Below are positions 1 to 64,000 of a stretch of DNA of 64,000 nucleotides, one piece after another. Numbering within the stretch: position 1 is the stretch's first letter; each line of letters begins with the position of its first letter. The notes under the pieces were generated by a model. That model was not told where the DNA came from, did not search any database, and worked only from the letters and a program-made list of their open reading frames with translations. The translations under genes and the position numbers were made by a program. Source of the DNA: Candidatus Peribacter sp. (lineage in GTDB: Bacteria; Patescibacteriota; Gracilibacteria; Peribacterales; Peribacteraceae); NCBI GenBank assembly GCA_030647195.1, contig JAUSKD010000030.1, positions 1-64,000 of the forward strand, written 5' to 3'.

Positions 1-332
1 AGGATCGGCAGGTCCCACTTTTCCTTTGCCACAATCGTATTGAACAGCAGGGCGGCGACGGGTGCCGCGGCAATCCAGAGCGCGATCGTCACGAGAAAAT
101 TGCCGAAGGCGCGGTTCCCCCACTGAAACCCGATCCCGTAGAGCAAATTGATCACCACCGGAATCCAGATGAACGCGATCAGAGTGATGAGCAGGCCAAC
201 GAAGGGCGAAGAATAGGCGATGCCGAACACCGAACCGCGCGCAGGCACCTTCCCCAGGAAGTACCCGTACCAGGTGATGATGAGCTGCGCAGAGAGGAAC
301 GTGAGTAGTACGAGGAGCTTTGGCATGGTCAT
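1..332 (-). CDS. Multi-TM integral membrane protein, C-terminally truncated by the window edge
   Basis: Reverse-strand reading from ATG at 332: MTMPKLLVLLTFLSAQLIITWYGYFLGKVPARGSVFGIAYSSPFVGLLITLIAFIWIPVVINLLYGIGF...; strongly hydrophobic; not in the ORF track because it runs off the window. Confidence 0.55.
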   Translation of the reverse strand, partial: MTMPKLLVLLTFLSAQLIITWYGYFLGKVPARGSVFGIAYSSPFVGLLITLIAFIWIPVVINLLYGIGFQWGNRAFGNFLVTIALWIAAAPVAALLFNTIVAKEKWDLPI

Positions 333-344
333 AGCCTACCACGA

Positions 345-467
345 CTACTGATCGTCCTTGTCTTCTTCCTCGCTCACGTCGCAGGTGCAGGCGTTCTCTT
401 CGCACTGGCAGCCGCCGCACAGCTCGCAGATGGACTCACTGCAGAGATCGCAGGTGGTTTCGACCAT
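345..467 (-). CDS. 40-aa cysteine-rich, metallothionein-like small protein
   Basis: Reverse-strand ORF MVETTCDLCSESICELCGGCQCEENACTCDVSEEEDKDDQ*; 8 Cys in CxxC/CxC spacing plus acidic tail; below the ORF-track length cutoff. Confidence 0.5.
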   Translation of the reverse strand: MVETTCDLCSESICELCGGCQCEENACTCDVSEEEDKDDQ

Positions 468-569
468 AAGGGAGGGGGAGAAAGAAGCAGCTATTGTCTC
501 CGAATGTGGCGCGTGACTCAAGATACGTAAAAATGGCTCAGAATGACCATGTTTCCCGGGAATGGAGAT

Positions 570-2045
570 TTACATTCTCTGTGCCTGGGACGACAGGCAC
601 TGGAGCATGGACTGCTGATACGTGCTCATGGCTCCTTCGACGGTTTCGCGGTAGATGCGCGCGGCGCGTGCCGTGCAGGATTCCGCAAGGGAGCTGGAGC
701 TGGCTGCAGGAGGCATGCGCGGAACAGCGGAACTCTGTGCCGAAGATGCGGCAACACATTCAGAGAGATTCGAGCAGATCTGTCCGCCGGGGCAGGGGGC
801 GGAGGCGGAACAGCCGCACACGCCGTCCCTGTCGTAGTAGTTGCCCAGACAGGAGAACGACAGGCACTCAGCAGAGTCCTGGCATGCGCTCCCAGCAGGT
901 TTCTTGGCGACGCAGCGGCCGTCGGCGGCACAGTAGGACGACGCAGGGCAGAGGCGCTGGTTCGTATTGCCCGTCGCTGTCTGAACGCAGCTGATGCATT
1001 GTCCATTCTGGCAGATCATTCCGCTGCATTCGGCATCGGACGTGCACATGCCGGCGGATGACCGCGCGGAGGAGGCTGAAGAAAGGATTCCCCAACTACT
1101 GGCTTGTGCGGAGCTTCTACTGCTCTGCTGCGGGGGCGGGGGATTTTGTGGGGGACGGTACGGAGGGAGGGCGGAGGAGGCGGCCCCTTGGCTACTCCTG
1201 CTGCTTTGGGGGGCTGCAACGCAGGCCCGACGGTAGTTCACGACGCCGCACACCTGCCCCGCCGCACAGTGCGCATCGGTCTGACACGTACACCGGCTAT
1301 CCGCCTGCGTCTGGGAGAAATACCACCACGGCTCACACACCCCGCTGCGGCATTGGTCGTTCCATGTGCATTTTGTGCCTCCGGTCAGATGGTAGTCGGA
1401 TGCCGGTTCCACTTCACCGATATTCGGCGGAGTGCACTCGGTCATGGTCGAGCAGCGTCTGCCGGGGACGTAACAGGGGCGACCGCCGGCAGTGGAGCAT
1501 GCGCGCAGACATCGCTTGGTCTGACCACCCTCGTCAGCGGGTCGCCCGATATCGTACGGAAGGCAGTACGTAGTGCACTGGCTCTCGACATAGGGACATT
1601 GATTCGAGGTGGGGGAGTCAGGGGTCTGTGTTTGCCCGCCGTACCCACCGGTATTTCCCTGGCACTCGCTCCATGTCACACAGGTCTTGCCATACTCCAC
1701 CTTCGTCTGCACGCCGCCATTCGTTTGGATGATTGAAATCCGCCGGCACCGGTACCCCAAAGAGGCTGAATCATATGCGCATGCATTGGAGGTGGCGGTG
1801 GATACGGCCCCGGGCGAAGAGGATGCCGGGTTCGCGGGATACGAGGGGATGGCGAGGGAAGATTTCTGTGCGGAGGGGAAGCCGGGAGATTGTTTTAGCG
1901 ATGGCGAGAACCAGCTTTGACCGAGTAGAAAGGCTGAGTCTCTTCCATCTTTTCCTTCCGCGAACAGGGCAGCCCCTTCGATCAGAACGATCAGGAGCAC
2001 AAGTCCCATAATCCACCCTCTTTCAAACCGTGTCATGGTATGCAT
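570..2045 (-). CDS. Secreted or surface Cys-rich repeat protein with Ser-rich linkers
   Basis: N-terminal hydrophobic signal/anchor (WIMGLVLLIVLIEGAALFAEG), several 6-10-Cys modules (e.g. CTSDAECSGMICQNGQCISC), SSRSSAQASS-type linkers; TATAAA 8 nt before ATG at 2036. Confidence 0.75.
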   Translation of the reverse strand: MHTMTRFERGWIMGLVLLIVLIEGAALFAEGKDGRDSAFLLGQSWFSPSLKQSPGFPSAQKSSLAIPSYPANPASSSPGAVSTATSNACAYDSASLGYRCRRISIIQTNGGVQTKVEYGKTCVTWSECQGNTGGYGGQTQTPDSPTSNQCPYVESQCTTYCLPYDIGRPADEGGQTKRCLRACSTAGGRPCYVPGRRCSTMTECTPPNIGEVEPASDYHLTGGTKCTWNDQCRSGVCEPWWYFSQTQADSRCTCQTDAHCAAGQVCGVVNYRRACVAAPQSSRSSQGAASSALPPYRPPQNPPPPQQSSRSSAQASSWGILSSASSARSSAGMCTSDAECSGMICQNGQCISCVQTATGNTNQRLCPASSYCAADGRCVAKKPAGSACQDSAECLSFSCLGNYYDRDGVCGCSASAPCPGGQICSNLSECVAASSAQSSAVPRMPPAASSSSLAESCTARAARIYRETVEGAMSTYQQSMLQCLSSQAQRM

Positions 2046-2103
2046 TTATACCCTCCTGCCATGACCCGGGCAAGATTCGGCCGTTGGCAGGATTGTCCCA
2101 ATG

Positions 2104-3321
2104 TCATTCAAACCGCATCGCCTCGATGGGGTGCAGCTTCGCGGCGCGGCGCGCGGGGTAGAGCCCGAAGATGAGGCCCGTACCCATGGCCATGCCGAGT
2201 GAGAGCAGCACCGAGCTGATCGTGAGTGCGAACGAGAGGTTCCCCAGGAATTTTGCCGCGAGGCGGGTGAGCAGGAACCCGAGGAAGCCGCCGCCCACGA
2301 TGCCGATCAGTCCTCCGAGCATGGTGAGGGCCACGGCCTCGATGAGGAACTGCAGCAGGATGTCCTTTCGGCTGGCGCCGACCGCCTTGCGCAGGCCGAT
2401 TTCCTTCGTTCGTTCCGAAACGGACACGAGCATGATATTCATGATGCCGATGCCGCCGACGATCAGCGAAATCCCGGCGATGAGACCGAGGAAGATGGTA
2501 ATGGAGAGGGTGACGGTCCCGATGATCGCCGTTGCCTGGGCGAAGGAGCGCGCAATGAAATCATCCTTGTCCGGGTCATCCTTGGGGTTCTCGATGTTGT
2601 GACGCTGACGCAGGAGAGACTTGATGTCTTCGGACGCAAGGTCGACGTTGCCTGCGGCCTGCAGGGAAATATAGTCGACGTATTGGCCCTTGCTCGTCAT
2701 TGTTTTTGCAACGGTGAACGGGATGTAGATGGGCGTATCCATCTGGGCGCCCAGCGCCCCGCCCAGCGCCTTGAGCACACCGACCACGGTGAATTTCCGC
2801 TCACCGACACTGATGCGCTTGCCCAGGGGATCGGCGTTGCCAAAGAGATCCTCGGCCGTCTTGCTGCTCAGCACGGCTACGCTCTGGCCGCCTTTCACGT
2901 CGCCATCCGTCAGCAGCCGTCCGCGGTCGAGCTTCATGGACCAGTTCGTAAAAATCTCCTTGTATGTCCCGAGGAGCATGGGGCTCAATTCTTCCGATCC
3001 ATACTTCACCTTCTGGGCGACGAATATGACGGCAGCCACATTCTTGACCGTCGAGAGCTTGGCGAGAGCCTCCGCATCCGCTTCGGTGAGCGTATTGGTT
3101 TCCTTGCCGAACTGCTCCAGGCCTTTTGCCTGGATTTCGAAGGTCGCGCCGCTGAAGGTGCTCACCTGATCCAGGATGAACCGTTGGAATGTCGCGCCAA
3201 GCGACACCATCAGCACGACTGACCCTACGCCGATGATGATGCCGAGTGTCGTCAGGAGGGACCGCGAGATGTTTCGCGTGAGTCCTTCGAGGGCCGATCG
3301 CAGGGTGTCTTGAGTGCGCAT
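2104..3321 (-). CDS. ABC transporter permease, MacB/FtsX family
   Basis: N-terminal TM (TTLGIIIGVGSVVLMVSLG), MacB periplasmic-like core, C-terminal TMs with GGIGIMNIMLVSVSERTKEIGLRKAVGASRKDI motif. Confidence 0.9.
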   Translation of the reverse strand: MRTQDTLRSALEGLTRNISRSLLTTLGIIIGVGSVVLMVSLGATFQRFILDQVSTFSGATFEIQAKGLEQFGKETNTLTEADAEALAKLSTVKNVAAVIFVAQKVKYGSEELSPMLLGTYKEIFTNWSMKLDRGRLLTDGDVKGGQSVAVLSSKTAEDLFGNADPLGKRISVGERKFTVVGVLKALGGALGAQMDTPIYIPFTVAKTMTSKGQYVDYISLQAAGNVDLASEDIKSLLRQRHNIENPKDDPDKDDFIARSFAQATAIIGTVTLSITIFLGLIAGISLIVGGIGIMNIMLVSVSERTKEIGLRKAVGASRKDILLQFLIEAVALTMLGGLIGIVGGGFLGFLLTRLAAKFLGNLSFALTISSVLLSLGMAMGTGLIFGLYPARRAAKLHPIEAMRFE

Positions 3322-3352
3322 AGGTACCGCGGCGAAGCGGAGCGAAGACGGG

Positions 3353-4591
3353 TTATTCGTAGCGGAGGGCTTCCATGGGACTCAGCTCCGCGGCTTTGCG
3401 GGCGGGATAAATACCGAAGACGAGCCCCGTTCCGGCGGCCATGAGCAGGGCGGCAATCATGGCGACAAAGTTGATGGCAAAGATGTACCGGTCCAGGAAT
3501 TTCCGGGCGATGCCCACGATAATGGCATTCAGGCTGAGCCCCAGCAGCAGCCCGATCAGGCCTCCGAGCATGGTCAGAACAACCGCCTCGATGAGAAACT
3601 GCAGCAGAATGTCTTTTCTGCGGGCGCCCAATGCTTTGCGCAGACCGATTTCGCGTGTCCGCTCCGTGACGGCGACCAGCATGATATTCATGATGCCGAT
3701 GCCGCCGACGACGAGGGAAATTGTCGCGATCATCGTGATGAATGCGGTCAGGCTGGTCGAGACCGTTCCCAGAATCTCCTGTGCCTGCTCGGCGCTGCGC
3801 ACCAGAAAGTCATCGTTGTCCGTCGCAATGCCGGTGGCTGGAGGAATGATCTTGTGGCGTCGGCGCAAAAGGAATTGGATGTCATCGACGGCATCAGCCG
3901 TATCCCCCGTTGCCATGGCCGTGACCATGTTGGCGTACGAGCGCTGCGCAATCGTGTGTGCCGTTTCAAAAGGGATGATGATGCGCTCATCCATGTTCTG
4001 GAAGAACTGCGATCCCACCGGTTCCAGCACGCCGATGACCGTGTACTTCTGATTTCCGATTTCAATGCGTTTGCCGAGCGGGCTTGCGTTGAAGAACAGG
4101 TCGCGGGCGGTATCGGGGCCGAGCACGGCGACATACCGTCCCTGCAGCTCGTCCTGCTCATCGTGCAGGCGCCCCTCGGCGGCATTCACGATCTGGTTTA
4201 AGTAGTACTCCGGCGTGGTCCCGACCACCCGCGTATCGGTCTGCTCCTCGCCGTAGCCGGTTTTGCCCTCCACGAAAATGATCGGCGCCACGTTGGTGAT
4301 GGTCGAAAGCTTTTTGAGTGCATCGACATCGTTCAGCGTGATGCTGTCAAAATCCGGGTTGAGCGTGGCCGCCCCCTGCTCGGGTCCGTTCTTGCCAGGC
4401 CAGAGCGCGATGGTTTTGGGACCGAGCGCGCTGATCTGGCCCAGGATGACGCTCTGCATGCTTTCGCCCACACTGGTCATCAGCACGACGGCGCCCACGC
4501 CGATGATGATGCCGAGCATGGTCAGAAGCGAGCGGGCGCGGTTGCCCGTCACTGCCTTGAGCGCGATGGTGACGGTGTCGCGGATCTGCAT
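3353..4591 (-). CDS. ABC transporter permease, MacB/FtsX family (second paralog)
   Basis: Same architecture (GGIGIMNIMLVAVTERTREIGLRKALGARRKDI); start taken at MQIRDTVTIALKAV. Confidence 0.9.
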   Translation of the reverse strand: MQIRDTVTIALKAVTGNRARSLLTMLGIIIGVGAVVLMTSVGESMQSVILGQISALGPKTIALWPGKNGPEQGAATLNPDFDSITLNDVDALKKLSTITNVAPIIFVEGKTGYGEEQTDTRVVGTTPEYYLNQIVNAAEGRLHDEQDELQGRYVAVLGPDTARDLFFNASPLGKRIEIGNQKYTVIGVLEPVGSQFFQNMDERIIIPFETAHTIAQRSYANMVTAMATGDTADAVDDIQFLLRRRHKIIPPATGIATDNDDFLVRSAEQAQEILGTVSTSLTAFITMIATISLVVGGIGIMNIMLVAVTERTREIGLRKALGARRKDILLQFLIEAVVLTMLGGLIGLLLGLSLNAIIVGIARKFLDRYIFAINFVAMIAALLMAAGTGLVFGIYPARKAAELSPMEALRYE

Positions 4592-4598
4592 GATTGTG

Positions 4599-5345
4599 CT
4601 ACTTGAGCTCTTTGACCTGACTTGCGATGCGGCGCGTGAAGGTGCGGTCATCGGCCACGACGTGTCCGTCCATGATGCGGATGATGCGAGCGGCGTGTTC
4701 GGCCGTCGTCTTCTCGTGCGTTACGAGGATGATGGTGTGTCCTTCTTCGTGCAGGCTCTGCAGGATTTCCATCACGTGCTTTCCCGAGGCGGAATCGAGG
4801 TTGCCCGTCGGCTCATCGGCGAAGATGACTCCCGGTTCCGTGACGAGCGCGCGCGCGATCGCGACTCTTTGCTGCTGCCCGCCCGAGAGCTGATTCGAGA
4901 GGTAGGTGGCGCGATCGGTGAGACCCACGGCCTTGATGGCCTTCATGGCCTTTTCACGCCTCTCCGCCGGCTTTGTCCCGCTGTGGTACAGCAGGGGCAG
5001 GGTGACATTGTCGATGACGCTCGTCCGCGGCAAAAGGTTGAAGGACTGAAAGACGAAACTGACGCTCGAGGAGCGGATGCGTGCCAGCTCATCTTCCGTT
5101 TTCTCTTCCGTCGATTCCCCCTTGAAGTGGTAATGGCCTTTTGTGGGCACATCCAGAAAACCCAGAATGTGCATGAGCGTCGATTTTCCGGAACCCGAAG
5201 GCCCCATTATCGCCACGAATTCCCCCGCGTCGATGCGCAAATTGATGTCGAAGAGTACGGGCGTCTCGACCGCTTCATTGAAGTAGGATTTGAAGAGGTT
5301 CTTCGTTTCGATCAGCGGTGCTGGTTCTTTTTTTGTCATGATCAT
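4599..5345 (-). CDS. ABC transporter ATP-binding protein, MacB/LolD type
   Basis: Walker [10 protein letters not shown], signature LSGGQQQR, Walker [13 protein letters not shown]. Confidence 0.95.
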
Positions 5346-5362
5346 GGGGCGGATTTTTGAGC

Positions 5363-7141
5363 TTACTGCTTGATGAGTACGATCACAGTTTCCCCTTCGC
5401 TGAGCCCACTGACAATCTCTGCGTCGGTGTCGGATTCCATGCCGGTTTCGACCGGCTTGTCCACGACTTCCCCGTTTTCCAGTATGCGGATCACCTTGCC
5501 TTCGCCGTTTTTCTGGATGATGGAGCGCACCGGGGCGAGCAGCACGTCTGCGCGATTTCCCGTGATGATTTCGGCGTCACCGGTCATACCGATTTTGAAT
5601 TCATCGTGCGGGTGCACAAAGCCCAGACTCACGCGGTACTTCGACACGCCGTCGACCTTCGTGGGGCCCGGCTCAATGGAGGTGACCGTGAGAGCGTAAT
5701 TGACCCCCGGAAAAGCATCGAGCTCGATGGACCCGCTCTGCGTCAGCAGGATTTTGGGGATATCCACCTCCGAGAGGAACATCTCTACGCGGAAGGGGGA
5801 CGTGCCCAGCATGGTGACGGAATGACCGATGTTATCCGCGTCGCCGGTGAATTCCCCTTCCTTGAAATCCACTTTCGTAATGATGCCGTCGGTCGGAGCG
5901 CGGATGATGGTATCTTCCAGTTTCGCCCTGGCGCGTGCCACGCTCGCCGCCGCCGCGTTCATATTCGCCCGTGAGGCGGAAAGCTGCGTTTCGCGGGGAC
6001 CGGCTTTCGAAAGGGCCAGTTGCGCCTCTTGTGTGCGGAGTGCGGTTTCGTAGGTGAGGATTGCCGACTGCGCCGACTGCTTGCTCGCTTTGGCGGCGGC
6101 GAAGGTATTCTCTTCGGTTGCGATATTCGCCGTGTAGCCAGCCGAGGCGTCCCGCAGACTCTTCATGGCTGTATTGATGGTGCTCAGGGCGGTCTGGGCC
6201 ACAGCTTTTTCGGTGGAGATGGTGGACTTGGTCGATTCGCGCAGGGTGGAATCGAATGCCGTGGTGAGCGGCAGATCGGCAATCAGTGCATAGGCCTCTT
6301 GCAGGACGCTTGCGGATTGCATAATCACCTCCGTGGCGCGCTGCATGGTCGCAAGTGAGCTGTCGTACGTGTCGAAGCCCGTACACGAGAACGCATCAAG
6401 GGCCGTCTGTGCCGCAATCCAATTCGCACGGAAGACGGAGTAGGCCGTCGTGCGGTACTGCCTGGCCATGTCCGTGATGAAGGAGCTGACGAAGACATCG
6501 TCGAGCGTCCTTAGGGCGGTTCGCGTCAGCGAGATCTGCTGTGCGCACGTGCTCGAGGAAGTGACGAGGTAGCCGGCGAGATTGGTCGTCGCCTCTGCCC
6601 TGATCGCTGCCAGTTTCTCTTCAGACGTACGCAGCTTCTCTTCGGCGCTCTGATAATCCGCCTTCACCGCCTCCAGGGCAGCGCGCTTGTTGGCCACTTC
6701 GGCTTCGGCAATGGCGAGATCTTCCGGCCGCGTTCCTTCCTCCAGCTCCTGGTAGCTGGCCTGTGCCTGGCGGTACTGGGCTGCGGCAGATGCCAGATCC
6801 GCGGCGAACGATTCGTTGCGCAATCGCACCAGCTCCTGACCGGCCAGCACTTTGTCCCCCTCTTTCGCTGACACGCTGGCGACGATGCCCGTTACGGGGA
6901 ATTTCATGTTCACGTCGCGGTCCGAGGTGATGGTACCCACGGCCTCGACCTGCTGGACGAGGTCGCCCCGCCTGACCGTTTCCGTGATCATCTGGGGCTT
7001 CGCAGGTGAGAAGATGTACCACAAAAGCAACCCGAACAGCAGCAGGAATATGCCAAGGACGGAAGCCCAAACCGGGTGCCGAAGCACGAAGGATTTGAGG
7101 GCTGTCCAGAAGCGCCGCAGGAGGGGAAGAGGGGACCACAT
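5363..7141 (-). CDS. HlyD/MacA-like membrane-fusion (adaptor) protein with long coiled coil
   Basis: N-terminal TM, lipoyl-like halves (VEAVGTITSDRDVNMKFPVTGIVASVSAKEGDKVLAGQELVRLRN / IIRAPTDGIITKVDFKEGEFTG), C-terminal VETGMESDTDAEIVSGLSEGETVIV; operonic with MacB-type genes. Confidence 0.88.
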   Translation of the reverse strand: MWSPLPLLRRFWTALKSFVLRHPVWASVLGIFLLLFGLLLWYIFSPAKPQMITETVRRGDLVQQVEAVGTITSDRDVNMKFPVTGIVASVSAKEGDKVLAGQELVRLRNESFAADLASAAAQYRQAQASYQELEEGTRPEDLAIAEAEVANKRAALEAVKADYQSAEEKLRTSEEKLAAIRAEATTNLAGYLVTSSSTCAQQISLTRTALRTLDDVFVSSFITDMARQYRTTAYSVFRANWIAAQTALDAFSCTGFDTYDSSLATMQRATEVIMQSASVLQEAYALIADLPLTTAFDSTLRESTKSTISTEKAVAQTALSTINTAMKSLRDASAGYTANIATEENTFAAAKASKQSAQSAILTYETALRTQEAQLALSKAGPRETQLSASRANMNAAAASVARARAKLEDTIIRAPTDGIITKVDFKEGEFTGDADNIGHSVTMLGTSPFRVEMFLSEVDIPKILLTQSGSIELDAFPGVNYALTVTSIEPGPTKVDGVSKYRVSLGFVHPHDEFKIGMTGDAEIITGNRADVLLAPVRSIIQKNGEGKVIRILENGEVVDKPVETGMESDTDAEIVSGLSEGETVIVLIKQ

Positions 7142-7327
7142 AGCTCTGTCCTATAATTATACCATATAACAATATATTTGTTTTGCATTTTCCGAGGAAT
7201 TTGTGATGGAAAGAGTACTTTCCATCCTTTTCAGCTATTGGCGAATTACGGTAAATAGGAAGGATATTTCGCGCTTTGTCGGGGGTTCTCTCCCCCGTTT
7301 CCATCCCGTAGACTCCCCTGTACCCCC

Positions 7328-8719
7328 ATGACACGTCCCCCTTCGCCGCGTGCGGCATTGCAGGCCCCCAATTCCTCCCCGTACGCGGAGGGGCTCGAGC
7401 GCGGACTCACGGAGGGCCTCGTTCGCCGCATGAGCGCGGAGAAAGGCGAGCCCACTTGGATGCTTCAGCACCGGCTCGCGTGTTTCCGCCTCTTCCAAAA
7501 GTCCGCACTGCCCACATGGGGCCCGGATCTTTCTTCCCTCGATCTTCACAAGATTCTCTTCTACGCCAGCCCCGGTGTTGAGCAGACCGATGACTGGACC
7601 CAGATTCCGGAGGACATCCGTTTAGTCTATGAACGGCTGGGCATTCCTCAGGCGGAGTATCAGATGCTCGGCGGCGCGGGCGCGCAGTACGAGAGCGATG
7701 TGATTTACCATCGACTGAAGGAGGAGTGGGCCGAGCGCGGAGTGATTTTCCTCAATATGGATGAGGCGGTGCAGATGTATCCCGATCTCGTGCGTGAGTA
7801 TTTCATGCAGTGCGTGCGTCCGTCAGACCATGCATTCGCCGCGCTGCACGGCGCCGTGTGGAGCGGGGGAACATTCCTCTACGTGCCTGCCGGCGTGACG
7901 GTGTTTGAACCCCTGCAGTCCTACTTCCGCATGAATGCACGAGGCATGGGGCAGTTCGAACACACGCTCATCATTCTCGAGGAGGGTGCGCAGGCGCACT
8001 ACATCGAGGGTTGCTCGGCGCCGAAGTATGTCAGTCCCTCGCTCCACGCGGGGTGCGTGGAGGTGTTCGTGAAACCGGGTGCGCAGATGCGATACTCCTC
8101 CGTGGAAAACTGGAGCCTGAACACGTTCAACCTGAATACGAAGCGTGCGATCGTCGAGCGCGAGGCGACCATGGAGTGGGTGGGAGGCAATCTGGGCAGC
8201 GGTGTCACCATGCTCTATCCGTGCTCGGTGCTGAGGGGCGAGGGGGCGCGATGCGAGCATCTGGGGCTGGCCATGGCAGGCAAAGGTCAGTGGCAGGATA
8301 CGGGTGCCAAGGTCATCCATTTGGCCCCGCATACGTCCAGCAGTGTCGTAAGCAAGTCCGTCAGCAGGGATGGCGGCCGCACGGTGTATCGCGGGCTTCT
8401 CAAGGTTTCGCCCGAAGCGAAGGATGCCACCGCGAGCATCCAGTGCGATGCGCTCCTGCTGGATGCGCAGAGCAGCACGGCAACATTTCCGGATCTGCAG
8501 GTGCACACGGACGATGCGACCGTTGCGCACGAGGCAACGGTGGGCAAATTATCCGAGGAAGATCTGTTCTATGCCATGTCGCGGGGGCTTACGGAGCCGG
8601 AGGCCAAGACGATGATCGTACGCGGATTCGTGGAGCCGATCATGCAGCAGATTCCATTGGAGTATGCCGTCGAAATGAACCGACTGATTGAAATGGAAAT
8701 GGAAGGATCTGTTGGCTAG
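7328..8719 (+). CDS. sufB: Fe-S cluster assembly scaffold SufB
   Basis: SufB motifs YESDVIYHRLKEEWAERGVIFLNMD, WSGGTFLYVPAGV, EGCSAPKY, SVENWSLNTFNLNTKRA, SRGLTEPEAKTMIVRGFVEPI. Confidence 0.95.
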   Translation: MTRPPSPRAALQAPNSSPYAEGLERGLTEGLVRRMSAEKGEPTWMLQHRLACFRLFQKSALPTWGPDLSSLDLHKILFYASPGVEQTDDWTQIPEDIRLVYERLGIPQAEYQMLGGAGAQYESDVIYHRLKEEWAERGVIFLNMDEAVQMYPDLVREYFMQCVRPSDHAFAALHGAVWSGGTFLYVPAGVTVFEPLQSYFRMNARGMGQFEHTLIILEEGAQAHYIEGCSAPKYVSPSLHAGCVEVFVKPGAQMRYSSVENWSLNTFNLNTKRAIVEREATMEWVGGNLGSGVTMLYPCSVLRGEGARCEHLGLAMAGKGQWQDTGAKVIHLAPHTSSSVVSKSVSRDGGRTVYRGLLKVSPEAKDATASIQCDALLLDAQSSTATFPDLQVHTDDATVAHEATVGKLSEEDLFYAMSRGLTEPEAKTMIVRGFVEPIMQQIPLEYAVEMNRLIEMEMEGSVG

Positions 8720-8765
8720 AAAGCGGGTGTTTGATCATTTCAATATTATATGTTATAATATGCCT

Positions 8766-9086
8766 ATGTCTGATGAAGGATTGCTCAGGGCCAGTACCGT
8801 CGGCAGGACGCCGGACATGAAATTGATCGTCGATAAAGAGTTCAATGTGCTCATCGATCGCAACCATGTGGTGGCGGATACCATCCTCGCCATGGGCCAT
8901 AAGGCGAGCAAGGCGATCGGGGATGTATTGAACCGGGAGGATAAGCGATGGACGGATCTCGTCGATGTGCCGGACAAAGATATCTCGATACTCCAGAGGG
9001 CCGGTGAGGCACTGGCGTCCAATGAGGTCGGATCACCCGAGTGGAAGGAGGCAAAAACGAAGCTGCTGGGCTTATTGGATGCCTAG
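8766..9086 (+). CDS. Small protein of unknown function, 106 aa
   Basis: ORF MSDEGLLRASTVGRTPDMKLIVDKEF...; TTGATC-N17-TGtTATAAT-N6-ATG immediately upstream. Confidence 0.65.
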   Translation: MSDEGLLRASTVGRTPDMKLIVDKEFNVLIDRNHVVADTILAMGHKASKAIGDVLNREDKRWTDLVDVPDKDISILQRAGEALASNEVGSPEWKEAKTKLLGLLDA

Positions 9087-9581
9087 TGATTCAGCGCACT
9101 CTATTCCGTGGGTCTCCTTTTTCATCACCCTTCGAAATTCGAAGAGCAGGTAGCGAAAATTGCCGATGGGTCTGCCGAAGGATTTGGTGCTGTCACAGAG
9201 GCCCAGAGTTTTCAGTTCTTCGGCGAGAGCGGCATCCGAAAGATCATCGAATCGTCCCAGGAGTGCGAAGGCTGCCTCTCGGTGCACCTGGTCCCTTGCG
9301 AGATCCGCAGTTGCGATAAGCTCTACAAATCTTCGCAGTGATTGGCGCTGATCGCGCACGAAGGTTGCGACTGCCAATTCGTGCACGTGTTCCCCCGTTG
9401 TTACCTGTCCGCGCTCGATCAGTGTGCGGATTTCGGGTGCTGAGGTGAGTGCGAGGATGGTTGCGGCTGCCTCTCGCCGGTGTGGCTTGGCGGGATCCCG
9501 CGGCGGGCAGTATTCGGGAGGAGAAAAATCAAACGTGAGTTGGTGCTCTCCAGTTCCGTGCGATTTGGTGCGCGACATCAT
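9072..9581 (-). CDS. Unknown protein, 169 aa, helical repeat-like
   Basis: Uninterrupted ORF; start overlaps the stop of the upstream minus ORF at 9581; tail-to-tail with 8766-9086. Confidence 0.55.
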   Translation of the reverse strand: MMSRTKSHGTGEHQLTFDFSPPEYCPPRDPAKPHRREAAATILALTSAPEIRTLIERGQVTTGEHVHELAVATFVRDQRQSLRRFVELIATADLARDQVHREAAFALLGRFDDLSDAALAEELKTLGLCDSTKSFGRPIGNFRYLLFEFRRVMKKETHGIECAESLGIQ

Positions 9582-9946
9582 CAGACAGTCAGCAGATCGG
9601 CGGCGCGCTGGCCGAGCCGGTGCATTTCTCCCGCGAGTACAAAGAGATCGTTCTGCTCCTCCGTCTTTTCGCCCTTCTGTCTGAGCGCACGTGCCTCGCC
9701 CTTGAGCTGTTCTGTCACACGCGGTTCAATACTCATATCCGTGCTGAGCCGGTGGATGGGAGTCATCATCTGCGTGATAGCCTGGTTCACCGCCTCGCGG
9801 CCGGTCAGCGTCCTCCCGCATACGGTATCTTCTGCCGCGTCGGCTGCGCACGCTTCTTCGTAGCGACTGAGATGCTCCATTTCTGCGTCCGGTACGGCTG
9901 TTACCATGCTATTGTGGGGGAGGGAACAAAAGCGATAGTAGACCAT
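9581..9946 (-). CDS. Unknown protein, 109-121 aa depending on start (9907 or 9946)
   Basis: ORF with coupled downstream neighbour; coding-like composition (MVTAVPDAEMEHLSRYEEACAADAAEDTVCGRTLTGREAVNQ...). Confidence 0.5.
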   Translation of the reverse strand: MVYYRFCSLPHNSMVTAVPDAEMEHLSRYEEACAADAAEDTVCGRTLTGREAVNQAITQMMTPIHRLSTDMSIEPRVTEQLKGEARALRQKGEKTEEQNDLFVLAGEMHRLGQRAADLLTV

Positions 9947-9979
9947 AAATTCATTTATGCAATTATTCTCTTCTGTCTT

Positions 9980-10777
9980 ATGGGATCGGCCAAATCATCC
10001 ATTCGCGGGCGAAAGGTGATACTGAAGGGCAGCACAAAGAAGCCGCAGGAATTTACCCTCTCGGATCGTGTTCCTTCCCTCGCGTTTCGGGCGCGGCGCG
10101 GAAGCGATTCCACTGTCGTCATCGCATGTTCGACACGCAAAAATAATTCCTATCGCATGCTGGAGGCGGAGCTGGAACCGCACTCCACTCTGACTGTTGT
10201 CTTTGTCTGGTGCGGGAAGCAACGTGTGAATATCGCGCAGAATTTCCGGGTGGGGCAGGGCGCGAAGTTGCATCTTTTGAACATCACGCGCGGATCCTGC
10301 GTGCAGGAAACTGTTTCGGAGGTCACAGGAGTACTGGGCGAAAGCCGCATCGACTGGATCGTTCACGGGCAGGGTGCAATGCAGTGCCGCCTTTCGGCGC
10401 GCAATGTGTTTCAGGGCAAAAACGGGAAAGGAGATCTCCACATTCGCGGCGTTGCAGAGGGGAGTGCGAAGATCACGTGCGATGCTTCCGTCGAAATCGG
10501 TCCGAAAGCGGCGGGCACACAGGCGCACCTCGTTGAAAAAATTCTCGTACTCGATCCGTTGTCGCGGGCCGATGCCATTCCTTCTCTGGATGTGAAAACA
10601 CACGATGTCGCTGCCGGTCACTCCGCGTCCGTTTCGCGCATCCATCCCGAGGACCTGTTCTACTTCCAAAGTCGCGGAATTTCGGAGAAGAAAGCCCGAA
10701 AGCTGTTCATCGACGGGTTTCTTGGGGCCCTTCTCGTGGATACTCCCATTCCGGAAATACAGAAGTTCCTCCGTTAG
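9980..10777 (+). CDS. SufD-like SufBD-fold Fe-S assembly protein
   Basis: ARNVFQGKNGKGDLHIRGVAEGSAKI...DAIPSLDVKTHDVAAGHSASVSRIHPEDLFYFQSRGISEKKARKLFIDGFL, typical SufB/D C-terminal region. Confidence 0.82.
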   Translation: MGSAKSSIRGRKVILKGSTKKPQEFTLSDRVPSLAFRARRGSDSTVVIACSTRKNNSYRMLEAELEPHSTLTVVFVWCGKQRVNIAQNFRVGQGAKLHLLNITRGSCVQETVSEVTGVLGESRIDWIVHGQGAMQCRLSARNVFQGKNGKGDLHIRGVAEGSAKITCDASVEIGPKAAGTQAHLVEKILVLDPLSRADAIPSLDVKTHDVAAGHSASVSRIHPEDLFYFQSRGISEKKARKLFIDGFLGALLVDTPIPEIQKFLR

Positions 10778-11151
10778 TTCTGTGAGAAGGCGGGCAGGTA
10801 GGAGGTATCGAGCGGCTCCGGTGGCTTATATTGAAAGTATTCAGTGCGATAGATATATTCCCCATTGGGGCGAGGATTTTTACTGGGCATCATCAGCAGG
10901 ACGCCGATTGCCTCGTGTAGCTCCTGATGGAATGAGACAAAATCATAGAGCTGTTGCAGCTTTGGCAGCACGAATTCCACCTCTTCCCCATCGATGATTT
11001 CGAAAACACTCGTTCGGCCTTCGAGAATCTGGGCGACGATTGTCTCGTGCAGGTCGCTCATAAATGTGCGCATTTCCTGCACGCGGATTTTGCAGTTTCC
11101 CGAAGGCAGTGATTCTCCATCTCCGTCCGGAAGTTCGTCGAGGGCCTGCAT
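10774..11151 (-). CDS. Unknown protein, 125 aa
   Basis: ORF MQALDELPDGDGESLPSGNCKIRVQEMRTFMSDLHETIVAQI...; upstream TTGACC-N17-TATAAG-N6-ATG; stop shares TTAG with the convergent sufD-like gene. Confidence 0.65.
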   Translation of the reverse strand: MQALDELPDGDGESLPSGNCKIRVQEMRTFMSDLHETIVAQILEGRTSVFEIIDGEEVEFVLPKLQQLYDFVSFHQELHEAIGVLLMMPSKNPRPNGEYIYRTEYFQYKPPEPLDTSYLPAFSQN

Positions 11152-11247
11152 AGGGGACTTATAGGAGGGGGAGACTTTGGGGTCAATGCTCTGAATGACG
11201 CAGTGGCCAGATATTGTAATTAAATGTATTCATGGTATAATACCAGT

Positions 11248-11700
11248 ATGGCTGATCGATTCTTCTCACAGGAAGGGCTGCGGACCTCCATCAATCGTGA
11301 TGCGGATGCCAATCGTATCGTTTCGAGAATCAATGGCGTGCAGAACGCCCTGTTTCGCGAGGACCGTGATCCAAAGCTAGAGATGCCCGTCCCTGCCGTA
11401 TTGTATGCCTCCGTGTCTGCGCTTATTGCCGAGATGACACAAGAAGCATCCGGCAGAGGCGACACTGCCTGGCTGGGTGATATGGAACAGGTCCTCCAGT
11501 TCGTCGTGCCGATCTACGCACGGGACCCGAAGGAGGCTCTCGATATGCTTCTCTTCGCGCTGCGCAGTTCGTGGCGGCAGTCAGAGGCGATGAACGGGCG
11601 CGGGAAAGCGGTATCGCAAGGAGTCGGCGCGATCACGGGGAAAGTGCGGGGAGCACTCGGGAATTTGGAACAATGGCTGAAGAAGCAGATGGGGCAGTGA
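11248..11700 (+). CDS. Unknown protein, 150 aa
   Basis: ORF MADRFFSQEGLRTSINRDADANRIVSRING...; upstream TGgTATAAT-N6-ATG. Confidence 0.65.
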   Translation: MADRFFSQEGLRTSINRDADANRIVSRINGVQNALFREDRDPKLEMPVPAVLYASVSALIAEMTQEASGRGDTAWLGDMEQVLQFVVPIYARDPKEALDMLLFALRSSWRQSEAMNGRGKAVSQGVGAITGKVRGALGNLEQWLKKQMGQ

Positions 11701-11747
11701 GGTGCACTATCAGACCTGCGCGAACAGCACTCTTTTTCGCGCGCCAG

Positions 11748-12143
11748 TTATTTCTCATCGTGACGCGTGCGCACATAGCGCGCCGGCAACAGTAAGTCAT
11801 CGATGATGACCGTATGCGTTTTTTGGGGCTGCTCCACGTCTTCGGGGCAGTGAAGCCAGACTTTCAGGAGCAGGTTGCCAGTGGGGTATGCATCTTTGCA
11901 TCCAATATCCGCCATGCCGAGAATGGTCTGGGCGGTCGGAGCTTTGAACGCGCACAGTGTTCCCTTTATGCGTTCACGGATAAAATCGCTTGTCATGTGC
12001 ACGCCGCGCTCCGTTTCCTCCTGTTCCTGCCGTTCCCTTTGCGTGATCAAATACCCTGCCATGAGTAGACGTTCCACTTCCGTACGGTGTTCCGGTAACG
12101 GCTCGAGATAGTTGCCTCTCAGGTAGAGCGGAGCGAGTGCCAT
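11748..12143 (-). CDS. Unknown protein, 131 aa
   Basis: ORF MALAPLYLRGNYLEPLPEHRTEVERLLMAGYLITQRERQEQEE...; TACATT 9 nt upstream of ATG. Confidence 0.55.
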   Translation of the reverse strand: MALAPLYLRGNYLEPLPEHRTEVERLLMAGYLITQRERQEQEETERGVHMTSDFIRERIKGTLCAFKAPTAQTILGMADIGCKDAYPTGNLLLKVWLHCPEDVEQPQKTHTVIIDDLLLPARYVRTRHDEK

Positions 12144-12217
12144 TGGAGGGACAATGTACTCTCTTTGTGAAGATGATCTCTATTTTCTCTTATCCGCCCG
12201 ACAAGTTTCTTTCGTCA

Positions 12218-12254
12218 GGGGGCTAGGGCACCTTGTTCGGTTCCCTAAGCCCCC
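12218..12254. terminator. Stem-loop between 12143-end CDS and 16S locus (possible terminator)
   Basis: GGGGGCTAGGG...CCCTAAGCCCCC with one bulge; no clear U-tract on either strand. Confidence 0.35.
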
Positions 12255-12364
12255 CGACACCCCCTTTACCCTCCTAACAGTAAACCGCATCCATCTAACA
12301 ACTCGCTTCTGCCTGAGACCCTTTTGTTCTATGAGGAGGTATGTGTTTCTGTTCGTGTTTCACC

Positions 12365-12409
12365 CCCGCCTGCCCGTCCGTAGTCCCGCAGTCGCGGGAC
12401 GAAGGCGGG
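12365..12409. repeat. Nested palindromic (REP-like) element
   Basis: Inner stem GTCCCGC-AGTC-GCGGGAC (12383-12400), outer CCCGCC...GGCGGG. Confidence 0.55.
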
Positions 12410-12534
12410 TGGCGGCGGACCTCCAGTTATTGTTTGTAATAAAAAATCGTCGCGAAGCTGTAGGCAATCAAACAAACCGGTGAACCCCGCACTTGTTGCG
12501 GGGTGGAGCCGCACCACTAAAGGGAGGGGTTTCA

Positions 12535-12566
12535 CGAAAAGGGGAACCGCAAGGTGCCCCTTTTCG
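12535..12566. other. 10-bp stem-loop downstream of the 16S 3' processing stem
   Basis: CGAAAAGGGG-N12-CCCCTTTTCG perfect inverted repeat. Confidence 0.45.
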
Positions 12567-12569
12567 AAA

Positions 12570-12594
12570 TCACACCATTGCAGAGTAGAGAAGT
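12570..12594 (-). other. 3' arm of the 16S rRNA precursor processing stem
   Basis: tcacaccattgcagagtagagaagt is the reverse complement of 14261-14285 with one mismatch over 25 nt. Confidence 0.85.
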
Positions 12595-12700
12595 CTTCTA
12601 GGTGGTGACCCCAGAGGGATCACGGGTGCTCTCCTAGGCAATCGAAGGGCATGATGGTCAATTGAGCACGACCAGCGCATGCGCCAGAGATATTCCCTGG

Positions 12701-14165
<1,465 letters not shown>

Positions 14166-14260
14166 GAAGACTTTATTGACCTGGTTGTTCAAAGAAAAAC
14201 AACTAGTTTCTAAATTGTAATCCATGCATCGTCCCCGGGGACGGGGAGATGATGGTTGAT

Positions 14261-14285
14261 ACTTCTCTACTCTGCGATGGTGTGA
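14261..14285 (-). other. 5' arm of the 16S rRNA precursor processing stem
   Basis: acttctctactctgcgatggtgtga pairs with 12570-12594. Confidence 0.85.
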
Positions 14286-14424
14286 ATGACCGATTGCATC
14301 GCTCCTTTTCTTCGGCTCCACGATGGAAACGGCCGCACTCCCGCGGCCGCGGGACGCGAGCCAACAAGGGAGTAGAAGGAAAGGTCTCTCCCATCCCGTT
14401 ATTGGCGGGACAGGAAGCAGGGGC

Positions 14425-14452
14425 ATTGTAAGCTGCCCACTCCTTCCGTCAA
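14425..14452 (-). promoter_or_regulatory. Putative rRNA promoter
   Basis: Reverse strand TTGACG-N16-TACAAT, upstream of the processing stem and 16S. Confidence 0.65.
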
Positions 14453-14488
14453 GGAATTTTGCAGCTCTTCAGGGAAAATGATGAAATT

Positions 14489-15316
14489 TCATATGGTCAC
14501 CCATGGTCGCCCCTTGGGATCGGCCGGATGTCCTTTCCCCGGAATGCCCTTATACGCTGCCGGATGGAAGATTTGTGCAAAGGAGGGCGGGGAGAAATTT
14601 CCGGGGACGAGGGGAGCCGACACAAAGAATGCATTGACCCCGCACCGGTCCGTTGCGACGAGTGTGTAGCCCTTTTCCCTGCCAAGCTTCTCGAGTGCAC
14701 GCAGACTCGCGCCCTGATAATCCGATCCGTCCCATCGGAATGCAGAGTCGTACGGGATCGTCACGCTCGCATCCGGTCCTTTGTTCGCGTTGTATTCCAT
14801 AATCACCACGCGCGGATGGAAATGTGTGATCGCCTTCCAGACCCAGTAATCGTTGCCGTCGATATCGATCGAGAGCAGGTCGAATTCCGGCGGCACGCCG
14901 TACTTTTGCAGGAGCAGTTCGATGTTCTCGGCCGTGACGAATTCCTGCCGGACTCCGTTCTCGTCCGGCCACTTTCCTCCGTCCATAAGCAATCCTTTCC
15001 AGCCCTTGTGCTTGAGCAGGTAGCGGCAGTTGCATTGCAGTCCGTCTTCAACGCCGAACTCCACAAAGGAGCGGTTGGTCGTGCCGATCTTCGCGAAGAT
15101 CGCGGCGATGATTCCATCCTCCCCGTTCTGCGAGTACTCGCGTCGTTCAATGAAAGGAATACGCCTTTGAAAGAGCGCAAGGTCGCGCAGGGGTTGATGG
15201 GTCCAGCAGAGCCACTTCAGCGTCACATGTGCGTGGAACCAGCCCTTCAGCCAGTCGAAGGATTTACGGGCGCGTTTGCGGATGCGGATCAGGAAGCGGG
15301 AGAGAATGCTTAGCAT
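14489..15316 (-). CDS. FkbM-family SAM-dependent methyltransferase-like protein
   Basis: EYSQNGEDGIIAAIFAKIGTTNRSFVEFGVEDGLQCNCRYLLKHKGWKGLLMDGG ... DLLSIDIDGNDYWVWKAI. Confidence 0.8.
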   Translation of the reverse strand: MLSILSRFLIRIRKRARKSFDWLKGWFHAHVTLKWLCWTHQPLRDLALFQRRIPFIERREYSQNGEDGIIAAIFAKIGTTNRSFVEFGVEDGLQCNCRYLLKHKGWKGLLMDGGKWPDENGVRQEFVTAENIELLLQKYGVPPEFDLLSIDIDGNDYWVWKAITHFHPRVVIMEYNANKGPDASVTIPYDSAFRWDGSDYQGASLRALEKLGREKGYTLVATDRCGVNAFFVSAPLVPGNFSPPSFAQIFHPAAYKGIPGKGHPADPKGRPWVTI

Positions 15317-15344
15317 GTGTCGCGTATGGTACTACGATAGCGCC

Positions 15345-16478
15345 GTGCGCGTCTGTGTCCTGATGCCGTTTCTGGATGTTTACAAAGGAGGCAACCACCT
15401 CCCGCTCTTTGCATCACTCCCGGATGTGCAGTTCACCGTGCTCACGAGCAGAGTGCTCCCGCCCGATGCCCCTCTTCCCGCGAATGTGCGGGTGATTGAG
15501 CTCCATGCACGATTGGGCTCTTACTACTTCGGGTTCGCGGACCGGCGATTTGCGCGCGCGGTGCTGCGGACCTATCCGGTCGGTCATTCTTTCTGGAAAG
15601 ATTTTGATGTTCTTCATCTGAACCAGGTTCTCGGGCCGCAGTTTCGCTTTCTGACGAAGACCGGCGTTCCCATCCTCTATGCCATTCACCATCCTGTCAC
15701 CGCCGATAGGGAAGTAGCGATGGCGGAGACCGTTTCGTGCGAACGCATGCTCTGGCGTGCCAAGTATTTCTTTCCGGTTCGTTGGCAGAGGCAACTGTGT
15801 CGGTCGCTTCCGCATGTCATGACGGTTTCAGAGACCGTGTGCGACCGTCTGGTACGGGATTTCGGCATTCCGCCGGCGAAAATTTCCATCGTGCGAAACG
15901 GGGTGGACGGCGAACGTTTCGCTTTCGCAGGCGACCTGACTCCGGAATTCGACGTGATCGCGGTCGGGTCCTTTCTGCATCCGCGCAAAGGATTCCCTTA
16001 CCTCTTCAAGGTGTACGAAGCGCTCGCGGCACAGGGCATTCGCATCGCCGACGTGGGCAAGCGGTCGCCCGCTCAACGCTCCCAACTCGAAAAACTCAAA
16101 GGCGTAAAGCTTTTCGGCACGGTGCCGGATGACAAGATCACGGCGCTCATTCAGCGTTCCTCCATGCTCCTCTCCACCTCGCTCTACGAAGGATTCGGCC
16201 TCTCGCTCATCGAGGCACTGGCCTGCGGTCGTCCCGCATTCGCGTTCGATGCCGGGGCGGTGGCTGAAGTCCTTTCGCCCGTTGATCCCTCGCTCGTCGT
16301 TCCGCTTCGGGATTGCGACGCTCTCGTGCGCCGCGTGCGGGAGTTTCTCGCTCTTTCTCCCGAAGAACGTCGCCAGCGTGGCGGCCGGTACAGAGAAGAG
16401 GTGCTGAAGCGCTATTCCCTCCATGCATCGGCTGATGCGCTGAGGGGGGTGTATGCGCGGCTCTGCGGGAATGCATGA
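15345..16478 (+). CDS. Glycosyltransferase family 4 protein (GTG start)
   Basis: VRVCVLMPFLDVYKGGNH...; C-terminal STSLYEGFGLSLIEALACGRPAFAFDAGAVAEV; TACGAT-N6-GTG. Confidence 0.9.
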   Translation: MRVCVLMPFLDVYKGGNHLPLFASLPDVQFTVLTSRVLPPDAPLPANVRVIELHARLGSYYFGFADRRFARAVLRTYPVGHSFWKDFDVLHLNQVLGPQFRFLTKTGVPILYAIHHPVTADREVAMAETVSCERMLWRAKYFFPVRWQRQLCRSLPHVMTVSETVCDRLVRDFGIPPAKISIVRNGVDGERFAFAGDLTPEFDVIAVGSFLHPRKGFPYLFKVYEALAAQGIRIADVGKRSPAQRSQLEKLKGVKLFGTVPDDKITALIQRSSMLLSTSLYEGFGLSLIEALACGRPAFAFDAGAVAEVLSPVDPSLVVPLRDCDALVRRVREFLALSPEERRQRGGRYREEVLKRYSLHASADALRGVYARLCGNA

Positions 16479-16508
16479 GCGCGAAGTGTTGTCATTCTGA
16501 GCACTGCA

Positions 16509-16530
16509 GCCGGGGTTCATGAACCCCGGC
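16509..16530. terminator. Perfect 22-nt palindrome, possible terminator
   Basis: GCCGGGGTTCATGAACCCCGGC followed by a weak T-rich stretch (GGGGTTTTCTCC). Confidence 0.4.
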
Positions 16531-16593
16531 TCCGTGGGGTTTTCTCCGTGACGATTCTTGTGATCACACTGCCCTTCCGGTAGCTTTACGGGG

Positions 16594-18408
16594 ATGCAGA
16601 CGCGTGAACGCACGAATATGGGGAAGACCTTCTCTCTGCTCAGGAAGATCCGCATCCATCCGGCATACCTGCTGATCCCGCTTTTCTTCACCCTGCTCGC
16701 CGCCGCCTTTGAGGGAGTCGGCATGGGGCTGTTGGTCCCGATGCTCAACGGGTTTCTCAACAAGAGTTTCTCGTTCGCCGCAAGCACTCCCGTGCTCGGC
16801 AAAGCGGTTCGTCTGCTGCCGGAGTCTTTCCTCGCCAATGACCGTTTGCTTTTTGTGGTCTTCCTCGGCGGGTTCATCGCCGTGTATGTCACGAAGAATA
16901 TTCTGCGGTTTCTCGCGAATGCCACGATGGGGTACTTTTCGGAGCGCTGTCTGCACCACCTGCGCAAGGCGCTCTTTGCGAAGTACTTAAGCTTCGGCAA
17001 ACTCTTCTTCGACCAGACGAACGTGGGGCATCACTCCACGCTGCTTCTGAATTTTTCACAGAACGCGCTCTACCCGCTGACGGCGCTGGACGGATTTGTC
17101 GGCGCCTTCCTCTCTCTTGTGGTGTATCTGGCCGTGCTCGTCGGCATTTCGTGGAAGCTGACGCTGGTCGCGCTGCCGCTGTTCGTCATTCTCCACCTGG
17201 CGATCAAGTTCACCATCACCAGGATCAAACGCCTTTCGCGTTTCATCGCGGAACAGGGGAGCGCGCTCGGCAAGAAGTCCATCGAGATCCTCTCGACGAT
17301 CCCGCTGGTGAAGTCCTACCAGACCGAAGCGCGCGAGCAGGAGCACTACACCCGGATCAGCGACCAGAAAGCCATTTACGACTTCCGCGTCCGGCTGCTG
17401 CTGGGCATGATCCTGCCGATACAGGAGATTGTCACACTCCTCGTGGTCTCCGCCATCATGTTCGGATCGCTGTACCTCTTCGGGCGCGAGCAGATCGCCT
17501 CCGCCCCCGCGCTTCTGGTGTATTTCTACATCATCATGAATGCCTCGAGTAAGTTTGGAACCGTCTCGGGGTTCCGTGGCGTGATCGCGAATGCCAGCGG
17601 TCCCCTGGATGCCGTGCTCGAGATCTTTGACGAGAAGGGAAAGTACTTCGTGCGGGGGGGCGACCGGGTCTTTGCCGGTCTTGAGCGCACCATTGAGTTC
17701 CGGGATCTCACCTTCAGCTACCTGCCGGGTCGCGCAGTGCTGCACGGCGTTTCGTTTACGGTGGAAAAAGGGCGGATGACGGCTGTCGTCGGGCCCACGG
17801 GCGGCGGCAAATCCACTCTCATCAGCCTGCTGATGCGGTACTACGACTGCCCGCCGGCCTCACTCTTCGTCGATGGAACGGATATCCGGGAATTCACCCT
17901 CGATTCGTATCTGCACAGGGTAGCGCTCGTGAGTCAGGAAACCCTTTTGCTCCATGACTCGCTGCGGAACAACATCACCTATGGTCTCACGGATGTTCCG
18001 GAAGATCGACTCCGCGAGGTGATCAGGCGCGCACGTCTGGAAGATTTCATCGGCAAGCTTCCGCTGGGAATGGAAACGCTGATCGGAGACCGGGGCGTGC
18101 GGCTGTCGGGCGGCGAAAAACAGCGCGTTTCCATTGCGAGAGCGCTCCTCAAGGATGCCGAGATCCTCATTCTGGACGAAGCGACGAGCTCCCTCGACAG
18201 CAAGACGGAATCGCTCATTCAGGAGGCGATTGATGATGCGGTGACCGGCCGCACCAGTATCGTCATCGCGCACCGCCTGAGCACCATCAAGCATGCCGAC
18301 AAAATCGTGGTTCTGGAGGATGGCGGCGTGAGCGAGGAGGGGACGCTGGATGAGCTGCTGGCGGCAAAAGGGGCATTCTTCTCACTCTGGGAGCAGCAGA
18401 AGTTTTAA
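16594..18408 (+). CDS. ABC transporter, fused permease/ATPase (MsbA/PglK-like flippase type)
   Basis: N-terminal TM domain; Walker A GPTGGGKST, signature LSGGEKQR, Walker B ILILDEATSSLD; TTGTGA-N17-TAGCTT-N7-ATG. Confidence 0.93.
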   Translation: MQTRERTNMGKTFSLLRKIRIHPAYLLIPLFFTLLAAAFEGVGMGLLVPMLNGFLNKSFSFAASTPVLGKAVRLLPESFLANDRLLFVVFLGGFIAVYVTKNILRFLANATMGYFSERCLHHLRKALFAKYLSFGKLFFDQTNVGHHSTLLLNFSQNALYPLTALDGFVGAFLSLVVYLAVLVGISWKLTLVALPLFVILHLAIKFTITRIKRLSRFIAEQGSALGKKSIEILSTIPLVKSYQTEAREQEHYTRISDQKAIYDFRVRLLLGMILPIQEIVTLLVVSAIMFGSLYLFGREQIASAPALLVYFYIIMNASSKFGTVSGFRGVIANASGPLDAVLEIFDEKGKYFVRGGDRVFAGLERTIEFRDLTFSYLPGRAVLHGVSFTVEKGRMTAVVGPTGGGKSTLISLLMRYYDCPPASLFVDGTDIREFTLDSYLHRVALVSQETLLLHDSLRNNITYGLTDVPEDRLREVIRRARLEDFIGKLPLGMETLIGDRGVRLSGGEKQRVSIARALLKDAEILILDEATSSLDSKTESLIQEAIDDAVTGRTSIVIAHRLSTIKHADKIVVLEDGGVSEEGTLDELLAAKGAFFSLWEQQKF

Positions 18409-18453
18409 GCGCGAGAAACCACCTTTACTGCCGGATGGATAAAGGGGCTTTGA

Positions 18454-18483
18454 TTGACATTTTAATAAAATATATGTTAAATA
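18454..18483 (+). promoter_or_regulatory. Strong sigma70-like promoter
   Basis: TTGACA (18454-18459) in AT-rich DNA, extended TGt-TAAATA at 18475-18483. Confidence 0.6.
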
Positions 18484-18522
18484 TCACTATTCCGATCACG
18501 GGGGTCGGCGCACCAAGGAAAC

Positions 18523-18547
18523 GCAGCATTCCCGGATAGGATGCTGC
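18523..18547 (+). promoter_or_regulatory. 5'-UTR stem-loop just before a Shine-Dalgarno-like AGGAG
   Basis: GCAGCAT-N11-ATGCTGC perfect 7-bp stem; AGGAG at 18556-18560. Confidence 0.5.
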
Positions 18548-18566
18548 TCATTCACAGGAGATGATG

Positions 18567-19472
18567 ATGTCCGGACAGGCTCTTACCGCGCTTGGCGCGG
18601 CGATTGCGGCTGCTCTCGAAGCGGCCGCTCAGGACCTCGAGGTTCTCGTCGCAAAGATGAGAGAGGTCGACGCGGCCTTTACGGTCGCAGAACAACAAGA
18701 GGGCGAAGAGGCAGTGAGATTGTTGGTCAGGGTGGCGGTTGCCCCACAAGGGTGGTCACCCGAAATCCTGGGGAAACTGGATTTCGCCAGCTCTCTCGTG
18801 TCGATGGAACGCCCATTCTTCGTGCGTGCCATGGAGATCGTCGTAGAAAACGCGCAGTCCCTCGAACCCCAGCAGATCGTGTCCGCCATCGGCGCATGCA
18901 GGAGGCATAAAGGGTACACGAGCATGCGTCGGTTCAATGACGTGCTGCGTCTCAGGCTGACGGGTGACGACTCTCCCGGCGCATACGGATGGCGGGCCAA
19001 GGCCGACTACGAACTGCACATGGCCGCCTACCAGAAGGCCGAGACCCTCAAGGGCAGCGACGCGCAGGCCCAGTACCAGACATCACGCGATCTGGCCGAG
19101 CAGTCCGCTGCCGCTGCGCAGCGCGCGGGAGACCCCTGCGGTCGCCTGTTCGCTCTCATGAATGTCAGCGGGCTCATCCTCCCGAAGATGGGACGATGGG
19201 AAGAAGGCCTCCGGCTTTCCGAACGGGTGAGCACCGAGGCCGAGGCGCTGGCCGCGGATGCGCCGGATGATGAGGCCAAGAAGCGCCCCCTTCGCGTCGC
19301 GATGAACTGCTATCTGCATCGCATCGACATGCTGGTTCAGAACGGCGGACGGAAGGGTGCGGTCGAGGCGTTGCTCGCCAAGCTCAACGGCAACCCGATC
19401 TACCAGGCATGCTGCGAGCATGCCGACGTGGCGGCTCTCGTGCAGAGGGCCCAGCGGTATGTGAAGGTGTGA
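18567..19472 (+). CDS. Alpha-helical (TPR-like) protein of unknown function, about 301 aa
   Basis: ORF MSGQALTALGAAIAAALEAAAQDLEVL...; Ala-rich helical pairs; AGGAG 6 nt upstream of the third ATG. Confidence 0.7.
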   Translation: MSGQALTALGAAIAAALEAAAQDLEVLVAKMREVDAAFTVAEQQEGEEAVRLLVRVAVAPQGWSPEILGKLDFASSLVSMERPFFVRAMEIVVENAQSLEPQQIVSAIGACRRHKGYTSMRRFNDVLRLRLTGDDSPGAYGWRAKADYELHMAAYQKAETLKGSDAQAQYQTSRDLAEQSAAAAQRAGDPCGRLFALMNVSGLILPKMGRWEEGLRLSERVSTEAEALAADAPDDEAKKRPLRVAMNCYLHRIDMLVQNGGRKGAVEALLAKLNGNPIYQACCEHADVAALVQRAQRYVKV

Positions 19473-19486
19473 ATGAGCAGAACCCC

Positions 19487-19515
19487 GGGGCCATCGACGT
19501 CATGTCGATGGCCCC
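19487..19515. terminator. Perfect 12-bp stem-loop after the 18567 CDS
   Basis: GGGGCCATCGAC-GTCAT-GTCGATGGCCCC. Confidence 0.5.
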
Positions 19516-19576
19516 ATTCAAAAATCACGCAAAGACTTCCTTGTTGCCGCTGCGATTTCTCGCCATACTTTTTTCG

Positions 19577-21070
19577 ATGCAGAACACGCGCGAACCCATC
19601 CGGGCCATCGTGGGGCGGTTCTCCGAAAGGTTCTCCTTTCAGATGATCGAAGAGATGTTGCGGGAGTATCCGTTCGAGCACTGCGCCATTATCGCGAGCG
19701 GTCTTGAGCCACGGTACTTCCAGGCGATTCCTTCCGCATGTCAGCGATGGTTCGTTTCGAGTCAGGTGAGAGGCAGCGAGTATCCGGGGGTCTTGTGGGA
19801 GGAACTCCTTCCGCTCGACGAGGAGCTGATCGAGAGCATGCGGGAGTGCGAAGCGACGTTCATGGAGATGGTGACGCGCCTCGAGTGGAAAAAGCGCGTT
19901 TCGTACGACATCCGCAAGCAGTGGTACTTTCGGCACCTGCGATTCTGGAACGACTACATCACACGCAATCGCATCAACTTTTACCTGTCGGCGTGGATCC
20001 CGCACGAGATCCCCGACATCGTCATCTACTATCTCTGCAAGCTCAAACAGATTCCCGTGGTGTACTTCGGCATCTCTTCCGTCCGCGACGCCTCGTTCAT
20101 CGAGCACGACTGGCAGGAATCCAATATCCAGACCGGAAAGCGGTACGCAGAGCTTCTCGCCCGTACCCCCGACACGACGGATCCTCTCACCATTCCATTG
20201 CACGAGCGGTTCGATCAGCGCTATCGGGCGCTTGTCCGCTCTTCGGGCGAGATTCCGCCCCTCGAACAACAGGAGGTGGATGTTCCCTTCACCAGGTCCG
20301 TTCATCGGGCGTTTCTTCGTCATCCTTTCAGGGTCTTGCATTTCGTTCTGCTCTATCTCACCCCCTCCGGGATCAATCGTGCGCTCAATGCATGGCGGCG
20401 ATGGCGGATCCGCCGGCAGGCAAACGCTTTCTACGATGCCCATGCGGTTCAACCGGATTTGCATCGTCCGTTCGTCTACATGCCGCTTCACTTTCAGCCA
20501 GAGGCGACCACGGTGCCGCAGGCCGGCGGGTACGAGGACCAGCTGCTCGTGGCACAAATGCTCAATGCGCGCCTGCCGGATGATGTGCTGATCTACGTGA
20601 AGGAACATCCGCGGTCGAGCGGGATGCAGAAACGGAACATCCAGTTCTACAGTGAATTTCTGGGGCTTCCGAAAGTACGGTTCATGCCGAGAGGGTTCAG
20701 TACATTCGTGTTGCGCGAGCACTGCAAGGCCACGGTAACCGCTGCGGGGACAGCCGGGTTCGAGGGTCTCTTCAGGGGCAAGCCCACGCTCCTCTTCGGG
20801 CACTGCTATTACCAGTATGCCCCGGGGGTATTTCGCATTCACACGAGTAATGATTGCCGCGAGGCCGTCCATGCGGTGTTCACGGAAGGTCGCTCTCCCA
20901 CTCGGCTGCAGTGCAGACTGTTCCTGAAAGCCATGGAAGAAACGTGTGTGCACGGCGTGACGGATCCGTTCTGCTTTAACGTCTCGCGCTTAACCGAGCA
21001 GCAGAACGCAGCCGCCTGCAGCAGGGCGATCATGGACGAGATCCGCGCACAATTCGGTCAGGTGTCGTAA
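19577..21070 (+). CDS. Capsule-polysaccharide (KpsC/KpsS-like) family putative glycosyltransferase
   Basis: YMPLHFQPEATTVPQAGGYEDQLLVAQMLNARLPDDVLIYVKEHP ... GTAGFEGLFRGKPTLLFGHCYYQYAPGVFRI; TTGTTG-N17-CATACT-N7-ATG. Confidence 0.75.
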   Translation: MQNTREPIRAIVGRFSERFSFQMIEEMLREYPFEHCAIIASGLEPRYFQAIPSACQRWFVSSQVRGSEYPGVLWEELLPLDEELIESMRECEATFMEMVTRLEWKKRVSYDIRKQWYFRHLRFWNDYITRNRINFYLSAWIPHEIPDIVIYYLCKLKQIPVVYFGISSVRDASFIEHDWQESNIQTGKRYAELLARTPDTTDPLTIPLHERFDQRYRALVRSSGEIPPLEQQEVDVPFTRSVHRAFLRHPFRVLHFVLLYLTPSGINRALNAWRRWRIRRQANAFYDAHAVQPDLHRPFVYMPLHFQPEATTVPQAGGYEDQLLVAQMLNARLPDDVLIYVKEHPRSSGMQKRNIQFYSEFLGLPKVRFMPRGFSTFVLREHCKATVTAAGTAGFEGLFRGKPTLLFGHCYYQYAPGVFRIHTSNDCREAVHAVFTEGRSPTRLQCRLFLKAMEETCVHGVTDPFCFNVSRLTEQQNAAACSRAIMDEIRAQFGQVS

Positions 21071-21072
21071 GC

Positions 21073-22551
21073 TCAGGCGCGCCCGGGCAACACGGCGCGG
21101 ATCTTCTTCTCGATCAGCGCGCCCACCAGATCCGATTTTTCTCTCTGCGTGTACTCCTCGAAGGGGCTGTCGGGAGGGCCGGGGAAGGGCGTGGAGCACC
21201 TCTCGAGTGCCTTGAGGAACATGCGGACATCGCGGACAGAATGTGATTCTTTCTGACTCATGATTTGCCTGATGGCACGTCCGCAGTCGTCAGCAGTGCG
21301 GATGCGGTGGATACCGGGGGCGTATTGATAGACGAAATGTCCGAACATGAGCACGGGTTTTTGGCGCATCATGGCCTCAAAGCCGACGGTCCCCGTGGCC
21401 GTGGCGACCGCCAGGCAACGATCCACCAACTCATAGGTATCTGTTTCCCGTGGGATGAATGTCACAGAGGGGATGGCGAGCAGGGATTGATAGAAGGCTT
21501 CGCTGCGGCACCGTTCGCTCTGCGCGGGATGCTCTTTGACGTAGATGCTCACGTGCGGGGGGAGATTGGCAGCCAGCAGCTGGATGATGCGCTCCTGCTC
21601 CACGTAGGCCCCGGCAAGCGGGAGCGTTGTGGCCTCGGGTTGGTAGTGTAAAGCGATGTAGATGAAGGGCTTGCTGAGGTCCGGGACCTTGATGTGCCGG
21701 TCGTAGAATTGAATGGCCTTGTGCTGGCGGAGCTTGCGCGACCAGAACTGTCCGGAAAACAGGGAGACCAAAAAGCGTTTTGGATCCCGCTTAAGGATCT
21801 TGATCGCCGCTCTCCACCATCGCGAAATGAATTTCTGCTGCGTTAAGTTCACCTTCTTCGGTTTATACCAGGGGTTCGGCTGCTTATTGCGGAAGAGATT
21901 GAAGTACGCTTCGTAGTTTTTCGAGAGCTCCACGGGCTTGTTCGGGTCCCGGTACTCCTCGCGGAGCCTTAAGAGCGCCTCGCGCAGTTCCGGTGCAGGA
22001 TCTTCCCAATCCGCCACGACGAATGACGTATCAATCGTGAAGATTCTCGCGAGGTAGAGGATGGGAATGTTCTTCACTTTACAGAGCCCATAGAGCACGT
22101 AGTCGTAGCACTGGTGCGGTTCATGGTTCATGAGGACCACGTCGATTTTCTTTGAGTCGAGCAGGTGGTTCCAGTACCGCAGGTTCGCGTAGTAGATCCG
22201 CTTGCGCTCGGGGTAGGGCACGTCGCCCGACACAAGGAATCTTTCCATCTTGTTCGCATAGCGGTCCACCATATCCATGAACACTGCTTCGTAGTGTCGC
22301 ATCTTCTCGATCAGATCCTCGTCGATCGGAGCGCAGGTATTCAGCTGCCCTTCGTCGTACCGCCCCTCGCGGAAAGGAGCCGCTTCCAGCCAGATTTCCT
22401 CATCCACCTGAAGGACGGGCGATCCCTCTTTCTTGTCGCAGACGGAAACATATGTTCCCAGTGGAATATTCTTGAATGCGCGCTCGAGGACATACTTCTT
22501 ATCCAGCGGATCGCCGTCGAAAGCCTTCAGGATGACATTCAACTTCTCCAT
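21073..22551 (-). CDS. Capsule-polysaccharide (KpsC/KpsS-like) family putative glycosyltransferase, paralog of 19577-21070
   Basis: YIALHYQPEATTLPLAGAYVEQERIIQLLAANLPPHVSIYVKEHPAQSE ... GTVGFEAMMRQKPVLMFGHFVYQYAPGIHRI. Confidence 0.75.
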   Translation of the reverse strand: MEKLNVILKAFDGDPLDKKYVLERAFKNIPLGTYVSVCDKKEGSPVLQVDEEIWLEAAPFREGRYDEGQLNTCAPIDEDLIEKMRHYEAVFMDMVDRYANKMERFLVSGDVPYPERKRIYYANLRYWNHLLDSKKIDVVLMNHEPHQCYDYVLYGLCKVKNIPILYLARIFTIDTSFVVADWEDPAPELREALLRLREEYRDPNKPVELSKNYEAYFNLFRNKQPNPWYKPKKVNLTQQKFISRWWRAAIKILKRDPKRFLVSLFSGQFWSRKLRQHKAIQFYDRHIKVPDLSKPFIYIALHYQPEATTLPLAGAYVEQERIIQLLAANLPPHVSIYVKEHPAQSERCRSEAFYQSLLAIPSVTFIPRETDTYELVDRCLAVATATGTVGFEAMMRQKPVLMFGHFVYQYAPGIHRIRTADDCGRAIRQIMSQKESHSVRDVRMFLKALERCSTPFPGPPDSPFEEYTQREKSDLVGALIEKKIRAVLPGRA

Positions 22552-22587
22552 CGACTTTGATCATACCGAACAGCTGTACTCATTCAA

Positions 22588-23661
22588 TCATTCCCTGCCG
22601 TTCCTTTCCTCCCCTTCAATCATTTTCCACGAGAGAGGGGTTCCCCGCTCCATGGCACACTTGGCGTGTTTTCCGAGGACATTGGGGAGTTCTTTGGGGG
22701 GCAGTCCATCGGACGGACGAATGGAGCGGACATTCCTCTCCGTAAAATTTTCTCCCTTCGCGATATTTTCAACAACGAAGAGTGATCTGCGGAATTTCTT
22801 GCTCTCCTGTTCTTTTTCGCTCGGTTTGTAGGACACGATGCCGAGTGCACGCTCCGTCAGACGCACGGCATCCACCATTTGGCGGAATTCTTTCGGCTCC
22901 AGCGAGAATGCTGTGTCGGGTCCCGGTTCACGGCGCGAGAGACAGAAGTGCTTCTCGATAACGCAGGCACCCAGTGCCACTGCTGCGATGGGCACGGCAA
23001 GTTCCAGCGAGTGATCCGAGAGGCCGATGGGTACCCCGAAGCGCTCGCGCATGTCCGGGATCGTACGCAGGTTCATCTCTTCCGGTTCCGCCGGATAGGC
23101 GCTCGTGCATTTGAGCAGGATGATCCGGTCGTTTCCGGCATTCCGCGCACATTCCACGGCTTCCTGAATTTCCTCTGCGCTCGCCATACCCGTCGAGAGA
23201 ATGAGGGGCTTGCCTCTGCGAGCCGCACAGGCAATGAGCGGCAGATCCGTGATCTCAAACGAAGCGATCTTGTAGGCGGGGACGCTCATTTTTTCCAAAA
23301 AATCCACGGCCGTCGCATCGAACGGAGTGGAGAAACAGTCGAGTCCGATTTTTTCCGCTTCTTTCTTGAGCTTGGGCTGCCATTCCCATGGTGTGAATGC
23401 TTCGCCATAGAGTTCATGAAGCGTTTTTCCCTCCCAGATTGTTCCCTTGATGCGGAATTCCTCGCGGTCACTCTTCAATGTCAGCGTATCCGCCGTGTAG
23501 GTCTGCAGTTTCACGGCATCCGCTCCCGATTCCTTCATGGCGCGGATCGTCTCGACTGCGCGGTCAAAGCTTCCGCCATGGTTCGCCGAAAGTTCCGCGA
23601 TGATGTAGGCGGGGTGGCCTAAGCCGATGCTTCTGCCGTTGATGGCGAGAGGCAGTGTCAT
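22588..23661 (-). CDS. pseI: Pseudaminic acid synthase
   Basis: NeuB-family: YIIAELSANHGGSFDRAVETIRAMKESGADAVKLQTYTADTLTL...; SAF-like C-terminus; neighbours pseG/F/C/B. Confidence 0.9.
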   Translation of the reverse strand: MTLPLAINGRSIGLGHPAYIIAELSANHGGSFDRAVETIRAMKESGADAVKLQTYTADTLTLKSDREEFRIKGTIWEGKTLHELYGEAFTPWEWQPKLKKEAEKIGLDCFSTPFDATAVDFLEKMSVPAYKIASFEITDLPLIACAARRGKPLILSTGMASAEEIQEAVECARNAGNDRIILLKCTSAYPAEPEEMNLRTIPDMRERFGVPIGLSDHSLELAVPIAAVALGACVIEKHFCLSRREPGPDTAFSLEPKEFRQMVDAVRLTERALGIVSYKPSEKEQESKKFRRSLFVVENIAKGENFTERNVRSIRPSDGLPPKELPNVLGKHAKCAMERGTPLSWKMIEGEERNGRE

Positions 23662-24434
23662 CGGGAGCGCCAAATCCATATTTTGGTCTGTCCGAGGCCA
23701 TCCATCATCGCCGGCAGCTTCAGAGCGAGAGCATTGATGGGATCATCATACTTCGGTTCTTCCCCTTTGAGCGAAGCGAGGTGCGCGTTCACGATCCTGC
23801 TCAGGAAGTAGTAGGTGCTGCTGAAATCCAACACACGTTCCAATGTGAGACCGGGTGAGGAGAGCTGCTGCATGGATTCGTCATCGATGTAGCAGTTATG
23901 CCATGGTGTCTCGATTATTTTGAGTCCGAGTTGCGCGCGAAACTCGTTGATGCGCCGGAGCCCTTCCGCACTGTTCTCACACATCAGATAGCGCCCTCCC
24001 GGGATGAGCAGCTTCGCTATGTTGCGGATTGCCTTCGCTTGCGCAGCGGTATCGGGCAGGTTGATCAGCGTGCGTTCGGTGTACACGATGTCGTACTGCT
24101 TCAGATCCGTCGGTAATTGCGTGATATCCCCCACGCGGAATTCCGTCTGCCCCTTCAGTGTTGCTTTTTTTGAGAGCTCCTGTGCGGCCTCCACCATTTT
24201 CTCCGCATTATCCATGCCAGTCACATGCACGGAGTGCCGGCGCGCCAGTTCGATCGCCGTGATGCCGTTGCCACAGCCGATATCGAGCACGTTCATCCCG
24301 TTGCTCACCTGCCCTGCGATCGCTTCGACCTCCAATTGCTTCGCGATCACATCCTGCGTTCCCGCCTGCAGGCCCAGGTGTGCTCTGCTGTTCCAGAATT
24401 CTTTTCTGGCCTGGGGATCAGTGGCGGGATTCAT
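23658..24434 (-). CDS. Class I SAM-dependent methyltransferase within the pse operon
   Basis: GMNVLDIGCGNGITAIELARRHSVHVTGMDNAEKMVEAA; ATGA coupling with both neighbours. Confidence 0.85.
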   Translation of the reverse strand: MNPATDPQARKEFWNSRAHLGLQAGTQDVIAKQLEVEAIAGQVSNGMNVLDIGCGNGITAIELARRHSVHVTGMDNAEKMVEAAQELSKKATLKGQTEFRVGDITQLPTDLKQYDIVYTERTLINLPDTAAQAKAIRNIAKLLIPGGRYLMCENSAEGLRRINEFRAQLGLKIIETPWHNCYIDDESMQQLSSPGLTLERVLDFSSTYYFLSRIVNAHLASLKGEEPKYDDPINALALKLPAMMDGLGQTKIWIWRSR

Positions 24435-25468
24435 GCGTGGGGGCGTTGCATGGCCGAGAGTACACGAGAGCATCCCCGGCCATCCACTATTCCCATGCCT
24501 TTTGCGCTGAGGCGTGACCTGAGCGTCTGGTCCCCGATGACGGAATCCAGCAGGGCAATGAGGGACCGGTCATCCGTTTTCGTGTTCCATCCTGCGTTCA
24601 CGACCGCATCTGTCCGCCCAAGGGCCAGCACGTTTCGCTCCTGATTGTCCGCCGTAATGAGAACAATGCCGGGCAGGCCCATGTATAGCAATTCGTAGCA
24701 GGTCGATCCGCCTGCCGTGATGCCCACGTCGGCTTCGGCCATCAGTGCAGCCATATTCGAGACATTGGCGAGCAGCGTCATTGCATGACGGGATTCCCTT
24801 GCCGCCTGCTCCAGGAGTTTCAGGTGAGGATTGGCCGCACCGCTGACGACGGTGATCTCCCATGTTCCCCGATCCATACTCTCGAGACATTTGAGAACGC
24901 GCCCCGTATCGTTTCTGGTATCGGCTCCTCCCATGCTCACCAGAATCCGGGTGGCGGTCTTCGCGATTGTGCGTTTGCGGACTTGCCATAGGACGAATTC
25001 CCGCCGGAGCAGGGCGTACATTGGTCCGAGTAACTGCTGTCCGTGTTCTGCGGCGTTGCGGTACTTCATCTCGTCGGCATAGAAATTCTGATTGAGGATG
25101 ATATCGGCATCGTACTGGCCGGCATGTCCGTAATCATCAATGAACAGGAGAGGAATGTTCTCTTTCCTCACAGTCTGCTGGTAGCCAGTATCGAACTGGT
25201 ACCCATCCGCAATGATCCAGTTGGCAGCTTGCTCGCGGGCAAGCCGCGTCGTTTCAACGGCATCCTCTTTACTCCCCATCTTCGAGACCAGCGGAAGCAC
25301 CATGCACTGTTCCGCGCGCAGACGTTCCGCAATCTTCTCCCCGCCCGGAGCCATGATAAAGACCGACGAATGCCCGGACTCTTGCGCCACCTGTGCAAGC
25401 GCCAGACAGCGCATCACGTGTCCGAGACCGATTGTCGCGCTGCCGTCGGTGCGGAAGACCAGCTTCAT
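24431..25468 (-). CDS. pseG: UDP-2,4-diacetamido-2,4,6-trideoxy-L-altropyranose hydrolase
   Basis: MKLVFRTDGSATIGLGHVMRCLALAQVAQESGHSSVFI; PseG family. Confidence 0.9.
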   Translation of the reverse strand: MKLVFRTDGSATIGLGHVMRCLALAQVAQESGHSSVFIMAPGGEKIAERLRAEQCMVLPLVSKMGSKEDAVETTRLAREQAANWIIADGYQFDTGYQQTVRKENIPLLFIDDYGHAGQYDADIILNQNFYADEMKYRNAAEHGQQLLGPMYALLRREFVLWQVRKRTIAKTATRILVSMGGADTRNDTGRVLKCLESMDRGTWEITVVSGAANPHLKLLEQAARESRHAMTLLANVSNMAALMAEADVGITAGGSTCYELLYMGLPGIVLITADNQERNVLALGRTDAVVNAGWNTKTDDRSLIALLDSVIGDQTLRSRLSAKGMGIVDGRGCSRVLSAMQRPHA

Positions 25469-26229
25469 GCGTGGCGATTGGATTGTGTGGCATCCTGCTG
25501 CAGCGATCTTTTGTAGCCCTCGTCCGGATCGATACCTTCATTCAGCATCTGTATTTCCGGATGAGCTGCCAGCAGAGCCAGAACCTCCTCCTGTCCGAAG
25601 AGACCATTGCCGAGTTCCCCATATACCGCGCGGACGAATGCCAGATCCCGCGGCTCATCCACCGTCCAGCGCAGGGCAGAGTGGTTTGTCTTCTGCGTGA
25701 CTTCCCGGATGCGGAAGAGAGAAGGATTTTTATAGATGAAGGGCGTGACGTGTTCCCGCTCGGAAGGAAGTTTCGCCTGTTCCCACACTTTCGCGAGAGT
25801 TTGCATAGAGAAGGCTTCGGCATCAAGGCCTTTCGGATATGTCCTATGAAGAACGTTGCTCACGTAGTCCGTTTTTGCATCGAGTGCCTCGACCACCGTG
25901 CGGATAACGGCGGGGTCTAAGAGCGGGCAGTCACCGGTCAGACGCGCAATGCGATCCGCACCGTGGGATGTTGCGGTCTGATAGTAGCGATCCAGCACGT
26001 CATCCAGGTTTCCGCGGAAGCAGGGTATGTTTTGTATCTTGCAGAAGGCCTGGACGGGATCATCCGTCTTTTCGGTCGATGTCGCGGCGATCACCTCGTC
26101 AAACACGCCCGAGGCCTGAGCGCGGCGGATGACGTGGGCGAGCAGGGGAACACCCGCAACGTCTTCCAGAATTTTGCCCGGCAGCCGCCGGGAGCTCATG
26201 CGCGCCTGAATGATGGCTATGGTTTTCAT
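25465..26229 (-). CDS. pseF: Cytidylyltransferase (PseF / SpsF type)
   Basis: MKTIAIIQARMSSRRLPGKILEDVAGVPLLAHVIRRA; position between pseC and pseG. Confidence 0.88.
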   Translation of the reverse strand: MKTIAIIQARMSSRRLPGKILEDVAGVPLLAHVIRRAQASGVFDEVIAATSTEKTDDPVQAFCKIQNIPCFRGNLDDVLDRYYQTATSHGADRIARLTGDCPLLDPAVIRTVVEALDAKTDYVSNVLHRTYPKGLDAEAFSMQTLAKVWEQAKLPSEREHVTPFIYKNPSLFRIREVTQKTNHSALRWTVDEPRDLAFVRAVYGELGNGLFGQEEVLALLAAHPEIQMLNEGIDPDEGYKRSLQQDATQSNRHA

Positions 26230-26240
26230 GGTCGGAGGGT

Positions 26241-27437
26241 TCACAGCTTCACTGCGTAGTGGGCGAGGATTTTTCGCAGCGCCTCGACGACATCCTGCAC
26301 ATCCCGGTCAGTCATCCCTGCGAACATCGGTAGCGAAATGATGCGCTCGTACGCGCGTTCCGCGACCGGGCAGAGGCCGGACTTGGTACCGAAGGTCTGC
26401 CGGTAGTACGGGTGCAGGTGCACCGGGACGTAGTGCACGTTCACACCGATGTTCTCCGCACGCAGCGCCCGGAATACTTCATTGCGGTCCGCGGAGAGGC
26501 GTTCCAGCTCCAGTTGAATGACGTAGAGGTGATAGGCGTGTTCCACGTTCTTCCGTACCTGAAGCGGTTTTGCGGCCGCCATCTCCTTCAGTGCGGCATC
26601 GTACTGCTTCGCGATTTCCTGTCTGCGTTTCGTCCACGCAGGAACGCGTTTGAGCTGGCTCAAACCCAGCGCGCACTGAATGTCGGTCAGGCGGTAGTTG
26701 TAGCCCAGTTCCGTGACCTCGTAGAACCACGAACCTTTCTCCTGCCGTTCGCGGTGGTCGGTGGTCATGCAGTGGTTGCGGAAACGGCGCATGCGCTCCG
26801 CGAAGCGAGCTTCGTTCGTGGTCACCATGCCGCCCTCGCCCGTGGCGAGCGGCTTGACCGGGTGGAAGCTGAAAGTGCTGATATCTGCGAGCGAGCCAAC
26901 GGGCTGCCCTTCACCGGTGCCGCCGAGGGCGTGGCAGGCATCTGCCACGAGGATCAGGCTGTGTTTCTTCGCGATGGTGCGAAGAGCGGCGTAGTCGCAC
27001 GGCTGCCCGGCGTAATCTACCGCGATGATGGCCTTCGTTTTCGGCGTGATGCGCGCTTCGACCGTGCGCGGATCCAGAAGCAGCGTTTCAGCATCGCAGT
27101 CCGCGAAGACGGGTTTGGCTCCGAGAAAAACAGCCGCGTTCGCCGTCGCGGCGAAGGTCATGGGTGGCACGATCACCTCATCACCGGTTGTAATTCCGGC
27201 TCCGTACAACGCCACGTGCAGCGCGGCGGTGCCGTTACTCACCGCGACAGCTTCTTTTGACTGTGTCACTGCGGCGAATGCCTGCTCAAATTCCGGCACC
27301 TTGGGTCCCGTGGTCCACCAGTCCGATCGCAACACCGCATTCACGGCCGCGATATCCTCTTCGCTCACGGATTGATGGGCGTAGGGGAGGAGCGAAGAGC
27401 GAACGGGTGGGCCGCCGTGGAGGGCGAGAGGTTGCAT
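26241..27437 (-). CDS. pseC: UDP-4-amino-4,6-dideoxy-N-acetyl-L-altrosamine transaminase
   Basis: DegT/DnrJ family: LPYAHQSVSEEDIAAVNAVLRSDWWTTGPKVPEFEQAFA ... FSFHPVKPLATGEGGMVTTN. Confidence 0.92.
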   Translation of the reverse strand: MQPLALHGGPPVRSSLLPYAHQSVSEEDIAAVNAVLRSDWWTTGPKVPEFEQAFAAVTQSKEAVAVSNGTAALHVALYGAGITTGDEVIVPPMTFAATANAAVFLGAKPVFADCDAETLLLDPRTVEARITPKTKAIIAVDYAGQPCDYAALRTIAKKHSLILVADACHALGGTGEGQPVGSLADISTFSFHPVKPLATGEGGMVTTNEARFAERMRRFRNHCMTTDHRERQEKGSWFYEVTELGYNYRLTDIQCALGLSQLKRVPAWTKRRQEIAKQYDAALKEMAAAKPLQVRKNVEHAYHLYVIQLELERLSADRNEVFRALRAENIGVNVHYVPVHLHPYYRQTFGTKSGLCPVAERAYERIISLPMFAGMTDRDVQDVVEALRKILAHYAVKL

Positions 27438-27441
27438 GGGT

Positions 27442-28434
27442 TTAGCACGCAGCGGACGGTTCTGATGTCTGCAAAAGCTTCAACAATTGCTGCTGCGTGA
27501 GCCACTCGGTATTCGTATCGCTGTTGTAGCGCCAGTTCTCCTTCGGGCGCGAACCTTTCCAGTGGTCGAAACCCCACGAGTCCTCTTCGGGCTCAATCAC
27601 GAACATGTCCGGGAGCTCCACCGTGTGACGCGCCTCGTCTTCCGAGAGCAGGCACTCGTGCAGTTTTTCGCCGGCACGGATGCCCGTGACCGTTTTCTTG
27701 CAGCCCGGTGCCACCGCATCCGCCAGATCGGTGAGCTTGGCGCTGGGGATCCTGGGCACAAAGATCTCGCCGCCGTGCATGTCTTTGAGGCAGCGGAGGA
27801 CGAAATTCACTCCTTGTTCGATGGTGAGCCAGAAACGCGTCATGCGTTCATCAGTAATCGTCACCGTTCCGGTCCGGCTTTGTTTGCGGAAAATCGGTAC
27901 CACGCTGCCGCGGCTCCCCATGACGTTGCCGTATCGCACGCAGCTGAAGAGCGTGCCTCCTGATCCGGAGTAGGCGTTGCCCTGCACGAACAGTTTTTCC
28001 GCACAGAGCTTGCTGGCGCCGTACAGGTTCACCGGATTCACTGCTTTGTCGGTGGAGAGGGCGAGTACTTTCTTCACGCCGGCATCGATTGCCGCGTTGA
28101 TGACGTTCTGGGCGCCGATGATATTCGTCTGGATCGCCTCGATGGGGTTATATTCGCAGGCGGACACGTGTTTGAGAGCGGCTGCATGAATGACGATATC
28201 TACGCCGTTCATGGCGCGGCGCAGTCTTTCGCGATCACGCACATCCCCGATGAAGTAGCGCATGCATTTGTCGTTGAAACCCTCCGTGCGCATTTCGTGC
28301 TGCTTCAGTTCATCCCGGCTGAAAACGATCAATTTGCGGGGGCGTATTCCCTTCAACGCCATTTCGACGAATTTCTTGCCAAATGATCCCGTGCCACCCG
28401 TCACCAAAATGGAGAGATTTTCATCAATACTCAT
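27442..28434 (-). CDS. pseB: UDP-N-acetylglucosamine 4,6-dehydratase (inverting)
   Basis: SILVTGGTGSFGKKFVEMAL ... CEYNPIEAIQTNIIGAQNVINAAIDAGVKKVLALSTDKAVNPVNLYGASKL; TGaTATTCT-N7-ATG. Confidence 0.93.
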   Translation of the reverse strand: MSIDENLSILVTGGTGSFGKKFVEMALKGIRPRKLIVFSRDELKQHEMRTEGFNDKCMRYFIGDVRDRERLRRAMNGVDIVIHAAALKHVSACEYNPIEAIQTNIIGAQNVINAAIDAGVKKVLALSTDKAVNPVNLYGASKLCAEKLFVQGNAYSGSGGTLFSCVRYGNVMGSRGSVVPIFRKQSRTGTVTITDERMTRFWLTIEQGVNFVLRCLKDMHGGEIFVPRIPSAKLTDLADAVAPGCKKTVTGIRAGEKLHECLLSEDEARHTVELPDMFVIEPEEDSWGFDHWKGSRPKENWRYNSDTNTEWLTQQQLLKLLQTSEPSAAC

Positions 28435-28558
28435 AGCGGGGAGAATATCACAGTCCTGGCATTTTTTGCGTAAAATCCCGTGTTTTGCATGTGCGGAATG
28501 GCTGTTTTCTGCCCTATTTGTCTGTATCGTTGCACTGGATTTTTCCTCTCCCAACCAC

Positions 28559-29188
28559 GTGTCTCCGTCCGTTGCCATCATCGATTACGGCGTCGGAAAC
28601 CTCACTTCGGTTGCCAATGCCGTCTCGCGTCTGCAGGTGGAGGTGCGGATTTCGGCCGATCCACTGGAGCTCAAAAATGCCACGCACATCATCCTGCCGG
28701 GCGTGGGGAGTTTCGGCGAGGGCATGAAGGGACTTGCGGAACGCGGATTTATTCCCGCACTGCAGGAGGAGGTGAGGACGAAGAAGAAGCCGTTGCTCGG
28801 CATTTGTCTCGGGATGCAGTTGCTGGCGACGGAGGGATTCGAGCACGGCCATCATCAGGGACTTGGATTCATTCCCGGGTCCGTGCGCATGATCGATACG
28901 ACTCAATCGGGTCTGCGGCTTCCGCACATCGGATGGAACGATGTTGCCGTCTCGGACCGCCATCCAATCGCCCGCGGGTTCACCCACATGCCGATCTTCT
29001 ACTTCGTACACAGTTTCCATCTCGTACCCGAACAGGCGGATGTCATCGCGGGTACATGCGAGTATGGGGAGCGGATTGTGGCGCTCGTGCAGTCTGCGAA
29101 TGTGTGCGGGGCGCAGTTTCATCCTGAGAAGAGCCATGATGACGGACTCAGGATTTTCCAGAATTTCCTCGCACTTTCCTCATGCTGA
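28559..29188 (+). CDS. hisH: Glutamine amidotransferase subunit HisH-like (copy 1)
   Basis: VAIIDYGVGNLTSV ... LLGICLGMQLLA ... GAQFHPEKSHDDGLRIFQNF; in-frame GTG at 28559 used as start. Confidence 0.9.
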   Translation: MSPSVAIIDYGVGNLTSVANAVSRLQVEVRISADPLELKNATHIILPGVGSFGEGMKGLAERGFIPALQEEVRTKKKPLLGICLGMQLLATEGFEHGHHQGLGFIPGSVRMIDTTQSGLRLPHIGWNDVAVSDRHPIARGFTHMPIFYFVHSFHLVPEQADVIAGTCEYGERIVALVQSANVCGAQFHPEKSHDDGLRIFQNFLALSSC

Positions 29189-30009
29189 AACCGCGTCTCA
29201 TTCCCGTGCTCCTGCTCAAGAACGGCATACTGGTCCGGAGCAAGAACTTCACATTCCACCAGCACACGGGTGATCCGCTGGGCCAGGTGGAGCGCTACAC
29301 CGCCTGGAAGGCCGACGAGCTCATTTATCTCGATATCAACCGCGACGACACGCATGACTTTCGCGAGACGATGAGCGTGATCGGCTCCACCAGCTCCAAC
29401 AAGAACATCCCCGCCACAATGACCAACGACGTCGTGTCGGTGATACGCTCTGTTTCCGAGAAATGCATGATCCCGCTGACGGTCGGTGGAAAAATCCGGT
29501 CGATCGACGACATCCGCGTGCGCCTTGCGAATGGGGCAGACAAAGTGAGTATCAATACGCAGGCACTCGATAATCCTTCGTTCATTGACCATGCCGCACG
29601 CACCTTTGGCAACCAGTGCATCGTTGTGTGCATTGATGTGAAGCGCGATCCCGGGACGGGAGTGTGCGAAGTGTACAAACATTTCGGCCGTGATCCTGCA
29701 GGGATGAAGCCGATAGCGTGGGCGAAAGAGGTGGAGCGGCGTGGGGCAGGGGAAATTTTGCTGCAGTCCATTGACCGCGATGGGACCGGGACGGGCTATG
29801 ACCTTGCGCTCATCCGCTCAGTCGCCGAGAGCGTGTCCATTCCAGTCATTGCCCTCGGAGGAGTGGGCAAATTTTCCGATTTCGTCGCAGGGCTCAAGGA
29901 AGGCAGGGCTTCGGCCGTTGCGGCGGCGAATATCTTCCATTTTTCGGAACAGAGCATCATCCACGCCAAGCAGGAAATGCAGGCCAGCGGAATTGACGTG
30001 CGACTGTAG
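29182..30009 (+). CDS. hisF: HisF-like cyclase subunit (copy 1)
   Basis: TIM-barrel: MLKPRLIPVLLLKNGILVRSKNFTFHQHTGDPLGQVERYTAWKADELIYLDINRDD ... PLTVGGKIRSIDDIRVRLANGADKVSINTQA. Confidence 0.88.
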   Translation: MLKPRLIPVLLLKNGILVRSKNFTFHQHTGDPLGQVERYTAWKADELIYLDINRDDTHDFRETMSVIGSTSSNKNIPATMTNDVVSVIRSVSEKCMIPLTVGGKIRSIDDIRVRLANGADKVSINTQALDNPSFIDHAARTFGNQCIVVCIDVKRDPGTGVCEVYKHFGRDPAGMKPIAWAKEVERRGAGEILLQSIDRDGTGTGYDLALIRSVAESVSIPVIALGGVGKFSDFVAGLKEGRASAVAAANIFHFSEQSIIHAKQEMQASGIDVRL

Positions 30010-30047
30010 GGCGATAGACTGGAAATCTCACTTTCTTCCTGTTATTC

Positions 30048-31229
30048 ATGCAGTACTGCAAGCGTTGCACGTACCCCATCATCGCGGTGAACCTGGCCAT
30101 GCGTGAGGATGACGTGTGCAGCGGATGCGTTGTCGGGGATGAGAAGGTGAGTATCGACTGGAAGGCCCGGGAAGCGGAATTCCACGACCTGCTCTTAGCA
30201 CATCGGAGCAAAGACGGCAGCAACTATGATTGCATCATTCCCGTGAGCGGCGGCAAGGACAGTCACTTTCAGGTGTGGTACGTCACAAAGAAGCTCGGCT
30301 TGAAGCCACTTCTTGTCACCTACTACACGCACAACTACACCGAGACGGCCGAACACAATCTCCGCAACATCAGCAGGGCGTTTGGAGTGGATCACTACGT
30401 GTTCACGCCCAGTCTGGACATGGTGCGCAAGATGAACATCGCCGGATTCAAAAAAATGGGCGACATGAGCTGGCACTTTCACTGCGGCGTGTGGACGCTC
30501 CCGTTCCAGGTGGCGGTGAAGTTCAATATTCCGCTCGTGATCTACGGCGAGCACGGTTTTCTGGACCTGGCGGGCCAGTACAGCCTGTCGGACCGGCCCG
30601 AGTTCACCGTCCGCGACCGCAAAGAGAGCTATCTGCGCGGGTACGACTGGCAGGATTTCGTGGGCGACGAAGGCCTCACCGAGCAGGATTTGCTCTGGGC
30701 CAGGTATCCGTCGGATGAAGACATTGCACGCGTGGGGGTGCGGGGCATCCATCTTGGCGTGTACACATACTGGGACGGGAATGCGAATGCCAAGAACATG
30801 CAGCAGTACGGATTTAAACCAAGCAACGAAAAGAGCGAACGCACCTACCGCACGATCTCGAACGTCGACGACATCCATGAGAACGGTATCAAGGACTGGC
30901 TCAAGTTCGTGAAGTTCGGCTACGGGCGCTGCACCGATCATACATCCAAAGACATCCGGCTGGGCATCATGACGCGCGACGAGGGGATCGCGCTCGTGCG
31001 CCAGTATGATCACGTCGTTCCGCGAAAATCTTTCGATTATTTCCTCTCCATGACTGGCATGAAAGAGGAGGAGTTCTTCCGCATTGCAGATACGTTCCGT
31101 GACAGAAGGGTGTGGTGGATTCAGAACGGCCAGTGGTGGAAAGATAATGTGTGGGGAGAGTCCTGTGCCTACGGTCCGGTGCACCTGCCCAAGGAAGCCT
31201 GGAAAAAGTTTGAAAAGAAACCATCCTGA
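30048..31229 (+). CDS. N-acetyl sugar amidotransferase, WbpG/LegX/PseA family (copy 1)
   Basis: MQYCKRCTYPIIAVNLAMREDDVCSGC ... YDCIIPVSGGKDSHFQVWYV (PP-loop SGGKDS), paired Cys motifs. Confidence 0.9.
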   Translation: MQYCKRCTYPIIAVNLAMREDDVCSGCVVGDEKVSIDWKAREAEFHDLLLAHRSKDGSNYDCIIPVSGGKDSHFQVWYVTKKLGLKPLLVTYYTHNYTETAEHNLRNISRAFGVDHYVFTPSLDMVRKMNIAGFKKMGDMSWHFHCGVWTLPFQVAVKFNIPLVIYGEHGFLDLAGQYSLSDRPEFTVRDRKESYLRGYDWQDFVGDEGLTEQDLLWARYPSDEDIARVGVRGIHLGVYTYWDGNANAKNMQQYGFKPSNEKSERTYRTISNVDDIHENGIKDWLKFVKFGYGRCTDHTSKDIRLGIMTRDEGIALVRQYDHVVPRKSFDYFLSMTGMKEEEFFRIADTFRDRRVWWIQNGQWWKDNVWGESCAYGPVHLPKEAWKKFEKKPS

Positions 31230-31248
31230 TTTCCCTTCTTTGATCTCC

Positions 31249-31968
31249 ATGTCTCTCCTCATCACCCTCTGTGCCCGTGGCGGTTCCAAAGGCATTCCGG
31301 GCAAGAATATCCGTCCGATCAACGGCATGTCGCTCATTGCCTACACTATCCGCCATGCGCAGGCGTTCGCGGAGAAGACGAAGGCGGATATCACACTCTC
31401 GACGGAGAGTGATGCCATCCGAGACGTTGCGGCGCAACATGGTCTTAAGAGCGACTACGTCCGTCCCGCGGAGCTTGCCTCGGACTCGGCGGGCAAACTC
31501 CCTGTGCTGCAGCATCTGCTGCTGCATGAGGAGCAGCGTCTGAAAAAGCGGTACGACTATCTGCTCGATCTCGACGTCACTTCGCCGCTGCGCACCGTCG
31601 CGGATCTGGAGCAGGGGTTTGCACTCTTGGAACGGGACGAGGCGGCACTCAACCTCTTTTCCGTCAGTCCGGCACGGCGCAGCCCGTACTTCAACATGGT
31701 GGAGCGCGGCGAGGACGGATATGTGCATCTCTGCAAGCAGCCCGCGGCAACCCTGCTGGCCCGGCAGAGCGCGCCGAAGGTGTACGACATGAACGCATCA
31801 TTCTATTTCTACCGTCGCGCGTTCTTTGACTCTGCTCCCCAGAGTGCTGTTTCGGAGCGCTCTCTCATCTACGAGATGCCGCACCTATGCTTCGATCTGG
31901 ATGCGCCGGAGGATTTCGCCTTCCTGGAATTCCTGTTGGCACAGAATCAGCTTGGATTTTCCTTATGA
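31249..31968 (+). CDS. Acylneuraminate cytidylyltransferase (NeuA/LegF-like)
   Basis: MSLLITLCARGGSKGIPGKNIRPINGMSLIAYTIRHA; YDYLLDLDVTSPLRTVADLEQ. Confidence 0.9.
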   Translation: MSLLITLCARGGSKGIPGKNIRPINGMSLIAYTIRHAQAFAEKTKADITLSTESDAIRDVAAQHGLKSDYVRPAELASDSAGKLPVLQHLLLHEEQRLKKRYDYLLDLDVTSPLRTVADLEQGFALLERDEAALNLFSVSPARRSPYFNMVERGEDGYVHLCKQPAATLLARQSAPKVYDMNASFYFYRRAFFDSAPQSAVSERSLIYEMPHLCFDLDAPEDFAFLEFLLAQNQLGFSL

Positions 31969-32876
31969 ACATTCTTATCCTCGGCCTCGGCTCTATTGCG
32001 AAGAAGCACATCGCGGCGCTGAGGACGCTCGGGGTTGATGCCACGATCGTTGCACTCCGTTCCTCACCAGATGCCGAACCCGTCGAAGGGGTAGAGGACA
32101 TTCATTCGCTTGGTGAGCTCGCCACTCGTCCGGATTTCGTTATCATCTCGAACCCGACTAATTTACATTTCGCCTCCATCCAGAGCGTTCTGCCTCTTAA
32201 GTGCCCGCTCTTCATCGAAAAGCCGGTGGTGCTGACCGAAGAGGAGGCGAAGAAATTCACGACGCTCCTTCCCAAAGATGCGGTGACGTACGTGGCATGC
32301 GTGCTCAGGCACCATCCCTGCCTGCAGTTCGTCCGCGATCACCTGAAGGGTGCCCACAAGCAGATCAACGAGGCGCATGCGTACTGCGGGTCCTACATGC
32401 CTGACTGGGTAAAGGGGAAGGATTGGAAGCAGAGCTTCCGCTTCGATCCTGCCCAGAGCGGGGGCGTGCACCTGGAGCTGATCCACGAGATGGATTATGT
32501 CTCCTGGCTCTTCGGCAAGCCCTCTTCTGTTTCTCACACGCTTCGGAATGTCTCTTCTCTCAAGATGCCGGCGCCGGATTATGCACACTACGTGCTTGGC
32601 TTCGATTCCTTCACTGCCACCATCACCCTCAATTACTTCCGCAAAGATGCCAAACGGACACTCGAAATCGTCTTCGAGGACGAAACATGGTCGGTGGATC
32701 TGCTCAAGTACACCGTCGAGGCGGGCGGAAAGCGGATATTTTCCTCTCCCCTGACCATGCCGGATCTATACTGCGCGCAGATGCGCTACTTCCTCGACTG
32801 TCTAAAGACCGGCAAGAAGCCGATGAATGCGGCAGAGGAAGCCTGCGATGTCTTACACCTTGCACTCCATGAGTAA
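31965..32876 (+). CDS. Gfo/Idh/MocA family oxidoreductase
   Basis: MNILILGLGSIAKKHIAALRTLG ... FVIISNPTNLHFASIQSVL ... LFIEKPVVLTEEEA; ATGA coupling. Confidence 0.9.
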   Translation: MNILILGLGSIAKKHIAALRTLGVDATIVALRSSPDAEPVEGVEDIHSLGELATRPDFVIISNPTNLHFASIQSVLPLKCPLFIEKPVVLTEEEAKKFTTLLPKDAVTYVACVLRHHPCLQFVRDHLKGAHKQINEAHAYCGSYMPDWVKGKDWKQSFRFDPAQSGGVHLELIHEMDYVSWLFGKPSSVSHTLRNVSSLKMPAPDYAHYVLGFDSFTATITLNYFRKDAKRTLEIVFEDETWSVDLLKYTVEAGGKRIFSSPLTMPDLYCAQMRYFLDCLKTGKKPMNAAEEACDVLHLALHE

Positions 32877-33606
32877 CCTCAAAGATCGCATCATCGTCGT
32901 GACCGGCGGCGAGGGATTGCTTGGCAAAGAGTTGATTGCCCGGTGCCGTGAAGCCGGTGCCACGGCCATTTCCGCCGATATTCATTGTGAGACGGATCTA
33001 GCGAAGGGAACCGTGCGCATGGATATCACGGATACGGACTCCATTCGTTCCTGTGTTGCCGAGGTCCAGAAGAAATTCGGTGCCCTGCACGGCTGGATCA
33101 ACAACGCCTATCCGCGGACGGCCGATTGGGGACTCCCTTTTGAAAAAATTCCTCCTGCTTCGTGGGACCAGAATGTTGCGATGCATCTCGGCGGGTATTT
33201 CCGTTGCTGCCAGGTCGTATTGGAGCACATGAAGCAGGCCAAAGGCGGATCGCTGATCAATATCGGATCGATCTACGGATTTCATGCACCGGATTTTTCG
33301 GTGTACGAAGGGACGAGCATGACGATGCCCGCCGCCTACAGCGCGATCAAGGGCGGCGTCATCAATCTGACGCGCTATCTGGCGGCGTACTACGGACCAC
33401 ACGGGGTGCGTGTGAATGCCATCTCGCCCGGGGGCATCTTCGATCAGCAACCGGAATCGTTCGTGAAGCGTTACGAGGCTCACACGCCGCTCGGCCGCAT
33501 GGCCACGCCCAAGGACATCGCTCCGGCAGCGACATTCCTCCTCTCGGATTCCGCCCGCTACATCACGGGGCACAATCTGGTCGTGGATGGCGGTTGGTCA
33601 CTCTGA
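32869..33606 (+). CDS. Short-chain dehydrogenase/reductase (PtmA-like)
   Basis: DRIIVVTGGEGLLGKELIARC ... YSAIKGGVINLTRYLAAYYGPHGVRVNAISPGGI; ITGHNLVVDGGWSL C-terminus. Confidence 0.9.
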   Translation: MSNLKDRIIVVTGGEGLLGKELIARCREAGATAISADIHCETDLAKGTVRMDITDTDSIRSCVAEVQKKFGALHGWINNAYPRTADWGLPFEKIPPASWDQNVAMHLGGYFRCCQVVLEHMKQAKGGSLINIGSIYGFHAPDFSVYEGTSMTMPAAYSAIKGGVINLTRYLAAYYGPHGVRVNAISPGGIFDQQPESFVKRYEAHTPLGRMATPKDIAPAATFLLSDSARYITGHNLVVDGGWSL

Positions 33607-34887
33607 TCACGCAACGGTGTACTTGAGCTTCCAGTCCCCGCCGGTTTTTTCCCACAGGCTGGGATCGCGGTAAGAGTCCACGGTCTCCCAGAATTTCTTT
33701 TCATCAAGATCGATGTATTGCAAAAAGTCCTTGAAGTAGCGGTGGGGAAACTCCCCCCGGAACCGGTTCACCAGTGCCACTCCCTCTTCCCGCGTGATCT
33801 CCCTGTTTCGGATTTCCTGCGCGGCATCTTGCGTCGCCCGTCCATAACCGAATTTGATGAGTGTCGTGTAGTAGAAGAAGTCGTCCGTGCGGTCATCCAG
33901 ACTGTTATATTTGCTGTAGGTGCCGGGCGTGCGTTCCGGCGCAGCTTCGAACCCGCAGTGCTTCACGGCGTAGTAATAGGTTTCCTGCGGGTGCCAGTTC
34001 AAGTAGTAGCCCAGGTAGTGGAATTCAATTTTCTTCTTTTTGATTTCATCCGGATCCGCCGGGAAGTACGGAGCCAGATCCCCTTTGGAGACGCCTTTTT
34101 CCAGGTAATCGGCGACCGAGACGCCACCGAGGTAGATCTGGTCGAGGTTTTTGCCCTGCAGAAAATCCAAGCGGAATCCTTCGCTATTCTTGTCATCGGC
34201 ATTGAACTTGTTCTGGTCGATTGCGACATTGGCGCCGTACTCTCCCGGACTCTCGCCGTAGAAGATCAGGGGGATGTTGTACTTGATGGCCATCTTCACG
34301 GCGAATGTCTTTTGTCCGAGGATGAACGGCTGGAACGGGTGGAGCAGGTGGAGGAAGGCGTTGCGCGTGAGCAGGCGGTGCGTCTTGCCGTTGGGGGTGA
34401 AGAGGTAGTTGTCGAAGCCGCCGACATGCAGCCAGTTCTGAAAATTGCGGAAACCGATGTCCGTGTACAGGTGCGGCGCCCAGGTGACGGTGAGCGGGTG
34501 CATGTCGTACTTGTACTTGAGGATGTGCGACGCGAAGCAGCTGTCCTTTCCGCCGCTGCCCGGTACGAGTATGTCATAGGAACCGTCTTTGCTCCGGTAC
34601 TTCGCAAGGAGCTCGATGAGCTCCTTTTCCCGCTCCAGCCAATCAATGGTTCCGTCATACTTCGCCGCGCAAAACCGGCAGGCGCTGCAGACACCCTGCT
34701 CATCAAAGTCGATGTACCGGTGCTTGAGACGGATGTGATGCTGATATTCGTTGCAGGAGGTCGGCCGGGTATTGGGCATGACGCACTTTTTGCAGAACTT
34801 CACCGTTGCCGGCAAGCCGTATTGTCGCTCATCCAAACCGTCTGGTGCCGGTTGCAGCGCTGCGGCGATTTTGGATTGAGAATCCAT
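33607..34887 (-). CDS. N-acetyl sugar amidotransferase, WbpG/LegX/PseA family (copy 2)
   Basis: VKFCKKCVMPNTRPTSC ... GVCSACRFCAAKYDGTIDWLEREKELIELLAKYRSKDGSYDILVPGSGGKDSCFASHILKYKYDMHPLTVTWAP. Confidence 0.92.
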   Translation of the reverse strand: MDSQSKIAAALQPAPDGLDERQYGLPATVKFCKKCVMPNTRPTSCNEYQHHIRLKHRYIDFDEQGVCSACRFCAAKYDGTIDWLEREKELIELLAKYRSKDGSYDILVPGSGGKDSCFASHILKYKYDMHPLTVTWAPHLYTDIGFRNFQNWLHVGGFDNYLFTPNGKTHRLLTRNAFLHLLHPFQPFILGQKTFAVKMAIKYNIPLIFYGESPGEYGANVAIDQNKFNADDKNSEGFRLDFLQGKNLDQIYLGGVSVADYLEKGVSKGDLAPYFPADPDEIKKKKIEFHYLGYYLNWHPQETYYYAVKHCGFEAAPERTPGTYSKYNSLDDRTDDFFYYTTLIKFGYGRATQDAAQEIRNREITREEGVALVNRFRGEFPHRYFKDFLQYIDLDEKKFWETVDSYRDPSLWEKTGGDWKLKYTVA

Positions 34888-34908
34888 CCGGGTGTCGGAG
34901 GAGGTGGG

Positions 34909-35628
34909 TTACCGACGCGCGGCATTCTGCGCCAGCCGTACGAAATTATCAATGATGCGGATACCCATTTTACCGCTTTTCTCAGGGTGAAACTGGCAAC
35001 CGATAATGTTGCCCTTTCCGATTACAGAAGCGAAGGTAAACCCGCCATACATTGTTTCGGCAAGGACGTGTGCCGGATCTTTTGGTTTCAGGAAGTACGA
35101 ATGGATGAAGTACATATCCGCGCCGGCGTTCACCCCTTCGAGAACCGTTCCTTTCCATGCTTTGCCCCTCTCCTGTCCCTCTCCTGCCCCTCGACTTTGC
35201 TCGGGGCACCCTCTCCCAGGGGGAGAGGGAACAAGGAGGGCGCTTTCTATGGAATTCCAGCCCATGTGCGGCGTCTTGGCGCCGTCTTTGAGCGGCGGAA
35301 AGTGCACCACTTCTCCCGGAAGTAAGCCCAGTCCCTCCCATTCGCCGAATTCATATCCTTTTTCCAGCAGTAACTGCGCACCGAGACAAATGCCGAGAAT
35401 GGGCTTACCCTTCGCCGCCGCAGTTTTCACTTCATCCAGCAGGCCGCGGACCCGCAGCCCCTCCATGCCCGCCTCGAAGGCCCCCTGTCCCGGAAGAACG
35501 AGGGCGGCAGCATCGCGGATTTCTTTGGGATCCTCGCTCAAGCTGACATCCTGCGTGAAACGCTTGAGCGCCTTCATGGCGCTATGGATGTTCCCGATGC
35601 CGTAGTCGACGATGCAGATGCGGGCCAT
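34909..35628 (-). CDS. hisH: Glutamine amidotransferase subunit HisH-like (copy 2) with in-frame insertion
   Basis: ARICIVDYGIGNIHSAMKAL ... ILGICLGAQLLLEKGYEFGEWEGLGLLPG ... GCQFHPEKSGKMGIRIIDNF; extra about 30 aa (LLVPSPPGRGCPEQSRGAGEGQERGKAWK). Confidence 0.9.
   Translation of the reverse strand: MARICIVDYGIGNIHSAMKALKRFTQDVSLSEDPKEIRDAAALVLPGQGAFEAGMEGLRVRGLLDEVKTAAAKGKPILGICLGAQLLLEKGYEFGEWEGLGLLPGEVVHFPPLKDGAKTPHMGWNSIESALLVPSPPGRGCPEQSRGAGEGQERGKAWKGTVLEGVNAGADMYFIHSYFLKPKDPAHVLAETMYGGFTFASVIGKGNIIGCQFHPEKSGKMGIRIIDNFVRLAQNAARR
35155..35245. repeat. Palindromic repeat inserted in frame within hisH copy 2
   Basis: CCCTCTCCC-AGG-GGGAGAGGG (35209-35229) plus CCCCtCGA-N6-TCGGGG stem; region absent from hisH copy 1. 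Confidence 0.65.
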
Positions 35629-35633
35629 GTGCG

Positions 35634-36395
35634 TTACGGGTGACGGATAGGAATGCGGTGTTCTGCCATTGTCTTCTTGAGGTCCGGAATGGCGTATTCA
35701 TCGTAGTGCAGGATAGACGCCACACATACCGCGTCAGCGTGACCGTCATTCACCGCCTCGGCCAGGGACATGCCGTCTTTCGCTCCGCCGTGAATCACCA
35801 CGGGAATATCCGCAATGGCCGTCACGGCGGCGAGCAGTTCCCGGTCATACCCTTTCTTCGTCCCATCGAAGTCTACGGAGGTCAGCAAGATCTCTCCTAC
35901 ACCCATGTCGAGTGCGCGCTTGATCCACTCGATGGCATCCAGCCCCGAGTGCTCGCGTCCTCCATCGGTGTACGCCTCCCAGTGCCCGGGGCTGCTGCGC
36001 TTTGCTTCAACCGAAAGAACAATGCACTGTGCGCCGAACTGGTGCACGGCTTCGGAGAGGAGCGTGGGATTGCGGGTCGCGTAGGTGTTGATCGCGACCT
36101 TGTCCGCTCCCGCGCGCAGGAAATTATTGATGTCATGCAGTGACTGGATGCCCCCGCCCATGGTGAGCGGGATGAAGAGCTCGTTCCCGATCGAGCGCAT
36201 CAGGTCGAAGTCGGGACTGCGCTGGTAGAGCGAGGCGACGATATCCATGGCGATCAGTTCGTCCGCCCCCTGCTCGAAGTACTTGCGGGCGAGGTCCACG
36301 GGATTCCCGATGACGCGCAGCCCTTCCAGGTGGATACCCTTCACCACGTTGGGTCCTTTGATGTCGAGCCGGGGGATCAGGCGCACGCTATGCAC
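35634..36395 (-). CDS. hisF: HisF-like cyclase subunit (copy 2)
   Basis: VRLIPRLDIKGPNVVKGIHLEGLRVIGNPVDLARKYFEQGADELIAMDIVASLYQ ... PLTMGGGIQSLHDINNFLRAGADKVAINT. Confidence 0.9.
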   Translation of the reverse strand: MHSVRLIPRLDIKGPNVVKGIHLEGLRVIGNPVDLARKYFEQGADELIAMDIVASLYQRSPDFDLMRSIGNELFIPLTMGGGIQSLHDINNFLRAGADKVAINTYATRNPTLLSEAVHQFGAQCIVLSVEAKRSSPGHWEAYTDGGREHSGLDAIEWIKRALDMGVGEILLTSVDFDGTKKGYDRELLAAVTAIADIPVVIHGGAKDGMSLAEAVNDGHADAVCVASILHYDEYAIPDLKKTMAEHRIPIRHP

Positions 36396-36436
36396 AGGAC
36401 ATAGTTTATTGAAAAACGTGCCAAAGGGTTATAGAT

Positions 36437-37513
36437 TTGCCTTCTGTTCGTATTTCCTTTCTTTTGCCCTTGGAGCCCTCTCCCCGCCCATCCGTATTCG
36501 TCATCGCCGAGGCCGGTGTGAACCATAATGGCAAGGAGGATCTGGCCATGCGTCTGGTGGATGCCGCCAGCGATGCCGGGGCGGATGCCGTCAAATTCCA
36601 GCTGTTCGATCCGGACGAGCTGGCCGGTGCGGCGCCTTTGGCCTCGTATCAGGAAGGCAAGGATGCCTGGCGCGATCAGAAAGAGATGCTCACTTCCCTC
36701 GTGCTGCCGAAGGATGCATACCGGCGGCTCGCCGACCGGGCAGCGGAGCGCAACATCGAGCTCATCGTGACCCCATTCGATATCGTGTCTGCCAAATTTT
36801 TGCTTTCTCTCGATCTCAAAAAACTGAAAATCCCTTCCGGCGAAGTGACGAACCTTCCGTTTCTGCAAAACGTCGCCGCCCTTGGCGCCGATGTCATTCT
36901 TTCCACGGGCATGTGTTCCCTTGAGGAGGTGCAGGAGGCCGTCGATATTTTCCGTACAACGAAAGTCCCACTGACCCTGCTCCACTGCGTCAGCGCCTAC
37001 CCCGCGCCCACCGACCAAATCAATCTTCGGGCCATGGAGACGCTCCGTCAGGCATTCCGTGTTCCCGTCGGCTATTCCGACCACACCGCAGGCATAGCAG
37101 TGGCTTTGACTGCCGCGGCATTGGGCGCACAGGTTCTCGAAAAGCATTTCACGCTCGACCGCACACTGCCGGGCCCCGACCACGCGGCATCGCTGGAACC
37201 CGGGGAACTCACGCAGATGATTCGTATCATCAGGGATGCAGAGGCTCTGAAGAACGTGTCCATCCTTCAGGAAGCCCTCGGGACAGGCGAGAAAAAATGT
37301 CAGCCGTGCGAAGAGGATGTGCGCTCCGTTGCGCGCCGGAGCGTGGTGGCTGCCCGCGATCTTTCGAAAGACCAGACTCTCACTGCGGAAATGGTCGCCG
37401 TGCGCAGGCCGGGCACCGGGATCGCACCGAAATTCCTGCAGGATGTCATCGGCAAGAAGCCCAAGAAGGATATGCTGTCCGGGACATCGCTCACCTGGGA
37501 CCTGCTCGCATGA
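36437..37513 (+). CDS. legI: N,N'-diacetyllegionaminate synthase-like (NeuB family)
   Basis: VFVIAEAGVNHNGKEDLAMRLVDAASDAGADAVKFQLF ... VGYSDHTAGIAVALTAAALGAQVLEKHFTLDRTLPGPDHAASLEP; start codon uncertain (TTG in the ORF track). Confidence 0.9.
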   Translation: MPSVRISFLLPLEPSPRPSVFVIAEAGVNHNGKEDLAMRLVDAASDAGADAVKFQLFDPDELAGAAPLASYQEGKDAWRDQKEMLTSLVLPKDAYRRLADRAAERNIELIVTPFDIVSAKFLLSLDLKKLKIPSGEVTNLPFLQNVAALGADVILSTGMCSLEEVQEAVDIFRTTKVPLTLLHCVSAYPAPTDQINLRAMETLRQAFRVPVGYSDHTAGIAVALTAAALGAQVLEKHFTLDRTLPGPDHAASLEPGELTQMIRIIRDAEALKNVSILQEALGTGEKKCQPCEEDVRSVARRSVVAARDLSKDQTLTAEMVAVRRPGTGIAPKFLQDVIGKKPKKDMLSGTSLTWDLLA

Positions 37514-38658
37514 AGACCATCCTCGCCATCACCGGCACGCGCGCGGATTACGGGATCTACGTTCCGGTCTTTCGGGCGATTGAGCGCATGAAAGATCTGA
37601 AGCTCGAAGTAGTGGCAGTGGGGATGCACCTGAAGAAAGAATTCGGCTCGACCATCGACGAGATCCGCCGTGACGGATTCCACATTGCCGCCGAGGTGGA
37701 TACGCTCACGCTCGAGGATACCCCTGCGTCGATGGCGGAATTTGTGGGCAGAACGACGGTCGAGTGCGCGCGCATCTTTGCCGAACGCAAGCCCTCCCTG
37801 GTTCTGGTGCTGGGGGATCGCGGCGAGCAGCTGGCGGCGACCGTTGCGGCAGCGTACCTCGATATCCCCGTCGCGCAGTTGCATGCGGGCGAGCTCTCGG
37901 GGTCCGTGGATGACGCCGTGCGTCATGCCATCTCACAATTGGCCTCGGTTCACTGTACCTCGACGGAAGAGGATGCGGAGCGCGTGCGGCATATGCTCGG
38001 CAATCGTGCCAGACAGGTGCACTGCACGGGTGCTCCCGCGCTCGATACGATCGCGTCGGTTACGCTGACTCCGAAAGAAAAATTACTCACGGAAGCCGGG
38101 TTGCCGGCCACTGGTTCCCTTCTGCTCTTTCTGCAGCACCCCGATACGCTCGATCCGCTGTCTCCCGCGCAGCAACTTGGATCCTCACTCAAGGCACTGG
38201 AGTCGTTTGACGGGAACATCGTGATCTTCGGATCGAATGCGGATGCCGGCGGCGTTTTGATGAATGAGACACTCAGAGAATTTGCGAAGAAAAGGAAGAA
38301 CACACGGTTCGTGCAGAGCGTCCCGCACGCCACATTCCTTTCGTGGATGGCGGCGGCGGACGTGCTGATCGGCAACAGTTCGAGCGGAATCATCGAGGCG
38401 GCGTCCTTCCGCCTGCCCGTCGTGAACATCGGCGGACGCCAGCAGGGACGGACCCGTTCGGGGAACGTCCTCGACGTGCCGTACGATGCCGACCGCATCC
38501 ACAAGGCGATTCAGGGCGCGCTCAGCGATGCGACGTTCCGTGCGAAACTCACACAGTGCAGGAATCTCTATGGCGACGGAAAGGCGAGCGGGCGCATTGC
38601 CGATATTCTCCACGCCTTCCTCATGGAGCGCCCAGAGGCTTACGGCTACACTGCATGA
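37510..38658 (+). CDS. legG: UDP-N-acetylglucosamine/bacillosamine 2-epimerase, hydrolysing (NeuC/LegG)
   Basis: MKTILAITGTRADYGIYVPVFRAIE ... VLVLGDRGEQLAATVAAAYLDIPVAQLHAGELSGSVDDAVRHAISQLA. Confidence 0.92.
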   Translation: MKTILAITGTRADYGIYVPVFRAIERMKDLKLEVVAVGMHLKKEFGSTIDEIRRDGFHIAAEVDTLTLEDTPASMAEFVGRTTVECARIFAERKPSLVLVLGDRGEQLAATVAAAYLDIPVAQLHAGELSGSVDDAVRHAISQLASVHCTSTEEDAERVRHMLGNRARQVHCTGAPALDTIASVTLTPKEKLLTEAGLPATGSLLLFLQHPDTLDPLSPAQQLGSSLKALESFDGNIVIFGSNADAGGVLMNETLREFAKKRKNTRFVQSVPHATFLSWMAAADVLIGNSSSGIIEAASFRLPVVNIGGRQQGRTRSGNVLDVPYDADRIHKAIQGALSDATFRAKLTQCRNLYGDGKASGRIADILHAFLMERPEAYGYTA

Positions 38659-39281
38659 TCATGACACTTCTTCCCCTCGTCCTGTTCGGCGCCGGAGGCC
38701 ACGGCAAAGTTGTCGCCGATGCCGCAGCGGGCAACTGGCGAGTGATCGGATTCATCGATGACACGCGCACGGGGGAGCATGGCGGGTACCCGATTCTTGG
38801 TAACCAAAAAGCGCTGGAGCATCTGAAGAAGGAAGGAGCGCACTGCATCGTTTCCATCGGCGACTGTGCCGGACGGGCAAAGACACAGGAGATGCTGGAA
38901 AAAATGGGATTCACCATGGCGACGGTCATCCATCCTTCCGCGACCGTTTCCAAAAGTGCTCGCATCGCAGCGGGGAGCGCCGTTCTCGCGCAGACAACTG
39001 TCGGCCCGGATGCCGTATTGGGCAAGGGGTGCATCGTGAATACCTGCGCTTCGGTCGATCACGATTGCGCGGTGGGGGACTACACGCACATTGCGCCGGG
39101 GGCGCATGTCGCAGGCGGCGTCACCATCGGCACACAGACATTTGTGGGGATCGGGAGCTGCGTCCGTGAATACTGTTCCATCGGCAGTCGTGTCGTCGTC
39201 GGAGCGGGGGCGGCGGTCGTCACCGATTTCGGTGATGATGTCACGGTTTTGGGGGTACCGGCGGTCGTGAAAGGCCGGTAA
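38655..39281 (+). CDS. NeuD/PglD/LegH-like sugar O/N-acyltransferase (left-handed beta-helix)
   Basis: LVLFGAGGHGKVVADAAAGNWRVIGFIDD ... hexapeptide repeats GAVLGKGCIVNTCASVDHDCAVGDYTHIAPGAHVAGGVTIG-type. Confidence 0.9.
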   Translation: MIMTLLPLVLFGAGGHGKVVADAAAGNWRVIGFIDDTRTGEHGGYPILGNQKALEHLKKEGAHCIVSIGDCAGRAKTQEMLEKMGFTMATVIHPSATVSKSARIAAGSAVLAQTTVGPDAVLGKGCIVNTCASVDHDCAVGDYTHIAPGAHVAGGVTIGTQTFVGIGSCVREYCSIGSRVVVGAGAAVVTDFGDDVTVLGVPAVVKGR

Positions 39282-39323
39282 ACGTTCGCATCATCCATGG
39301 CGTTTGGGCTATCGTGTCCTCTG

Positions 39324-40457
39324 ATGCAGCAGATGATTCCCCTCTCCATACCGGATTTGAGCGAGGAGGATATTCAGGCGGTCGTGGCCGTCCTTCGCAC
39401 GCCCCAGCTCTCGCTCGGGCCCAAACTGCGGGAGTTTGAGCAGCAGTTTGCAGCGTTCGTCGGTACGAAAGAGGCGGTTGCGGTGAACAGCGGAACGTCT
39501 GCGCTCCATCTCGCCATGCGCGGGCTCGCTATTCACGACGGGGACGAGGTGATCACGACGCCTTTCAGCTTCATCGCCTCCGCCAACTGCATTCTGTTCG
39601 AGCGGGCAAAGCCGGTGTTCGTCGACATTCTGCCGGGTACGATGTGCATCGATCCTGCGAAAGTCGAGGCGGCCATCACGCCGCGCACGAAGGCGATTCT
39701 CGCGGTGGATGTGTTTGGCTATCTGGCGGACTGGGAAGCCCTTCGGGCGATCGCAGACAAGCATCACCTGCTTCTCATCGAGGACAGCTGCGAGGCCATG
39801 GGATCGGAACGCAGCGGAAAATGTGCAGGCTCCTTCGCCGACTGCGCCGTGTTCGGGTTCTATCCCAACAAGCAGATGACGACCGGCGAAGGGGGGATGC
39901 TGGTGACGGATCGTCCGGAGCTGGCGAAGATGGCGCGCTCTCTCCGTAATCAGGGGCGCGACGACGAAGATGCGTTTCTGATCCACCATCGTCTGGGGTT
40001 CAACTATCGCATCAGCGATATCAACTGCGCGCTCGGCATAAGCCAGCTCAAGAAACTGCCCGCGATGATCGCCCGCCGCGCGCAGGTTGCGCAGTGGTAC
40101 AGAGAAGGATTGGCGGATGTTTCGGAAAATGTTTCCGTCCCTGCGGATCAGGAAGGGGTGAACATCAGCTGGTTCGTTTTCGTGATCCGGCTCGCCGATC
40201 GCTACACCTCACGCGACCGCGATGCACTGAAGCAGCACCTCAGGGACCACGGAATCGGGTGCAACGTGTACTTCCCCTGCATCCATTTGCAGCCGTTCTA
40301 TCAGGAGGAATATGGTTTCAAGGAGGGGGATTTTCCCATAACTGAACACATCGCGGAGCGCACACTTGCGCTTCCCTTTTCGTCCCGAATGTCGGCGAAG
40401 GACGTTGCGCAAGTCTGCGAAACGTTGAAAGATGGGCTCTTGCATCTTCCCTCGTAA
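39324..40457 (+). CDS. DegT/DnrJ/EryC1 aminotransferase (LegC/PglE-like)
   Basis: IPLSIPDLSEEDIQAVVAVLRTPQLSLGPKLREFEQQFAAFVGTKEAVAVNSGTSALHLAM ... FGFYPNKQMTTGEGGML. Confidence 0.9.
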   Translation: MQQMIPLSIPDLSEEDIQAVVAVLRTPQLSLGPKLREFEQQFAAFVGTKEAVAVNSGTSALHLAMRGLAIHDGDEVITTPFSFIASANCILFERAKPVFVDILPGTMCIDPAKVEAAITPRTKAILAVDVFGYLADWEALRAIADKHHLLLIEDSCEAMGSERSGKCAGSFADCAVFGFYPNKQMTTGEGGMLVTDRPELAKMARSLRNQGRDDEDAFLIHHRLGFNYRISDINCALGISQLKKLPAMIARRAQVAQWYREGLADVSENVSVPADQEGVNISWFVFVIRLADRYTSRDRDALKQHLRDHGIGCNVYFPCIHLQPFYQEEYGFKEGDFPITEHIAERTLALPFSSRMSAKDVAQVCETLKDGLLHLPS

Positions 40458-40461
40458 ATCC

Positions 40462-41517
40462 ATGTCTTTCTTTCAGGGTAAAACCATTCTCGTCACCGGC
40501 GGCACCGGATCCATCGGATCGGAGGTGGTGCGCCAACTCCTCGCGCTTCACCCCAAGGCGATCCGGGTCCTGTCGCGCGATGAGCACAAGCAATATCTGT
40601 TTCAGCAGGAATTGGGAACGGAGGCACAGCCCATCGTTCGCTATCTGCTCGGGGATATCCGTGACTATGCGCGTCTGCTCCGGGCGATGGAGGGGGTGGA
40701 TTACGTTTTTCACTGTGCGGCGTACAAGCACGTTCCCTTCTGTGAATACAATTCCTTTGAGGCGGTGAAGACGAACGTCATCGGGACGCAGAATATGATC
40801 GATGCGGCAATCGCACAGGGCGTGAGCCGCGTATTGCTCATCTCGACCGACAAGGCGGCCAGTCCCTCGAACGTTATGGGCGCCACCAAGCTGCTCGCGG
40901 AGAAGATGATGACCTCGGCCATGAATTTCTCCGGTGACCGGCCCATCCGTTTCGCGAGTGTGCGTTTCGGCAATGTTCTCGCATCGCGCGGTTCCGTTCT
41001 GCCTCTCTTCTGCAGGCAGATTGAGCACGGCGGTCCCGTCACCGTCACGAATCCCGAGATGATCCGGTTCTTCATGTCCATTCCGCAGGCCGTCTCCCTC
41101 CTCTTCCGTGCCATGGAGCGCATGGAAGGAGGGGAGCTCTTCATCCTCAAAATGCCGGTTCTGCGTCTGGGGGACATGATCGATGTCCTGATCGAGGAAC
41201 TGGCTCCGCGCTTCGGACTCACACCCTCTTCGATCAAGCGTCAGGTGATCGGGGCACGCCCCGGGGAGAAGACGGAAGAGATCCTGATGACCACCGAAGA
41301 GTCGCAGTACGCCATCGAAGAGAGCGATATGTTCGTCGTGCGTCCGCCGATTCTGCTTGCGGATGGCAAGTGGAGCGATACCGCCAAGAAGAGCCCCATG
41401 CAGAGCGGAGATACCGCGCACGCCAAGCCCATGACCAAAGAGCAGATCCGCACGCTGCTCTCCACCGTGCTTACGGAGTACTTTCAGCGACGGCGGCACG
41501 ATCCGGAATCCGCCTGA
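40462..41517 (+). CDS. NDP-sugar 4,6-dehydratase (LegB/PglF/CapD-like)
   Basis: KTILVTGGTGSIGSEVVRQLLALHPKAIRVLSRDEHKQY ... KHVPFCEYNSFEAVKTNVIGTQNMIDAA ... LISTDKAASPSNVMGATKLLAEKMM. Confidence 0.92.
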   Translation: MSFFQGKTILVTGGTGSIGSEVVRQLLALHPKAIRVLSRDEHKQYLFQQELGTEAQPIVRYLLGDIRDYARLLRAMEGVDYVFHCAAYKHVPFCEYNSFEAVKTNVIGTQNMIDAAIAQGVSRVLLISTDKAASPSNVMGATKLLAEKMMTSAMNFSGDRPIRFASVRFGNVLASRGSVLPLFCRQIEHGGPVTVTNPEMIRFFMSIPQAVSLLFRAMERMEGGELFILKMPVLRLGDMIDVLIEELAPRFGLTPSSIKRQVIGARPGEKTEEILMTTEESQYAIEESDMFVVRPPILLADGKWSDTAKKSPMQSGDTAHAKPMTKEQIRTLLSTVLTEYFQRRRHDPESA

Positions 41518-41567
41518 GGCTGGCCATCTCGTTGTTTTCTGAATGAGAGATTGTAGAATCTCATAAC

Positions 41568-43781
41568 ATGTCAGAAGACGTACGCCGTTTCCCGCTTTTT
41601 CGCGTCATCCTGTTTCACGGTGCGGGTTTTCTTTTCGCACTGTCCCCCATTGTGATCGGAGGAGCATTCGGAAATGCGGAGGCGCGTCTCGGCGTGTATC
41701 CCCACGCAGCCCTTCTGGCCCGCTGCCTCTCCTCGGGAGACATTTTCTGGAACAATCTGAATGCTTGGGGGTCCATCTCAGCACCGTTCGGGTACGAATT
41801 CCATCCCTTTCTGCTCTTCTTCCTCCTTTTCCTTAAACCAATCATCGCCGTGCATGCGGTCACGCTCCTCTACGTGATCACCGCCGCCGTTTGTGCGACC
41901 GTCTTTCTTCATCGGGAGGGATTTTCTCCCTGGACGAGTCTGTTCGGGGGTACTGCGTATGCGTTCCTCCTGTGGTCCTGGATGTTCGAGCTGATCCTCA
42001 GTGTGGTTCCGTCTCTTCTGATCATCACGCTGCTGGCCTTTCAGATGAGTAACCGTCGTCCGTTCATCGCTCTGTTCCTCGCCACCGTATCGCTCACCCT
42101 CCTCTGGGCCGGCACCCACGTGCAATTCGCCGTCATGGCCTGCATCCTCTCGTGGCTGTATCTCATCATCCATGTGATGCGCGAGGGACGGTGGAAGCGC
42201 GCAATCACCGTCGGCATCAGCGCGTCCGTTGCTGGTTTTCTGCTTGCACTTCCGCGCATCATTCCTCTCATTGCACATGTCATGCTCTCCACGCGTGCTC
42301 CACTCACGACGATGCAGACAGTGGACGTGAATTTTCCTCTCTTCCTCTTCCTCCCGCGCCTGCCATTCGTTTTTCCGGGGTCACATCTGTCCTACCAGCT
42401 GGTGCCGCACATGGGTGCGTTTGCCGGGGCATGCATCCTTCTCGCGCTCACGCGCCTCCGGCGTCTTCGGGTCTTGCGGGTGCTTCTCGGCATCGCTCTC
42501 GTTCCTCTCGCCCTCTCACTCCCGGGTGTCTCTTCCATGGCACTCGCCCTGCCGTTTGTGCCGCTCCTTGGCCCTCCCGAACGGTGGCTCTTTGTCAGCA
42601 TGGTTGCGCTGATACCGGTCGCCTGCTTCGGGTTCGACACTCTGCTGCAGGGCAGCAAGAGGGGCGTTGCCCGTGTGATCGGCTGGCTGTTTGCCGGTGG
42701 CGGTATCGCCCTGCTCTGCGCGATCGTCTTCAAGGCCGCAGCGACCGGTCACCTTTCCGGCATTCCGGGGTCGCGCCTGCTGTTTCCCTCGCTGTCGCTC
42801 GTGCTTGCCGGCGTTGTCTTCCTCCGTTTCCATTCCCGTCCCGCGCTTGCGGCCGTCCTTGGCGCCCTCTCTGTGCTCCTCACCCTGTTTGGCATGACTT
42901 TGGAGTGGCGCATCCCTGTGCAGGCCCTTCGCGGCACCCCGCTTTTCGTGCCCTCTTCGGCCGAGGAGATTTCGCATGTGTTCGCGGCAAGAGCTTCCCT
43001 GCCGCCCTCACTTTCCCGCAGCGGACACAAGCTCTACGAAGACTCGCTCTTCTATGCGAACGTCAACCTTTTTTCCGGTTTCGCTCTGACGGCGGCCAAT
43101 GATCCGACGCTGCCTGCCCGGACACAGATGGTGTTGGATCTCCTGGGCGCGGAGCCACCCACCTCTCCCCTGTACGCAACGGATACGACTGATGTGCTGA
43201 TCGGGCGACTGCGGTCGTATGAGCATTTGTTGCCAGCATTGGGGGTCCACTGGGTACTGAGCCCCGTTCCGTTGACGGGTTTCCGTACTCTCGTTCTCGC
43301 GCAGGTTCATCCTGTCGAAGGAGACACGAAGATGTATCGGTATGCAGTGCGCGATCCCAAACCCCTTGCCTACGTTCTTCCGTCCGTTTCGCTGGCCGAA
43401 CCGGGTGTCGATGATCTGCCGGACCGGCTGAAAGCATCGGCGCGGCGTCCGGTGATCGTGGAGTGCCGCGATTGTCGCGGAGAGGTCACATCATCCGGAC
43501 GTGGCACGTTCACTGTGCGTGCGGAAACCGCTTCGCAGGTTCTCGTGGATGTTACGACTCCCGAGGCGCAATGGATGGCGGTCCGGCGCATCGCACTCCC
43601 CGGAACGGAAGTCACCGTCGATGGTCAGCCGGTCTCCTTTGGCATTGTCTATGGCGTCTTGGTCGCGGTGAACGTTCCCCCGGGCAGGCACACCGTGACC
43701 GTATCGCATTCCTATAAAACTCTTCTCAAAGACAGCCTGAAGATCCTGAGAAAGGAACGGTGTCTTTGGTTCCCTGTGTAA
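41568..43781 (+). CDS. Large multi-TM membrane protein, YfhO/GT-C-like
   Basis: About 12 hydrophobic segments followed by a C-terminal soluble domain; TTGTTT-N16-TAGAAT-N8-ATG. Confidence 0.75.
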   Translation: MSEDVRRFPLFRVILFHGAGFLFALSPIVIGGAFGNAEARLGVYPHAALLARCLSSGDIFWNNLNAWGSISAPFGYEFHPFLLFFLLFLKPIIAVHAVTLLYVITAAVCATVFLHREGFSPWTSLFGGTAYAFLLWSWMFELILSVVPSLLIITLLAFQMSNRRPFIALFLATVSLTLLWAGTHVQFAVMACILSWLYLIIHVMREGRWKRAITVGISASVAGFLLALPRIIPLIAHVMLSTRAPLTTMQTVDVNFPLFLFLPRLPFVFPGSHLSYQLVPHMGAFAGACILLALTRLRRLRVLRVLLGIALVPLALSLPGVSSMALALPFVPLLGPPERWLFVSMVALIPVACFGFDTLLQGSKRGVARVIGWLFAGGGIALLCAIVFKAAATGHLSGIPGSRLLFPSLSLVLAGVVFLRFHSRPALAAVLGALSVLLTLFGMTLEWRIPVQALRGTPLFVPSSAEEISHVFAARASLPPSLSRSGHKLYEDSLFYANVNLFSGFALTAANDPTLPARTQMVLDLLGAEPPTSPLYATDTTDVLIGRLRSYEHLLPALGVHWVLSPVPLTGFRTLVLAQVHPVEGDTKMYRYAVRDPKPLAYVLPSVSLAEPGVDDLPDRLKASARRPVIVECRDCRGEVTSSGRGTFTVRAETASQVLVDVTTPEAQWMAVRRIALPGTEVTVDGQPVSFGIVYGVLVAVNVPPGRHTVTVSHSYKTLLKDSLKILRKERCLWFPV

Positions 43782-43854
43782 GGGGGGTCCGTTGAGAGAA
43801 TGCGCCGTGTTTAATTGACCGTAAGGCCAAACGAACCTATCGTAGCCGTCTACA

Positions 43855-44709
43855 ATGAAAGTTGTCATTCTCTGTGGCGGGCAGGGGACGCGCTTGCGTG
43901 AAGAGAGCGAATATCGCCCCAAGCCTCTCATCGAGGTGGGGGAGCGGCCGATCCTGTGGCACATCATGAAGCTCTATGCGCACTACGGGCTCAAGGATTT
44001 CGTGCTGTGCCTGGGCTACAAGGGCCAGATGATCAAGGAGTACTTTCTTAATTACGAGGCGACGAACAATGACTTCACCATTCAGCTGGGCTCACGTCCC
44101 GCCCTCGTCTACCACGGGAATCATACGGAGCAGGATTTTCGCGTGACGCTGGCGGATACGGGTCCGGATGCGATGACGGGTTCCCGCGTCAAAAAAGTCG
44201 CGCACCATCTGACCGATCAGACATTCCTTCTGACGTACGGCGATGGTGTCAGCAACGTGAATATCGATCAGCTCATCACCTTCCACCGCTCACATGGCAA
44301 GCTGGCCACGGTGACGACAGTCCGTCCCCACTCGCGGTTCGGTGTCGTTGAAATGCAGGAGGACGGACACATCATTTCCTTTGCCGAAAAGCCGCAGATG
44401 GATGGCTGGGCCAGTGCCGGCTACTTCGTGTGCGAGAGGGGCGTACTCGATTACCTCGATGTCGACAGCAACTGTTCTTTCGAGCAGGAACCGCTCCACC
44501 GCCTCGCACAGGACGGGCAACTGATGGCCTACCGGCACGAAGGATTCTTCTATGCCATGGATACCCATCGCGAGTACCTCTTCCTGAATGAGATGTGGAA
44601 GAAAGGAAATGCACCATGGGCGGTCTGGCAGCATCCGAAAGAGAAAATGATACTGCCCGCCTCCGTTGAGGGGGTGAGCGGTAAGCGCGCAGCTCTCTCT
44701 GCCGTATGA
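43855..44709 (+). CDS. rfbF: Glucose-1-phosphate cytidylyltransferase
   Basis: [64 protein letters not shown]. Confidence 0.95.
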
Positions 44710-45692
44710 GCAAGGAAACCGCATCATTCTGGCGCGATCGTCCCACCTGTGTCACGGGTGCGACGGGTCTCGTGGGAATCTGGCTCGTTCGCCGATTGGT
44801 GGAGGCGGGAGCACAGGTGATTTGCCCCGTCCGCGACTGGGTTCCGCAATCCGATCTGCTGCGTTCCCCGTTGAACGAGCGCGTGGTTTTGGTGCGCGGA
44901 GATGTGCAGGATCAGGCTTTTTTGGAGCGCGTCCTTGGCGAGTATGAAATAGACACCGTCATCCACCTGGCCGCGCAGACGATCGTCGGGATCGCAAATC
45001 GCAATCCCATTTCCACCTTTGAATCCAATATTCAGGGCACCTGGACACTGCTCGAGGCCTGCCGCCGCAGCCCGCTCGTGCGGCAGATCGTCGTCGCCTC
45101 CTCGGACAAGGCCTACGGCGATCAGGAAAAGCTTCCGTATACCGAAGAAGCCCCGCTGCAGGGGCGCCATCCGTACGACGTCAGCAAATCCTGTGCCGAT
45201 CTGATTGCCCGTTCCTATGCCGAGACGTACGGGCTTCCTGCGGTCATCACGCGCTGCGGGAATTTCTACGGTGGAGGGGATTTGAACTGGAATCGCATCG
45301 TTCCGGGCACGATCCGCTCGATCCTGCGGTCCACGCCACCCGTTATCCGCTCGGATGGGAAGAACATTCGTGATTATTTCTACGTCGAGGACGGCGCGGC
45401 GGCCTACATGCTCCTCGCGGAGAAGCTCGCAGAGCATCCGGAGCTTCGGGGCCAGTCTTTCAACTTCAGCAACGAGGAACAAATGACAGTGCTCGATCTC
45501 ACGCAGCGCATACTCACGCTCATGGGCAGCGATCTCAAACCCGAAATTCGCAACGAGGCGACAAACGAGATCCGTCACCAGTACCTGAGTGCGGCAAAAG
45601 CACGCAAAGTGCTCGGATGGAAGCCGCTCTTCGGGCTCGATGAAGGCCTCAAGAAAACAATCGAGTGGTACCGCGGATTTTTCGCCTCGTAG
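44706..45692 (+). CDS. rfbG: CDP-glucose 4,6-dehydratase-like SDR
   Basis: [40 protein letters not shown] ... [51 protein letters not shown]; coupled to rfbF. Confidence 0.88.
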
Positions 45693-45707
45693 CATTTCCA
45701 TTCATAC

Positions 45708-46730
45708 ATGAAACCTCTTCCTGCGGTCGACCTTGAATCGGTGTTGGCGGATACGCGGGATCTGTGGGAGGAATTTCGCGGAAACAAACTCTTTCTCACG
45801 GGTGCGACGGGTTTCATGGGATGCTGGTTGCTCGAGTCATTCGCGTGGGCGTGCGATCATCTCGGCCTGGATGCGCACGTGGTTGCGCTGACCCGCGACC
45901 CGGATCGTTTTGCGGCGAAGGCTCCCCACCTTGCCTCGCATCCGTCGATTGCTCTCGTGCAGGGGGATGTGCGGTCATTCACGTTTCCCGCCGGTTCTTT
46001 TTCTCACATCATCCATGGGGCGGCACAACCTTCCGCCGCGACGTCGCAACCGCTTCAGCGCGAGATCATTGTTGAGGGTACGCGACGGGTTCTCACCTTC
46101 GGCCGTGCATGCGGCGCATCGAAATCATTGTTCTTAAGCTCCGGCGCGGTTTACGGCACTCAGCCGCCATCATGTTCCCATATGCCGGAGGACGAGACGG
46201 CCGTTGCGCGTCCCCTCACCGTTCCTTCCGCATATGCGGATGGCAAGCGCGAGGCGGAACGATTGTGGCGGGAGGAGCAGGCGCCGGGGCAACGGACCAT
46301 CGCACGATGTTTTGCATTCTTAGGACCGCACCTTCCCCTCGACGGACAGTTCGCCGCGGGGAATTTTATCCGTGACGGACTCAACGGCGGACCGATCCGG
46401 GTGAACGGGGACGGGACACCCTTCCGTTCGTACCTCTATGCCGCCGATCTCGTTGTGTGGCTGCTCACGATCCTGTGTAAGGGCACGGCCGGGCGGGCGT
46501 ACAACGTCGGATCCGAGCAGGCCGTCAGCATTCTCGAGCTCGCACATTCAGTGGCGGCAGCGTTTTCGCCGAAGCCGGCTGTTTCGGTGTTGCAGAAACC
46601 CGTTCCCGGGGCTTTTCCGGCACGCTACGTTCCCTCAACGCTGCGCGCCCGTACTGAGCTTCATCTGAAGGAAAATTTCCCGCTTGCTTCGGCTATCCAG
46701 GCCACGGTCTCGTGGTACGCTACGGATTAG
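45708..46730 (+). CDS. NAD-dependent epimerase/reductase (CDP-sugar 4-ketoreductase/epimerase candidate)
   Basis: KLFLTGATGFMGCWLLESFAWACDHLGLDAHVVALTRDPDRFAAKAPHL ... FLSSGAVYG; YADGKREAERLWRE. Confidence 0.85.
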   Translation: MKPLPAVDLESVLADTRDLWEEFRGNKLFLTGATGFMGCWLLESFAWACDHLGLDAHVVALTRDPDRFAAKAPHLASHPSIALVQGDVRSFTFPAGSFSHIIHGAAQPSAATSQPLQREIIVEGTRRVLTFGRACGASKSLFLSSGAVYGTQPPSCSHMPEDETAVARPLTVPSAYADGKREAERLWREEQAPGQRTIARCFAFLGPHLPLDGQFAAGNFIRDGLNGGPIRVNGDGTPFRSYLYAADLVVWLLTILCKGTAGRAYNVGSEQAVSILELAHSVAAAFSPKPAVSVLQKPVPGAFPARYVPSTLRARTELHLKENFPLASAIQATVSWYATD

Positions 46731-46750
46731 TTTTTCCCGCAGTGAGCCCT

Positions 46751-47680
46751 ATGCGAACCATCAGCGTCGTCACCCCGACGTTCAACGAGGAGGCCAATGT
46801 CCGCGAGCTCTATCGGCAGACGAAGGAGGTTTTCGCCGGACTGCCCGCGTACCGGTACGAGCACATTTTCATCGACAACGCTTCAACCGATCGTACCGTT
46901 GCGATCCTGAAAGAAATCGCTGCCACGGATCCGCAGGTGAAAGTCATCGTCAACGCGCGGAATTTCGGACACATCCGTTCACCATACTATGGTCTGCTGC
47001 AGGCATCCGGCGATGCGGCGATTCTGATTGTCGCCGACCTGCAAGATCCTCCCTCCCTCATTCCCACATTCGTTGAGCGGTGGGAACAGGGCGAGAAGAT
47101 CGTCATCGCCGTCAAAACGGCCAGCGGGGAATCGCCCCTGCTCTTCGCCATCCGCAAGCTCTACTACCGCCTCGTATCGAGTCTGTCAGAGACACCGTTG
47201 ATCAGAAATTTTTCCGGCTTCGGTCTGTATGACCGCTCCGTTCTGGATGTGCTCCGGACGATTCAGGATCCGTACCCCTACTTCCGCGGACTCGTGCTGG
47301 AAGTCGGCCCCAAACCATCGATTGTTCCTTTCCAGCAGCCGCAGCGAAAACGGGGCATCTCCAAAAACAACTTCTACACGCTCTACGATATCGCGATGCT
47401 CGGCATTACCAGCCACTCCAAGGTACCGCTCCGTATCGCGACGATTGCAGGGTTCTTTCTCTCTGCCGTGGGCTTGCTGGTCGCATTGGGATATCTGGTC
47501 GCCAAGTTGGTCTTCTGGAACACCTTTTCGGCGGGGATCGCGCCGATTGTCGTCGGCGGATTCATCTTCTTCTCCATACAACTGTTCTTCATCGGGCTCA
47601 TCGGAGAATACGTTGCTGCCATCCACACGCAGACACTCCGACGGCCCTTGGTTACGGAGAAGGAGCGCGTCAATTTCTGA
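46751..47680 (+). CDS. Family 2 glycosyltransferase with two C-terminal TM helices (GtrB/DPM1-like)
   Basis: MRTISVVTPTFNEEANVRELYRQTKEVFAGL ... ILIVADLQDPPSLIPTFVERWEQGEKIVIAVK; C-terminal TM pair. Confidence 0.92.
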   Translation: MRTISVVTPTFNEEANVRELYRQTKEVFAGLPAYRYEHIFIDNASTDRTVAILKEIAATDPQVKVIVNARNFGHIRSPYYGLLQASGDAAILIVADLQDPPSLIPTFVERWEQGEKIVIAVKTASGESPLLFAIRKLYYRLVSSLSETPLIRNFSGFGLYDRSVLDVLRTIQDPYPYFRGLVLEVGPKPSIVPFQQPQRKRGISKNNFYTLYDIAMLGITSHSKVPLRIATIAGFFLSAVGLLVALGYLVAKLVFWNTFSAGIAPIVVGGFIFFSIQLFFIGLIGEYVAAIHTQTLRRPLVTEKERVNF

Positions 47681-47686
47681 TCTTCA

Positions 47687-49402
47687 TCACGTTTTTTCGT
47701 TCATGCCGACCGGATTCACATGAGGTTCCATATCGGTCATCGGTCTGCCGAAGGCGATTTTTGGGTAGGCATTGAGCGACTGATCCACCATCACCTGCAA
47801 CAGGCACGGTTCCGTAGGCTCCTGCCAGAGCCACCGCACGGCGTCCGGCACCTCTCCTGATTCGACAACCGTCCGCGCTGCGATGCCGTAAGCGCTGGCG
47901 ATGCGCGTGAAATCCGGCGCGCTGTATCCCCACACGGTGGATTGGTACCGTCCCTCAAAGTAGCTGTCCTGAAATTGCCGCACCATTCCGTATGAATCAT
48001 TGTGCATGATGATGATTTTGATGGGCAGGTGGTTACGGACGACTGTCTGGAGCTCCTGGATATTCAGTTGGAAACCCCCATCTCCTGCAATCACTACCAC
48101 CGGATGCGGTCGCGTGACGCATGCGACGCCGATTGCGGCCGGGAGGGCATAGCCCATGGCGCCCATACCGCCTGGTGTCAGGAAACGCTGTCCCTGTTTC
48201 CTCTCCACCGACTGTGCCGCCCACATCTGGTGCAGGCCGACATCCGTAACATATGCGGCGGCTGCTCCGGACTGTGACGAGAGGGCGTGCATGAAAACGT
48301 TCGGGTTGATCCCGCGCACATCCTTCAATTCCGACGTATCGGGCCAGCGGTCGCGCAGTTCGCCGATCTCCTTTCGCCAACTCTGGTATCGGTCGCTGCT
48401 GTCCGGCAGAGCGTTCAGGATGTGCGGGAGGATATCGGCGATGTCAGCGACGATCGGTATGCAGCCACGGATGCGATGATTGATTTCCCCAACATCGCAG
48501 TCTATGTGAATGACGGTGCGTTCCCCTTTCCACGCAACAGTGTCCGCTCCCGTCTGGCGAATATCCAGGCGACTGCCGATGACGATGACGCAGTCGCTGC
48601 GTCCGACGGCAAGGTTGGCCCACCGGTTTCCGTAGGTGCCGATCATGCCCACAGAGAGAGGATGATCGGAGGGGAGGACATCTAACCCGAGCAGGGAGTG
48701 AACAACTGGGACATGCGCGCGCTCGGCGAAGCGCGTCAGAGCATCTGCGGCCATCGCCGTTCTCACACCGCTTCCGACGAGGATGAGCGGCCGTGCGGCT
48801 GCAGCAAGTGCCTGCAAGAGGCCGTCGAGAGCGGGGACCGCGCATGTATCCGGAGAAGACGCTTCGCTCGGCAGTGGAGAGAAAGGGATGTCGCCACTCT
48901 GGATATCCAGTGGGATATCGAGGAGTACCGGCCCCGGTCGTCCCTCCATCGCAATCGCATACGCCCGTTCCAGTGATGGCAGCAGATCATCGGGTTCACG
49001 GACCTGCCATGCAGCCTTCGTGACGGGAACCGCCATAGAAACAATGTCCGTTTCCTGAAATCCCACCTGGCGGACGGGACGATCCCCCTTAAGTTCGTGC
49101 CGGTTCACCTGCCCTGTGATAAAAATGGCGGGCGAAGAGTCGAAGAAGCAGCTTCCGATGCCCGTAAGCAGGTTTGTAGCTCCCGGACCGCTCGTTGCCA
49201 TCGCGATGCCAGGCTTGCCCGTCATCCTTCCCACTGCATCGGCCGCGAATGCGGTTGATTGCTCGTGATGCATGCTCACGATGGGTATCTGGATGGCATG
49301 CAGCGAATCCAGAATGTGTGCGATCATTCCGCCCACCACCTCGAAGACGCAGGGTACTTCTTTCCGCCTCAGAAAATCCGCAATCAGGGCACTCGCTTTC
49401 AC
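47687..49402 (-). CDS. Thiamine-pyrophosphate-dependent enzyme, acetolactate synthase-like (GTG start)
   Basis: [25 protein letters not shown] ... [38 protein letters not shown] ... [46 protein letters not shown]6-GTG. Confidence 0.92.
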
Positions 49403-49568
49403 GCGGAAAATATACAGGATGAACACAGCGACCACAATGAATGCCGTTGAGAATCTGGGCTATTCTTTGCGTTCCATTGGCAAAATCAGACCATGGATTG
49501 CCTCTCTGAAAACCCTGTTCATTCACACAGATTTTCCCTCACAGCGCTTCCAGCCGTGTACAATGAGC

Positions 49569-50618
49569 ATGACCATGTCGCGACGTGCTCTGATCACCGG
49601 CATCACCGGTCAGGACGGTTCCTACCTGGCCGAGTTTCTCCTGACGAAGGGATACGCAGTGCACGGGCTCGTACGACGCGCCTCCACGTTCAACCGCGGG
49701 CGCATCGAACACCTGTTCAAGGATGTGTCGAGGGATGCGCCGAATTTCCAGCTGCACTACGGCGATCTGGCCGATTCAAATTCGCTCATCCGCATCCTCA
49801 CGATTGCGAAGCCGGATGAGGTGTACAACCTCGCCGCGCAGAGCCATGTCGGCGTGAGCTTTGATACGCCGGAGTACACCGGAGACATCACGGGCATCGG
49901 GACGACGCGCCTTCTCGAGGCTCTTCGGACGATCGGTCTTCCCACCCGGTTCTATCAGGCCAGCTCGAGCGAGCTCTACGGCAAGGCTCTCACCACGCCG
50001 CAGAACGAAGACACGCCGTTCTACCCCCGCAGTCCCTATGGGTGTGCCAAGGCGTACGCCTATTACCTCACCCGGAACTATCGCGAGAGCTACGGGATGT
50101 TCGCGGTGAACGGCATTCTCTTCAATCACGAATCCCCCCGGCGCGGTGAGAACTTCGTCACGCGCAAGATCACTCTGAGTATTGCCAATATCCTCGCGGG
50201 TCGGCAGGAGTGCCTGTACCTCGGCAACCTGGAGGCCAAGCGTGACTGGGGGTATGCCAAGGAGTTCGTCGAAGGCATGTGGATGATGCTCCAGCAGCCC
50301 GTACCGGATGATTTCGTCCTCGCGACGGGCAGGGCGGCCACCGTCCGTGAATTTCTGGAGCTCGCGCTCACAGAGGCTCGCATTCCGTTCGAGCGCACCG
50401 GCATCGGCAAAGAGGAGGCCTACCGCGACACGCGGACGGGAAAGGTCATCGTAAAAATCGACCCGCACTACTATCGCCCGGCGGAGGTGGATTTTCTGGT
50501 AGGAGATGCCTCCAAGGCACGCAGTAAACTCGGCTGGCAGCCCAAGACTTCACTCCCCGAACTCGTGGCAATCATGATGGAGGCAGATCTCAAGCTCGCA
50601 GGGGTACAGAAAGCGTGA
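49569..50618 (+). CDS. gmd: GDP-mannose 4,6-dehydratase
   Basis: [45 protein letters not shown] ... [68 protein letters not shown]; start among 49563/49569/49575. Confidence 0.96.
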
Positions 50619-50665
50619 GGAATCCATGCCCGTTTTTGTGGCTCCGTACCGTTTTTCGTGGCAAA

Positions 50666-52033
50666 ATGCCCATCACGGTTATGGAAGAATCCTACGTCCA
50701 TCCCCGGTCACGGCAGTCCTTCTTCTCCGGTGCTTCCGTTCACAAGGAAAAGAAGCAGTGGGGCGAGGAGCACTGGATCGTGAACAAGGAGTACTGCGGC
50801 AAGAAGCTGCTCCTCAAAAAAGACCGTCGTTGCAGCCTGCACACGCACAAACAGAAGGACGAAGTCTTCTACATTCAGAAGGGGCGCGTGCTTCTGGAGC
50901 TTGGCAAGGAGAGCCGCACGCTTACACCCGGCGATTTCGTGCACATTCCGTCGAACACACCCCATCGTTTCACGGGACTACAGGACAGCGAAATATTCGA
51001 GTTTTCCACCACGCACAGTGAGGACGACAGTTTCCGCACGGAGTACTCTGGTCATGTGGAGCAGAAACGCTACGACCGGCAGGCCGCGCTGATCCGTTCA
51101 TTCAAGAAGTGTTCGGTGCTCGTCGTGGGGGATGTGATGCTCGATACGTACTTCTCGGGGTCCGTCGACCGCATCTCGCCCGAGGCGCCCATTCCCGTGG
51201 TGCACTTTCGGCAGAAGACGTCCTTCCCCGGTGGCGCGGCGAACGCGGCACGCAACATCGCGGCACTCGGCGCGCGCGCAACTCTGCTGGGACTGAGGGG
51301 TGATGATGATGCGGGTCGGGAGCTCGATGCCCTGATTAAGAAAGAGAAGGTTCGCTCCCTCCTGCTCGTGGATCCCAAGCGCTCGACCACGCAGAAGCAG
51401 CGCATCGTCGCGGGGTCAAAGCACCAGATCGTTCGTCTGGATATCGAGGAGCAGTCCTCTCCGTCACCGGCCCAGGTGCGCTCCCTCCTCAAGCGCGTGG
51501 AACGGGAACTCTCCAAACATGATGTGCTCCTGCTCTCGGACTATGCGAAGGGGATTTTCACCCCTGCGGTGCTGCGCGCCTGCATCGCGCTCGCGCGCCG
51601 GAAGAAGAAGCCCGTTGTGCTCGACCCCAAGCCCCTCGATGCCTCCTACCTTGCCTCTGCGCGCGGCGTAACCCTGATGACGCCCAACCGCCGCGAAGCT
51701 CTGCTCCTCTCGGGCCGGGCGAATATCTCCCCCGAGGAGACGGGAAAGATCCTGGCAACCGCACTCAAGACCGATATCCTTCTCACGCTGGGGGCGGATG
51801 GCATGCTGCTTTCGCACCCCCGCAAGGCTCACGAGCGCTTTCCCACGTTCGTGCGCGAGGTGGCCGATGTCTCGGGTGCCGGCGATACGGTGGTTGCCGT
51901 CCTTGCAATTGTTCTGGGACTCAAAGGAAAGCTTCTGGATGCCGTCGATCTCTCGAACCGCGCTGCGGGCATCGTCGTCGGCAAGGCGGGTACGGCCACG
52001 GTCTCTCCCGCAGAGCTCCTCGACGTGCTATGA
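50666..52033 (+). CDS. Fusion: N-terminal cupin domain + C-terminal HldE1/RfaE1-like heptose-7-phosphate kinase (PfkB fold)
   Basis: Cupin LLLKKDRRCSLHTHKQKDEVFYIQKGRVLLELGKESRTLTPGDFVHIPSNTPHRF then VLVVGDVMLDTYFSGSVDRISPEAPIPVVHFRQKTSFPGGAANAARNIAALGA ... DVSGAGDTVVAVLAI. Confidence 0.9.
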   Translation: MPITVMEESYVHPRSRQSFFSGASVHKEKKQWGEEHWIVNKEYCGKKLLLKKDRRCSLHTHKQKDEVFYIQKGRVLLELGKESRTLTPGDFVHIPSNTPHRFTGLQDSEIFEFSTTHSEDDSFRTEYSGHVEQKRYDRQAALIRSFKKCSVLVVGDVMLDTYFSGSVDRISPEAPIPVVHFRQKTSFPGGAANAARNIAALGARATLLGLRGDDDAGRELDALIKKEKVRSLLLVDPKRSTTQKQRIVAGSKHQIVRLDIEEQSSPSPAQVRSLLKRVERELSKHDVLLLSDYAKGIFTPAVLRACIALARRKKKPVVLDPKPLDASYLASARGVTLMTPNRREALLLSGRANISPEETGKILATALKTDILLTLGADGMLLSHPRKAHERFPTFVREVADVSGAGDTVVAVLAIVLGLKGKLLDAVDLSNRAAGIVVGKAGTATVSPAELLDVL

Positions 52034-53016
52034 AGAACCTGCTTCTCGATTTCGATGGGACGTTGATCGCGGACAACGGGGGGTTGGCGTACGACCCGGC
52101 AACGGTGATATTGCTTCCCGGCGTCGTGGAGGGACTGAAGCGTTTCCGTGATATCGGCGTGCGCTTCTTCATTGTCACGAATCAGTCCAAGATCAGCCGG
52201 GGAATCTGTACGGAAGCAGATGTGGTCGCCTGCATTGATCGCGTGACTCATTTGCTCAAAGAGGAGGGTATTACCATCGAGGGAGCGCAGTGGTGTCCGC
52301 ACCGTTCGGAAGATGCGTGTGACTGTCGCAAGCCCAAAACCGGGATGTGGAAGGCGCTCCAGCGGCGCTTTTCTGATCTCAGGGCGTCTGAAACCGTCAT
52401 CGTGGGCGACTCGGACAGGGATATTGAGCTCGGCCAGGCGATCGGCTGCACGACCGCGCGCATCCTCTCGTCACTGTACCCGCGGACCGTGGCGGCCGAG
52501 TACCTCGTACGGTCAATGAATGAGCTGGCCGACATCCTCCTCGCCCCGGCAGACCGGCTGTACCAGTTTCACGAAGTGGTGGAATTTGCAGAGGGCATTC
52601 ATGCGCAGGGGCATTCCATCGTCACGACCAACGGCGCATTCGATCTCTTTCATGCGGGGCACCGGTATGTGATCGACGAGGCGCACAAGCACGGGGATTT
52701 TCTCGTCGTCGGGATCAACAGCGATGCCTCGGTGCGCAGGGCGAAAGGCGAAGGGCGCCCGATACAGAATGAGGAAACCCGTGCGCGCATGGTTGCCCGG
52801 TTTGCGGATGCCGTTTTCATCTTTGATGACGATGATCCGCGGCTGTGGCTGCCCAAGATCAAGCCGCAGGCGCACGTGAATGCGGCAACCTATGGCGAGC
52901 AGTGCGTCGAACGACCGGTCTTGGACCAGATCGGGGCGAAACTCGTCCTCGTTCCCGTGAAAAAGGAGCTGGGTTCCACGACGCAATTCCTCTCTGACTC
53001 ACTTTCCTCCCGCTGA
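52030..53016 (+). CDS. Fusion: GmhB-like HAD phosphatase + HldE2/RfaE2-like nucleotidyltransferase
   Basis: LLLDFDGTLIADNGGLAYDP ... CPHRSEDACDCRKPKTGMW ... VGDSDRDIELGQAIGC, then VTTNGAFDLFHAGHRYVIDEAHKHGDFLVVGINSDASVRRAKGEGRPI. Confidence 0.92.
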   Translation: MKNLLLDFDGTLIADNGGLAYDPATVILLPGVVEGLKRFRDIGVRFFIVTNQSKISRGICTEADVVACIDRVTHLLKEEGITIEGAQWCPHRSEDACDCRKPKTGMWKALQRRFSDLRASETVIVGDSDRDIELGQAIGCTTARILSSLYPRTVAAEYLVRSMNELADILLAPADRLYQFHEVVEFAEGIHAQGHSIVTTNGAFDLFHAGHRYVIDEAHKHGDFLVVGINSDASVRRAKGEGRPIQNEETRARMVARFADAVFIFDDDDPRLWLPKIKPQAHVNAATYGEQCVERPVLDQIGAKLVLVPVKKELGSTTQFLSDSLSSR

Positions 53017-54158
53017 TGCTCCGTGCGCTCCTCCTTGGCACGCTCACCACGCTCGCACTCCCGTGGCTGCTGCTTGCGGCGTGGCTGCGTTCGCGTTCTT
53101 CAGCACTGCAGCGCAAGGTCCTCGTCGTCCAGGCGGCGAAAATCGGCGATGTCGTCTGCATGACGCCGCTCTTTCGGTCTCTTCACGATCACGGGGACCA
53201 CGTGACGGTGCTGTGTCTGAGGCGCACGGGTGAAGTGCTCACTCATCATCCTTGCGTGGATGCGATGATCCACATCGATGATCCGATGTTCCGGGGGCTT
53301 TCTGGAGCATTTCGTCTCTGGCGGGAGTTCTTTTGTGGGCGGTTCGATGTGAGCATGGTTCTGTTTCCCGCATCTTCACTCAGCATGATGGGGCTGTGGT
53401 CGGCGTCGCCGGTGCGGATCTACACACGGGGAAGGATGATGAGCCTGATGGAGCGGTGGTTCCGTCTTTTCTACACACATCGGATCCACTACCGCAGGCA
53501 CACGCGGACATTCGATCATTACATGTTCCTTGCAGGGCTCATCGGGGTGAAGCCGGTTGCTTACCGGCACGAGATTTTTCTGACCGATGCCGAAGAGCAG
53601 TTCGCATTTTCCTGGATTCAGGATCACGGCGTGCGCGCAGATCAGCGTTTTGCGGCGATTTCGCTCCGTGCCGGCAATGCGCTCAAAGAATGGCCAATCG
53701 AACGGTTCGTGGCTGTGGCGCGGCATATCATTGATCGGCATTCCCTGCATGTGGTTTTCCTCGATTTGGATCAACGGGTCACAGACCATGCGCTCGCGCT
53801 CCTCGCCGATCCTTCACATGCATCCGGGGGTTGCCGTCTTTCCCTCCGCCACCTTGCCGCGATCATCAAGCGGGCATCCCTCTTCGTTTCGGTGGATACC
53901 GGGCCGCTCTACATGGCCCATGCGTTCGGTGTGCCGCTCGTGGATATCATCGGGCCGGTGGATCCCGAGGAACAGCCGCCTCCTGCCGGCGAGCGCGTGG
54001 AGCTCGTTCTGCCGCCGCCCCCATGCGAGCCGAGTTCCTTCGTAGCCGATACGCTGCGTGCACCGACGGCGGCTCAGCAGGCTGCGCTGGAGGGCACGAC
54101 GGTCGGCATGGTCACAGATGCGATCGATGCAGTACTTCATTCTTCCGCCGCGTCATGA
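53016..54158 (+). CDS. Family 9 glycosyltransferase (heptosyltransferase-like)
   Basis: KVLVVQAAKIGDVVCMTPLFRSLHDHGDHVTVLC ... SLRAGNALKEWPIERFVAVARHI ... FVSVDTGPLYMAHAFGVPLVDIIGPVDPEEQPP. Confidence 0.88.
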   Translation: MLRALLLGTLTTLALPWLLLAAWLRSRSSALQRKVLVVQAAKIGDVVCMTPLFRSLHDHGDHVTVLCLRRTGEVLTHHPCVDAMIHIDDPMFRGLSGAFRLWREFFCGRFDVSMVLFPASSLSMMGLWSASPVRIYTRGRMMSLMERWFRLFYTHRIHYRRHTRTFDHYMFLAGLIGVKPVAYRHEIFLTDAEEQFAFSWIQDHGVRADQRFAAISLRAGNALKEWPIERFVAVARHIIDRHSLHVVFLDLDQRVTDHALALLADPSHASGGCRLSLRHLAAIIKRASLFVSVDTGPLYMAHAFGVPLVDIIGPVDPEEQPPPAGERVELVLPPPPCEPSSFVADTLRAPTAAQQAALEGTTVGMVTDAIDAVLHSSAAS

Positions 54159-55069
54159 ATTCCACGCTTCCTCCGTGGTCCACTGCATGCCCGCTCTGCT
54201 CCCATGCGCCCCGTGAACGCATGCTGCGCGATCTTGCCGCTTTCGAGTGTCCGTCCTGCGGGTTTTTGTGGCTCCGCGACCGGTCCACTGCTCCTGAATA
54301 CGAAGAATCGGTCGTCGATTTGTCTGCGGAAAAGATTCGTACACGCAAGCGCAATTGCTACAACCGGGTCGCGATGATTGCGAAGCATATTTCTCTCGAT
54401 CGTGTGTGTGACATCGGTTGCGGCGAGGGATTATTCCTTGCCGCAGTCCGCGATCAGCATTATAGCGATCCGATGGGGCTTGAACCGAGCAGTGCCTGCG
54501 TGTCGTATGGCCGGAGCATCGGGCTTTCGATCGAGCAGGGAATGGTGGAGGATTATCCAGCACTTTTTTCCGGCCGCCCGAGGGATGTGGTCACGCTCTT
54601 TCATGTGATTGAACATCTGGTCGATCCCTTTGAGACGATGCGCATGTTTCGCAGTGTGCTTCATCCGGGTTCGTTCCTCGTCATCGAGACACCGAATATC
54701 GAAAGCTACTCTGCGCGAAAATGGGGGGACCGTTGGCGGATGATTTATCGTCAGCATCTGTCCTATTTCAATCCATCGACGCTGCGATCGTGTCTTGAAC
54801 AGGCCGGTTTCGACATCCTTGCGGAGGGGACACAGGATTTTGATCAGAATTTTCTTTCGTGGGGCGAGCTCAAGCTGCGACTTGGGCTCAAAAAAGTGCC
54901 TCCTCCCTCCCGGGAGCCTTCATCCCAGGCATCTACTCCTTCTTCGCAGAAGGCGACAGGCGTCTCGCGCGGAAACATACTCAAAGACGGCGTACGCTAC
55001 TTCTTGAGCAGGCTGGTGGGACTGCTTGGGCGGCGCGACTACATCTGGGTGATTGCCCGGGTTCCGTAA
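54155..55069 (+). CDS. Class I SAM methyltransferase with N-terminal zinc-ribbon-like motif
   Basis: CPLCSHAPRERMLRDLAAFECPSCGFLWLRDR; RVCDIGCGEGLFLAAVRDQHYSDPMGLEPS; SFLVIETPNIESYSARKWGDRWRMIYRQHLSYFNPSTL. Confidence 0.88.
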   Translation: MNSTLPPWSTACPLCSHAPRERMLRDLAAFECPSCGFLWLRDRSTAPEYEESVVDLSAEKIRTRKRNCYNRVAMIAKHISLDRVCDIGCGEGLFLAAVRDQHYSDPMGLEPSSACVSYGRSIGLSIEQGMVEDYPALFSGRPRDVVTLFHVIEHLVDPFETMRMFRSVLHPGSFLVIETPNIESYSARKWGDRWRMIYRQHLSYFNPSTLRSCLEQAGFDILAEGTQDFDQNFLSWGELKLRLGLKKVPPPSREPSSQASTPSSQKATGVSRGNILKDGVRYFLSRLVGLLGRRDYIWVIARVP

Positions 55070-55119
55070 TTTCCCCCCTCTGCGTTGGGTTCTCCTCTAT
55101 TGCTTGCTATGCTGGGCTG

Positions 55120-55788
55120 GTGGGCATGTTGGATGCCATCGGCCTGACACGAAAGATCACGCGTCCGAGGATTCGGGCTTTTTTGCAGCGCCATGCCAGC
55201 GGCGGGCGCGTGCTCGATGTGGGATGCGGAGCAGCGGGTTACCGCGATCTCTTCCCTCAGCTCACCACACTCGACCTCACACCGCGGGAGGGAACCAAAG
55301 TGGATATCGTCGCCGATGCGCACGATCTCTCGCAAATTCCGGAGGCATCCTTCGATGTGGTGCTCTGTACGGAAGTTCTCGAGCATCTTCATACGCCGGC
55401 AAAGGCCATTGCCGAATTCCGGCGGGTCCTGAAGTCCGGCGGACAGTTGCTCCTCTCCACGCGGTTCATCTTTCCGCTCCATGACGTGCCCGGGGATTAT
55501 TACCGTTATACCAAGTATGGTCTGCGGCACCTGCTGAAGGATTTTGAAATCATTGAGCTTATCGAGGAGGCTTCGACGGTGGAAACGCTCGCCGTGTTGG
55601 AGCAGCGCATCGGGTTCCAGTGCGAGACATTGGGGTTTCGCCCATTCAAGCTCTTCTGGTTCCTGCTGGCGGCGATTACACGATGGTGTGGATGGCTGCT
55701 CAGTCGCGAATATGGAGATATTCGGCAAAAGGTTCCGGAAAAGAACATCCTCACGTCAGGGTACTACGTCGCTGCAAAAAAAATCTGA
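55120..55788 (+). CDS. Class I SAM methyltransferase (GTG start)
   Basis: GRVLDVGCGAAGYRDLFPQLTTLDLTPREGTKVDIVADAHDL ... FDVVLCTEVLEHLHTPAKAI; TGcTATGCT-N6-GTG. Confidence 0.88.
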   Translation: MGMLDAIGLTRKITRPRIRAFLQRHASGGRVLDVGCGAAGYRDLFPQLTTLDLTPREGTKVDIVADAHDLSQIPEASFDVVLCTEVLEHLHTPAKAIAEFRRVLKSGGQLLLSTRFIFPLHDVPGDYYRYTKYGLRHLLKDFEIIELIEEASTVETLAVLEQRIGFQCETLGFRPFKLFWFLLAAITRWCGWLLSREYGDIRQKVPEKNILTSGYYVAAKKI

Positions 55789-55811
55789 CCTCCTATTCTC
55801 TCTGTTTTCCT

Positions 55812-55844
55812 GTCCTTTCTTTGTCATGGCGACAAAGAAAGGAC
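55812..55844. repeat. Perfect 14-bp inverted repeat at the edge of a non-coding repeat-like block (about 55800-56015)
   Basis: GTCCTTTCTTTGTC-ATGGC-GACAAAGAAAGGAC. Confidence 0.65.
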
Positions 55845-56017
55845 CAAAGAAAGCGCTCCCGCGCCAACTCCCCTCCGCCCGGCCCTGTGCCTCCTCGCTG
55901 GCTCTTCCAAGGCTTCAGAGCCGACTCGTCGGCACGCAAAAGCGTGGCAGGGCCTTCCCCTTCACCCCCAGTGGCGCGGTGCCCCCCGGTTACTGTTTTG
56001 TTTCTGTATTTTTTTGA

Positions 56018-57277
56018 TTACAGAGCTTTATATCTCATTCCATTCCCTTCAATCTCTTTCCTCGGCAGCAGTGTTTTGAGATCGTAGACGAGGCCTCCTG
56101 CCTTCAGTGCCTGGGTGAGGTCATCGGCCATGTACTCCCGGTGCGGCACCAGCAGCACCACGGCATCATAGGGGCCGGACTTTAGTGACCCCGGCTTCCA
56201 TCCTTTCCTGATCATGATTTCTTCGGGCATGTAGGGATCGTGGACTTCCACAACGCAGCCAAGTTTGGTGAGGTGCTTCACCACGTCACCGGATTTGCTG
56301 TTGCGGGTATCGGGAATGTTTTCTTTGAAGGTCAGGCCCAGCACGAGCACGCGCGGGTTCTTTGTTCCCTTCAATTCCTCGCCCACCTGCTCAGCCACAT
56401 GGCGGCTCATGGAGTCATTCAGGGCGCGTCCCGCGGTGATGACCTGCGTTTCCATCCCCAACTGGCGCGCTTTCTCGACCAGGTAGTACGGGTCCACGCC
56501 GATGCAGTGCCCGCCCACAAGACCCGGAACAAATTTGAGGAAATTCCACTTCGTTGCGGCCGCATCGATCACGTCTTTCGTCTCGATGCCGACCTTGTGG
56601 CAGAGGAGGGCGATTTCGTTGATGAAGGCGATGTTGAGGTCCCGCTGCGCGTTCTCGATGGCCTTGGCCATTTCGGCCACCTTGATATTCGCGGCGCGGT
56701 GGATGCCCGCCTCGATCACCGATCCATACAGGTCAGCCAGCGCATCCAGTGTTTCCGCGTCCTGCCCCGAGACAATCTTCTTGATCTTCTCGATCGTGTG
56801 CTCCTTGTCCCCGGGGTTCACGCGCTCGGGCGAGTAGCCCAGTTTGAAATCCGTGCCACACTTCATGCCCGATTCCTTCTCCAGGATGGGGCCGCAAATT
56901 TCTTCCGTGGTGCCCGGCCACACCGTGGATTCATACACGATGATGGCCCCTTTCTTCATGTGCTTGCCGACCGTAGAGCTGGCGCTTTCCACGGGCGTGA
57001 GATCGGGATTGTTCTTCTCATCCACGGGTGTGGGGATGGCAAGGATCACGATATCCGCCTCATGGATGACCGCGGGGTCGGCGCTGTAGAGAATCGTCAC
57101 TGCCTTCAACTGCTGCTGCGAAAGCTCCCGCGTGCGGTCATGCCCGGTGTTGAGCTCCGCGATGCGCTCCGCATTGAGATCATATCCCCGCACGTCGTAG
57201 CCTTTCCTCGCAAAGATGTACGCAAGCGGCAGGCCCACATACCCGAGTCCCACGATGCAAATCACCGGTTTTTTCAT
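56018..57277 (-). CDS. Nucleotide-sugar dehydrogenase (UDP-ManNAc/GlcNAc/Glc dehydrogenase family)
   Basis: MKKPVICIVGLGYVGLPLAYIFARKGYDVRGYDLN ... KLGYSPERVNPGDKEHTIEKIKKIVSG ... KFVPGLVGGHCIGVDPYYL. Confidence 0.95.
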   Translation of the reverse strand: MKKPVICIVGLGYVGLPLAYIFARKGYDVRGYDLNAERIAELNTGHDRTRELSQQQLKAVTILYSADPAVIHEADIVILAIPTPVDEKNNPDLTPVESASSTVGKHMKKGAIIVYESTVWPGTTEEICGPILEKESGMKCGTDFKLGYSPERVNPGDKEHTIEKIKKIVSGQDAETLDALADLYGSVIEAGIHRAANIKVAEMAKAIENAQRDLNIAFINEIALLCHKVGIETKDVIDAAATKWNFLKFVPGLVGGHCIGVDPYYLVEKARQLGMETQVITAGRALNDSMSRHVAEQVGEELKGTKNPRVLVLGLTFKENIPDTRNSKSGDVVKHLTKLGCVVEVHDPYMPEEIMIRKGWKPGSLKSGPYDAVVLLVPHREYMADDLTQALKAGGLVYDLKTLLPRKEIEGNGMRYKAL

Positions 57278-57374
57278 CACAGGGAAGTGTAGACGAACGA
57301 TTGGCGATTGGCGATTTATTGATTGGCGATTTTCACCGTGGTCTTGGGGTATTTCCAATGGTACCGTAGGCGGG

Positions 57375-57800
57375 ATGCAACGGTTTCGTCACTGGATTTT
57401 CGGCCCTGCGCGCTCCACCCGGGTGCAATTCTTCCGGTATTTCTGGGTGGGCGGGATTTCGACGGTGGTCGATTTCGCCGTGTTCATTTTCTTCGTGCGC
57501 GTGCTCGGCATCCATTACCTCCTTGCCCAGTTTTTCGCCTACTGCGCCGGCTTCGTCACGAATTATATTCTTTCGGTTCTTTGGGTTTTTCAGAAAACGA
57601 ACCAGATCGTGCGCGAGATCACTGTGGTCTTCATCATTACCATGTTCGGGCTCCTCTGGACCGAGCTTCTGCTCTACCTCTTCGTCGATACCTTCTTCTT
57701 TGGGGAGGTGAAGGCAAAGGTGATTGCCACCATTATCGTGCTCTTCTGGAATTTCGGTGCGAGGCGATTCATTGTCTACAGGAATCCGTCCAGGGCCTAG
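57375..57800 (+). CDS. GtrA-like membrane protein
   Basis: QFFRYFWVGGISTVVDFAVFIFFVRVLGIHYLLAQFFAYCAGFVTNYILSVLWVF ... FWNFGARRFIVYR. Confidence 0.88.
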   Translation: MQRFRHWIFGPARSTRVQFFRYFWVGGISTVVDFAVFIFFVRVLGIHYLLAQFFAYCAGFVTNYILSVLWVFQKTNQIVREITVVFIITMFGLLWTELLLYLFVDTFFFGEVKAKVIATIIVLFWNFGARRFIVYRNPSRA

Positions 57801-57832
57801 GCTCTGCGGATGAATATGAGTAGAGTACGGGC

Positions 57833-59470
57833 GTGTCAAAAGTTGCCATTATCGCAGGTGCCGGGCCGGCGGGTCTGACAGCGGCATACGAGCTCCTGAA
57901 GCGCACGGATATCCGTCCCATTGTGTGCGAGCTCAGCGACGTCATCGGTGGCATTGCCCAGACGTACAACTACAAAGGCAATCGCATTGACCTCGGAGGC
58001 CACCGCTTCTTTTCGAAGAGCAAGCGCATCATGCAGTGGTGGTTCAATATTCTTCCGCTGCAGGGCAAACCTTCGGCGGATACGGCCGAAAAGAAGCACG
58101 AGATCGATTACGCGGCGGAGGCGATCGTCAATTTTCTCTGTCCTGCGTGCACAAATGACGGCGCGACAAACACTCAGCGAACATTTCCTGCCCCCGATCC
58201 CGAAAAAGACGACCAGGTCATGCTCCAGCGGCCGCGCCTCAGCCGCATCTACCACCGCAGGCATTTTTTTCCGTATCCCATCTCGATCACACTCGGGGTC
58301 GCCATGCGATTGGGGGTGCTCAATACGTTCCTGATCGGTCTGAGCTACATCAAGGCGCGGATGTTCCGGCTGAAGGACGAAACCTACCTCGATGCATTTT
58401 TCATCAATCGTTTCGGGCGACGCCTCTACGAGACATTCTTCCGGGATTACACCGAGAAAGTCTGGGGGATTCCCTGCAGCCAGATACGGGCGGACTGGGG
58501 GGCCCAGCGCGTGCAGGGGTTGTCGCTTCGGCGCGCCGTGGTCCATGCCGTAAAAGACCTTTTGAGCTCCGATTTCAAAAAGGCCCAGCAGGAGCGCGAA
58601 ACCACGCTCATCACGCGCTTCTATTACCCCAAGTACGGACCCGGGCAGATGTGGGAAACCGTTGCAGCGCAGGTGCGTTCCTGTGGTGGCGAGGTGCGCA
58701 TGCATACGCGTGTTTCGGGAGTGCACCTGACGGACGGCCGCGTCACCTCCGTCACACTCGAAAACACCCAGACGGGAGCAGAGGAAACGTTGCCTTGCGA
58801 CTTCTTCTTCTCCTCCATGCCGATCAAGCATCTTGCGGGCATGATGACGCCCCATCCTCCCGCGCGGGTTACCGAGGTGGCTGAGGGCTTGCCGTACCGC
58901 GATTTCATCACCATCGGGCTCCTTTTGAAGAAACTTCATGTGCAGGACGGCAGGCACGTCGATGCGTCCGTACCGGATAACTGGATCTACATTCAGGAGG
59001 GCGGGGTCAAGGTGGGGCGTGTGCAGATCTTCAACAACTGGAGTCCGTATCTGGTGAACGACCGCAAGAATACCGTGTGGATCGGGCTCGAGTACTTCGT
59101 AAACGAGGGCGGTGATTTGTGGATCAAGCCCGATCAGGAACTGATTCAATTCGGAATCACGGAGATGGAGAAGATCCACTTCCTCAAGAGCGAAGATGTG
59201 CTCGATGCCTGCGTGCTTCGGATCCCCAAGGCGTATCCGGCGTACTTCGGCAGCTACGACCAGCTCCACGTGGTGCGCGAATTCGTCCAGAACATTCCCA
59301 ATCTCTACCTGATTGGCAGAAATGGCATGCACCGTTACAACAATCAGGATCACAGCATGCTTACGTCGATGACGGCGGTGGATAACATCGTCGCGGGCCG
59401 CACGGATTCCTCAAATGTGTGGGAGGTGAATCTGGAAATGGTCTACCACGAGGAGCACAAGAAATCTTAG
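57833..59470 (+). CDS. FAD/NAD(P)-dependent oxidoreductase, UDP-galactopyranose-mutase/protoporphyrinogen-oxidase-like (GTG start)
   Basis: [70 protein letters not shown]6-GTG. Confidence 0.85.
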
Positions 59471-60699
59471 GCTCGCCGAGCCTGGAGTTGTTCCAGACGA
59501 GGGAGAATGGTTTTTGAGATGAATTGGTACACCGCGTTTTTCTCGTCAGCGTAGAAGAACGGATCCATCGGCGACGGTTCCCATTCCTGGGGGATAGAGA
59601 GGAAGAGGCCGATGCCTCGCTGCATGCAATTCTTCAGGAGTTCGTAAGCGTGCGACGCGCCGTAGACGACGTGAGGCGTCTTCCCCTCAGTGATGGTTTC
59701 GGCGATCCTGTCTAAGACATCTGCTTCCCTGCGTCTGTTCATCGACGCGAAGAGTTCTGTTGCGTCGCAGTAGCGACGGAAGTCCGCGATCATCGTGGCA
59801 AGGTCTCCCGTGTGTTGTATCGCCATTCCGTTGTACTGCATGACGACTTTTGTCGGGTCTCCCGGCTTAAGAGAGATGGTCCCTCCTACATGCAGCAAAT
59901 TGCCCAACATCCCTTCGTACGGCTTCGCGGCTCCCCGGCCGCGGGAGACCATGGTCAGTTCCCGCCCCGTTTGCTCGTGATGTTCCGGAGGTTCGACGCC
60001 GTTGATGGTCGCCTTCTTCCAGAGGATGAACGCCTGGTCGGCATTTCCGCGCATTCTTCCTCTCTCCTCTTCCAAAAAACGCTCCAGGTGCCCAGGCGAA
60101 GAGAGCAGAAGCTGCTGTCCCTCATCATCGCTGGCGCAGACGTCCGTTCCCGTGATGACGGGGTTGGGCAGGTTTTCAATCTTCAGTCCCTCCCGCATAA
60201 AGACAAAGCCCTCCGTGAAGATCCGCTGATCGGGGGTGGCAGTGAGTGTGTGGAGCGTGTGGAAGAGATGCTGTGCGATGCGCTTCGCCGAGGGATCGAA
60301 ATCTCCCTTTTCCTTGTGGTGTTTCTGGATGATCAGGGAAGCAAACGACCGGGTCCCTTCGGGAGGGAGGAACACTTCCGTGGAGAGTCGCTGCGCCTGC
60401 TCCAGTTTCCTGAGACCGTCGAAAGCTTTGCCGGCAGGCTCGCCTTCGTGAGGAGCTCCATGCACGTCCCTGAGTGCGACGCGACGTGCGGATCCGACGA
60501 TTCCTTCGTTATACGCCGAAAGCACAGGCCACCGGCCGAACTCATGCATCGCCGAGCGTATCTGTGGACGCGCTTGCGGGGACGTCAGCGCTTCGTAGAG
60601 TCTGCGCGAGACTTCTTCGGAAGCCGACACTGGTTCCTCACGCGTGGGTCTCTGCGATAGGGGCAACTCTCCGCCCACCGGATTTTCCTGCGGACTCAT
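59467..60699 (-). CDS. Protein of unknown function, 410 aa
   Basis: Uninterrupted ORF starting [19 protein letters not shown]-terminal [31 protein letters not shown] faintly TraB/ChaN-like; TTGACT-N17-ATTAAT-N6-ATG. Confidence 0.7.
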
Positions 60700-60730
60700 A
60701 TGTATATTAATGCCAATTTTCGTCAAAAAG

Positions 60731-61642
60731 TCAATGCTCAGCGTACCACTCCACCGACTTTTTCACCCCTTCCACGAAGGGTACCTTGGGGTCAAAGCCG
60801 AGAATTTTCCGCGCTTTCGAAATATCCGCCGTGTAGCGCGTGACTTCACCGGTACGGGAGGATGTCGCAGTGACTTCGGAGGTGCTGCCCATGAGTTTCT
60901 TGATCAGTTCCGCCAGTTCCATGATGGAGTGCGCCTCGCCGAATGCGAGATTGATGGTCTGCCCGTTCGCTTTGGTGAAATTCTTGAGAATGAGAAGAAG
61001 GCCATCCACGGCGTCGTCGATGTAGGTGAAATCGAGGCTCTTATCTTTGCCAAAGACCACGAGGGGTTCATTTTTCTTGGTCTGCCGGATGAAGAGCGGC
61101 ACGACACGCTGCGAGTCGTCGTACATGCCGTAGACGTTCGAGAAGCGCACGATCACCGTCTCCATGCCGTAGCAGCGGCGGTAGGACTCCACGAGCGCCT
61201 CGCCGGCGATCTTGCTGGCGGTGTAGGGGCTCTCACAGTTTTCCACCCGCACCATGTCCTCGCGGTACTTTTCGGCGCCGCTATTGCCATATGTTTCGCG
61301 GGATGATGCGAAAACGAAACGTTTCACCCCGTTTAAGCGCGCCCATTCCAGAGCATTGAATGTGGTCAGCATGTTATCGCGCGCCCGGTCGGGATTTTCC
61401 ACGAGCTCATAGACGCGAGCATTCGCGGCAAGATGGATGACGACGTCAGCTTTGAGCTTTGAGCTTTGAGCTTTGAGCTGGCTCTCGTCCCGCAGGTCTA
61501 TACGAACGGTAAGCTGCTCCACCGCTGGCTGCCACTTATTCGGTTCCCAATCGGCCCCGACAACTTCGAATTGCTGCTCCAGAAGCCTTTCGCAGAGCCG
61601 TGTGCCGATGGTGCCCGAGGAGCCAGTGACAAGGATCTTCAT
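60731..61642 (-). CDS. NAD-dependent epimerase/dehydratase
   Basis: MKILVTGSSGTIGTRLCERLLEQQFEVVGADW ... DVVIHLAANARVYELVENP ... FASSRETYGNSGAEKYREDM. Confidence 0.92.
   Translation of the reverse strand: MKILVTGSSGTIGTRLCERLLEQQFEVVGADWEPNKWQPAVEQLTVRIDLRDESQLKAQSSKLKADVVIHLAANARVYELVENPDRARDNMLTTFNALEWARLNGVKRFVFASSRETYGNSGAEKYREDMVRVENCESPYTASKIAGEALVESYRRCYGMETVIVRFSNVYGMYDDSQRVVPLFIRQTKKNEPLVVFGKDKSLDFTYIDDAVDGLLLILKNFTKANGQTINLAFGEAHSIMELAELIKKLMGSTSEVTATSSRTGEVTRYTADISKARKILGFDPKVPFVEGVKKSVEWYAEH
61449..61480. repeat. Heptanucleotide tandem repeat (AGCTTTG)4 + AGCT inside the epimerase CDS
   Basis: agctttgagctttgagctttgagctttgagct; encodes QLKAQSSKLKA on the minus strand. Confidence 0.9.
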
Positions 61643-61690
61643 ACAGTGAGCAGTTTGCACTTGAATAGTGATGAGGGAAATAGGGAAGTC

Positions 61691-61739
61691 GGGAATTAGG
61701 GAAATCGGGCTGAAAAATGAATCAAGTTCCCTAGTTCCC
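61691..61739. other. Stem-loop between divergent genes
   Basis: GGGAATTAGGGAA ... TTCCCTAGTTCCC, 13-bp inverted repeat with one mismatch. Confidence 0.5.
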
Positions 61740-61821
61740 GCATCCGAGTTCCCTTCTCATTCCTTAATTCCCCTGAAGAAATCGCTGACACCAACAGTTC
61801 CCAATCGCTACACTGCCCCCG

Positions 61822-62811
61822 ATGTTATCGCTCGTGATTCCCACGTACAACGAGGCGGAGAGCCTGCCGATGCTGCTCCCACGACTACAGGGGGCGCTCA
61901 AAGGCATTCCGCACGAAATCATCATCGTCGATGACGATTCCCCCGATGGAACATGGCACAAAGCGGAGGAATTGCAGGCGTTCTACCCCACGCTCCGCGT
62001 CATCCGGCGTCGCGGCGAGCGCGGGCTCTCGTCGGCGGTCGTTGCGGGATTCAGGGCGGCGCGCGGCGAGATTCTGGCCGTGATGGACGCTGACGGTCAG
62101 CATGATGCGGGGCTCCTGAAGAAACTCGTGGAAACCGTGCAAGTGCGACGTGGTGTTGCGGTGGCTTCGCGCTACATTCCCGGCGGAAGCACGGGTCAGT
62201 GGAACCGTCGGCGCACACTCTTCAGCCGTGCGGGAACCCGCGTCACCACTCTGCTCTGCCGTCTGTCCGTTCGCGATCCCATGAGCGGGTTCTTCGCCAT
62301 CGATCGCCCGCTCTTCGAGCGGATCTCACCCCACTTGCATCCACGGGGATTCAAAATCCTGTTTGATCTTCTCATGCGGCTTCCGCGCGGGACCCCGGTG
62401 ACGGAAGTTCCGTACACATTTGCGCCCCGCGCGGTCGGCACGAGCAAATTGTCACTCAAAGTGCAGTGGGAGTTCATCTTCTCGCTCTTCTCGCTCCTTT
62501 TCGAGCGATGGGCACGGGCTGCATGGGTGTTGTTTCTGCTCCTCTTCATCGGCCTTGGAGTATTCCTCTCCGTGCGTGCGTGGGAATTAAAACTTCTGGT
62601 CCTCGATGCAGAGGTGCGAGAACGGACCAAGATGGCGTTTGAATCTCTTTCGAATACGGAGGGATGGCTGATTTCCGATCTCTCGCTGCGTTCCGTCAGT
62701 GCCACGAGCCTTACGATGATTTACCGTCCGCACGGACGCGGCGACGCGCCTGCCAAGTGCATCCGCGTTAATCTTGATTTCTTCGGCTGGTCACCATGCG
62801 ACGCTTCGTAA
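61822..62811 (+). CDS. Family 2 glycosyltransferase (dolichol-P-mannose synthase-like) with C-terminal TM
   Basis: MLSLVIPTYNEAESLPMLLPRLQGALKGIPHEIIIVDDDSPDGTWHKAEEL ... AVMDADGQHDAGLLKKLVE; TACACT-N7-ATG. Confidence 0.92.
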   Translation: MLSLVIPTYNEAESLPMLLPRLQGALKGIPHEIIIVDDDSPDGTWHKAEELQAFYPTLRVIRRRGERGLSSAVVAGFRAARGEILAVMDADGQHDAGLLKKLVETVQVRRGVAVASRYIPGGSTGQWNRRRTLFSRAGTRVTTLLCRLSVRDPMSGFFAIDRPLFERISPHLHPRGFKILFDLLMRLPRGTPVTEVPYTFAPRAVGTSKLSLKVQWEFIFSLFSLLFERWARAAWVLFLLLFIGLGVFLSVRAWELKLLVLDAEVRERTKMAFESLSNTEGWLISDLSLRSVSATSLTMIYRPHGRGDAPAKCIRVNLDFFGWSPCDAS

Positions 62812-64000
62812 ATCCCTTCTTCGGCCTCGTGCTCCTCGGCATCGCGCTTGCCGCCCTCCATGCATGGCAGGGCATCACCACGGATGAGGCGAAGTATCTG
62901 CTCAATATTCCCTATCCGCATCCGCCACTTGCGCGCGGCATCATCGGGTTCACGCAGTGGATTCCCGGTCAGGAGATGCTCTGGCGTGTCATCCTTGCGA
63001 TTATTCTTCTTCTTGCAGCGGAGCTGGCCCGCGCTTTTGCGCCTGCACGCGAGAAGGCATCGACATTCCTACTCGCAGGGCTCTGGGTACTGTCGGCGTC
63101 GGTGTTCGTCTCTGCGGGACAGATCCTGCTCGCCCCCATCACCGCAGTTGAGATGCTCGTGTTCTGCTACTGGTATCTCAAATGTGAGGATCAGCCCGCC
63201 CGTACCGATCCACAGTACGGATCGGGCGGGGAGCGCATGGTCGGGTGGATGGCGCTGCTGTGGATGGCGTCGCTCTTCACGGCTTACCACGCCATTCTGT
63301 TCCTTCCGGTGGTTGCGGCGGTGTTCTGGCGCCTGCGGCTGAGCCGATGGCAGCGTCTGGTTGCGCTGTGCGGACCCGTTCTGCTGCTCGCGCTCTATAC
63401 GGCAATGAACCCTCTCGCCTTTGCGAGCATGGTCACCGCGAGCGGGCAGAATCTGGGCGACGGTTCCCCGCTGACGGCACTGCGCGAAACTGTCTGGCTC
63501 TGGGTACTCGGAGGGAGCCTTGTCCTGAGCGTGCTCGGAACGATAGGGATGTTCGCCTCGCGCAAGTGGCCGCTCATTCTGAGCCTCCTGCTTGTCGCCG
63601 GATTCACGTTCCTCTCGTTCCGTCCGTACTACGGCATCCTCTTCGCGCCGCTTCTGATCGCAGGTCTCGTCTCGTCGCCTTCGCTCATGCGAAGAGTGGG
63701 GACGATCCTGCTCTTGACTCTCGTCTGTGCCCTGATGCTCATTCCACTATCCTTTCCGTCGGGCAGTCCATCGCCGGTTCCAGGTGTTTATGCGGCCGTG
63801 GAGCAAGCCGGTATCCCTGCAGGGGTGACGGCGATCATCGCCGGTCCCTTCGGACACGAGTGGCAGTACGGCCCTTACATTGTGCGGCGGATGGTGGGGA
63901 ATCCCCAGCTCCTCGATTCCGCACGCGTGGCCGTGTGTCTGGTCGATTGTCCGGTACTCCGCGGACGGGAGGGATGGGAAGAGCTCCAGGGTGTTCCTGT
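62796..64000 (+). CDS. GT-C membrane glycosyltransferase-like protein (ArnT/PMT type), truncated by the window end
   Basis: MRRFVNPFFGLVLLGIALAALHAWQGITTDEAKYLLNIPYPHPPLARGIIGF... (luminal DE + HPPL motif), many TMs; runs off the window so absent from the ORF track. Confidence 0.75.
   Translation, partial: MRRFVNPFFGLVLLGIALAALHAWQGITTDEAKYLLNIPYPHPPLARGIIGFTQWIPGQEMLWRVILAIILLLAAELARAFAPAREKASTFLLAGLWVLSASVFVSAGQILLAPITAVEMLVFCYWYLKCEDQPARTDPQYGSGGERMVGWMALLWMASLFTAYHAILFLPVVAAVFWRLRLSRWQRLVALCGPVLLLALYTAMNPLAFASMVTASGQNLGDGSPLTALRETVWLWVLGGSLVLSVLGTIGMFASRKWPLILSLLLVAGFTFLSFRPYYGILFAPLLIAGLVSSPSLMRRVGTILLLTLVCALMLIPLSFPSGSPSPVPGVYAAVEQAGIPAGVTAIIAGPFGHEWQYGPYIVRRMVGNPQLLDSARVAVCLVDCPVLRGREGWEELQGVP
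63195..63230. repeat. Palindromic element inside the GT-C gene
   Basis: CCCGCCCG ... CGGGCGGG with inner GATCC...GGATC; encodes the hydrophilic stretch QPARTDPQYGSGGE. Confidence 0.45.

Follow-up and report, generated by a model that had tools for sequence, protein, structure and literature searches.

The gene hisH2 (34909..35628, minus strand) encodes a class-I glutamine amidotransferase of the HisH family, 239 residues long, whose reading frame continues unbroken across the insertion described here. The product matches TIGR01855 with 188 bits, and the GATase profile PF00117 covers residues 6-230. Within the window, by which we mean the whole 64-kb stretch of DNA analysed, hisH2 lies on the same strand as its two neighbours, a gene for a WbuX-type N-acetyl sugar amidotransferase (33607..34887; TIGR03573, 360 bits) and one for a HisF/WbuZ-type partner (35634..36395; TIGR00735, 272 bits, and TIGR03572, 256 bits, both below the curated cut-offs). 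Because of these neighbours, hisH2 is most likely the ammonia supplier to the sugar-amidation step. The first-pass annotation had named the product a HisH amidotransferase; this is right as to family, and the protein is most likely the partner of the adjoining WbuX rather than a histidine-pathway copy. A second HisH is encoded at 28571-29182 on the plus strand. The nearest named relatives of the sequence are Candidatus Peribacteria metagenome-assembled genomes (MAGs).

Alignments of orthologs with and without the insert, together with AlphaFold2 modelling, delimit an in-frame insert, LLVPSPPGRGCPEQSRGAGEGQERGKAWK, at residues 131-159 (35152..35238, minus strand), which comprises 29 residues and 87 nt, about 65 nt of them belonging to the motif proper. 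An in-frame insertion at 35155-35245, lacking from the other HisH copy, had been proposed from the sequence alone; the insertion is real, and the HisH at 28571-29182 aligns only to the parts flanking it. Read on the coding strand, the order is CCCTCTCCC-CCT-GGGAGAGGG-TG-CCCCGAGCAAAGTCGAGGGG-CA-GGAGAGGG-ACA-GGAGAGGGG. Stem A (CCCTCTCCC, 35221..35229, all elements being on the minus strand) is separated by the 3-nt loop 1 (CCT, 35218-35220) from its perfect complement, stem B (GGGAGAGGG, 35209..35217). A 24-nt loop 2 follows, replaced by the hairpin TGCCCCGAGCAAAGTCGAGGGGCA (35185..35208), and then stem C, the presumed third strand (GGAGAGGG, 35177..35184). An additional copy of the purine block (GGAGAGGGG, 35165..35173) is found here only among the three insert-bearing species. 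The strong palindromes noticed on first reading are thus a perfect 9-bp stem, CCCTCTCCC/GGGAGAGGG, spanning 35209-35229, and a second hairpin, CCCCTCGACTTTGCTCGGGG, at 35187-35206. Folded as a single strand, the insert DNA reaches -23.2 kcal/mol, whereas shuffled sequences give -15.4 +/- 2.4 (z = -3.3), and it contains no stop codon in any of the six frames. The triplex motif occurs once in the window, in which no more than six sites have a perfect stem of at least 9 bp and a 3-8 nt loop. The window's two longest perfect hairpins, with stems of 14 and 12 bp, are at 55812-55844 and 19487-19515.

The layout of the insert, CCCTCTCCC-3 nt-GGGAGAGGG-[hairpin]-GGAGAGGG, is also that of the published E. 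coli pattern for the TMECO/PIT intrastrand triplex repeat (Holder et al., 2015, PMC4666352; earlier work by Maher and co-workers is cited there), and on this ground it is highly probable that the insert is a copy of a dispersed, G/C-rich TMECO/PIT-type triplex-motif repeat integrated into hisH2. The pattern for stems A and B, CCCTCNCCC N3-6 GGGNGAGGG, is matched by CCCTCTCCC CCT GGGAGAGGG at 35229-35209 (minus strand); the candidate for the third block, GGGNGAGGG with one mismatch allowed, is AGGAGAGGG, which fits only with that mismatch. TMECO has been reported from 262 proteobacterial genomes, and in E. coli K-12 its loop 2 is 3 nt long and 23 of 23 copies are intergenic (PMC4666352). Since loop 2 in hisH2 is not 3 nt but a 24-nt hairpin, we file this copy as a variant rather than as a strict TMECO member. 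The two elements have in common a C-rich stem, a 3-6 nt loop, a G-rich stem and apparently a second G-rich stem, GGG[T/A]GAGGG; both are dispersed in multiple copies, differ in copy number between close relatives and have no accompanying mobile-element genes that were found. Unlike TMECO in E. coli K-12, the Peribacteria copies often lie in frame within genes, as in hisH2 and about a quarter of the sampled copies, and in many of them a hairpin of variable sequence takes the place of loop 2. Rfam holds no family for the element. For TMECO itself, footprinting in living E. coli cells did not reveal a triplex (PMC4666352).

Further genomic copies of the insert had been anticipated, and they are observed directly. 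A BLAST search of the same genome with the whole 101-bp stretch gave short partial matches only, because the loops differ, and a layout pattern was needed instead. With it, a strict search returned four hairpin cores, that of hisH2 and three others; one (C38:10044) lies in frame inside a GT4 glycosyltransferase gene, while those on contigs C29 and C53 are apparently intergenic. The three-block pattern is present in 27 of 58 relatives, at up to 42 copies per genome, and the reversed pattern, used as a control, had zero matches across the same 58. A logo of the flanks of 96 copies showed conservation ending 2-3 bases beyond the motif, with no terminal inverted repeats or target-site tag. Loop 2 in these 96 copies measures 2-5 nt in 57, 14-26 nt in 33 and an intermediate length in 6, the commonest class being 3 nt (32 of 96). 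Self-complementarity of the long loops far exceeds that of shuffles (a summed stem of 153 over 28 distinct loops, versus 80 +/- 6; z = 11.5), and their hairpins have about 25 different stem sequences. Self-complementarity of loop 2 would be expected, short of proof, if the two G-rich blocks must come close, as in the putative triplex. In viral sequences, the motif was common among the matches listed.

Orthologs of hisH2 present both filled and empty sites. The insert is found in two orthologs of the same genus, L007 (87% identical) and L008 (79%), whereas a third same-genus species (L010, genome G002) has GWNSIIPPAGHTWEGT in its place, and WB-IL-18 (L043), another Peribacteraceae MAG, has GWNAINEPTSARWKGT. 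As close orthologs without it exist, the alignments indicate that the stretch is a true insertion and not a general feature of HisH. L007 and L008 have TGGCGCGAAGCGCCA as their middle hairpin, which is shorter by nine bases than the one here (loop 2 of 15 nt versus 24 nt), and the exchange of hairpins was therefore also frame-preserving. Loop 1 differs in all three insert-bearing species and the stems are unchanged, a conservation that is partly ascertained, as motif searches pick intact stems. At the same site, the hisH2 of G028 (L009) carries a different small palindrome, with codons ACCCCAGCAGCAGGTCTTCGACCTGCGGGA.

Third codon positions of hisH2 are 0.82-0.91 identical between species within the insert and 0.48-0.60 in the flanks; for G004 and G001 the figures are 20 of 22 versus 0.48 (p = 3e-5, for a region picked after being seen). 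The like conservation of perfect stems in motif-selected genes was left aside as ascertained. At the level of sequence comparison, the hisH2 pattern is the opposite of protein-level constraint, and homogenisation by recombination would yield the same likeness. Outside the insert, G001 (L008) is by identity the most distant of the genus's four hisH2 genes, and a single-gene tree of tgt likewise places G001 outside the others; for these reasons the simplest history would be one old insertion in the ancestor of the genus, later lost in G002. Exchange of the insert between species is a possible alternative to this insertion and loss.

The AlphaFold2 model of HisH2 has a mean pLDDT of 91, with most of the core above 95, and its closest solved folds are HisH enzymes. 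The insert, between strands 123-126 and 171-174, has a pLDDT of about 50 (about 47-56 for residues 131-150) and lacks regular structure save for a short helix at its end. Modelling the insert as a possible surface loop had been suggested from the outset, and in the model the HisH fold is intact and the insert forms a loop that is disordered for the most part; we therefore read the insert as tolerated repeat DNA. One could suppose instead that the protein has come to make use of the peptide, for example to tune the HisH-HisF contact, as the peptide starts about five residues past the conserved GWN motif and three species retain it. We regard this as highly improbable: the peptide varies (CPEQSRGAGEG versus WREAPGEG), G002 lacks it, and the structural model leaves it disordered.

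Insertion into genes is not peculiar to hisH2. A coding-potential scan placed 28 of 110 copies inside genes, these calls resting on homology and on codon usage in both flanks, with the third block required and an ad hoc cut-off applied to a simple coding score, in material consisting of MAGs. By group, the in-gene copies number 13 of 41 in the genus, 7 of 22 in G012, 4 of 10 in G018, 1 of 7 in G007, 0 of 27 in G024 and 3 of 3 in G029, whose stretches were chosen partly since two were already known to lie in genes. Without G029, 25 of 107 copies are in genes versus 0 of 23 in E. coli K-12 (Fisher p = 0.007; E. coli count from PMC4666352). The element still avoids genes in Peribacteria, as most of a bacterial genome is coding. 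GatB, CarB (two copies), class I LysS, PurD, a pseudouridine synthase and PcrA have HMM matches that span the insert; Tgt, TsaB, PurQ and two glycosyltransferases are further in-frame hosts. As for hisH, empty-site orthologs are observed for some TsaB, Tgt and GT4 proteins of other species. Copies fill the same TsaB loop in G004, G002, G034 and G029, and since both orientations and two phases occur there, sequence comparison suggests that this loop was probably hit more than once. In G004 (L255) and G002 (L256) the triplex motifs of this tsaB loop have their hairpins on opposite sides, which looks like the outcome of either inversion in situ or two insertions. The GT4 linker and an IGGGKDS protein likewise have copies at comparable positions in different genera.

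Further repeat-like peptides occur in these genomes. One apparently FemAB-like frame of G012 (L309) seems to contain about four repeat-derived peptides (PSPLKGRG, PSPFVKGEG, PLSLCGRRG and LTLSRGERG), and lysS of the same genome (L307) has a repeat-like peptide, VCHGERSRTMTG, in addition to the triplex motif, perhaps two repeat types in one essential gene. GT4 genes L278 and L277 (G000 and G002) carry a second kind of in-frame repeat-like peptide, FPSTSSGQANHP / YPSTSSGQVNHP, with STSSGQ, which is absent from the orthologs of G001, G003 and G004. We take the STSSGQ peptide to be typical of TTCGACAAGCTCAGG-type hairpins.

All three coding phases are used about equally (about 9, 8 and 7 distinct events), and the same DNA encodes PSPxGRG, LSRGER or PLPxGEG according to phase and orientation; what is conserved is the layout of the DNA and not the peptide. 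Copies in genes are antisense and sense in the ratio 19:8 (p about 0.05), an excess that may reflect stop codons: copies of the common TTA type have them in two of the three sense frames versus one antisense. HisH loops vary in length and the inserted peptide is disorder-prone, features that would suit a plain indel in coding sequence, or loop expansion by low-complexity sequence, with the palindrome as a by-product of Pro, Gly and Arg codons. That account is scarcely credible, the same DNA occurring in unrelated genes, in both orientations and also between genes, and recurrence of the element in other phases refutes it. Retention of the element for a role in the mRNA, where its hairpin might delay ribosomes or give the transcript protection, would accord with the strong fold of the insert, with its conserved third positions between distant species and with loop-2 hairpins whose sequence changes while pairing stays. 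It is nevertheless unlikely, as the close sister L010 does without the element, the hosts are unrelated genes entered in either orientation, and most copies elsewhere are not called inside genes.

The first-pass annotation had likened the insert to a REP-type element landed in a coding gene without breaking the frame, and a dispersed, mostly intergenic palindromic repeat with the frame kept is indeed what we find; given the other genomic copies and the empty hisH sites of orthologs, neither of the two outcomes named there as refuting came about. Kinship with the Rickettsia palindromic elements (RPE), to which it had compared the insert, is not supported. Both are palindromic in-frame insertions in unrelated metabolic genes. 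RPE, however, form families of about 150 bp that encode a conserved peptide and have CGTC at one end, whereas the Peribacteria element is about 36-65 nt long (within an 87-nt insert in hisH2), has no tag and uses three frames without preference. The GTAG/CGTC-tagged REPs (PMC3733652) are likewise short hairpins, and genes of known function contain some of them; the Peribacteria element differs in its three-block layout and in having no link to a Y1 transposase. It is very unlikely that the element belongs to RPE or to the GTAG/CGTC REP superfamily and was moved by RAYT (Y1) transposases, even though the same in-frame intragenic behaviour has been described for both (PMC3733652, PMC10969869) and 19 of 30 related genomes contain Y1_Tnp genes. 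Neither a CGTC nor a GTAG tag is present in the hisH2 insert, no conserved tag appears in the 96 copies, and the flanks are uninformative beyond 2-3 bases. The genome richest in copies (42) has no Y1 gene. A RAYT/Y1 transposase as the mover was rejected, copy number being uncorrelated with Y1 genes (rho -0.04).

Taken together, these results suggest the following course. A triplex-motif repeat would have entered hisH2, most simply in the ancestor of this genus; a copy of length 3n landing in a surface loop would be tolerated, because hairpin-type copies have few or no stops in six frames, and would give a flexible loop. The element may then persist as near-neutral selfish or replication-derived DNA. 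Whether it spreads by structure-provoked template switching or repair at the hairpin or triplex, rather than by a Y1 transposase, we put at about even chances. On balance we lean towards the view that in Peribacteria the triplex-motif repeat has time and again supplied essential proteins with in-frame loops, has struck some sites more than once, the tsaB loop among them, bears an exchangeable hairpin cassette in loop 2 and spreads without a recognised transposase. Judged against the open-access literature, the element itself is known, as are intragenic REPs of other families (PMC3733652, PMC10969869), and its intragenic behaviour and hairpin variant are new. With full, empty and hairpin-swapped ortholog sites, gain, loss and cassette exchange would be directly readable, and PSPxGRGWREAPGEG-like peptides in predicted proteins should be taken as repeat DNA and not as domains. 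If true, in-frame repeat insertion, best known from Rickettsia, would extend to a different, very widespread element and to candidate-phyla bacteria.
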